In this document: one piece after another, positions 1 through 34,553 of the stretch | Position numbering within the stretch: position 1 is the first letter of the stretch | Layout: each line of letters starts with the position of its first letter | Notes under the pieces: model-generated | What the model was told of the DNA's origin: nothing | The model's database searches: none | Seen by the model: only the letters and a program-made list of their open reading frames with translations | Translations under genes and position numbers: made by a program | Assembly: GCA_015486235.1 (NCBI GenBank) | Contig: WFSD01000267.1 | Location: 1 to 34,553 of the forward strand | Reading direction: 5' to 3' | From: Anaerolineae bacterium | Lineage (GTDB): Bacteria > Chloroflexota > Anaerolineae > S016-19 | DNA length: 34,553 nt

Positions 1-368
1 CCGGTCTCCACGTGGACGCCTTCCTGTTCCAAAAGCTTCACGAAGCGGTCCACCAGCGGTTCGGCGACCTCCGGCGGAGCGGCATTGTTGAAGCTGGGCC
101 GTCGCCCCTTCCTGACATTTGCGTGGAGAGTAAACTGGGAGACCACCAGGGCACTGCCTTCCACGTCCAACAGGGACAGATTGAATTTGCCTTTATCGTC
201 CGAGAAAATCCTGAGGACGGCAATTTTGGATGCCAGAAGCCTTGCATCCTCCTCCGTATCCCCTTTGGAGACGCCCAGAAGCACAAGCAGGCCCTTGCCT
301 ATGGCTCCTACAACCTCTCCATCCACCGTCACCGAAGCTTCCAAAACCCGCTGGACTACAGATCTCAT
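1..368 (-). CDS. dtd: D-aminoacyl-tRNA deacylase (partial, C-terminus outside window)
   Basis: Translating the minus strand from the ATG at 368 gives [18 protein letters not shown], then [44 protein letters not shown] and NAAPPE, which is the DTD fold with its SQFTL and NAAPP signature segments. DTD hydrolyses D-amino acids (and glycine) mischarged on tRNAs in the cytoplasm. About 122 of the usual 145-150 residues are present; the reading frame is open at base 1, so the last part lies outside the window. The start at 368 is preferred over an in-frame ATG at 374 because GGAG at 376-379 gives normal 7-nt spacing only to 368. The identification is secure; no promoter was recognised upstream. Confidence 0.93.
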
Positions 369-380
369 CAGCATACTCCA

Positions 381-754
381 AAAATCACCAACAATCACCA
401 TAGAATGCCGTGTATCTTCTCAGTATTCCGGGGTGCTGTTCGGATTCCGACGATTGATTCAGGCGGCGATTGTATCGCCGAGGGTGAGGGTAACCCGCGG
501 GCCACCATCGCCGGCCACCACCACCCAAAACACTTCTTCAACCTTCCCTTTCCTGGAGAGGATTGGAGGGATCAAGGGGGATGGGAAAAACACCCCGAGA
601 GCCCAAGCCCCTGTGTGGTTGTTCGATCTCATCGGCACCGCCGTGCGATTCATCACAAAACGCGTTTTTCTGCCCGTCCGGACGGACGAAAGGGGTCTCC
701 CCTTTTTCGAGAAGATACAAGCCGAAATGGTCGCGTTTGTTCTACATTTACAAC
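381..754. other. Intergenic region without a convincing gene
   Basis: Between dtd and the S1-protein terminator there is no gene I can support. A 65-codon minus-strand frame (459-656) ends in a Val-rich segment, but it has no Shine-Dalgarno sequence and no recognisable family, so I leave it as a possible remnant. A short inverted repeat (GGCGAT-TGT-ATCGCC) lies near 465-480. The promoter of dtd should be in this stretch but was not identified. Confidence 0.4.
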
Positions 755-755
755 G

Positions 756-785
756 AACGGCGGGGCACCTGAGCGCCCCGCCGTT
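756..785 (-). terminator. Strong hairpin terminator after the S1 gene
   Basis: AACGGCGGGGC (756-766) pairs perfectly with GCCCCGCCGTT (775-785), an 11-bp stem around an 8-nt loop, about 50 nt past the stop codon of the S1-domain gene. The T-tract is weak on both strands, so it may also act as an mRNA-stabilising 3' stem. Confidence 0.7.
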
Positions 786-833
786 TGTACTCCCATTTGC
801 CAGAGAGGTCCCGGCGTGTTGGAGCCCTCTCAG

Positions 834-1691
834 TCAACTCCCTGACTCCCTGTAGGAGAGCGTTCGGGCAATTATTTCGTCGATTTCCCTGCGTGCCCTT
901 TGTTTCTGCCGTCGTTCCTTGCGTCGCCGAGGTGCCGGAGCTTTAGCCATCTCATCGCCGAGAGCCTTCTTGAGTGCCAGAGCCAACGCTGTTGGCTCGT
1001 CAGAAGCATCATCCGGCTCAGACACATAGCTCATCGGTTTGCCTTGCCTGGGAGGATGTTGGCCTTTCGACCTGGACGATCGTCCTCGAGAAGACTGCCC
1101 TTCCGTTCTCTGCCTGGGGTTGGATCCTTGGGGCCGTTCCTGCCTTTCTGGCTCTTCCTGAAGAGCTTTCAGGCTCAGATCAATCCGCTCCCGTCTTTTA
1201 TCCAGCTTGATGATCTTGGCCTCGATTTCCTCTCCCTCTTTTACTACGTCTTCCGGCTTCTTGACAAACTGCCAGCTCATTTCCCGGATGTGGAGCATGG
1301 CGTCCCGGCCGACTCCGATATCCACAAATGCTGCGTAAGGGAGGATGCGGGTAACCGTCCCCTTGACGACCTCCCCTTCTTCCAGATCACGCAGACGTTT
1401 GGTTCCAGGGGGAATCATGGTCAAGCTAATGCGATTGTGGGCTCGATCCAGATCCTTGATCCACACCTTGATCGTATCTCCCACGCTTACAACGTCAGAG
1501 GGCTTTGAGATCCGGCGCACGCTCATCTCTGATACATGCACCAATCCGTCCCTGCCGACTCCGATGTCCACGAAAGCACCGAAATCGGTCAGGCGCTTGA
1601 CAGTGCCCTCAAGCTCCATGTTGATGGCGAGCTTTTTGACGATTTTCTTTGGTTTGATAACCCGAACTCGGGATGTTCGTTCTGCCGTCAC
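834..1691 (-). CDS. Two-domain S1 RNA-binding protein
   Basis: This 285-residue protein has two S1 (OB-fold) domains in tandem. The first spans about residues 24-95 (VKRLTDFGAFVDIGVGRDGLVHVSEMS) and the second about 105-175 (VTRILPYAAFVDIGVGRDAMLHIREMS). A basic low-complexity tail of about 100 residues follows, rich in Arg, Ser, Gln and Lys (RQRTEGQSSRGRSSRSKG, then RRRKERRQKQRARRE). S1 domains bind single-stranded RNA, so a cytoplasmic role at the ribosome or in mRNA turnover is likely, but the specific function is unknown; it is too short for ribosomal protein S1. The start is GTG at 1691, with AAGGAGAGG just upstream. It has its own promoter at 1742-1771 and a terminator at 756-785, so it is probably monocistronic. 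Confidence 0.85.
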   Translation of the reverse strand: MTAERTSRVRVIKPKKIVKKLAINMELEGTVKRLTDFGAFVDIGVGRDGLVHVSEMSVRRISKPSDVVSVGDTIKVWIKDLDRAHNRISLTMIPPGTKRLRDLEEGEVVKGTVTRILPYAAFVDIGVGRDAMLHIREMSWQFVKKPEDVVKEGEEIEAKIIKLDKRRERIDLSLKALQEEPERQERPQGSNPRQRTEGQSSRGRSSRSKGQHPPRQGKPMSYVSEPDDASDEPTALALALKKALGDEMAKAPAPRRRKERRQKQRARREIDEIIARTLSYRESGS

Positions 1692-1741
1692 GGAACCTCT
1701 CCTTAACGTCTAAAAATCTTACTCATTGAAAGCCGAAAGGC

Positions 1742-1771
1742 ATTATACCAGTAACGCTCGGAGGGTGTCAA
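1742..1771 (-). promoter_or_regulatory. Sigma-70 type promoter of the S1-protein gene
   Basis: On the minus strand TTGACA (1771-1766) is followed after 18 nt by TATAAT (1747-1742). Both hexamers are perfect and a TG step sits just before the -10 box. The predicted start lies about 45 nt upstream of the GTG at 1691. Confidence 0.75.
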
Positions 1772-1776
1772 AATCA

Positions 1777-1952
1777 GCTCACGGAAAGGAATCTCGAAGC
1801 GAATCCAGGGGGCCTCACGGGCCCCAAGATTGCCCATGAGGCATCTTCAGCATCCATCGACCCCAAGCGATGGGGCACGCCATGCTTCGGGCACGTCGAA
1901 AAAGCTCCAGAGGCAGCATGGGGCTTTGATTTGCTTCGAAGGCTCACGGAAA
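1777..1952. repeat. Structured repeat element, copy 1, with flanking direct repeats
   Basis: A 144-bp core (1795-1938) starts with CGAAGC and ends with GCTTCG; extended, the outer stem is TCGAAGCGAAT (1794-1804) against ATTTGCTTCGA (1929-1939). Inside are three inverted repeats: GGGGCC/GGCCCC (1809-1814/1820-1825), CCATCG/CGATGG (1854-1859/1868-1873) and CCATGCT/AGCATGG (1880-1886/1915-1921). The identical 11-mer GCTCACGGAAA occurs at 1777-1787 and 1942-1952, leaving 154 bp between. A diverged second copy with the same core length lies at 29231-29374. It sits between the end of the MoeB-like gene and the S1 promoter and contains no ORF. I infer a small non-autonomous mobile element or a structured RNA; the family is not recognised. 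Confidence 0.65.
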
Positions 1953-1989
1953 AAGCCTGTTTCCAGCAGCGATGGTACTGTCTGCCGAT

Positions 1990-2751
1990 TCACTTCTCGA
2001 GGAATTCATATTTCCCCTGGCACACAGGACAGTCTGGCCTTCTGGGGGGCAACTCGATCCGTTCCCACGCATTGTTCCAGACATCTACGTACAACAGGCC
2101 TGGGTTCCGCTGGCCTGTGCCGATTATCAATTTCATCGCCTCGGCAACACTAAGCGCTGCCATAACGCTGACCGCCGGAGCAATGATCCCCGCAGTAGCC
2201 GCGGTATCCATGGAGCTATCTTCAGGTGGATCTCCCAAGATGCATCGCAGGCAAGGCGTTTCCCCCGGGGCCAACGTCGCAGACATGCCGTAAGACGCAA
2301 CCACTCCGGTGTACACCCATGGTATCCCTTCCTTGAAACAAGCATCATTGATCAGGTATCGCGCCGAGAATCTATCGGTGCAGTCGAGAACCACATTGGC
2401 TCCCTGGATCAAGTCCAGGATGTTCGTGGGCACCGCCCGACCCACCACTGGCTCTATCTCCACCCCGCTATTGACTTCCCGAAGCCGTCTCGCAGCCGCC
2501 AACACTTTCGGCCTGGCGAGTCTGGCATCCTCCTCGTCGAAAAGAGTTTGGCGCTGGAGGTTGTCAATTTCCACCACGTCATCATCCACCAGGCGCACTT
2601 TGCCGATCCCGGCGCGCACCGCCAGGTCTGCAGCGTGAGAGCCAAGCGCTCCCACGCCGATGATCACGACGGAAGCATGAGCAAGTTTCCGCTGCCCCCG
2701 GATGCCTATTTCTTTGAAAGTCATCTGACGCACATAACGGTCGGCATTCAT
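1990..2751 (-). CDS. HesA/MoeB/ThiF-family adenylyltransferase
   Basis: This is a 253-residue E1-like enzyme, close to the length of E. coli MoeB. The N-terminal nucleotide-binding loop is visible (VVIIGVGALGSHAADLAVRAG), followed by RLVDDDVVEIDNLQRQTLF, the DCTDRFSARYLIND segment and two zinc-binding Cys pairs (CLRC and CPVC near the C-terminus). Such enzymes adenylate the C-terminal Gly-Gly of small sulfur carriers (MoaD, ThiS) for molybdopterin or thiazole synthesis. Which carrier it serves is not visible here, because no moaD or thiS is adjacent. GGAG six bases before the ATG supports the start. It follows the riboflavin-type ABC genes on the same strand after 44 nt, so it probably shares their FMN-riboswitch-controlled transcript. 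Confidence 0.85.
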   Translation of the reverse strand: MNADRYVRQMTFKEIGIRGQRKLAHASVVIIGVGALGSHAADLAVRAGIGKVRLVDDDVVEIDNLQRQTLFDEEDARLARPKVLAAARRLREVNSGVEIEPVVGRAVPTNILDLIQGANVVLDCTDRFSARYLINDACFKEGIPWVYTGVVASYGMSATLAPGETPCLRCILGDPPEDSSMDTAATAGIIAPAVSVMAALSVAEAMKLIIGTGQRNPGLLYVDVWNNAWERIELPPRRPDCPVCQGKYEFLEK

Positions 2752-2795
2752 GATTCACTCCGATCCAAGTATTCTTCGGCGCACCTATCAGGACG

Positions 2796-3590
2796 TCACG
2801 GATACGCGAATCGCTCGATCGCTCTCCGTATACGACGCTCCAGCTGTCGGAACTCTGCGTCCTCCAGCAGAGATAGCTCCCTTGGACGTGGGAGATAAAC
2901 ATGGACCTCTGCAGCCACCACTGCGGGACGGGGTGTCAGCACCAGAACGTGATCCGCCAGAAAGACCGCCTCCGTGATGCTGTGGGTAACCATGACGACG
3001 GTTTGACCATGCTTGCGCCACAGACGTAACAGTTCCAGGTTCATCTTCTCCCTGGTCATTGCATCGAGGGAAGCAAAAGGCTCGTCGAGAAGGAGCATCC
3101 GAGGACGTTGGATGAGCGCCCGCGCCAGGGCAACACGCTGCTGCATCCCGCCTGAAAGCTGAACAGGGTATGCTTTCTCGAAGCCCTCCAGTCCCACCTG
3201 CCGGCAGAACGCCCTCGCCCGTTTTTCCGCCTCATCCTTCGGGATATGCGCTACTTCCAATGGCAGCATGATGTTCCGGAGGACAGTACGCCACGGCATC
3301 AGGTTCGATTTCTGGAACAGAAAGCCGATATCTGACCGTGGGCCGCTCAAGTGCTCTCCCGCAAACCACACCTCGCCGCGGGATGGCCTGAGCTGCCCGC
3401 CCAGGATACGGAGGAGAGTGGTCTTTCCGCAGCCGGACGGGCCAACAACGGTGACGAATTCCCGGACGTTGGCGGAGAAAGAAACATCTCCAAGTGCTTG
3501 AAGATCGTTCCCATCTTGGTCTCTGAAATAATGCACGAGTCCTTTTGCCACCAGAAGTGGCCCGCCGTCGTGAGGAATGACATTACTCAT
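2796..3590 (-). CDS. ABC transporter ATP-binding protein (RibXY-type riboflavin importer)
   Basis: This 264-residue ATPase of the nitrate/sulfonate/thiamine-precursor group has Walker A GPSGCGKTTL, Q-loop FQKSNL, signature LSGGMQQRVALARAL, Walker B MLLLDEPFASLD and the H-loop MVTHS. It energises the permease and lipoprotein encoded just upstream. The start is the ATG at 3590, which overlaps the stop of the binding-protein gene as ATGA, typical of translational coupling. A longer frame reaching 3680 is open but would run deep into that gene and has no ribosome-binding site. Family assignment is firm; the substrate is inferred from the FMN riboswitch in front of the operon. Confidence 0.88.
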   Translation of the reverse strand: MSNVIPHDGGPLLVAKGLVHYFRDQDGNDLQALGDVSFSANVREFVTVVGPSGCGKTTLLRILGGQLRPSRGEVWFAGEHLSGPRSDIGFLFQKSNLMPWRTVLRNIMLPLEVAHIPKDEAEKRARAFCRQVGLEGFEKAYPVQLSGGMQQRVALARALIQRPRMLLLDEPFASLDAMTREKMNLELLRLWRKHGQTVVMVTHSITEAVFLADHVLVLTPRPAVVAAEVHVYLPRPRELSLLEDAEFRQLERRIRRAIERFAYP

Positions 3591-4570
3591 TTGACAAATT
3601 CGTTGGTGTAGCACAAGTTGGGGTCTACATTTTTCTCTATCAGGCCTGCCGCTTTCATGAACTTGATGGTGCCGGCCCATGCCTCAGGAGTGGAGACCCC
3701 CAAAGTCCCCTCGTCGCGCCAGAGCTTCAATGCCTCGTCGAATACCGCACGATTCACTTTCTTTTGATGTTCGTCCTTTCCCGCCTCCGGCACATACTTC
3801 AGGCTGATGTCGAACGCCTCGTCGGGATTGTCAAGGGTATCCCGTAGCCCATGGAGCGTAGCCTGCACCAGGTCTCTCACCCAGTCAGGGTGATCTTTTA
3901 TCACCTTTTCGCTGGTTATTATCCCGTTGGATGGAATGTCGATGTAATCGGACACGGGGATGACATTCACATCCTTTCCTTCGAGTCGGAGCTGGACTGG
4001 CCCGTTGACGGAGTAATCCAGCGCTGCGTCAACCTGTCCGGAACTGACCGCCGCTGCCTGAGTGTAGCCGATGGACGTGAGGGTGATCTTGCTCTCGTCC
4101 AGGCCGGCCGAATAGATCAACCCTTTCCAACCGATGTAGCTGGCACCGTAGAGACCGGGTATCCCGACTTTTTTCCCCTCCAGGTCTTTGGGTTTCTCGA
4201 TTCCTCGATTCTTTAGAGAGAAAACGACCACGGGGAAATGGCGGTACCACCGCATCACGTATACCACTGGCAGCTCCCTGGCCCGTCCCAGGATCACTTC
4301 TTCGCCGCTTCCGACCATAAAAGGAATCTGATTTGTGCCTACCAGCTTTACCAAATCGGACTCGAATCCGTATTTGAACTTGATGCTTAGCCCTGCTTTC
4401 TTGTAATACCCCTTTTCTGTTGCCACGTAGAAAGGGGCAAACTGGACATTCGGGATGTATCCCATGGCCAAAGTAATTTCCCGAGGCTGCTTCCTGGCCT
4501 TTGGAACACATCCGGATGCTGCAAGGATGGTCACGACAACTACCAACAAGAACGACAAAGCTTTTTTCAT
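3587..4570 (-). CDS. ribY: NMT1/THI5-like substrate-binding lipoprotein, probable riboflavin binder
   Basis: This 327-residue protein has a lipoprotein signal peptide (MKKALSFLLVVVVTILAASG, lipobox Cys21), so it should sit on the outer face of the cytoplasmic membrane. The mature part is an NMT1/THI5-like periplasmic-binding fold: GYIPNVQFAPFYVATEKGYY near the N-terminus, then GKKVGIPGLYGASYIGWKG and a GQVDAALDY segment. The same family binds thiamine-pyrimidine precursors (ThiY) and riboflavin (RibY). Because the operon is under an FMN riboswitch rather than a TPP riboswitch, riboflavin is the better inference. A GGAGG lies 13 nt before the ATG, a somewhat long spacing. The gene follows the permease gene by 66 nt and overlaps the ATPase gene. 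Confidence 0.78.
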   Translation of the reverse strand: MKKALSFLLVVVVTILAASGCVPKARKQPREITLAMGYIPNVQFAPFYVATEKGYYKKAGLSIKFKYGFESDLVKLVGTNQIPFMVGSGEEVILGRARELPVVYVMRWYRHFPVVVFSLKNRGIEKPKDLEGKKVGIPGLYGASYIGWKGLIYSAGLDESKITLTSIGYTQAAAVSSGQVDAALDYSVNGPVQLRLEGKDVNVIPVSDYIDIPSNGIITSEKVIKDHPDWVRDLVQATLHGLRDTLDNPDEAFDISLKYVPEAGKDEHQKKVNRAVFDEALKLWRDEGTLGVSTPEAWAGTIKFMKAAGLIEKNVDPNLCYTNEFVK

Positions 4571-4636
4571 CGGTCGATATTTACCTCCGTCAGTGTGTAG
4601 TGATAATTCCAGACGACCCGCAGGTCGTGGTCCGCG

Positions 4637-5467
4637 TCATCTTGCGCGCTGCCAGCGCAGCAGCACCCATTCCATCGTCAGGACTGTCAGGTAAAGGATC
4701 AGTGCGATCACCACGAGAGTGATGATAGTGGCAAATAGCAGTGGCGTATCCAATGTGCCGCGGGCCAGATTTATCAGGAATCCCAGGCCTCTGTCTGCTC
4801 CAATGAACTCCCCCACCACTGCACCTATGACTGCCAGGGTGACGCTCACCCGCAGCCCCCCTAGCAGTACCGGCATCGCTGCCGGGACTTCCAGCATCCG
4901 GAACGTCTGCCAACGGCTGGCATTCAACGACTGCATCAGCTCCCGTAGGTCGTTGTCCACCGATCGGATCCCCACGAGGGTGTTCACTAGTGAGGGAAAG
5001 AAAACCGTGATGGCGCACACAAGCACTTTCGAGATGCTCCCAAAGCCGAACCATATGATGAAAAGGGGCGCAATTGCCACCACCGGGATGGATTGGGACG
5101 CCACGATGTAAGGAGTCAGCAAGTGCTCGATAGACCTGGATTTCGCCAGAAGATAGCCAAGAGTAGTAGCAGTCACCAGGCCGAGCACCAGCCCAAGGAT
5201 AATCTCCTCCATTGTCAGGGAAGTGTGGTACACGAGGCTGCCATCTTTGAGCATCAAGAGGAGTTTCTGCGCCACCAGGACAGGTGAAGGCAGGATAAAT
5301 GCCGGATAATGCTTCCAACTGACCAGCGCTTGCCACAAACCAAGGAGCATTGCGAGTCCCATGGGAAAGAACACATAATCTGCGTGTCGGCGTAGGCACT
5401 CACCGCAGGGAACTCCTCGTTCCCCAGATCTGCGCGCCGCTTTTATCAACCAACTATCGATTGCCAT
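4637..5467 (-). CDS. ribX: ABC transporter permease, probable riboflavin importer
   Basis: This 276-residue inner-membrane permease has about six hydrophobic segments (for example YVFFPMGLAMLLGLWQALV, ILGLVLGLVTATTLGYLLA, ALILYLTVLTMEWVLL). The EAA loop (ASRWQTFRMLEVPAAMPVLLGG) contacts the ATPase. The frame is open as far as 5626, but that extension would translate the riboswitch terminators. The start MAIDSWLIK at 5467 has GGAGATAGAAGAA in front and is the one I choose. It is the first gene of the FMN-riboswitch unit. Related permeases carry thiamine precursors, sulfonates or nitrate, so the substrate comes from the regulation. Confidence 0.78.
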   Translation of the reverse strand: MAIDSWLIKAARRSGERGVPCGECLRRHADYVFFPMGLAMLLGLWQALVSWKHYPAFILPSPVLVAQKLLLMLKDGSLVYHTSLTMEEIILGLVLGLVTATTLGYLLAKSRSIEHLLTPYIVASQSIPVVAIAPLFIIWFGFGSISKVLVCAITVFFPSLVNTLVGIRSVDNDLRELMQSLNASRWQTFRMLEVPAAMPVLLGGLRVSVTLAVIGAVVGEFIGADRGLGFLINLARGTLDTPLLFATIITLVVIALILYLTVLTMEWVLLRWQRAR

Positions 5468-5495
5468 TTCTTCTATCTCCAGTCCGGGGACGAAG

Positions 5496-5523
5496 AAAAA
5501 ACCCCCGGAGTTTCCTTCGGGGG
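5496..5523 (-). terminator. Second intrinsic terminator of the FMN expression platform
   Basis: On the minus strand CCCCCG...CGGGGG (5523-5502) is followed directly by six T residues (5501-5496). It ends only about 29 nt before the permease ATG, so it decides whether transcription enters the operon. Confidence 0.85.
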
Positions 5524-5572
5524 CAGGGGGCAAGATCGCGTGCAGCATACGTTCCCCTCCGGGCCCTGCTCG

Positions 5573-5607
5573 AAACAAAAACCCCGTGAGCAGAGGCCCT
5601 CGGGGTT
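5573..5607 (-). terminator. First intrinsic terminator of the FMN expression platform
   Basis: On the minus strand AACCCCGAG (5607-5599) pairs with CTC-A-CGGGGTT (5590-5580), with one bulged A, and is followed by TTTTTGTTT. It lies between the aptamer and the second terminator, so this riboswitch appears to have two stacked terminators. Confidence 0.75.
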
Positions 5608-5650
5608 CGAACGCAAGCCGCACCACGCGCCATCAGGCACGCAATGCAAC

Positions 5651-5811
5651 GACCTTCTCCCATCCGGACTATACCGTCGGCTCTGGATTTGCCGGATCCG
5701 GCTCACCAGATCAGTCCTCGTACTTTTCACGAGGGCTCGCGGGCTTGGCGCTCATGCGCTTTACCGCCGGTCGGGAATTGGCCTGTCAGGCCTCACCCTG
5801 CCCCGAAGGTC
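5651..5811 (-). ncRNA. FMN riboswitch (RFN element)
   Basis: Read on the minus strand, the region has every conserved block of the RFN aptamer: CAGGGTGAGG near the 5' end, AATTCCCGACCGGCGGTA, AGCCCGCGAGC, CTGGTGAGCCGGATCCGG, AGAGCCGACGGTATAGTCC and GGATGGGAGAAGG. The closing stem P1 is GACCTTC (5811-5805) with GAAGGTC (5657-5651). RFN elements bind FMN and switch off riboflavin synthesis or uptake genes. Two terminators follow before the permease gene, so control is by transcription termination: high FMN should stop transcription of the transporter. This is one of the most secure calls in the window. Confidence 0.97.
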
Positions 5812-5868
5812 TTCATCTTATTTGGTTGTACGGCTGGCCAACGATCCTCACTGCCAGCACACTTTCAC

Positions 5869-5896
5869 ATTATACGTGAAGTGAGCGGTATGTCAA
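5869..5896 (-). promoter_or_regulatory. Consensus promoter of the FMN-riboswitch operon
   Basis: TTGACA (5896-5891) and TATAAT (5874-5869) on the minus strand are both perfect, with a 16-nt spacer. Transcription should begin roughly 50 nt before the aptamer. The -10 box sits inside an inverted repeat (TTTCAC and CGTGAA on either side), which could be an operator. Confidence 0.8.
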
Positions 5897-5982
5897 ATCA
5901 GGGGGCCGAGAACTTTCGGACCGCCGGAACGGATTGGTATCTTTCGGCGTTTTTTGGATAGCGTCGGGCTCTGGATTTCCCC

Positions 5983-6013
5983 GGGTAGCGGAGGGCATTG
6001 TCCTCCGCTACCC
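5983..6013. repeat. GTAG...CTAC palindromic repeat
   Basis: GGGTAGCGGAGG (5983-5994) pairs with CCTCCGCTACCC (6002-6013) around a 7-nt loop GCATTGT. It lies between the divergent riboflavin and lysine promoters and has the same form as the palindrome at 6259-6285 with different arms. The rest of 5897-6052 shows nothing else I can support. Confidence 0.7.
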
Positions 6014-6052
6014 CTATGTCCGAACTCTTGCTCGAACATCAGCGGACGAGAT

Positions 6053-6081
6053 TTGACAAGCCGGGAAACGTGTGTTAAATT
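6053..6081 (+). promoter_or_regulatory. Promoter of the lys leader and operon
   Basis: TTGACA (6053-6058) is a perfect -35 box; TTAAAT (6075-6080, spacer 16) or TAAATT (6076-6081, spacer 17) is the -10 box, each matching 4 of 6 positions. The transcript should start near 6088, about 20 nt before the leader-peptide ATG. Confidence 0.65.
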
Positions 6082-6109
6082 TGCTTTCAAATTCAGACAG
6101 GTGTGGATC

Positions 6110-6178
6110 ATGTTCATGATTGGGATTTCCACCAAGAAGCAGGTGAAGAAGCAGATGCCGGACCCGGGGGTCTGGTAG
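6110..6178 (+). CDS. Lysine-rich leader peptide of the LysW operon attenuator
   Basis: A 22-codon ORF encodes MFMIGISTKKQVKKQMPDP followed by GVW. AGGTG lies six bases before its ATG, which is normal Shine-Dalgarno spacing. Four of 22 codons are Lys (all AAG), at positions 9, 10, 13 and 14, in a near-perfect 12-bp tandem repeat (AAGAAGCAGGTG then AAGAAGCAGATG). The stop codon is 33 nt before a strong terminator, and the genes beyond it make lysine. In classical attenuation, scarcity of charged Lys-tRNA would stall ribosomes at these codons and let RNA polymerase read through. No T-box or L-box (lysine riboswitch) sequence was seen. The arrangement fits attenuation well but it is a prediction. 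Confidence 0.7.
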   Translation: MFMIGISTKKQVKKQMPDPGVW

Positions 6179-6228
6179 GCCTTGCCTTGCCCGCTTCGAT
6201 AGGCTGATTGCAACCGGCTTCCAGACCC
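6161..6228 (+). promoter_or_regulatory. Predicted antiterminator and protector pairing of the lys attenuator
   Basis: GGGTCTGG (6168-6175) is a perfect 8-bp complement of CCAGACCC (6221-6228), which forms the upper left arm and loop of the terminator. Beyond it, AG (6177-6178), C6180 and TTG (6182-6184) can also pair with the rest of the left arm, so 6172-6184 imitates the terminator's right arm. GACC (6161-6164) can instead pair with GGTC (6169-6172) as a protector hairpin. A ribosome stalled at Lys14 would cover the protector and favour the antiterminator; one at the stop codon (6176-6178) would cover 6168-6184 and favour termination. Confidence 0.6.
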
Positions 6229-6245
6229 TGGAAGCCGGTTTTTTT
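6212..6245 (+). terminator. Attenuator terminator upstream of lysW
   Basis: AACCGGCTTCCAG (6212-6224) and CTGGAAGCCGGTT (6228-6240) form a perfect 13-bp stem with a 3-nt loop, followed by an uninterrupted run of T residues to 6245. It stands between the promoter and lysW and has no gene of its own to end except the leader ORF, as expected for an attenuator. Confidence 0.92.
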
Positions 6246-6254
6246 ATGCGGAGT

Positions 6255-6285
<31 letters not shown>

Positions 6286-6319
6286 TCACCGGAAATTCTA
6301 AAAAGGAGGAGGGATCGAA

Positions 6320-6487
6320 ATGACCAAGTTCGTGTGTCCTGAGTGCGAAGCAGAGTTCGAGCTATTCGACGTGATGAAAGGTGAGTTGGTGACCTGCCCC
6401 GAGTGTGGTGTGGACCTGGAGGTGGTCTCGCTAGACCCACCAAAGGTGGAGCTGGCGCCCGAGGAAGAGGAAGACTGGGGGGAGTGA
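6320..6487 (+). CDS. lysW: LysW amino-group carrier protein
   Basis: This 55-residue protein has two zinc-binding CPEC motifs (Cys6/Cys9 and Cys26/Cys29), an acidic C-terminal region and the diagnostic end EDWGE. The C-terminal Glu is ligated by LysX to the amino group of alpha-aminoadipate (or glutamate), so LysW both protects the amino group and carries the intermediate through LysZ, LysY and LysJ until LysK releases the product. A strong AGGAGGAGGG sits before the ATG at 6320. lysX begins one base after its stop codon. It is the first structural gene after the attenuator. Confidence 0.96.
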
Positions 6488-6488
6488 G

Positions 6489-7364
6489 ATGCACGTAGGC
6501 GTTCTTGCCTCCATCATCAGGAAGGAGGAAAAGCTGATCTTCCATGCCCTGAGTGACCGGGGCGTGACCTGGGAAGTCATAGACGACCGGGAGGTGCAGT
6601 TCGACCTGGAGAACGGCGACCGCTACCGCCAGTTCGACGTGATCCTGGAGCGGGCCGTGAACCACTCCCGAGCACTCTACGCCCTCAGGGTCTTCGGCAT
6701 GTGGGGCATCCCCACGGTCAACACGTATCATGTGGCGGAGACTTGCGGAAACAAAATACTCACAACGGCAGCGCTGATGGAAGCAGGAGTCCCGACGCCG
6801 CGGACCACCATCGCTTTCACACCGGCGTCTGCCCTGGACGCTATCGAGAAGATGGGGTATCCGGTGGTGCTGAAGCCGGCCGTCGGCTCCTGGGGACGGC
6901 TCCTCTCCAAAATCAACGACCGCGATGCAGCCGAGGCTGTTCTGGAGCACAAGAAAATCCTGGGCACATACCACCACTCGATCTTCTACATCCAGGAGTA
7001 CGTGCACAAGCCGCAGCGGGACATCCGGGCTTTTGTGGTGGGGGACCAGACCATCGCGGCCATCTACCGGTCGTCGTCCCACTGGATCACGAACACCGCC
7101 AGGGGCGGCAAAGCCAGCTACTGTCCCATCACACCTGAGCTGAACGACATCTGCGTTCAAGCGGCGAAAGCCGTGGGCGGCGGTGTAGTCGCCATCGACG
7201 TTTTCGAGGACCCGGAGCGGGGACTGCTGGTGAACGAGGTCAATTACACCATGGAGTTCCGAAACAGCATCGAACCGACGGGGGTGGACATCCCCGGTAA
7301 GATCGTGGACTTCACCCTGCGGGTGGCAGAGGAGGGATGGCCCACGGCAAACGGCTGGAGATGA
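6489..7364 (+). CDS. lysX: LysW-alpha-aminoadipate (or glutamate) ligase, ATP-grasp
   Basis: This 291-residue ATP-grasp ligase joins alpha-aminoadipate to the C-terminal Glu of LysW using ATP. Visible segments are [19 protein letters not shown] (ATP-grasp), [23 protein letters not shown] and the metal/substrate region [12 protein letters not shown] followed by [10 protein letters not shown], all as in Thermus LysX. It lies between lysW and lysY with almost no spacing. LysX and the ornithine-pathway ArgX are close relatives, so sequence alone does not settle the substrate. The lysine-coded leader in front of the operon favours LysX. Confidence 0.92.
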
Positions 7365-7367
7365 TGC

Positions 7368-8414
7368 ATGGTTAGGGCGAGCATTGTTGGAGGCTCTGGT
7401 TACGTGGGCGGCGAACTCCTGCGGCTGTTGCTGGGGCACCCTGAGGTGAAGGTGGTCCAGGTTACCAGCGAGCGACACGCGGGGAAGATGGTCCACAGCC
7501 GCCATCCGAATCTGCGGGACAGGACGCCCCTTCGGTTCGTGGGGATGGATCGGCTGGAACCGGTGGATCTGCTCTTCCTGGCGCTGCCGCATGGAGAGGC
7601 CCAGAAACGGATCGATTGTTTTGCCTCCCTTGCCCCGCGGATCGTGGATCTGAGCGCCGACTTCCGGCTGAAGGACCCGGCGGCGTACAGCCGCTGGTAC
7701 GGCAAAGAGCACGCCGCCCCCGACTGGTTGGGCCGTTTCGTGTACGGCCTGCCAGAGCTCTACCGTGACGAGATCCGGGGGGCGCGGTACGTCTCCGGGG
7801 TGGGATGCAATGCCACGGCGACGACCCTGGCGGTGTGGCCGCTCTTCAAATCCGGCCTGGCAGACCCCCGTCGCGACCTGGTGGCCGAGGTGAAAGTCGG
7901 CTCCAGCGAGGGGGGCAACGCGCCCTCCGAGGCATCCCACCATCCGGAGCGGAGCCACGCCGTCCGATCCTACGCCCCTGTGGGACATCGGCACACCGCG
8001 GAGGTGATCCAGAACCTGGCGCTGGCCGGGGACGTGCCGCCGGTCCACCTCTCGGTGACGGCGGTGGATCTGGTGCGTGGTGCGCTGGCGACGGCTCACG
8101 TCTTCCTGCGGGAGCCTGCGGACGAGAAGATCGTCCGGCGGGCGTACCGCCGGGCATACGCGGAGGAGCCTTTCGTTCGGATCGTGGCGGCAAAAGTGGG
8201 GATCTACCGGATGCCGGAGCCGAAGATCCTGGCGGGAAGCAACTACGCGGACGTGGGGTTCGCGGTGGACGAGGAGACACGACGCGTGGTGGCTGTGGCT
8301 GCTATAGACAACCTGATGAAAGGCGCGGCCGGCGCAGCGGTTCAGTGTATGAACCTGATGTTGGGGTTCGAGGAGACGCTGGGGTTGGAATTCCCGGGCC
8401 TGCATCCGATCTAG
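7368..8414 (+). CDS. lysY: LysW-aminoadipate semialdehyde dehydrogenase (ArgC-like reductase)
   Basis: This 348-residue NADPH-dependent reductase of the ArgC/LysY family reduces the LysW-bound acyl phosphate to the semialdehyde. The Rossmann loop GGSGYVGGELLRLL is at residues 8-21. The active-site Cys147 is in SGVGCNAT, and GSSEGGNAPSEASHHPERSH matches the conserved substrate region. It starts three bases after the lysX stop codon. After this gene the operon is interrupted by a 420-bp repeat-rich stretch before the small ORF and lysZ. Confidence 0.93.
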   Translation: MVRASIVGGSGYVGGELLRLLLGHPEVKVVQVTSERHAGKMVHSRHPNLRDRTPLRFVGMDRLEPVDLLFLALPHGEAQKRIDCFASLAPRIVDLSADFRLKDPAAYSRWYGKEHAAPDWLGRFVYGLPELYRDEIRGARYVSGVGCNATATTLAVWPLFKSGLADPRRDLVAEVKVGSSEGGNAPSEASHHPERSHAVRSYAPVGHRHTAEVIQNLALAGDVPPVHLSVTAVDLVRGALATAHVFLREPADEKIVRRAYRRAYAEEPFVRIVAAKVGIYRMPEPKILAGSNYADVGFAVDEETRRVVAVAAIDNLMKGAAGAAVQCMNLMLGFEETLGLEFPGLHPI

Positions 8415-8486
8415 GAACCGTCTCCCGCTGCGCCCGCCGGTAGGTCCAAAAAGCGTCACGTTGGCGTTTGTAAGCGTCAAAAGAAT

Positions 8487-8760
8487 CGGCTGCGCTCAAA
8501 AGTAGTGAGACGAGTTTCGGCGGGAATTGTAGGGCGAACCGTCCGGTTCGCCTGGTCGAGCTAACAGCTCGATCTACATTCCCGCGGCAAATTTGTAGAG
8601 CGGGCTGTTAGCCCGCTCCGGCGCGGAGGCCGTATGAGCGGACTGACAGTCCGCTCTACAAGGCCGGTATGGCCCCTTTTTTCGCTCGGAAAGAGCGAGC
8701 GCTCACAAGCGGGAGCGTAGGAGCGAGGCTTGTCCTCGCCCTGGGGTAGGAGGGGGTCAA
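8487..8760. repeat. Composite palindromic repeat region inside the lys operon
   Basis: This non-coding stretch holds a series of perfect palindromes: GGCGAACC/GGTTCGCC and TCGAGCT/AGCTCGA enclosed by GTAG (8529-8532) and CTAC (8574-8577), GAGCGGGCT/AGCCCGCTC (8598-8618) and GAGCGGACT/AGTCCGCTC (8636-8656). Several blocks recur in the same order at 25.05-25.41 kb: GCGCTCAAAAGTAGT (8492-8506), GGCAAATTTGTAGAGCGG-like sequence, and TCGGAAAG...TCACAAGCGG. It contains no ORF I can support. Confidence 0.7.
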
Positions 8761-8834
8761 GAGCCGTTCCATCCCAACAGTCTCGGGCGTCATCGAACAA
8801 TCCGTGAATATGCAGTTGCAGGAAGGCATGAAAT

Positions 8835-9050
8835 TTGGACGAATTAGAACGAATCGTTCGGAGTTTCGAACAGAAATACGAATGCGACCTGCCGACCTTC
8901 CTCGCTCGTGTAACATCCGGCGAAAATTACGCGGCTCGTTTGCGTCGCGTGAGCCCAACCTGGGAAGGCGATCTGCAGGAGTGGGAATTCTACGCCGGCG
9001 AGCTGGATGCTAGACAAAAGGGACAAAGCAAATGGGAATCATCGTCGTGA
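8835..9050 (+). CDS. Small hypothetical protein, antitoxin-like
   Basis: A 71-codon ORF starts with TTG at 8835, nine bases after AGGAAGG, and overlaps the first 19 bases of lysZ. It encodes MDELERIVRSFEQKYECDLP, a Leu/Phe-rich middle and TWEGDLQEWEFYAGELDA. The layout (N-terminal amphipathic helix with EQKY, later a W..D..EWE motif) resembles small antitoxin-like proteins common in Chloroflexota and Cyanobacteria, but I cannot name the family with certainty. The last dozen residues overlap lysZ and are probably not conserved. No toxin gene is next to it. It could be a degraded remnant. Confidence 0.45.
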   Translation: MDELERIVRSFEQKYECDLPTFLARVTSGENYAARLRRVSPTWEGDLQEWEFYAGELDARQKGQSKWESSS

Positions 9051-9841
9051 AAATCGGCGGGGGCCTCGACCTGGACCACGACGCCATCGCCGACGACATC
9101 GCAGGGATGTGGCAGGAAGGGCAGCAGTTGGTGGTGGTCCACGGCGGGGCAGAGCTGACCAATCAGGTGGCGGAAGCGCTGGGGCACCCGCCCAGGTTCG
9201 TCACTTCCGTCAGCGGCTACGTCTCCCGCCGCACGGACCGCCGCGCCCTGGAAATCTTCGAGATGGTGTACTGCGGCCAGCTCAACAAAGGCTGGGTGGA
9301 ACGGTTCCAGCGCCGCGGGGTGAACGCTGTCGGCCTGAGCGGGCTGGATGGCAGGCTCTGGGAAGGCCCCAGGAAAAAAGCGATCCGGATCGTGGAGAAC
9401 GGCCGGAAGATGGTGCTCAGGGACGATTACACCGGCAAGGTGGAGCGGGTCGACACGGCCCTGCTGACCACGCTGCTGGAAGGCGGTTACCTGCCGGTGC
9501 TGACGCCGCCAGCCATTAGCTACGACGGCGAGGCGCTCAACGTGGATGGGGACCGCGCCGCGGCCATGACCGCTCAGGCGATGAGAGCGGAAGCCCTGGT
9601 CATCCTGAGTGGCGTTCCCGGACTTCTGGCCGACTTCCCGGACGAATCCAGCCTGATCCGCCGGATACAGTCCGACGAGATCGAGGATTTCATGTCGGTG
9701 GCCGAAGGCCGGATGAAGAAGAAGGTGATGGGTGCTGGCGAGGCGCTGCGAGGCGGCGTCGGCCGGGTGATCTTCGCCGACGGGCGGGTGCGAGAGCCGG
9801 TGCGCCGGGCGCTGTCCGGCGAGGGCACGGTCATCGGGTAG
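9032..9841 (+). CDS. lysZ: LysW-aminoadipate 6-kinase
   Basis: This 269-residue amino-acid kinase (ArgB-like fold) phosphorylates the side-chain carboxylate of LysW-bound alpha-aminoadipate. It has the N-terminal VVKIGGG, VVVHGGAEL, the family-typical SGYVSRRTDRRALEIFEMVY, LSGLDGRLW, LTPPAISYDGEALNVDGD, and the C-terminal MKKKVMGAGEALRGGV with ALSGEGTVI, very close in pattern to Thermus LysZ. AGGGA eight bases before the ATG supports the start. The preceding small ORF overlaps it, so the two may be translationally coupled. Confidence 0.94.
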   Translation: MGIIVVKIGGGLDLDHDAIADDIAGMWQEGQQLVVVHGGAELTNQVAEALGHPPRFVTSVSGYVSRRTDRRALEIFEMVYCGQLNKGWVERFQRRGVNAVGLSGLDGRLWEGPRKKAIRIVENGRKMVLRDDYTGKVERVDTALLTTLLEGGYLPVLTPPAISYDGEALNVDGDRAAAMTAQAMRAEALVILSGVPGLLADFPDESSLIRRIQSDEIEDFMSVAEGRMKKKVMGAGEALRGGVGRVIFADGRVREPVRRALSGEGTVIG

Positions 9842-10145
9842 GGAATCGGGCGAATGGGCGAATGGGCGAATGGGCGAATCTGGTAGGGGCGCAGCGTGCT
9901 GCGCCCATCGTTGAACCCCAAAAAGGAGTTGTGTTGGCGCTTGCAAGCACCGAATGAAATTCGGCACTTGAGGCGCCTTCGGCGCCGACCAGAGCGTTAC
10001 CTGCGCGGAGAACGCTCTTTTGACGTAGGGACGTTCTGAGCCGCACGACGTCCTGTTCGGCGGGCGTTAGCCCGCCTCAAGAACCGGATTCATCCGGTGG
10101 AGGCCCAAAAACACGACGCCACCTGGCAGGTAATGGAGCAAAGCC
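9842..10145. repeat. Repeat-rich gap between lysZ and lysJ
   Basis: The octamer GGGCGAAT is repeated four times without change (9848-9879). It is followed by the palindromes GGGCGCAGCGTGCTGCGCCC (about 9887-9905), GGCGCC-TTC-GGCGCC (about 9973-9987) and GGCGGGC/GCCCGCC (about 10059-10077). AGAGCGTT (9991-9998) with AACGCTCT (10011-10018) and a short T-run could be a weak terminator on the plus strand. No coding sequence is supported. Confidence 0.65.
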
Positions 10146-11315
10146 ATGGAAACCGAAAAAATTTTCACGCTGGAGAATGCCCATACGTCGGGGGCGTACG
10201 CCAAGCGCCCCGCGGCGCTAGTGCGGGGAAAGGGCGCACGCGTCTGGGATTCCGATGGGCGTGAGTACATCGATTGTATCGGCGGGCACGGGGTGGCCGT
10301 GGTGGGCCATGCCCATCCGGCGGTGGTCAGGGCAATCTCGGAGCAGGCGGAGCGGATGATCATCTGCCCGGAGTCGTTCTACAACGACCGCCGTGCCGAA
10401 CTATACGAACGCCTGAGCCGCCACACCCCCGACGGCCTGAACCGATTCTTCCTGTGCAACTCCGGAGCCGAAGCGGTGGAGGGGGCCATCAAGGCCGCCA
10501 GGTACTTCACCGGCCGCCCCGGAATCGTGGCGATGAAATCCGGGTTCCACGGCAGAACCCTGGGCGCGCTGAGCGCAACCTGGAACCCAAAATACCGGAA
10601 GCCTTTCGAGCCGCTGCTGGCGGGCTTCCAACACGTGTCTTTCGGAGATCTGGATGCAGCGGATCGGGCGGTCGGCGACGACACCGCTGCGGTCATCGTG
10701 GAACCGGTGCAGGGGGAAGGCGGGGTCAACCCGGGATCGGCAGCTTTCTTCGACGGTCTGCGCCGCATCTGCGATGAGCGGGGGGCGCTCCTCATCGCGG
10801 ACGAGGTGCAGACGGGGTTCGGGCGCACCGGACGCTGGTTCGCCGTCGAGCATTTCGGCCTGGCGCCGGACATCATGGTCCTGGGCAAGGGGATCGCCGG
10901 GGGCGTGCCCGCCGGAGCTGTCGTGTGGCACAGACGCCTGGGAACGCTGAAACCGGGCATCCACGGGAGCACTTTCGGCGGCAATCCCCTGGCCGCGGCC
11001 GCGGCCATCGCCACGGTCCATGTTCTGGAGGAGGAGCGGCTACCGGAGAGGGCCAACCGTCTGGGGACATGGCTCCTGGCGGAACTGCGGCAAATCCGTT
11101 CCCCGGTGGTGAAAGAGGTGCGGGGGCTGGGGCTGATGGTGGGCATAGCGCTGCGGGTTCGCGTCACGCCGGTGCTGCGGGACCTGATGAAGAAAAGCGT
11201 ACTGGCGCTTCCTGCGGGTCCCACGGTGCTCAGGCTGCTGCCGCCGTTGGTTATCGAGGAAGAAGACCTGCAGGCCGCGGCGGCGGCGATCAGGGAGGTG
11301 CTGGAAAGTGTTTGA
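10146..11315 (+). CDS. lysJ: LysW-aminoadipate semialdehyde aminotransferase
   Basis: This 389-residue class-III PLP aminotransferase (ArgD/LysJ type) converts the LysW-bound semialdehyde to LysW-lysine with glutamate as amino donor. Visible features are GKGARVWDSDGREYIDCIGG, the phosphate-binding NSGAEAVEGAIK (from residue 105), ADEVQTGFGRTG with Asp219, the Schiff-base Lys248 in LGKGIAGGVPAGA, and STFGGNPLAAAAA. GGAG seven bases before the ATG at 10146 fixes the start. It overlaps lysK by 8 bases. Confidence 0.94.
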   Translation: METEKIFTLENAHTSGAYAKRPAALVRGKGARVWDSDGREYIDCIGGHGVAVVGHAHPAVVRAISEQAERMIICPESFYNDRRAELYERLSRHTPDGLNRFFLCNSGAEAVEGAIKAARYFTGRPGIVAMKSGFHGRTLGALSATWNPKYRKPFEPLLAGFQHVSFGDLDAADRAVGDDTAAVIVEPVQGEGGVNPGSAAFFDGLRRICDERGALLIADEVQTGFGRTGRWFAVEHFGLAPDIMVLGKGIAGGVPAGAVVWHRRLGTLKPGIHGSTFGGNPLAAAAAIATVHVLEEERLPERANRLGTWLLAELRQIRSPVVKEVRGLGLMVGIALRVRVTPVLRDLMKKSVLALPAGPTVLRLLPPLVIEEEDLQAAAAAIREVLESV

Positions 11316-12384
11316 CCACGAAGAAGCGATAGCACTGCTGGAAGGTCTCGTCCGGATGCCCAGCCCATCTGGGCAGGAGCGGTCGGCAAGCGAGTTTCTG
11401 GTCTCGTGGATGGCCGGGCACGGGATGGACGCGGCCGTGGACGAGGCAGGGAACGCCGTGGGAACGAAAGGGCATGGCGAGAAGGAAATCCTGCTCCTGG
11501 GGCACATAGACACGTTTCCGGGGAACCCGCCGGTCCGCCGGGAAGGGGACTTGCTGTACGGGCGGGGGAGCGTGGATGCCAAAGGGCCGCTGGCGACGTT
11601 CGCCGCGGCCGCGGCGAGCGTGAGGCCGCCAGAGGGGTGGCGGATCACGGTGGTGGGCGCGGTGGAAGAGGAAGCGGCGACGAGCAAAGGGGCCCGGCAC
11701 GTGCTCGCGCAGCGCCCGACGGGGCCTGTGGCGTGCGTCATCGGCGAGCCGAGCCGCTGGGACAGGATCACGCTGGGATACAAAGGCCGGCTGTTGCTGG
11801 ATTTGCGGATGCGGGCGCCGTTCAGCCATTCGGCCGGGGTGGGAGCGCTGCCGCCGGAGCGGGCCGTCGCCCTGTGGCAGCGGGTGGTGGATCACACCGG
11901 GCGGTTCAACGAGGGGCGTCGGAAGGCGTTCGACCGGCTCATGCCCTCCCTCCGGCGCATCGTCACGTCGGACGAGGGAGCTTATGGGGTCGCCGAGATG
12001 ACGATGGGGTTCCGCCTGCCGCCGGACCTGCCGCCGGAAGCGCTGGAGACAGACCTCAGGCGGCTGCTATCGCCTGAGGATGGCGTGGAGGTTACGCTGG
12101 CGTTCCGGGGGCACGAGCGGGCCTATCGAGCGGCCAGGAACACGCCGCTGGTGCGGGCGTTCCTGAGCGCGATCCGGGCGGAAGGGGGCGAGCCGCGCTT
12201 CGTGGTCAAGACCGGCACATCGGATATGAATGTGGTGGGCCCCCACTGGTCCGACACGGCGATGGTGGCATATGGTCCAGGCGATTCCAGCCTGGATCAC
12301 ACACCGGGGGAGTATACCCACCTGAGCGAGTACCTCCGGGCCATCGGTGTGCTACGGCGGGCGCTGGCGGACATAAGCCGATGA
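11308..12384 (+). CDS. lysK: LysW-lysine (or ornithine) hydrolase, M20 family
   Basis: This 358-residue metallopeptidase of the M20/ArgE-DapE type cleaves the isopeptide bond to release lysine and regenerate LysW. Zinc-site features are His66 in LLLGHIDTFPG, Asp90 in GRGSVDAKGPLA, the catalytic Glu pair at 120-121 in GAVEEEAATSKGA, and the C-terminal His338 in TPGEYTHLSEYL. The GTG start at 11308 lies inside the end of lysJ (8-base overlap), so translation is probably coupled. It is the last gene of the lys cluster; the convergent acetyltransferase gene ends 31 bases on, and no clear terminator is seen between them. Confidence 0.93.
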   Translation: MFDHEEAIALLEGLVRMPSPSGQERSASEFLVSWMAGHGMDAAVDEAGNAVGTKGHGEKEILLLGHIDTFPGNPPVRREGDLLYGRGSVDAKGPLATFAAAAASVRPPEGWRITVVGAVEEEAATSKGARHVLAQRPTGPVACVIGEPSRWDRITLGYKGRLLLDLRMRAPFSHSAGVGALPPERAVALWQRVVDHTGRFNEGRRKAFDRLMPSLRRIVTSDEGAYGVAEMTMGFRLPPDLPPEALETDLRRLLSPEDGVEVTLAFRGHERAYRAARNTPLVRAFLSAIRAEGGEPRFVVKTGTSDMNVVGPHWSDTAMVAYGPGDSSLDHTPGEYTHLSEYLRAIGVLRRALADISR

Positions 12385-12415
12385 CGCGAACAACGATCGA
12401 AGGCCATTGCTCCGA

Positions 12416-13279
12416 TCACAGGTCGAGCACCATGACTGGAACCGGTTTGCCGTATCGCCGGAAGCCAAAGGACTTGTAGAGCTTTTGTGCCGGACGGTTG
12501 TTCGACTGGGTGTTCAGCACTACGGAAAGGGCTCCGTTCGACTCGCAGAATTCCAGTGCTGCCCGCATCAGGGAGCTACCTACGCCCAGACCCTGACGCT
12601 CCGGCAGCACTCCCAGCCGTATGACCTCGCCAATGCTATGGTGGACGGCGGCGATCACGTATCCCACTGGTTCGTTTCCTCGGTACGCCAGCATCGCCTG
12701 GCCTCCAGAGAGAAGCAGGAGCATGAGCATCTCTCTCTTGCCAAAGGCCCACATGGGCGGAAAAGTCGCCCTGTCCAGCCGGAGGAGCAAGCCCAGGTCG
12801 CTGACTGTCGCAGGGCGTATCCGCGCATCACCTGGAGGTCGCGGGATGTGCCCGGCCGAGGATACATAAGCCCAGATCTCCTCTCGTTTCTCGAACCCTC
12901 CCAGCCTAAGAAACGACTCCATCCAGTATGGATCGCCTTCTGTGACATTTCTTCGATCGCAAATCGCCATGACATGGGTAAGACCCCGTCCTCGGAGTTC
13001 GTCCAGCGCCGGAGGCAACAATTCCCGGACGGCGCTGTCCGCCCGCCACCCATTTATCAGAGCCAGAGCGTGGGCCTCGGCCCAGGGAGCGCGGTGGATG
13101 GTGCACGCCACAGCTCCCCACAACAGTGGCCCGGTCTCCGCAACGAAGAACGGCTCCTTCGCCAGCAGTCCTGGCAGATCCTCATGACCGAATCCGGCAT
13201 AGGCGCGGCGGGCGTGCTCGAACAACAACTTTATCTGGACAGCGTCCAGCACCTTGGCTTTCCTGACGCGAATCTCCAT
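12416..13279 (-). CDS. Tandem GNAT-family N-acetyltransferase
   Basis: The protein carries two GNAT-like domains. The C-terminal one is complete, with VGYVIAAVHHSIGEVIRLGV followed by the acetyl-CoA loop RQGLGVGSSLM and NNRPAQKLYKSFGFRRYG. The N-terminal half (MEIRVRKAKVLDAVQIKLLF onward) looks like a degenerate GNAT domain. The substrate is unknown. I place the start at ATG 13279 (287 residues), where sequence typical of GNAT N-termini begins. The frame is open to a TTG at 13348, and neither start has a convincing ribosome-binding site, so the N-terminus is uncertain. It follows the GH18 gene by about 130 bases on the same strand. Confidence 0.8.
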   Translation of the reverse strand: MEIRVRKAKVLDAVQIKLLFEHARRAYAGFGHEDLPGLLAKEPFFVAETGPLLWGAVACTIHRAPWAEAHALALINGWRADSAVRELLPPALDELRGRGLTHVMAICDRRNVTEGDPYWMESFLRLGGFEKREEIWAYVSSAGHIPRPPGDARIRPATVSDLGLLLRLDRATFPPMWAFGKREMLMLLLLSGGQAMLAYRGNEPVGYVIAAVHHSIGEVIRLGVLPERQGLGVGSSLMRAALEFCESNGALSVVLNTQSNNRPAQKLYKSFGFRRYGKPVPVMVLDL

Positions 13280-13409
13280 ACACAAGACCCATATATCCTC
13301 TCGATATCCCAGAGGTGGCGTTCGGACTTTGACAATCAGTTCTGGCAACGAGGGAGACCTCTCGACAAATCCGTCGAGCTATCGCGGACAACTAAAGCAC
13401 GCCGAAGCG

Positions 13410-14507
13410 TTAGTGGGCGGGTGTGATCGACAGCGGCATGTAAATTCTCCAATTCATCATAGCCTGCCAGTTCTGCGGATCCTCGCTACCCAGCCGCCAG
13501 ATTGCAACACCCCGAATCCCCAGGCTCCTCGCCAGCCGCCAGCGGGCACGCACGCTGTCGTGATCCGCGAACACCACACCATGGCCATCGCCGTAGGAGA
13601 ACCAGTGCTCCTCCACTGGCCTTCCCTCGCTGTCCGTGGCCCACCAGTGAACAGCTACCCCATAGCTCGCACGCAGCGATTGGACATCCAACCATGTCAG
13701 CGGGTTGCCCACGCCAGATGCATCCCAGTCGTAGCCATAGAAATGCACCCCCATCATCACTTTATCCGATGGGACCTGAGTGATGGCAAAGCGGATGACC
13801 TCATTCACCCACCAGGTGGGCGCGATTGGGCCGGGTGGGCTTCCCCAGCTTCCCTCGCATCCCATGCTCCAGCAGTAGTCATAAGTCATGACCCTGAACT
13901 CGTCCACTGCGCTGCCAAGGGCGCGCCAATCCTGCGCCTGGGCCCCATTCCATGTGCCGGGTTCGCTTCTCTTGGCGTGGACGGCAATGGTGAGCATTTT
14001 GTGGCCCGGAAGTTGGTGTACTTTGGACGCCAGCTCCGCGATGAAGGTCGAGAAGGCATCTCTGTCACCGGCGTACAGATTCTCGTAGTCGATATCTATC
14101 CCATCGTAGCCATACCGACGAATTTCTTTCGCCAGGGCACTTATGTGGAGTGCCCGGAGGCTGGGATCGTTCAGGATACGATGCACCGTGTCCGGGTCGA
14201 AGCCGTTGCTCACCGTGGGGATTACGAGGGTACTATGGCGGTGGGCAAACTGCACCAGGTTGGCATCCCTGGCACCAGCGTATGGATCCAACGTTCCGTC
14301 CTGGTCGACAGAATACCAAAACGGGCTGACCTCGGATATCTGGGAGATGTGATCGTGGAACGAGGTAAGAGCGTTGGTCGCGTCCCACGATGTGGGCATC
14401 CAGGCGGCGATTATCGGGCCGCAGGCGCGAACTCGCTGCGGCCCACCCATCCATGAGCCCACTGTGACAAGGAAAGCCAGCGCCGCCAGCCTGGTCGAGA
14501 TTGACAT
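13410..14507 (-). CDS. Secreted glycoside hydrolase family 18 protein
   Basis: This 365-residue protein has a signal peptide (MSISTRLAALAFLVTVGSWM, processing probably near residue 28). A GH18 TIM-barrel follows, with the full catalytic motif DGIDIDYE at residues 135-142; Glu142 is the acid/base. Further barrel strands are MLTIAVHAKR, FRVMTYDYCW, VMMGVHFYGYDW and GIRGVAIWRLG. It resembles spore-cortex-lytic YaaH-type and chitinase-like enzymes acting on GlcNAc-containing glycans outside the cell. The exact substrate cannot be told. The start codon is only 10 bases from the preceding acyltransferase gene's stop, and AGGGG abuts the ATG more closely than usual. Confidence 0.85.
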   Translation of the reverse strand: MSISTRLAALAFLVTVGSWMGGPQRVRACGPIIAAWMPTSWDATNALTSFHDHISQISEVSPFWYSVDQDGTLDPYAGARDANLVQFAHRHSTLVIPTVSNGFDPDTVHRILNDPSLRALHISALAKEIRRYGYDGIDIDYENLYAGDRDAFSTFIAELASKVHQLPGHKMLTIAVHAKRSEPGTWNGAQAQDWRALGSAVDEFRVMTYDYCWSMGCEGSWGSPPGPIAPTWWVNEVIRFAITQVPSDKVMMGVHFYGYDWDASGVGNPLTWLDVQSLRASYGVAVHWWATDSEGRPVEEHWFSYGDGHGVVFADHDSVRARWRLARSLGIRGVAIWRLGSEDPQNWQAMMNWRIYMPLSITPAH

Positions 14508-14517
14508 CCCCTTCAGG

Positions 14518-15699
14518 TTAGATTACCCCCATTGCCTTGCCGACCTTGGCGAAAGTGTCCAGTACCCGGTCGAGCTGCTCCTGAGTGTGGGTCGCCATGT
14601 AGCTGGTTCGGAGCAGAGACATGTTGGGTGCCACGCCAGGCGGGATGACAGCGTTGGTGTAGACCCCGGCCTCGAACAATGCTTTCCACATCATTATGGT
14701 CTTCATGTCGTCTCGGATCAAGATGGGAATGACCGGCGTCTGGCTCAAGCCGGTGTCAAACCCAAGGCTCTTGAAGCCTTTGCGCATGTAGTCGGCAATA
14801 TCCAGAAGCCGCTGGATTCGCTCCGGCTCTTCTTGCATGACGTGAAGTGAGGCGAGGGTCGCAGCGGCGTTTGGCGGGGAGATGCTGGCGCTGAAAATGA
14901 GCGACCGGGCATGGTGTTGGATGTAGTGAATTATCTGGTCGTCCCCTGCGATAAATCCGCCAAGGGAAGCGAAGGACTTGCTGAAAGTCCCCATGATCAG
15001 GTCCACGTCGTCGGTCACGCCGTAGTATGCCGAGGTGCCGCGACCTCCGCCCAGGACGCCCAGGCTGTGAGCGTCATCCACCATCAGGCGGGCGCCGTAT
15101 TTCTTGGTAACCTCCAGCATGTCAGGAAGCGGCGCTATGTCACCTCCCATGCTGAAAACGCCGTCGGTCACCACTATTCTTCCCGCATCCTCCGGCACTT
15201 TCTGCAGCACTCGTTCCAGGTCTTCCATATCCCCGTGGCGGAAACGGAGCATCTTGCCGCGGCTCAACATACAGCCGTCCACGATGCTGGCATGGTCGTC
15301 TTTGTCGGTGACGATATAATCTCCTTTTCCTACGAGGGCCGAGATGGTCCCCAAATTGGTCTGGTAGCCCGTGCTGAACGCCAGGGCCGCCTCCTTGCCG
15401 ACGAACTCCGCCAGCTCTTTTTCCAGCTGCACGTGAAGCGTTAGAGTGCCGTTCATGAACCGAGAACCGGTGCAACCGGATCCATATCTGTTGATAGCAT
15501 CGATCGCCGCCTGGCGGACCTTGGGGTGGGTTGTCAGGCCCAGGTAGTTGTTCGAGCCAATCATGATGAACCGTCGACCCTGGTAGACGAATTCCGTCCC
15601 TTCAGACTCCTCCAGTGGGATGAAGAAAGGGTAATATCCGCCTTTCATAGCTTCCCGCGCCTCTGTGAACTGGTAGCATTTCTCGAAAATGTCCTGCAC
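14518..15699 (-). CDS. PLP-dependent acyl-CoA:amino acid acyltransferase (glycine C-acetyltransferase-like)
   Basis: This 393-residue alpha-oxoamine synthase is related to 2-amino-3-ketobutyrate CoA ligase, 8-amino-7-oxononanoate synthase and bacterial serine palmitoyltransferase. Visible are GSNNYLGLTTHP, GSGCTGSRFMNGT, the ring-stacking His136 in DDHASIVDG, Asp208 and His211 in MVDDAHSLGVLG, and the Schiff-base Lys241 in GTFSKSFASLGGF. It condenses an acyl-CoA with an amino acid in the cytoplasm; the sequence does not decide between glycine, alanine and serine. GTG at 15699 is preceded by AGGAGGT at good spacing. It is the first gene of a unit with the GH18 and GNAT genes, from the promoter at 15784-15812. 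Confidence 0.85.
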   Translation of the reverse strand: MQDIFEKCYQFTEAREAMKGGYYPFFIPLEESEGTEFVYQGRRFIMIGSNNYLGLTTHPKVRQAAIDAINRYGSGCTGSRFMNGTLTLHVQLEKELAEFVGKEAALAFSTGYQTNLGTISALVGKGDYIVTDKDDHASIVDGCMLSRGKMLRFRHGDMEDLERVLQKVPEDAGRIVVTDGVFSMGGDIAPLPDMLEVTKKYGARLMVDDAHSLGVLGGGRGTSAYYGVTDDVDLIMGTFSKSFASLGGFIAGDDQIIHYIQHHARSLIFSASISPPNAAATLASLHVMQEEPERIQRLLDIADYMRKGFKSLGFDTGLSQTPVIPILIRDDMKTIMMWKALFEAGVYTNAVIPPGVAPNMSLLRTSYMATHTQEQLDRVLDTFAKVGKAMGVI

Positions 15700-15783
15700 T
15701 TTTTACCTCCTCGTATGATTGCAAATGTCGGTCGGATATGTGATTAATTGAGGTAGACGATCTGCCTGTAACCAACCACAAAA

Positions 15784-15812
15784 ATCATATCACATAAGTC
15801 GCTATTGCTCAA
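15784..15812 (-). promoter_or_regulatory. Promoter of the acyltransferase-GH18-GNAT unit
   Basis: On the minus strand TTGAGC (15812-15807, 4 of 6) and TATGAT (15789-15784, 5 of 6) are separated by 17 nt. The predicted start lies about 75 nt upstream of the GTG at 15699. Confidence 0.6.
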
Positions 15813-15886
15813 CCCGCGCTTCTGGGGTTCAAACATGAGTCCGGACATAATGAGTAACGGGGCATCGTGAGCAAGGCAACGTTCGG

Positions 15887-15937
15887 CCAATTCACTCCGG
15901 CAGAGAGGTGATGTCCGAACTCATGTCCAAGGTTCAG
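15887..15937. repeat. 51-bp dispersed repeat, copy 1
   Basis: It matches 17262-17312 at 43 of 51 positions without gaps, and all eight differences are transitions. It begins CCAATTCACTCC and contains GATGTCCGAA and TCATGTCCA. A near-perfect inverted copy of its core (CATGAGTCCGGACAT) lies at 15834-15848. Confidence 0.7.
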
Positions 15938-15942
15938 GCGCT

Positions 15943-17058
15943 TCAGTCGCTGTCGGCCGAATCCCACACTCGCACGCGGCGCATTTTCAACACGTCCTCA
16001 CGCACTTTGGCCCCCAGCCCAGGCACAATTGGGGCTTTGATCGTCCCATCGGGGGACATCACCACCTCTGGCTCTATCAGGTCAGGCTTGTAATATTTCT
16101 TGCTGGCGGAGACATCGCCGGGGAGTTTGAAGTTTGGGAGGGTGGAGAGGGCCACGTTGTGGAGCCTGCCGATGCCGGTCTCGTTCAGGCCGCCGCACCA
16201 CACAGGCACCCCTTTCATCATGCAGAGATCGTGGACTGCGATCCCCTGGCCCGGCCCGCCCATGCGAGCGGCCTTGATGTTGATTATCCGGCAACTCTCC
16301 AACTCCAGCGCCTGCCGCGCCATCGCAAAACTCCCGATGCTCTCGTCCAGACAAATCGGCGTTTCGAGCATTTTCTGGAGTCGGGCGTGGTGGGTCAGGT
16401 CTTCGTAGCTCATCGGCTGCTCGATCATCATCAGGTCGAACTCATCCAGCTTCTTCAGATGTTCTGCGTCTTCGATGGAGTACGCCGCGTTGGCGTCTAC
16501 CATTAGAGGTATGTCGGGATAGAGCCTGCGCACTTCCCGGAGCATTTCCACGTCCCAGCCCGGCTTGATCTTCAGCTTGATCCGCCGGTAGCCTTCCGCC
16601 AGAAATTTCTCGATGCGGTCCAGCAGGATGGATACCTCCGGTTCGATCCCTATGCTAACGCCGGAGACGATGTAATCCCGCTCGCCACCCATTGCTTTCC
16701 ACAGGGGCACATTTTGCTCCTGCGACCAGATGTCCCACAGTGCAGCTTCGACCCCCGCTTTCGCCATGTTGTGGCCGCGGATCCGGCGCACTATTCCCCA
16801 GAAATCCAGCGGATGGGCGATCTCCTTGCCGAGTATTCTAGGCACGATGAAGTTCGGTATCACCGACCACGCGGTGTCCACCGTCTCGTAGGTATAGTAG
16901 GGATTGGATTCCGCGGCCGACTCCCCCCAGCCAACCAGTCCGTCGGCGAATATCTGGACGATGATCGACTCGACCTCGTACTCTCTGGAAAAACTGGTCT
17001 CGAACGGATGCACGAGAGGCATCTTCACATGGTGTAAAACCACTCGTTCGACTTTCAT
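15943..17058 (-). CDS. Enolase-superfamily enzyme, OSBS / N-acylamino acid racemase type
   Basis: This 371-residue member of the muconate-lactonising subgroup has all catalytic positions: the KxK pair Lys161/Lys163 in KLKIKPG, metal ligands Asp188 (VDANAAY), Glu213 (IEQPM) and Asp238 (CLDES), and the opposing Lys262 in NIKAARMGG. GVSIGIEP and ARMGGPGQGIAVHDLC are typical of the o-succinylbenzoate synthase (MenC2)/N-acylamino-acid racemase group. It may make o-succinylbenzoate for menaquinone or racemise N-acyl amino acids; the two activities occur in the same proteins, and no men genes are adjacent to decide. GGAGG five bases before the ATG supports the start. It has its own promoter. Confidence 0.85.
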   Translation of the reverse strand: MKVERVVLHHVKMPLVHPFETSFSREYEVESIIVQIFADGLVGWGESAAESNPYYTYETVDTAWSVIPNFIVPRILGKEIAHPLDFWGIVRRIRGHNMAKAGVEAALWDIWSQEQNVPLWKAMGGERDYIVSGVSIGIEPEVSILLDRIEKFLAEGYRRIKLKIKPGWDVEMLREVRRLYPDIPLMVDANAAYSIEDAEHLKKLDEFDLMMIEQPMSYEDLTHHARLQKMLETPICLDESIGSFAMARQALELESCRIINIKAARMGGPGQGIAVHDLCMMKGVPVWCGGLNETGIGRLHNVALSTLPNFKLPGDVSASKKYYKPDLIEPEVVMSPDGTIKAPIVPGLGAKVREDVLKMRRVRVWDSADSD

Positions 17059-17101
17059 ATCTGCCTCCGCTCAGAGTTTTGGTGTTCTGAAGATCACATG
17101 A

Positions 17102-17130
17102 AGTATATTACAGGCACAGGCTTTGCACAA
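17102..17130 (-). promoter_or_regulatory. Promoter of the enolase-superfamily gene
   Basis: On the minus strand TTGTGC (17130-17125) and TATACT (17107-17102, 5 of 6) have a 17-nt spacer, placing the start about 35-40 nt before the ATG at 17058. The -35 box is weak. Confidence 0.5.
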
Positions 17131-17261
17131 GAGGGGATGGTGTGAGGGGGAAAGAAAGGGCGTTTTGGGTGGTGGAGGCTGGGAAAATGACACTTTCGGC
17201 AGTACGGCCATCGTCAGTGCCGTTTGTCAGAGTTCAACGGGCGCAGCATGCCGCACCCGTA

Positions 17262-17312
17262 CCAATTCACTCCAGCGGAGAGACGATGTCCGAATTCATG
17301 TCCAGAGTCCAG
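17262..17312. repeat. 51-bp dispersed repeat, copy 2
   Basis: This partner of 15887-15937 has the same length and orientation, with only transition differences. It is preceded by an imperfect GGGCGCAGCATGCCGCACCC palindrome (17239-17258). The two copies bracket the enolase-superfamily gene. Confidence 0.7.
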
Positions 17313-17346
17313 CACATCTGGGATTGCCAGCAACGACAGATCCGAC

Positions 17347-17376
17347 TTGACAGCCCGGCCCGTCCTGGTATATGTT
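17347..17376 (+). promoter_or_regulatory. Promoter of the GyrA-type gene
   Basis: TTGACA (17347-17352) is perfect; TATGTT (17371-17376, spacer 18) or TATATG (17369-17374, spacer 16) is the -10 box. It lies about 85-90 nt before the ATG at 17463. Confidence 0.6.
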
Positions 17377-17462
17377 AGGCAAAACGATTGCACGGTTCAT
17401 AGTTGTGGGACATAGATTCCCGCGACGGTATGCCTGAGCTGAAATTGCTTGAGGAGGTTGTC

Positions 17463-19880
17463 ATGCCGCAGACCATACGCAAGGTCGCTATCGAGGAGAA
17501 GATGCAGGCGGCCTATCTCGACTACGCCATGAGCGTCATAGTTGCCAGGGCACTCCCTGATGTGCGGGACGGCCTGAAGCCGGTTCACCGGCGCATTCTC
17601 TACGCTATGTACGACATGAGCCTGACGCCGGAAAAGCCCTACCGGAAGAGTGCTCGTATCGTCGGAGAGGTGCTGGGGAAATACCATCCCCACGGCGACG
17701 CGGCAGTTTACGATGCTATGGCCCGCATGGCCCAGGATTTCTCCCTGCGGTATCCGCTGGTCGACGGACAGGGGAACTTCGGCTCCATAGACGGCGACCG
17801 GCCCGCTGCCATGCGCTACACGGAGGCTCGTCTCTCCCCGATAGGCATGGAGATGCTCCAAGACATCGAGAAAGAAACAGTGGACTTTGCGCCGAACTTC
17901 GATGGTATACTCCAGGAGCCAACGGTGCTCCCTTCTCCGCTACCAAACCTGCTGGTCAACGGTGCCAGCGGCATCGCCGTCGGCATGGCCAGCAACATTC
18001 CGCCCCACAACCTGAGGGAGGTAGTGGATGCCCTCGTCTACCTCATAGACAAAGAGGACGGGGTGGAGAACGTTACTGTCGAGGACTTGATGCAGTTCAT
18101 CCAGGGGCCAGACTTCCCCACCGGCGGCATCGTCTATCGCTACGATGCTGAAGGCAACGACATGGTCGCCAATGCATACGCCAGCGGGCGCGGCAAGTTC
18201 TACATGCAGGGAAGGGTCCGGATGGATCCGGGCACACGGGGGCGCACCCATATCGTCATCACAGAACTGCCGTACCAGACGGACAAGACCAGGCTCATCG
18301 AGCGGATAGCGGGCATGGCGCGGGACGGGAAGATCCAGGGAATCGTGGACCTGCGGGATGAGTCGGATCGCCAGGGGATGCGGATCGTGGTAGTGGTAGG
18401 GAAGAACGCCGATGCCCACGAGGTGTTGCGTTCCCTCTTCCGCCTCACGCCGCTACAGACCACTTTCGGAGTGGGGATGCTGGCCCTGGTAGATGGTGAG
18501 CCGCGCACCCTTTCCCTGAAGCGGATGCTCCTCCTCTACCTGGGACACCGTCGGCAGGTCATAACGCGCCGTTCTGAATACGATCTGGCAAAGGCGGAGG
18601 TGCGAGCGCACATTCTGGAGGGCTTGCTGCGGGCGCTGGACGTGCTGGATGAGGTGATAGCCACCATCCGGCGCTCACGAACAACCGACACCGCCCGCAA
18701 GAATCTGATGAAAAGTTTCAGGTTCACAGAGGTGCAGGCTCAGGCGATCCTGGACATGCCGTTGAAGCGCCTGGCTGCTCTGGAGCGAAAGCATCTGGAG
18801 GAGGAGTACAAGGAAAAGAAGAAGAGCATCCGTTACCTGAAACGCCTGCTGAAAAGCAAACGGATGATGATGGAAGTGATCCGGCAGGAGCTTTTGAATC
18901 TCAAAGAGCGCTATGGAGACCCCAGACGAACCCAGATCGTCCAGCGGAGCCGCGGCGTGGTGATGGCCCACGAGGCGGAGGAAGCCGAGGACGTGCTTGC
19001 GGTGGTCAACACCTCCGGGGAGATATACCGGATGCGGATGGCCGATCACAGGCGCGGGACGGTACCCCGTCGGGATCAGGATGTCCCGCAGGCGGTGGGG
19101 GTGGCGAACACCCACCACATCCTTTACGTTTTCACAGACCAGGGCCGGGTGGCCGCCATCTCGATGCACATGGTGACGGAGGGACCAACACCGTTGAAGG
19201 AATTCTTCGTGCCAGAGGAAGGGGAACGGGTGATCGCCATGCTTAGCCTCCCTAGAGACGAGGAACCTGGGCCGAAAAAGACGCTCCTGATAGCGATGGC
19301 CTATGGCAGGGTGAAGCGCGTCTTGCTGAAGGATGTGCTGGAGTATGCCCATGGTGTCCCCACGCTGACGAAGCTGGGCCCCGGAGACCGCGTGGTCGGG
19401 GTGGTGCCGGTGGAGGACGAGGCGGAGGCCATGCTTTTCACCGCCGGAGGGCGCAGCATCCGATTTCCCGCCTCCGATGTTCGGCCCATGGGGTTCTCGG
19501 CCGCAGGCGTGCGCGGCATAGACCTGAGCAGCAACGATGAGGTAGTATCCCTTAGCCGCGTGGTGCCAAAGGGCGACAAAGTGGCGTGCGTTACACGGAA
19601 GGGCTACGGCAAGTGGTCGCCTCTGGACGAGTACCCTTCCCAGCACCGGGGCGGGAGCGGCGTGATCACCATGCGTCTTTCCTCCGGCGACCATCTAGCC
19701 TCGGGGATTGTGCTTGCAGGCAAGGAGGAGACCTTCGTGGCGACTAACTCCGGCCAGATGACCTACCTGCCGTGGAGCAAGACCAGAGGTCTGCCCAAGT
19801 CCCGTCGGGATGGGAAAGGGAAACGGATGGTCAAGCCTAAGCGCGAAGACCAGGTCAAGGGATTCCTCGTGATCGCCTGA
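17463..19880 (+). CDS. gyrA: DNA gyrase / topoisomerase IV subunit A
   Basis: This 805-residue type IIA topoisomerase cleaves and rejoins DNA as a complex with a GyrB/ParE ATPase not encoded here. The start [14 protein letters not shown] at 17463 has GAGGAGG at proper spacing; an in-frame ATG at 17403 has no such site. Catalytic Tyr119 is in [10 protein letters not shown]. The quinolone pocket reads [10 protein letters not shown], with Ala80 where E. coli has Ser83 and Asp84 for Asp87. [14 protein letters not shown] and the coiled-coil region (about 440-490) follow. The C-terminal beta-pinwheel (from about 505) lacks the usual GyrA box in the first blade ([13 protein letters not shown] instead). 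A degenerate QHRGGSG is at 727-733 in a late blade. Gyrase versus topo IV identity is therefore open. Confidence 0.88.
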
Positions 19881-20018
19881 TTTCGGACGGTCGATACTCA
19901 TAAGGACTGCTGCAGGTTGCTTCTATCCCCAACACAAGGCTGCTCCCTGGGCAGACACGATTGGAGAGCACTCGGGGTGGCCAGTTCGTGTAGTTTGTGA
20001 ATTCGTGGTTGTAAAGAA

Positions 20019-20042
20019 CAGGGGCGACGCAAGTCGCCCCTG
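20019..20042. terminator. Shared hairpin between convergent genes
   Basis: CAGGGGCGAC (20019-20028) and GTCGCCCCTG (20033-20042) form a perfect 10-bp stem with a GCAA tetraloop. It lies between the convergent gyrA-type and subtilase genes. T-tracts are short (TTCTTT on the minus strand), so it may terminate the minus-strand transcript better. The remaining 19881-20071 shows nothing else. Confidence 0.6.
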
Positions 20043-20071
20043 CCTCATTTCTGGAAGCCCTGTTATGAATC

Positions 20072-23000
20072 TTAGGGCTCGCGATATTCGACTACCAACT
20101 GCGGATGGGTATCGGCGTGGACATCTTCCATGGACAGGAATGCATACTCCACGCCTGTCCTGTCAGTGCCGGCAAGCGCCAGCCCGTGGTTGGTGCTGGG
20201 ATCGCTCACCCACTGACGCACCAGGTCGGTCACGTCGATCTCGACCCACCCCGGCGCCGTTGTGACGCCCGTCTCGGAGACGGCGGTGCTAGCCATAGCT
20301 GGCATCGAGTTGTAGGTCACCGTAGTCGGATCCCAATCGTCCGTGATGCCGTAAGCCGAGATCGTCAGCGGGTTCGGATTGGTCGCGAACGTTCCGTAGA
20401 TCCGCAGAGTTGCCTTGTCCACCGGGTATGCCGAATTGATGCTGGATACGTCGAACTTGAACAAGGCGCTCTTCACGTCCTGCTGCCTCACGTAGAAGTG
20501 AGGATCGTTGTTGTAGTTAGTATCCGGCGCCCACTCGTCCACAGTCGTATCAGCGGTCGGGTTGACGGTGAGAGTCTTGGGCGTCAGGTAATCCTTCGTG
20601 ATGGCAACCGGGATCGCCAGCGCACCAGGAGCACCGGAGGGGCCAAGGAGCACCACGCCGCTGGCAGTCTGGCCGCCGGTGAGAGTCTTGCTCCAATTCA
20701 CATGGAAAGCGATCGGCGTGTTAGGAGCAAACGGCCCGTTCGGGATACCGCTGACCTGCAGGTCGTACCCCTCGACAGCATTGACGGTCAGATCGAAAGT
20801 GGACGGGGATGCAGGCACCGACCAGCCATGGACGGCGATCATGTAGTTGCCGTCGGGCGGGAAGGTGATCTTAACTTCCTCGTTCGGCGTAGGCGAAGTA
20901 GAAGATCCCATCAACGTCTCGTAGACACCATCGCCGTCGGAATCGTAGTAGACGTAGAGGTCGATATCGTTCCCGGGCGAGTTAGAAGTGGACACGTCCA
21001 GCATAGCAGCATGCTGCAACGTCAAGGTCTTGGTATAGCTGGCCGTGGATGGATCGTTCGGGTCATCCTGGTAGATGACCTGACTGGGGAACGTCTCAGG
21101 GGCACCTAGGCCGAAGCCCTCAGCCACCAGGTCTGGCAAAGCCATGGAGGAAGTGACGGATATATCGAACCCGCCATTGTCCTGGGTGACTGTGGCAGAG
21201 TAGGAAGCAGGGTTGGCTTTGACCGTCCCAACCTGGCCGGTGAAGTTCTCGGCGATCTGTTTCCCTGCGAACACCACGTTGTGGATCGCGACCAGATTTA
21301 GCCCTGGGCTCATCGGAGCCGAGACGATGTCCTGAGGTCCGCCAGTGGATGTGTTGAACGCCCACACGCCGCCTCCAAGGTTGGCATTGGGGCTCCCACC
21401 CACGGTGTCCAGCGTGTAGGGCCCGTAGAAGTCAGGATACTTGGCGGTGTAGTTGTCCGGCGTTGGCCCCATGACCAGGGTGTCCAGGTCGGTGGGGACA
21501 TTATCCCACTTCGTGCTGACCAGGAAGCTCGTTCCCGCGGGCACATCCTCCGGTATGTCGGCGAAGAAGAAGCGCCAGTCTCCGGACTCGGCCCTCCAAA
21601 GCCAGTCGAAGTAACCGTAGACCTGCCCGTTGTCGTACGGACCCACGGCCCTGGGCGGGCCACCGAAGGTGAAGTCGGTGCCATAGGCCGCGACGTTCAC
21701 GACCACCGGGATGACGCTGGCATGGGTGCCGTCGTCGGCGATGATCTTGAAGTCATAGACGCCCAGAGGGATGGTAGAAGGAGTGCTCACCGTGGCCTGG
21801 AACGTAGCCGTGCCTCCCGCAGGGACTGTCACGCTGGTAGGATTAATGGTGGCGATCTGGCAAGGTGCACTCTTGTAGAAGTTCACCTGGAATTTCAGGT
21901 GGCTTACAGGCACTTTGTCGGATTTGGCCCGATGACGCAGCCCCAGGAAGATGCCATCGTGCATCCTCTCGAGAGGCATCTTCACCCTGGCCTGCTTGGA
22001 GTCGCCGTAGTTGTAGCCATAGGTGAAGCGGATGTACTCGCCGCTCTCAATCTCGCCAGTTTCTACGATCCCATCGCCGTTGGCATCGTTCCAGAGCTTG
22101 CCGTCGCCATTGATGTCCTTCCAGTCGTAGACGAGGACTCGCCATACAGAGTCGAACTGGTAGTCACCGTCGGCATCGAACTCATCGTACGGGCCGGCGA
22201 GCTTGACTTCCATCAGTTCTGTGCCAGCGGGGATCTGATCGGTGAACGGGATCAGGTAGTCAGGCTTGGTGAACTTACCCTCTTCCAGCGACTGATCCTT
22301 GGTTGTGAAATCGAAGTTTTTCTGGGCGAAGCGGACCAACCGCTTGGTGCTGAGGTTGACCGTCAAATCGGCGCTGCCAGTGTTGTGGATGGTGAATTCT
22401 TTGGTACTGGTTCCTCCGGGGTACATGATATTGGCAAAGCCGGGGAAGACCTGACCGTGGTAGTCACCCGCGGACCAGCTGTCCGGTGTGACGTAGAAGC
22501 CAGTCAGACCGCCAGCTATGTCGGTGGCCCGGTCGGCATCCACCATACCCGCGCCCTGGTCGAGCACGTCGTAATGCTGATCGTCGGCGCCGGACATGAA
22601 GATTGCCCTGGCAGTCTGTGCGTCAGGCCACTGGCCATGGGCCTGCCTGTATGCATCATAGACCAACGCCAGGTTGCCCGCAGCGACGGGTGCCGACCGG
22701 CTCGTGCCTCCCCAGATCTCCCAGGCAGTCCAGCCATCGCCCCACTCGTTCAGGGAGAGGTCACCGGAGCCCCACGCGCCGTTTGCGGTCACGTGGACGC
22801 CCACATCGCCACGTGCGCCAGGCCCTCTGTTGGACCAGCTCATCACATCGCCCCAGTTGATCTGCTCCGTGCTGGTAATGGAATCGAACAGCCCGCCGGA
22901 ACCGTACTGGGTGGACGCGCCGACGCCGATCTGCAACGGGCCGTTGGGCTCGGTCACGGTGCCGTATCCGGGTGCACCGTTGCCGGTGGATACCAGGACG

Positions 23001-24658
23001 CTCAGGTCGGGGTTGAGCCGGCGCTGTATCTCGGTGATCATGCGGGATTCGGGATCCCAGCCATCGTTGTCTACGGCAGAGCTACCCCAGGAGTTGCTGA
23101 TGATCTGGATGTCGTCGTCGGTGCCAGGGGCACCATCATACCCCAGTGCGGAGAAGAGGAAACCATCCTCGACGTACGGGGAGATGTAGAAGTTGCCATT
23201 GGCGGAGAGCTTGACGTTCTTGCCGCCACCCTGGACCATGCCGGTGAACGGCGTGCCGTCTCCTGCAGGTTTCCAGGAAGGCGCACCGCCATCGATCACG
23301 CCCTGTCCTGCGACATCTGAGGCACAGAGCTGTCCATGATCGCCTCCGCCTTCAGTGAAGTCGTTGAGGATGAACGCCACCAGGTCGCCATTGCCTGGCT
23401 CGCCGAAATCATGGGTTCCGTTCCCTGCAACGCCCAGCCCCCACATCCAGTCAGAGGCGGGGATTGGGTCTACGCCGTCGGCGATGAAGTAAATCATGCC
23501 ACCGGAGACATCAGCGTACCCATCCTGGCCGGGAGCGTTGGCAGCAGAATCCCAGTTGTCGAGCCAGGAGATTTCGTCCCCTTTGCGAAGAGGCTTGTCA
23601 TCGGTGAAGTCGTAGTCGTCGTCCAGGTCCACGTACACGGTGTCGTAGACGCCGGCCTCGTGTTCGTCCACGACCAGGACCGCCACCCGCTCGCCGTACC
23701 AGTATTTCTGGAGGGCTTTGTCCGGGTGACTGCCGATGTGGTAGTAACCGCTCTTGCTGGTGGTGGGCAGGGTGTAGGTGTGCGGTTCAGAAGCGCCGAT
23801 CGGCTGGTATACCGCCGTGGTGCCGGTCACCACTGTGCTGGTGTCGGCGTAATCGGCATAGCCGCTGGCGACGAAGTTGTAGCCCAGGTATTGATCCAGC
23901 GCCCACAGGTACATGGAGTAGCTGTCGAACATCTCAGGCCAGCCGTAGTAAGGCGAGCTGGGGTCGGTGATCCTGGCCTGGGTTCCCTGGAGGTCTGGAT
24001 GAGCGAAGTCGATGCCGGAGTCGTTGACCATGACCTTGACGCCGTCGCCGGTGAAGCCTTTGGCCCACGCAGCAGCGGATTTGTGGCCGTTGCTCACGTC
24101 CCACCATCCGGCGGTTCCCGCTGCCTTCAAAGTGGCAGGCTTGCCCCAGTTCCTGGGAAGGGTGCCGGCTTTGCGGGCGGCGCGGATCTTGGCAAGGCGG
24201 CTCTGCACTTTCTGCGGGTCGAACTTGGTGCCCACGTCGCTGTCCAGAGGCTGCGGCTTGTCCATGGTGTTAGCCAGAGGCTTTACCATCCGAACAGAGG
24301 GCATGGACGCCACCTTGGAAACTGCACTGACTTTCATAGCACCGACGGTGACCTGGATGTTGTCGGGATACACATATGGCCTGGTGAGATGCCACATCAT
24401 GTACTTGCCGACATCTACTCCGGCATCGTGGTACACCATCACGTCCACTTTATCGCTGGCCGCCATGGCGGAGAGCTCGGAGCGCAACTTGGGATGGATT
24501 TTATTGATCGCCGAGCTGGTGGCCGTGGTGACCTTGGTCGGGCCGTAGGAGCTGGCTACTGCCGTGCCAGGAGCCATCGCTGCTGGCGCTCCGACCATTG
24601 GGACCAACATAGCAAGCACCACAACCAATACGAACAAACGAGATTTCTGCAGATTCAT
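20072..24658 (-). CDS. Large secreted subtilisin-like (S8) serine protease
   Basis: This 1528-residue protein has a signal peptide (about residues 1-30). Its S8 triad is Asp213 (VMVNDSGIDFAHPD), His441 (GGDHGQLCAS) and Ser653 (GGTSRSAPVAAG), with Asn522 in ISNSWGS as the likely oxyanion residue. Asp and His are about 228 residues apart, far more than in subtilisin, because of an inserted acidic domain rich in Asp and aromatic residues. After the catalytic part come beta-rich modules, including a pre-peptidase-like segment with DIDLYVYYDSDGDG. A C-terminal DNRLRE-type domain ends the protein (ADTTVDEWAPDTNYNNDP, SALFKFDVSS, WVSDPSTNHGLAL). It probably digests protein outside the cell. GGAG six bases before the ATG supports the start. 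Confidence 0.9.
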   Translation of the reverse strand: MNLQKSRLFVLVVVLAMLVPMVGAPAAMAPGTAVASSYGPTKVTTATSSAINKIHPKLRSELSAMAASDKVDVMVYHDAGVDVGKYMMWHLTRPYVYPDNIQVTVGAMKVSAVSKVASMPSVRMVKPLANTMDKPQPLDSDVGTKFDPQKVQSRLAKIRAARKAGTLPRNWGKPATLKAAGTAGWWDVSNGHKSAAAWAKGFTGDGVKVMVNDSGIDFAHPDLQGTQARITDPSSPYYGWPEMFDSYSMYLWALDQYLGYNFVASGYADYADTSTVVTGTTAVYQPIGASEPHTYTLPTTSKSGYYHIGSHPDKALQKYWYGERVAVLVVDEHEAGVYDTVYVDLDDDYDFTDDKPLRKGDEISWLDNWDSAANAPGQDGYADVSGGMIYFIADGVDPIPASDWMWGLGVAGNGTHDFGEPGNGDLVAFILNDFTEGGGDHGQLCASDVAGQGVIDGGAPSWKPAGDGTPFTGMVQGGGKNVKLSANGNFYISPYVEDGFLFSALGYDGAPGTDDDIQIISNSWGSSAVDNDGWDPESRMITEIQRRLNPDLSVLVSTGNGAPGYGTVTEPNGPLQIGVGASTQYGSGGLFDSITSTEQINWGDVMSWSNRGPGARGDVGVHVTANGAWGSGDLSLNEWGDGWTAWEIWGGTSRSAPVAAGNLALVYDAYRQAHGQWPDAQTARAIFMSGADDQHYDVLDQGAGMVDADRATDIAGGLTGFYVTPDSWSAGDYHGQVFPGFANIMYPGGTSTKEFTIHNTGSADLTVNLSTKRLVRFAQKNFDFTTKDQSLEEGKFTKPDYLIPFTDQIPAGTELMEVKLAGPYDEFDADGDYQFDSVWRVLVYDWKDINGDGKLWNDANGDGIVETGEIESGEYIRFTYGYNYGDSKQARVKMPLERMHDGIFLGLRHRAKSDKVPVSHLKFQVNFYKSAPCQIATINPTSVTVPAGGTATFQATVSTPSTIPLGVYDFKIIADDGTHASVIPVVVNVAAYGTDFTFGGPPRAVGPYDNGQVYGYFDWLWRAESGDWRFFFADIPEDVPAGTSFLVSTKWDNVPTDLDTLVMGPTPDNYTAKYPDFYGPYTLDTVGGSPNANLGGGVWAFNTSTGGPQDIVSAPMSPGLNLVAIHNVVFAGKQIAENFTGQVGTVKANPASYSATVTQDNGGFDISVTSSMALPDLVAEGFGLGAPETFPSQVIYQDDPNDPSTASYTKTLTLQHAAMLDVSTSNSPGNDIDLYVYYDSDGDGVYETLMGSSTSPTPNEEVKITFPPDGNYMIAVHGWSVPASPSTFDLTVNAVEGYDLQVSGIPNGPFAPNTPIAFHVNWSKTLTGGQTASGVVLLGPSGAPGALAIPVAITKDYLTPKTLTVNPTADTTVDEWAPDTNYNNDPHFYVRQQDVKSALFKFDVSSINSAYPVDKATLRIYGTFATNPNPLTISAYGITDDWDPTTVTYNSMPAMASTAVSETGVTTAPGWVEIDVTDLVRQWVSDPSTNHGLALAGTDRTGVEYAFLSMEDVHADTHPQLVVEYREP

Positions 24659-24762
24659 TTCTCACTCCTCTTGTCAATTTTCTCTAAACTGTCAGGTAAG
24701 CCATGGAACCGAGAAAAAACGAGATCAAACTGAAAAGCATGGGGTAAACCTAGCGGATTCAA
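24655..24762 (-). CDS. Possible upstream ORF coupled to the subtilase gene
   Basis: A very strong ribosome-binding sequence (AAGGAGGTGAT on the minus strand, about 24763-24772) precedes a TTG-initiated 35-codon frame. The frame ends with TGA overlapping the subtilase ATG (ATGA at 24658-24655). The encoded MNPLGLPHAFQFDLVFSRFH has no recognised family. The spacing between GGAGG and TTG is only 3 bases, which is short. It may be a coupling ORF or just a chance open frame. Confidence 0.25.
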   Translation of the reverse strand: MNPLGLPHAFQFDLVFSRFHGLPDSLEKIDKRSEK

Positions 24763-25580
24763 TCACCTCCTTCCAGCAGGTTACAAGGTTCTTTTTGTTT
24801 CGATTCAAGGAAATGAAATGTGTACTTCGGACTGCTGCCAACGCAATGCCCGAGAGGCATTCCCCTCCAGTAAAATCGGATTGTTCACCCTGGAACCGTA
24901 CTCTCTTGCATAATTCTCTATGGGAAAGCTCACTCTGCGTGCAAGCGCGGGCTGCGGTATCTGGTACACCCGAACGCTGCAAAATTGTAACACCGAAGTG
25001 CCTGTTGTGTCAAACGTAGGAAAGAGGGGGTCCCAAAGCGAATAGGTGGCGCTCAAAAGTAGTTGGGTGAGCTTGCCTTGCAGGGGAGTGAAGAAGGCAT
25101 TTTTGCCCTCTCCCATCACCCCGGCCGCCTGCGGCGGCAATTTGTAGAGCGGACTGTCAGTCCGCTCTAGTCGGGCCAGACGGCCCGACCTACAGCGCAA
25201 CTCCGCGGTGCGTTTTCGTAGGGCGGGCTGTTATCCCACTCAGGTCAGGCTCAGACAGGAAAGTTGCTTGGGAGCAGTTTTTCTCCACATGCGCTGATCA
25301 TTCTGTCGTGTCTCACCATGCAATGTGGGGGTGAGCGGACTTACAGTCCGCTCTACAGGCTCACACGGTCCTTTCTCCGTTCGGAAAGTGCGAGCTCACA
25401 AGCGGCCGCTGGCGGCCCCTCCCTCGCCCGCGTGTGGGAGAGGGAGGGGTTGGGGTGGGTGAGGGCCAAAGGCAGCCTGCACCCCTCCTGCCGTGCCTGT
25501 CTGTGCCTGCTTCGTACAATCCGCGGTTGCTATTTCCGAAGTAGGGAAATGTGCCACTGGCCAAACGCCCAGCATTGATT
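24763..25580. repeat. Repeat-rich intergenic region upstream of the subtilase
   Basis: No gene is supported in this 0.8-kb stretch. From 25049 it carries the second copy of the composite repeat seen at 8.49-8.76 kb (GCGCTCAAAAGTAGT at 25049-25063, then GTAGAGCGGACT-type palindromes, then TCGGAAAG...TCACAAGCGG near 25381-25405). Between GTAG (25144-25147) and CTAC two hairpins stand side by side: GAGCGGACT/AGTCCGCTC and TCGGGCC/GGCCCGA. Further palindromes lie near 25219-25240 and 25333-25360. This is the place where a ykoC gene would be expected downstream of ykoD. Confidence 0.65.
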
Positions 25581-27260
25581 TTACAGAAGGCGAGCCCTCA
25601 AGACGCGTTCCAGGGTATACAGAGGTGGAGGAAGAAGGTTGGCAAATTCCAATAAATCGTCTTTCCCATAAAGAGATTCCGCATCTCCCTGGTAAATTGT
25701 CCTTCCGGCGAAGAGCACCGCTACTAGATCTGCCACATCCAGCACCAGACGCATATCGTGGGTGATGAACAGTATCGTGACGCCCTGCCCCTGCAAACGT
25801 CGCCACCGAGCGATCATTTGCTCGGTGGTGAGCCTATCTTGGCCGAATGTCGGTTCGTCGAGCACCAGCAGTCTCTGTCCAACGGCAAGCATGGTCGCCA
25901 CGCTCAAACGTCTTTTCTGCCCCTGGCTTAGCGTGAAAGGGTTCGCGCGGGACAGCCGGACGAGGTGAAAATCTTCCAAAAGTTCTCGCACTCTGGCGTC
26001 TATCTCCGCATCGGGCCATCTTCTGACCCGGAGGCCATATGCCAGTTCGTCGTAAACCGTGTCTGTGACAAACTGATGCTCTGGATCCTGGAAAACGTAC
26101 CCCACTAGTTCCGTCAACCTGGCGAGAGTCATGCCAGCCTTGGGGCTCACGTCCTCGCCGAAGATGAAAACTTTCCCTTGGGGAGGCTCTCGAATCGCCA
26201 TGATATGCGCCGCCAGTGTGCTCTTGCCGGATCCATTGGGGCCCAACAGGGCAAACATGCTTCCTTCAGGTACCTGCAGCTGGGCGGATTCCAAAGCAGG
26301 TTTTTCCTGTCGGGGATATGAAAAGCTAAGAGATCGGATGTCCACCGCCAGCGAATCCCGGCGGAATGCTTTCCGTTCCACCCGGGGCCTGATACCATCC
26401 GCCCCGATTCTCAGGCTTTCGGCCAGCGCTAGCGCCTCTTCCAGCGTCATCGGAAGAGAGTGTATCTCCACGCCCTCGTCACGCAAGCCCAAAGCCCACT
26501 CCGTGACCTCGGGTATCCATATCCCGTACTGCCGGAGGACATTTATTTTAGCTTCGTCCGAAAAAAGTGCGCGCGGCTCCTCATCGGCCAGCAAAGCACC
26601 ATCCGGTGAGAAAACCAGCGCCCTATCCACCAGCCGGATGCACTCATCCAATTTGTGCTCGATGATAAGGATTGTGCGTTTGCCTTTCAGGGGTTCCAGA
26701 ACCCGGAAGAAATCCGCAGTAGCCTGTGGATCCAGGTTGGCCGTCGGCTCGTCCAAGATGAGAATATCGGGACGCATGGCGAGGATTGCTGCCAGCGCCA
26801 GGCGTTGTTTCTCACCGCCGGAGAGTCTGCGGAGAGATCGCCCTCCCATGCCAGACATCCCAACCGTCGCCAGCGCTTCCTTTATCCGGGTATCCATATC
26901 GGCCCTGGGAATGCCCAGGTTCTCCAGGCCGAAAGCCACCTCATCGGCCACAGTAAGCGTGCAGAACTGCGCTTCTGGATCCTGAAACACCACACCCACC
27001 CTGCGGGTTATTTCCCCCGGGGAGGCGTTGAGAGTGTCGATCCCTGCCACGCGGATGGTACCGCTCACTTCGGCCTCTATGTCGTGGGGTATGAGACCAT
27101 CGAGGGCCAGGGCAAGTGTACTCTTCCCGCTGCCGCTTGGCCCCAGGATGAGTAAGGTTTCCCCCTGCGCCACGCGGAAACTAACGTTCCGAATAGCGGG
27201 CTCGCGGCGCAGGGGGTACCGGACGGTCAGATTGTTGACTTCCACGGCGAAGGCTGTCAA
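25581..27260 (-). CDS. ykoD: ECF transporter double ATPase, YkoD type (thiamine)
   Basis: This 559-residue fusion of two ABC ATPase domains powers an energy-coupling-factor importer. Domain 1 has Walker A GPSGSGKSTL, signature LSGGEKQRLALA and Walker B ILILDEPTANLD. Domain 2 (from about residue 305) has GPNGSGKSTL, LSQGQKRRLSVA and LLVLDEPTFGQD. Both contain the FQDPE motif of ECF ATPases. The start is probably TTG at 27260, overlapping the stop of ykoE as TTGA. It follows ykoE in the TPP-riboswitch operon, so thiamine or its pyrimidine is the expected cargo. The transmembrane T-component (YkoC) that normally follows is absent here. Confidence 0.87.
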   Translation of the reverse strand: MTAFAVEVNNLTVRYPLRREPAIRNVSFRVAQGETLLILGPSGSGKSTLALALDGLIPHDIEAEVSGTIRVAGIDTLNASPGEITRRVGVVFQDPEAQFCTLTVADEVAFGLENLGIPRADMDTRIKEALATVGMSGMGGRSLRRLSGGEKQRLALAAILAMRPDILILDEPTANLDPQATADFFRVLEPLKGKRTILIIEHKLDECIRLVDRALVFSPDGALLADEEPRALFSDEAKINVLRQYGIWIPEVTEWALGLRDEGVEIHSLPMTLEEALALAESLRIGADGIRPRVERKAFRRDSLAVDIRSLSFSYPRQEKPALESAQLQVPEGSMFALLGPNGSGKSTLAAHIMAIREPPQGKVFIFGEDVSPKAGMTLARLTELVGYVFQDPEHQFVTDTVYDELAYGLRVRRWPDAEIDARVRELLEDFHLVRLSRANPFTLSQGQKRRLSVATMLAVGQRLLVLDEPTFGQDRLTTEQMIARWRRLQGQGVTILFITHDMRLVLDVADLVAVLFAGRTIYQGDAESLYGKDDLLEFANLLPPPLYTLERVLRARLL

Positions 27261-28018
27261 ATCCGCTCATGCCCTTCCCGTGCTACCGGAAAGTTACCCA
27301 GCGCGCCGGAACGAACCAAACCATCGGATATGACTTTGGCAAGCCATCCGCCAAGTACAGCACCGCTGATGAGCCGAGCGATCAGCATGATCGTCAGCAC
27401 GAGGGGTGTTTTATCGGAGTACCAGAAGAAGTAATCCACCACCAGGCTGCCGACACCCGACGCGGCGCCAGCCAGCATAAGGGTGTCGAGCTCATACCTT
27501 TGGTACCCGTAGGCAGCGAACACTATCTCCGCCATGCCGCCCTGGATCAGGCCACTGATAAGCAAGGTGAACCCCCACTGGCTCCCCGCCAGCCATTCTG
27601 CCAGTGCGGCAATGGTCTCGGCGACCACCGCAGCGCCTGGTTTGCGGATGATGTAAGGGGCAACGAGGCCCGCCAGGAACCAGAATCCGTAGCTCAGATC
27701 CTGAATACCTGGGAGAATAGCATTTAGCGGCTTCACCAGATCCCAGACCATGGCCCATCCCAGGAACAGAAGCCCGAACGCCAGTGCCAGATTTGCCACC
27801 AGGACGGCGTCGCGGGTCTTCCACGTCCTGAGCTCGCCGCCGACGCCCCACGCCGCTCCAGCGGCAAGCCCCATGATGGTAAGCACGGCGGCCACCGTTG
27901 GGCTCCAACTTACGTATTCCACTTTCGGCCCCCGAATCACGGCGGCGATGTAGTAAACCAGAAGCGTGAACGCTCCGACCGCAACAGCATAGACCAAAGT
28001 TCTAACGGACTTGCTCAT
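27257..28018 (-). CDS. ykoE: ECF transporter substrate-binding membrane protein YkoE
   Basis: This 253-residue membrane protein has the YkoE core: YGFWFLAGLVAPYIIRKPGA, AEWLAGSQWG, LISGLIQGGMAEIVFAAYGY and QRYELDTLMLAG. YkoE captures thiamine or HMP in the membrane and works with YkoD and YkoC. About 90 extra N-terminal residues with two or three hydrophobic segments (VYAVAVGAFTLLVYYIAAVI, VAAVLTIMGLAAGAAWGVGG) make it longer than the roughly 200-residue B. subtilis protein. The start at 28018 (MSKSVRTLVY) has GGAGG eight bases upstream; a longer open frame to 28072 lacks this. It overlaps thiN by 17 bases. Confidence 0.87.
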   Translation of the reverse strand: MSKSVRTLVYAVAVGAFTLLVYYIAAVIRGPKVEYVSWSPTVAAVLTIMGLAAGAAWGVGGELRTWKTRDAVLVANLALAFGLLFLGWAMVWDLVKPLNAILPGIQDLSYGFWFLAGLVAPYIIRKPGAAVVAETIAALAEWLAGSQWGFTLLISGLIQGGMAEIVFAAYGYQRYELDTLMLAGAASGVGSLVVDYFFWYSDKTPLVLTIMLIARLISGAVLGGWLAKVISDGLVRSGALGNFPVAREGHERI

Positions 28019-28676
28019 GGTATGCACCTCCTCTATCAGATGAGATATGGACCACCCACATCGACCCCTCAACGAGGGAGATCGTTGCTTCGCTGGCTAT
28101 GAACTCATTGCTCACACCCCGCGCGGGCCCCATCAACAGTGTGTCTTCGTGAAGGGGATACAGCAACCCTTTGGTGGAGACCCCGCGGGCATCACCGCTG
28201 AACGGCAGCAGGGAAAGGATGTCCCCCCGCTTCCCCACGATCGTCAGCGTTTCCCCGCTACAGAGCAGGCGTACCGACTGCCAGCCATCCACTATCACAG
28301 CGCGCCGGCCCTGGAGTTCCGGCCTTACCAGGAGCAACAAGTTGGCGATTTCGTGGTCTATCCTTCCCCCCATGGCACCAAGGATAACCAGTTCATCCGC
28401 GCCCTTTCGGGTGGCGTAGAGGATCGCCAGCTCCCCATCTGTCTCGTCTTTCTCGCGAGGATGTCTGATCACAGGAATGCCACTTTTCTCTATCCTGTGG
28501 AGCTTTTCTCGGGGAATGGAATCGAAATCGCCCACCAGCACATCTGCTGTCAGGCCGATGGCTTCGGCGCTTTCGCTGCCCCCATCGGCAGCGACCACCA
28601 GGTCTGGCTGCCCGATGTGCTCTCTCACAAATGGCGTGTCATTGATTGCCTGACTTGCTACCACAATAGCTTTCAT
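28002..28676 (-). CDS. thiN: Thiamine pyrophosphokinase
   Basis: This 224-residue enzyme transfers pyrophosphate from ATP to thiamine, making TPP. It begins MKAIVVASQAINDT and has VVAADGGSESAEAIGL, the active-site VGDFDSI, REKDETDGELAILYA and LGAMGGRIDHEIANLLLL, the hallmark segments of the family. The start at 28676 has GGGAG six bases upstream. The frame is open to 28895, but that would translate the riboswitch terminator and is rejected. It is the first gene after the TPP riboswitch and overlaps ykoE, so salvage (uptake by YkoED, then pyrophosphorylation) is the logic of the operon. Confidence 0.93.
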   Translation of the reverse strand: MKAIVVASQAINDTPFVREHIGQPDLVVAADGGSESAEAIGLTADVLVGDFDSIPREKLHRIEKSGIPVIRHPREKDETDGELAILYATRKGADELVILGAMGGRIDHEIANLLLLVRPELQGRRAVIVDGWQSVRLLCSGETLTIVGKRGDILSLLPFSGDARGVSTKGLLYPLHEDTLLMGPARGVSNEFIASEATISLVEGSMWVVHISSDRGGAYHEQVR

Positions 28677-28844
28677 CTTCTGCTCCCAAAATAACCACGG
28701 ACACAGCAGGAAATGCAGTCCACCACTGCCGACAGCCCTATAGAGCCGAGGAGCGATTGCCGGGTTTGATTTTCCAAACTGCGGTAGCTCATGATGACTG
28801 CTCCGAGAACGCATCATGGACCATGGAGCTCTATCCACATGATG

Positions 28845-28878
28845 AAAAAGGCCACTGCCCCGGGGCAGTGGCCTTTTT
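28845..28878 (-). terminator. Terminator of the TPP riboswitch
   Basis: A perfect 34-nt palindrome (arms of 17, AAAAAGGCCACTGCCCC and its complement) lies 13 nt after the aptamer and 168 nt before thiN. It ends in five T residues on either strand. It is the expression platform: TPP binding should favour this terminator. Confidence 0.92.
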
Positions 28879-28891
28879 CGCGTCGCCGTAA

Positions 28892-29000
28892 GCATTCCCT
28901 ACGCCAGCATTACCCAGGTCAGGTTCCAAGGGTCGGAGACGGGTGAGGCAACAACCTCAAGAGCTCCCTCTCAGCCGGGCATCCCCCCAGCTCCCCTAGC
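28892..29000 (-). ncRNA. TPP riboswitch (THI element)
   Basis: On the minus strand the conserved blocks appear in order: AGGGGAGC, GATGCCCGGCTGAGAGGG, then after a variable P3 arm GACCCTTGGAACCTGACC, TGGGTAATGCTGGCGTAGGGA. These are the CTGAGA, ACCCTT-GAACCTGA and TAATGC-GCGTAGGGA signatures of the thiamine pyrophosphate aptamer. The outer P1 stem is not obvious, so the ends are approximate. It controls thiN-ykoE-ykoD through the adjacent terminator. Confidence 0.96.
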
Positions 29001-29217
29001 ACATATTCGGTTGTCAATCTCCTGCAGTCACCACGCTCAACCGTGATGATTGCATGGCATCTCCTTGCCATCCTTAGGATGTAGTCTCGGCATGTCGCCT
29101 GCAGGCCGAACGAAAGCCGTAGAGCAGGATGTGGCTTGCTCCACACCCAGGTGCGATTCTACTTTCCTGCTTCACCCAAATTTTAATCAAGCCTGCGGGA
29201 AAGTGCAAGAAAGATGA

Positions 29218-29391
29218 AGGCCCGGGAGAGCGAAGCAGTTCCTGGGGGCCCTACGGGCCCCCAGGAGTTCCCGGAACCGTTGTCGCTCTACATCAACCCC
29301 AACGGCAAGTAGCGGATCGCTTCAGAAGCGTCGAGAATGCCCCTGAAGCGATTTCGTGCTTTCGATTTGCTCCGAAATCCCAGGCCCAGGA
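29218..29391. repeat. Structured repeat element, copy 2, with flanking direct repeats
   Basis: The core 29231-29374 is 144 bp, exactly as in copy 1 (1795-1938). It begins CGAAGC and ends GCTCCG (one mismatch in the closing stem). Inside are CCTGGGGGCCC/GGGCCCCCAGG (29241-29251/29255-29265), the block CATCAACCCCAA (CATCGACCCCAA in copy 1), a CTAC/GTAG stem around it, and ATCGCTTCAG/CTGAAGCGAT (29316-29325/29343-29352) at the same offset as the CCATGCT/AGCATGG stem of copy 1. Near-identical 10-mers AGGCCCGGGA (29218-29227) and AGGCCCAGGA (29382-29391) flank 154 bp. It lies between the end of der and the TPP riboswitch. The rest of 29001-29492 holds no supported gene. Confidence 0.65.
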
Positions 29392-29492
29392 CAGGCGAAA
29401 AAGGACATCTTTGGAAGCGAGGACTCTCTGTATCCCCCGGGGTGGATGCAAAGGAGCGCAAGGTGCATTGTGCTATCTGTCTTTCGGAAGCC

Positions 29493-30872
29493 TCACCGCC
29501 TTCCTTTTCGCTCTCGGAAGATGAATCTTACCGGCGTCCCCTCGAAAGGATAATGAGTTCGCAACTGGTTTTCCAGGTACCGTTGGTAGGAGAAATGCAC
29601 CATTTTGGGATCGTTCACGAATATCACGAAAGTCGGAGGGGCAACGCCCACCTGAGTAGCGTAGAAGAATCTGAGCGGCCGGCCTCGTTTCAGAGATGGA
29701 GGATGGGCTAGCACGGCGTTCTGGATCAGCCGGTTCAGCTCGCCAGTGGGTATGCGGTATCTGGCCGACTCCCATACACGGTATGCCGTGGGCATCACCT
29801 GATGCACCCGCTGTTTTGTCTTGGCAGAGATGAAAATGATAGGAGCCCAGGCAGCGAAATCGAACCTTGATCTGATCTCCTCCCGGAAACGGTTCATGGT
29901 GTAAGAGTCTTTCTCCACGGCATCCCACTTGTTCACCGCCAGAACCAGGCCGCGGCCTTCCTCGACCACGTATCCGGCAATGTGGGTGTCCTGGGCAGTG
30001 ATGCCTTCCGTGGCGTCTATCAGGACCAGGGCCACATCGGAACGCTGCACAGCCCGAAGCGACCGGATCACGCTGTACTTCTCCAGATCGGGCTTGATCG
30101 CCCCGCGCCTGCGGATGCCTGCTGTATCCACGAGGGCCACCTGATGACCTTCCCATCTCAGGCGCGTGTCCAGCACGTCCCTGGTGGTGCCGGGTATATC
30201 GCTGACGATAGCCCTTTCCTGGCCGATGATAGCGTTCAGCAGAGACGATTTCCCCACGTTGGGACGTCCCACTATGGCAAGGTGAAGTGTGTCCTTCTCT
30301 TCCGGCAGTTCCGGAAAGTACGGTACCCTCGAGACTACCTCGTCCATCAGATCCGGAATCCCCAGGCCATGGAGTGCAGATATCGGGAAGGGCTGACCCA
30401 AACCGAGGCGATAGAATTCCACAGCATCTTCCTGACGCGCAGGGTTATCCGCTTTGTTGACAGCCACGACTACAGGCTTGCCGGACTTCCGGAGCATGTC
30501 GGAGATTTCCTCATCCACAGGCGATACCCCTTCTTTTACGTCGGTGAGAAAGAGGAGCAGGTCTGCCTCGTCTATCGCCATCTGGACGTGATCCCGTACT
30601 TCCTCCACAAACTGCTCGGAGGCCTCCGCCAACGGCTTCATCTTGCGTCGTTTCCGCCGGATGGTCTCCTGGGATGGTTCTAGCCCACCGGTGTCCACCA
30701 GCGTAAAAGCGGTATCCGCCCATTCGGCGTCGGCGTAGAGCCTGTCCCTGGTGGTGCCCGGGATATTCCCGACTATCGCCAGCCTTTGACCGACGATCCG
30801 GTTGAAAAGCGTGGATTTCCCCACGTTTGGCCGTCCAACTATCGCCATTATCGGTTTTCTTTTCCTGAGCAT
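29493..30872 (-). CDS. der: Ribosome-assembly GTPase Der (EngA)
   Basis: This 459-residue protein has two GTPase domains in tandem, each with GRPNVGKS, IPGTTRD, DTGG or DTAG, and NKAD or NKWD. The C-terminal KH-like domain (from about residue 355) contains TGELNRLIQNAVLAHPP and FVIFVNDPKMVHFSYQRYLE. Der acts in 50S subunit assembly. The start MLRKRKPIMAIVG at 30872 is kept; ATG at 30848 is an alternative with AGGAAAAG in front. It stands alone between two repeat-containing gaps. Downstream is structured repeat copy 2. Confidence 0.95.
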   Translation of the reverse strand: MLRKRKPIMAIVGRPNVGKSTLFNRIVGQRLAIVGNIPGTTRDRLYADAEWADTAFTLVDTGGLEPSQETIRRKRRKMKPLAEASEQFVEEVRDHVQMAIDEADLLLFLTDVKEGVSPVDEEISDMLRKSGKPVVVAVNKADNPARQEDAVEFYRLGLGQPFPISALHGLGIPDLMDEVVSRVPYFPELPEEKDTLHLAIVGRPNVGKSSLLNAIIGQERAIVSDIPGTTRDVLDTRLRWEGHQVALVDTAGIRRRGAIKPDLEKYSVIRSLRAVQRSDVALVLIDATEGITAQDTHIAGYVVEEGRGLVLAVNKWDAVEKDSYTMNRFREEIRSRFDFAAWAPIIFISAKTKQRVHQVMPTAYRVWESARYRIPTGELNRLIQNAVLAHPPSLKRGRPLRFFYATQVGVAPPTFVIFVNDPKMVHFSYQRYLENQLRTHYPFEGTPVRFIFRERKGRR

Positions 30873-31108
30873 GCTTTTTCAGTACCTCTGGGCGCACCGG
30901 ACAAAAGTCTTCCCGTCTGCCAGCGCGGCTTGGGATGGACTGACACCCTACCCTGCAGAACCTCTGTATGTTCGCGCACTGTCACCCTGACGTCGTCCCG
31001 GAGTGGGTGGCAATGAAAAGGAGTCGTCTTCCCCCTTAGCAGGATAACATGGGAGAGAATGGATCGTCAAGCCAGAAAAACCGCAGTCCGAGATCGCTCT
31101 GGCGCGAA

Positions 31109-31135
31109 GCGGCCCGCATCTTTGGTGCGGGCCGC
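31109..31135 (-). terminator. Hairpin after the fadN gene
   Basis: GCGGCCCGCA (31109-31118) and TGCGGGCCGC (31126-31135) form a perfect 10-bp stem around a 7-nt loop, about 25 nt past the fadN stop codon. No long T-tract follows, so it is either a weak terminator or a 3'-end stabiliser. The rest of 30873-31108 has no supported gene. Confidence 0.6.
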
Positions 31136-31160
31136 CAACTTGATCTACAAACATGCGGGC

Positions 31161-33587
31161 TCAGTTTCTCAGAGGTTTATTTGTCCTGAGCATGTGATCC
31201 AGCCGTGCCTGTGTCTTCTCCTCGCCGCAGAGGCTCAGGAATGCCTCCCGCTCCAGGTCGAGCAGATGCTGCTCCGATACTTTCGTGCCAGGTAGCACAT
31301 CCCCGCCGGAGAGGACGAAAATCAGCTTGCGTGCGATGGATTCGTCGTAGTCGCTGATGTAGCCGCCGTCCCGCATGGTGTGAACGCCCAGAGTCAGGGT
31401 CGTGATTCCCTCACGCCCGGCAACAGGGATCTCCCGAAGCGGGTGCCTGGGCGTGAATCCTTCCTGCAACATCGCCAGCACCGTCTGCTTTGCATCGTAG
31501 ATCAGCCGGTCGCGATTCATGGTGATGTTGTCGGTGGGACGCAGCAGCCCCCAGTCCTTCGCCTGCTTCGCACCCACGGAGACCTTCGCCATGCCGATCA
31601 GATCCAGGGCATGGGCCGCCGCCTGCAGCGCGTGCTGCGGCACTTTCAGCGGATCCGTCGGGATGGGGATCTCGCCGTAGGACCGCAGGTAGACCTCCTT
31701 GTTCCCGCCGCCACCGGGGATCAGCCCGACGCCCACTTCCACCAGGCCCATATAGGTCTCGATGTGCGCCTGGGCCTTGCTGCAGTGCATGGCGATCTCG
31801 GCGCCGCCGCCCAGGGTCAGATCGTAAGGGGCGACGACTACCGGCTTCGGGGCGTATTTCATCCTCATGTTCACGTCCTGGAAGGCTTTCACCACCCGAT
31901 CCAGCATGTCGAACTGCTTCTGCTGAGCTGCGGTCAGGATCATATAGATATTGGCGCCAGCGCTGAAGTTCCTGGACTGGCTTCCGACGACCAGACCTTC
32001 CAGTTTGTCCTCCTCCAGCATCCCCACCGCCCGGTTCAGCATCTCGATGATCTGATCGTCGGTGGAGTTCATCTTGGTGTGGAATTCCACCAATCCGATC
32101 CCGTCGCCCAGGTCGATCAGGGATGCCGAGTTGTTCTCCTCGATGATCTTCCCATCGTCCTTCAAGGCCTTGATGAAAATCGTCTTCGGGTTGACCGGAA
32201 TCGGCTTGTACTCCATGTCGGCGAAGTCGAAGTAGTACTTCTTTCCCTCGACGGTGATGTAGAATTTCCCGTACCCTTTCTCCAAAAGGTCGTACACCAT
32301 GGGGGGAATCTCGACACCGTCCGCCTCCATCCGCTCCACCGATTCTCGGACGCCGATGGCGTCCCACGTCTCGAAGGGGCCCAGATCCCAGTTGAAGCCC
32401 CATTTCATCGCATTGTCGATGTTCACGATGTCGTCGGCGATCTCGAATAGCCTGTTCGCGGAGTAGATCAGGGTATCGCGGATGACCCGCCACGCGAACT
32501 CCGAGGCTTTGTCGTCCCCGGAGACCAGGGTCTTGATCCGCTCGCCGGGGTCCCGCTGGCTCCTGGCCGCATCCACTGAGTAGTAAGAATATTCTTTGAC
32601 GGGGCGGTACTCCAGGGTCTTCGGGTCTATCACCAGCTTGACCCGCTTCCCTTTCTCGTCCTTGGTGCGTTTGTAGAACCCGGCACCGGACTTGTTCCCC
32701 AGCAGTCCTTTCTCCACCATTTTCTGGACGAACTCGGGGACGCGGAACATCTCACGTTGCTCGTCACCCCAGACCATGTCGTACAGGTTGTCCACCACAT
32801 GGACCACCGTGTCCAGGCCGACCAGGTCGGATGTACCGAAGACTGCCGTCCTGGGACGGGACATCGGCCTGCCGGTGATGTAATCGACCTCATCAATCTC
32901 CAGACCCTCCTCCTGCATTGCCCAGATGGTCGCCATCATGCCGAAGACGCCTATCCGGTTTCCCACGAAGTTGGGGGTATCCTTACCGAAGACAACACCC
33001 TTCCCCAGGATATTCTCTCCGAAGTCCTTCATGAACGCTACCATGTCGGGGTCGGTGTCCTCGCCGGCGACCATTTCGAGCAGCTTCATGTACCTGGGCG
33101 GGTTGAAGAAATGGGTGACCATGAAATGTTGCCTGAACTCCTCACCCCTTCCCTCGATCATCGTGGTGATGGGGATGCCGGAAGTGTTGGACGTTACGAT
33201 GGAACCGGGCTTCCGGTATTTCTCCACCGTCTCGAATACCTGCTGCTTGATCTTCGGGTTTTCCACCACTACCTCGATGATCCAGTCCGCATCTCCCAGC
33301 CACTCCAGATTGTCCTCCATGTTGCCAGGTGTCATCAGGTGAACGTCCTTCTCGGAGTAGAGAAGGGGCATTCTGGATTTCACGGACTTTAGAAGGCCGT
33401 CAATGGCACCCAGAGCAAAGCGATTGCGGGCTTTCGTGTCTTTCCGTTCTTCGTCCGTCAGGTTGGGCGGGACGATATCCAGGAGGTACACCGGGATGCC
33501 CACGCCTGCCAGGAGAGCTGCGATGCCCCTGCCCATGACCCCAGCGCCTATCACTGCTGCTTTCTTGATCTTATATTCCGAAGCCAT
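31161..33587 (-). CDS. fadN: 3-hydroxyacyl-CoA dehydrogenase / enoyl-CoA hydratase (FadN type)
   Basis: This 808-residue bifunctional beta-oxidation enzyme has the dehydrogenase first and the hydratase second, the order found in Bacillus FadN rather than E. coli FadB. The NAD loop is AAVIGAGVMGRGIAALLAG (residues 10-28), and THFFNPPRYMKLLEMVAGED carries the dehydrogenase active-site region. The crotonase part contains SRNFSAGANIYMI, LGGGAEIAMHC and EVGVGLIPGGGGN with both catalytic Glu positions present. It hydrates enoyl-CoA and oxidises the hydroxyacyl-CoA. AAGGAGG six bases before the ATG supports the start, and the thiolase gene ends 12 bases upstream, so the two form an operon. Confidence 0.93.
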   Translation of the reverse strand: MASEYKIKKAAVIGAGVMGRGIAALLAGVGIPVYLLDIVPPNLTDEERKDTKARNRFALGAIDGLLKSVKSRMPLLYSEKDVHLMTPGNMEDNLEWLGDADWIIEVVVENPKIKQQVFETVEKYRKPGSIVTSNTSGIPITTMIEGRGEEFRQHFMVTHFFNPPRYMKLLEMVAGEDTDPDMVAFMKDFGENILGKGVVFGKDTPNFVGNRIGVFGMMATIWAMQEEGLEIDEVDYITGRPMSRPRTAVFGTSDLVGLDTVVHVVDNLYDMVWGDEQREMFRVPEFVQKMVEKGLLGNKSGAGFYKRTKDEKGKRVKLVIDPKTLEYRPVKEYSYYSVDAARSQRDPGERIKTLVSGDDKASEFAWRVIRDTLIYSANRLFEIADDIVNIDNAMKWGFNWDLGPFETWDAIGVRESVERMEADGVEIPPMVYDLLEKGYGKFYITVEGKKYYFDFADMEYKPIPVNPKTIFIKALKDDGKIIEENNSASLIDLGDGIGLVEFHTKMNSTDDQIIEMLNRAVGMLEEDKLEGLVVGSQSRNFSAGANIYMILTAAQQKQFDMLDRVVKAFQDVNMRMKYAPKPVVVAPYDLTLGGGAEIAMHCSKAQAHIETYMGLVEVGVGLIPGGGGNKEVYLRSYGEIPIPTDPLKVPQHALQAAAHALDLIGMAKVSVGAKQAKDWGLLRPTDNITMNRDRLIYDAKQTVLAMLQEGFTPRHPLREIPVAGREGITTLTLGVHTMRDGGYISDYDESIARKLIFVLSGGDVLPGTKVSEQHLLDLEREAFLSLCGEEKTQARLDHMLRTNKPLRN

Positions 33588-33599
33588 TCGACGCCTCCT

Positions 33600-34553
33600 T
33601 TATTTCTCGATCTCGATGGCGGTGGCAATCCCCATGCCGCCGCCGATGCACATAGTGCCCAAACCGAGGTTCAGCCCGCGTCGCCTCATCTCGTACATCA
33701 GCGTGGTGAGAATCCTGGGCCCGGAGATGCCCAGCGGATGCCCCAGGGCAATCGCACCGCCGTTCACGTTGATGATCTCCGGATCAATGCCAAGCTCGTG
33801 GATGCTCACCAGCGACTGCGAGGCGAACGCCTCGTTGATCTCCACCAACTGGAAGTCCTTGATGTCAAAACCGTACCGTTTCATCAGATACCTTGTAGAG
33901 TAGATTGGGCCAAGCCCCATTACCTCCGGTTCCAGACCGCGTACGCCTGTCGCCCTGATTTTCGCCAGCGGTTCCAGCCCCAGTTCCTTTGCTTTTTTGT
34001 AGGACATGAGAACCATTGCCTGGGATCCCACATTTATCGGCGATGAGTTCCCGGCGGTGACACGGCCGTTGGCCCGGAAGACCGGCTTGAGCTTCGCCAT
34101 TTTCTCCAGGCTGGTGTCGCGTCGGGGACCTTCGTCTTTGGTCATAAGGATCCACCCTTCCAGCACCCCTTTTTCTTTCCGGTACATCTCCACGTCGGCG
34201 GTCTTGGGGTTCACCACCAGCGGCACGATCTCCTCGTCGAATTTTCCCTCGTCCTGGGCTTTTATCGCTTTCATGTGGCTGTTGTAACTGAATCTGTCCA
34301 GCGCCTCTCTGGAAAGGTCATATTTGTCCTGGTACCGATCTATGACCCGCTCCGCTGTCTCGCCCATGGGAATGTAAACGTTGTGGAGGCCTTCTGGTAT
34401 CTCGACCCCTTCGAGACTTTCACCGTAGAGCGCTTTGACGAATTTCATGTTCGGGGTCAGCTTGTTGCTGGTCATGGGCACCAGCGTCATGCTCTCGGTA
34501 CCCCCCTCGACGATGATGTCGGCGCCGCCGGACCAGATGGCGAAAGTGGCGTA
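33600..34553 (-). CDS. fadA: Acetyl-CoA acyltransferase (thiolase), N-terminus outside window
   Basis: The frame is open at the right edge: codons before 34490 read YATFAIWSGGADIIVEGGTE then SMTLVPM, the family's GG-ESM segment. So the gene continues beyond the window and the ATG-like codons inside are not the start. Later come NSSPINVGSQAM, the EINEAFASQSL motif, VNGGAIALGHPLGISGPRI with its catalytic His, and the C-terminal CIGGGMGIATAIE with the second catalytic Cys. The nucleophilic Cys near the N-terminus is not visible. Thiolase cleaves 3-ketoacyl-CoA, the last step after FadN encoded downstream. About 317 of roughly 390-440 residues are present. Confidence 0.93.
   Translation of the reverse strand, partial: YATFAIWSGGADIIVEGGTESMTLVPMTSNKLTPNMKFVKALYGESLEGVEIPEGLHNVYIPMGETAERVIDRYQDKYDLSREALDRFSYNSHMKAIKAQDEGKFDEEIVPLVVNPKTADVEMYRKEKGVLEGWILMTKDEGPRRDTSLEKMAKLKPVFRANGRVTAGNSSPINVGSQAMVLMSYKKAKELGLEPLAKIRATGVRGLEPEVMGLGPIYSTRYLMKRYGFDIKDFQLVEINEAFASQSLVSIHELGIDPEIINVNGGAIALGHPLGISGPRILTTLMYEMRRRGLNLGLGTMCIGGGMGIATAIEIEK

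Follow-up and report, generated by a model that had tools for sequence, protein, structure and literature searches.

The window analysed here, a stretch of 34,553 nucleotides from an uncultured Anaerolineae bacterium, contains two copies of a short repeat, each with a predicted promoter close by that faces away from it (Table 1). Downstream of the promoter beside copy 1 lies a gene encoding an S1-domain RNA-binding protein, and downstream of that beside copy 2 lies a thiamin pyrophosphokinase gene preceded by a TPP riboswitch. The same riboswitch also precedes a cobalt-type transporter cluster, with copy 2 upstream of its putative promoter. The window holds an FMN riboswitch as well. The original prediction for this DNA had described two diverged 144-bp cores bounded by CGAAGC and GCTTCG, and both are indeed present (1795-1938 and 29231-29374) with their shared blocks in the order claimed. 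Aligning the window copies with others in the genome, however, sets the limits of the element at GGGA and CCC, which fall outside the CGAAGC/GCTTCG bounds and give a length of 158 bp rather than 144 bp.

Table 1. Positions of the repeat copies and of the features discussed with them in the window.
Feature	Position	Strand	Evidence
S1-domain RNA-binding protein gene, downstream of copy 1 promoter	834-1691	-	Pfam PF00575, E 3.8e-45
Predicted sigma70-type promoter facing away from copy 1	1742-1771	-	Read from sequence: TTGACA (1771-1766), 18-bp spacer, TATAAT (1747-1742)
Target-site duplication ACGGAAA, left copy (copy 1)	1781-1787		Identical 7-mer at 1946-1952, strict register
Family A copy 1 (subfamily c1), 158 bp	1788-1945	+	Model match over the full length, E 1.2e-30; ends align with those of about 160 other copies
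Target-site duplication ACGGAAA, right copy (copy 1)	1946-1952		Identical 7-mer at 1781-1787, strict register
FMN riboswitch	5648-5814	-	Rfam RF00050, 93 bits
Thiamin pyrophosphokinase gene, downstream of copy 2 promoter	28002-28895	-	Pfam PF04263/PF04265
TPP riboswitch, ahead of the thiamin pyrophosphokinase gene	28878-29007	-	Rfam RF00059, score slightly above threshold
Promoter-like site facing away from copy 2	29180-29208	-	Read from sequence: TTGCAC (29208-29203), 17-bp spacer, TAAAAT (29185-29180); -10 box begins 38 bp away from the edge
Target-site duplication AGGCCC, left copy (copy 2)	29218-29223		Identical 6-mer at 29382-29387
Family A copy 2 (subfamily c2), 158 bp	29224-29381	+	Model match over the full length, E 6.2e-41
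Target-site duplication AGGCCC, right copy (copy 2)	29382-29387		Identical 6-mer at 29218-29223

Both window copies were assigned to one MITE-like family, here called family A, about 158 bp long and present in a single uncultured Anaerolineae genome, a fragmented assembly of 441 contigs and 3.1 Mb with 6.8% contamination. With copy 1 as the sole query, blastn found 40 places in this genome, and a covariance model built from 31 copies returned at least 150 matches (best E-value 5e-44), far above chance and bearing out the view of the feature as a repeated element. The 0.73 Mb of sequence that we examined holds 166 full-length distinct copies whose flanks extend for 120 bp or more. The right-end 18-mer, with up to three mismatches allowed, occurs 316 times, compared to once for its reversed control. 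No coding capacity was seen in the family.

Family A ends in terminal inverted repeats of about 18 bp with the consensus GGGannnCGAAGCAAwTC ... GATTTGCTTCGAAAGCCC (written as an end pair, GGGannnCGAAGC and GCTTCGnnnCCC). A GC-rich hairpin lies close to the 5' end (CCTGGGGGCCC...GGGCCCCCAGG), CATCAACCCCAA forms a conserved block, a 3' hairpin overlaps the right terminal repeat, and a central stem is found in some subfamilies. The copies fall into at least three subfamilies, with copy 1 in c1 (mean identity 0.70) and copy 2 in the more uniform c2 (0.86); a further subfamily has the same ends and hairpin plus a CGTCAACCCC block. Nearest-neighbour identity among copies has a median of 0.92 and a maximum of 0.98. 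Over the 13 terminal pairs, 92% of cells in the inverted repeats are paired, compared to 20-53% when the register is slid. The terminal repeats and the 5' hairpin are 92-93% paired and the 3' hairpin is 83% paired; all three are real.

The two window copies had been thought to show compensatory changes in a stem and hence selection on structure, a reading that did not survive comparison across the family. RNAalifold on 31 copies gave a weak consensus (-4.95 kcal/mol), the top covarying column pairs by mutual information among 119 copies are subfamily-specific linkages and not helices, and, taken in the c2 register, the central stem is unevenly kept, being 92% paired in c2 and 61% and 73% paired in other subfamilies. 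Consensus folding and mutual information thus place helical signal only in the hairpins and terminal repeats. If the element were a structured RNA gene or a riboregulator, retained for its fold, this would account for the conserved hairpins near the ends, and for strands that fold better than shuffled sequences (z of -4.3 to -5.4 on the plus strand). However, this excess is largely what the terminal repeats and one GC-rich palindrome would be expected to produce, helical covariation is lacking, and the central stem is not shared by all subfamilies. Moreover, in both main orientations the element lies outside the transcript from the adjacent predicted promoter. The Rfam check likewise gave no match to a curated covariance model, at either gathering or permissive thresholds, and we regard a structured RNA as very improbable.

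Family A is mobile. Identical sequences of 5-8 bp in strict register at both edges, that is, target-site duplications (TSDs), were found in 65 of 138 copies, where fewer than one would be expected when left and right flanks are dealt at random. Their lengths are 5 bp in 31 copies, 6 bp in 25, 7 bp in six and 8 bp in three, with no evident sequence preference. For copy 1, the original prediction had proposed an exact 11-bp flanking repeat as the duplication; the repeat itself is real (1777-1787 and 1942-1952), but only 7 bp of it, ACGGAAA, is TSD, because the GCTC in its right copy belongs to the element end by family alignment and the remaining 4 bp are thus a chance match. The 6-bp TSD of copy 2 had been missed in that earlier reading. 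A search for empty sites found two within the same assembly, both in paralogous or strain-variant segments. At the first, locus L036 has a single GGAAATC (...AACAAGGAAATCTTCACC...) and locus L029 has GGAAATC on both sides of a copy (...AGCAAGGAAATC-element-GGAAATCTTCACC...); at the second, the two flanks of the L166 copy, put together, correspond to 1527-1610 of L163. In a genome of the same genus, the best match to the S1 gene is 37% identical and too distant for such a comparison. The claim of an unrecognised mobile element therefore holds up, given many copies, TSDs, unoccupied sites and the lack of an Rfam match. The family has the marks of a MITE, namely terminal inverted repeats, TSDs, unoccupied sites and many short dispersed copies without a transposase gene, and the feature is a single member of a MITE-like family of non-autonomous DNA transposons.

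When the flanks of the copies were listed, TTGACA- and TATAAT-like strings stood at constant positions. The base composition of outward-reading left flanks, analysed without any motif, departs most strongly at 14-21 and 37-44 bp from the edge, where the consensus reads TTGnnA and TATAAT; right flanks show the same pattern more weakly. We scored promoters with a fixed sigma70 consensus that is independent of these data, and all -35 and -10 boxes given here are predictions in this sense. Indeed, 101 of 160 flank-non-redundant copies have a predicted outward-facing sigma70-type promoter whose -10 box starts 36-40 bp from the element edge, 74 of them at the 5' end of the element and 31 at the 3' end, including four at both (P 3e-5 for the bias between ends). 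Control 5-bp windows elsewhere contain 0-4 promoters each, and inward-facing promoters form no peak. The 36-40 bp window was chosen on the first 116 copies; among the loci fetched later, which served as a hold-out, the rule was obeyed by 21 of 27 usable copies. Family B, taken as a negative control for the rule, offered only four usable copies. Both copies in the window obey the rule, each on its 5' side. This rule, the main and unexpected result here, was absent from the original prediction. The element edge thus lies about 45-50 bases upstream of the predicted transcription start, constant to within a base or two.

The promoters at rule distance look genuine by their sequence context. An ORF of at least 100 aa starts within 350 bp of the edge for 87 of 105 of them, and four lead into tRNA genes whose starts are 55-60 bp from the edge. 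At locus L139, rpsO (S15) and an rlmN-like gene have divergent promoters, and a copy stands at rule distance from each of the two. The other 59 of the 160 copies have no scored promoter at this distance, some with a clear TSD and a few with a weak promoter; they may stem from off-target insertion or from promoters that are weak or use other sigma factors.

TSD length is correlated with the distance from the edge to the -10 box (rho 0.65, P 2e-7). Of 51 copies, 33 have the promoter-proximal end of the TSD 32 bp from the -10 box and 12 have it at 33 bp (45/51 together). Since TSD length predicts the edge-to-promoter distance, it is the promoter-proximal cut that is fixed, at about -44/-45 and 9 bp upstream of the -35 box, the other cut falling 5-7 bp further out. 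Between promoters with 17-bp and 18-bp spacers, the cut moves from 32.15 to 32.80 bp from the -10 box and from 9.15 to 8.80 bp from the -35 box, a partial shift with each box that suits a body touching both. We have hardly any doubt that this insertion geometry is real.

A constant spacing between element and promoter could also be produced if the promoter were part of a larger mobile unit, the apparent target rule then being the element's own anatomy. However, different copies have unrelated sequences (26% pairwise identity) between the boxes and around them, and therefore the promoter is target and not cargo. In addition, the TSD sits between element and promoter, promoters adjoin either end of the element, and the flanks are present without the element at the two unoccupied sites, and we give a larger unit virtually no credence.

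Copies of family A also occur next to one another. There are 11 arrays of adjacent copies, nine of them with a promoter 37-40 bp from an array edge, and between most array units stands a single 5-7 bp sequence, which recurs at the end of the array. This layout fits what repeated insertion at one target would be predicted to leave, and unequal crossing-over could have been an extra source of units. A head-to-tail array at L131 (68-560), with at least three copies of a divergent subfamily and CAGCA between all units, has no scored promoter at either edge. Separately, we observed a second MITE-like repeat of about 150-470 bp with the ends GGTAGCGCTCAAAAGTAGTGGGATG and its inverse (L254 3043-3507, L131 5644-5973, L153 711-901 and L255 2593-2994), frequently nested within family A immediately behind CGAAGTAATT or the opposite-end equivalent.

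Positions next to promoters might alternatively be what selection has left of random insertion, if only copies just upstream of promoters are retained as harmless or as useful regulatory sites. Copies within genes are indeed rare or lost, with only eight of 160 spanned by an ORF of at least 250 aa. Such a filter, however, predicts a spread over harmless upstream positions, and counts outside 36-40 bp are at background. It also leaves unexplained both the coupling between TSD length and distance and the reuse of the same site by successive copies in arrays, and we consider it extremely unlikely. Given that there is no positional spread and that TSD length is tied to distance, targeting is therefore most likely a property of the transposition reaction.

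We then looked for relatives of family A and for an enzyme that could move it. None was found in 40 genomes of relatives by blastn or, with the covariance model, in 119 genomes of the class and 399 other genomes of the phylum; nothing similar was found by either method in the same-genus genome, and phages, plasmids and viral contigs gave no match. In the 0.73 Mb examined of the 3.1 Mb assembly, there was no autonomous copy or transposase with family A ends and no ends-plus-TSD pair enclosing a long ORF; every pair of ends 0.6-6 kb apart with a TSD proved to be an array artefact, except for one at L139:1270 that matched by chance. Transposase models from Pfam gave six matches to PF01609 (DDE_Tnp_1), three to PF00665 (rve) and one below cut-off to PF13701 (DDE_Tnp_1_4), with none in the genome to PF01526 (Tn3 transposase). 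Scanning the PF01609 and PF00665 loci for family A ends revealed no matching pair. The transposase may have been lost, or it may be absent from the fragmented assembly.

Family A inserts with a staggered target cut of 5-7 bp, and we propose that this is the work of a transposase acting in trans, whose identity and class we infer. The transposase would strike at a fixed place relative to sigma70 promoters, cutting proximally 32-33 bp before the -10 box begins (about -44/-45) and distally another 5-7 bp out. The core promoter would then stay intact, with the element abutting the upstream portion of the footprint of RNA polymerase, which at bacterial promoters is occupied by the alpha C-terminal domains. 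As the cut position matches this upstream footprint, we suggest docking on the promoter-bound holoenzyme, such that the transposition complex would measure its distance by contacting the polymerase, with the alpha C-terminal domain or sigma region 4 as candidate contacts. Judged from the geometry, RNA polymerase is probably the guide.

The main alternative to such a guide is a DNA-binding partner that reads the promoter. Here the transposase or a partner protein would recognise promoter DNA, through a domain reading TTGACA/TATAAT, or the adjacent shape, without RNA polymerase. Such a reader would likewise fix the distance, and it is compatible with a DNA-binding target selector as in Tn7-like elements. 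However, a reader of a single box would lock to that box, whereas the cut shifts partly with both; the promoters used vary widely in sequence, and the TSDs lack an evident preference of their own. We therefore think a promoter-DNA reader unlikely. As a whole, a MITE-like family with a transposase in trans and a cut site measured from the polymerase is the best explanation and, in our judgement, a likely one.

To our knowledge, the ends, TSD length and sequence of family A match those of no MITE family. In the part of a 2024 review of prokaryotic MITEs consulted here, these elements are described as carrying promoters and as lying in AT-rich intergenic DNA (PMC10969869). Those covered there, such as Correia of Neisseria, the QMITEs of Coxiella and MITEAba12 of Acinetobacter, resemble family A in being short, with terminal inverted repeats, TSDs and no coding capacity seen, and also in being mostly intergenic, hairpin-rich and high in copy number (PMC10969869). 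Family A differs from them in its fixed distance from host promoters, and neither such a distance nor RNA polymerase is mentioned in that part of the review (PMC10969869). No bacterial precedent for the insertion rule was found in the literature searched, where most subscription papers fell outside coverage; as far as found in that literature, this is a new MITE family with an undescribed target rule. How a transposon chooses harmless places in a gene-dense bacterial genome can be read here from the sequence, almost to the base pair, and the copies mark about 100 predicted promoters of an uncultured organism. Should RNA polymerase be the guide, this would constitute a new targeting principle in bacteria and possibly a tool by which DNA could be inserted ahead of active promoters that stay unbroken.

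Several known groups share single traits with family A. The miniature elements of the Tn3 family (TIMEs) have GGG-starting ends, 38-bp repeats, TSDs of about 5 bp and no coding capacity; family A is like them in its ends, TSDs and lack of coding capacity, but its repeats span about 18 bp instead of 38 bp, and the missing PF01526 match also speaks against membership. Derivatives of IS200/IS605-type (Y1) elements use subterminal hairpins as recognition sites and make no TSD, whereas family A has TSDs, though with hairpins near both ends. In Tn7-like transposons, including CRISPR-associated ones, a target selector sets the insertion distance; TSDs are 5 bp, orientation is biased and the ends start with TGT. 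Family A is similar in its fixed insertion distance, TSDs of around 5 bp and orientation bias; however, its ends are GGG/CCC and not TGT, its TSDs range from 5 to 7 bp, and we identified no Tn7-like gene, just the three rve-domain matches, so that we do not place it among them.

Closest in targeting are Ty3 of yeast and TRE5-A of Dictyostelium, retrotransposons that are guided by RNA polymerase III factors and integrate at a fixed place relative to the polymerase start, leaving the gene functional; TRE5-A does so about 50 bp upstream of tRNA genes. A fixed distance from start sites of this kind was found for family A against predicted promoters. Those elements are eukaryotic retrotransposons, whereas family A is a bacterial DNA element at sigma70 promoters. 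We favour, with moderate confidence, the view that family A is their bacterial counterpart, for which the target selector would be the host holoenzyme on a sigma70 promoter and the cut would fall at about -45 with near single-base precision.
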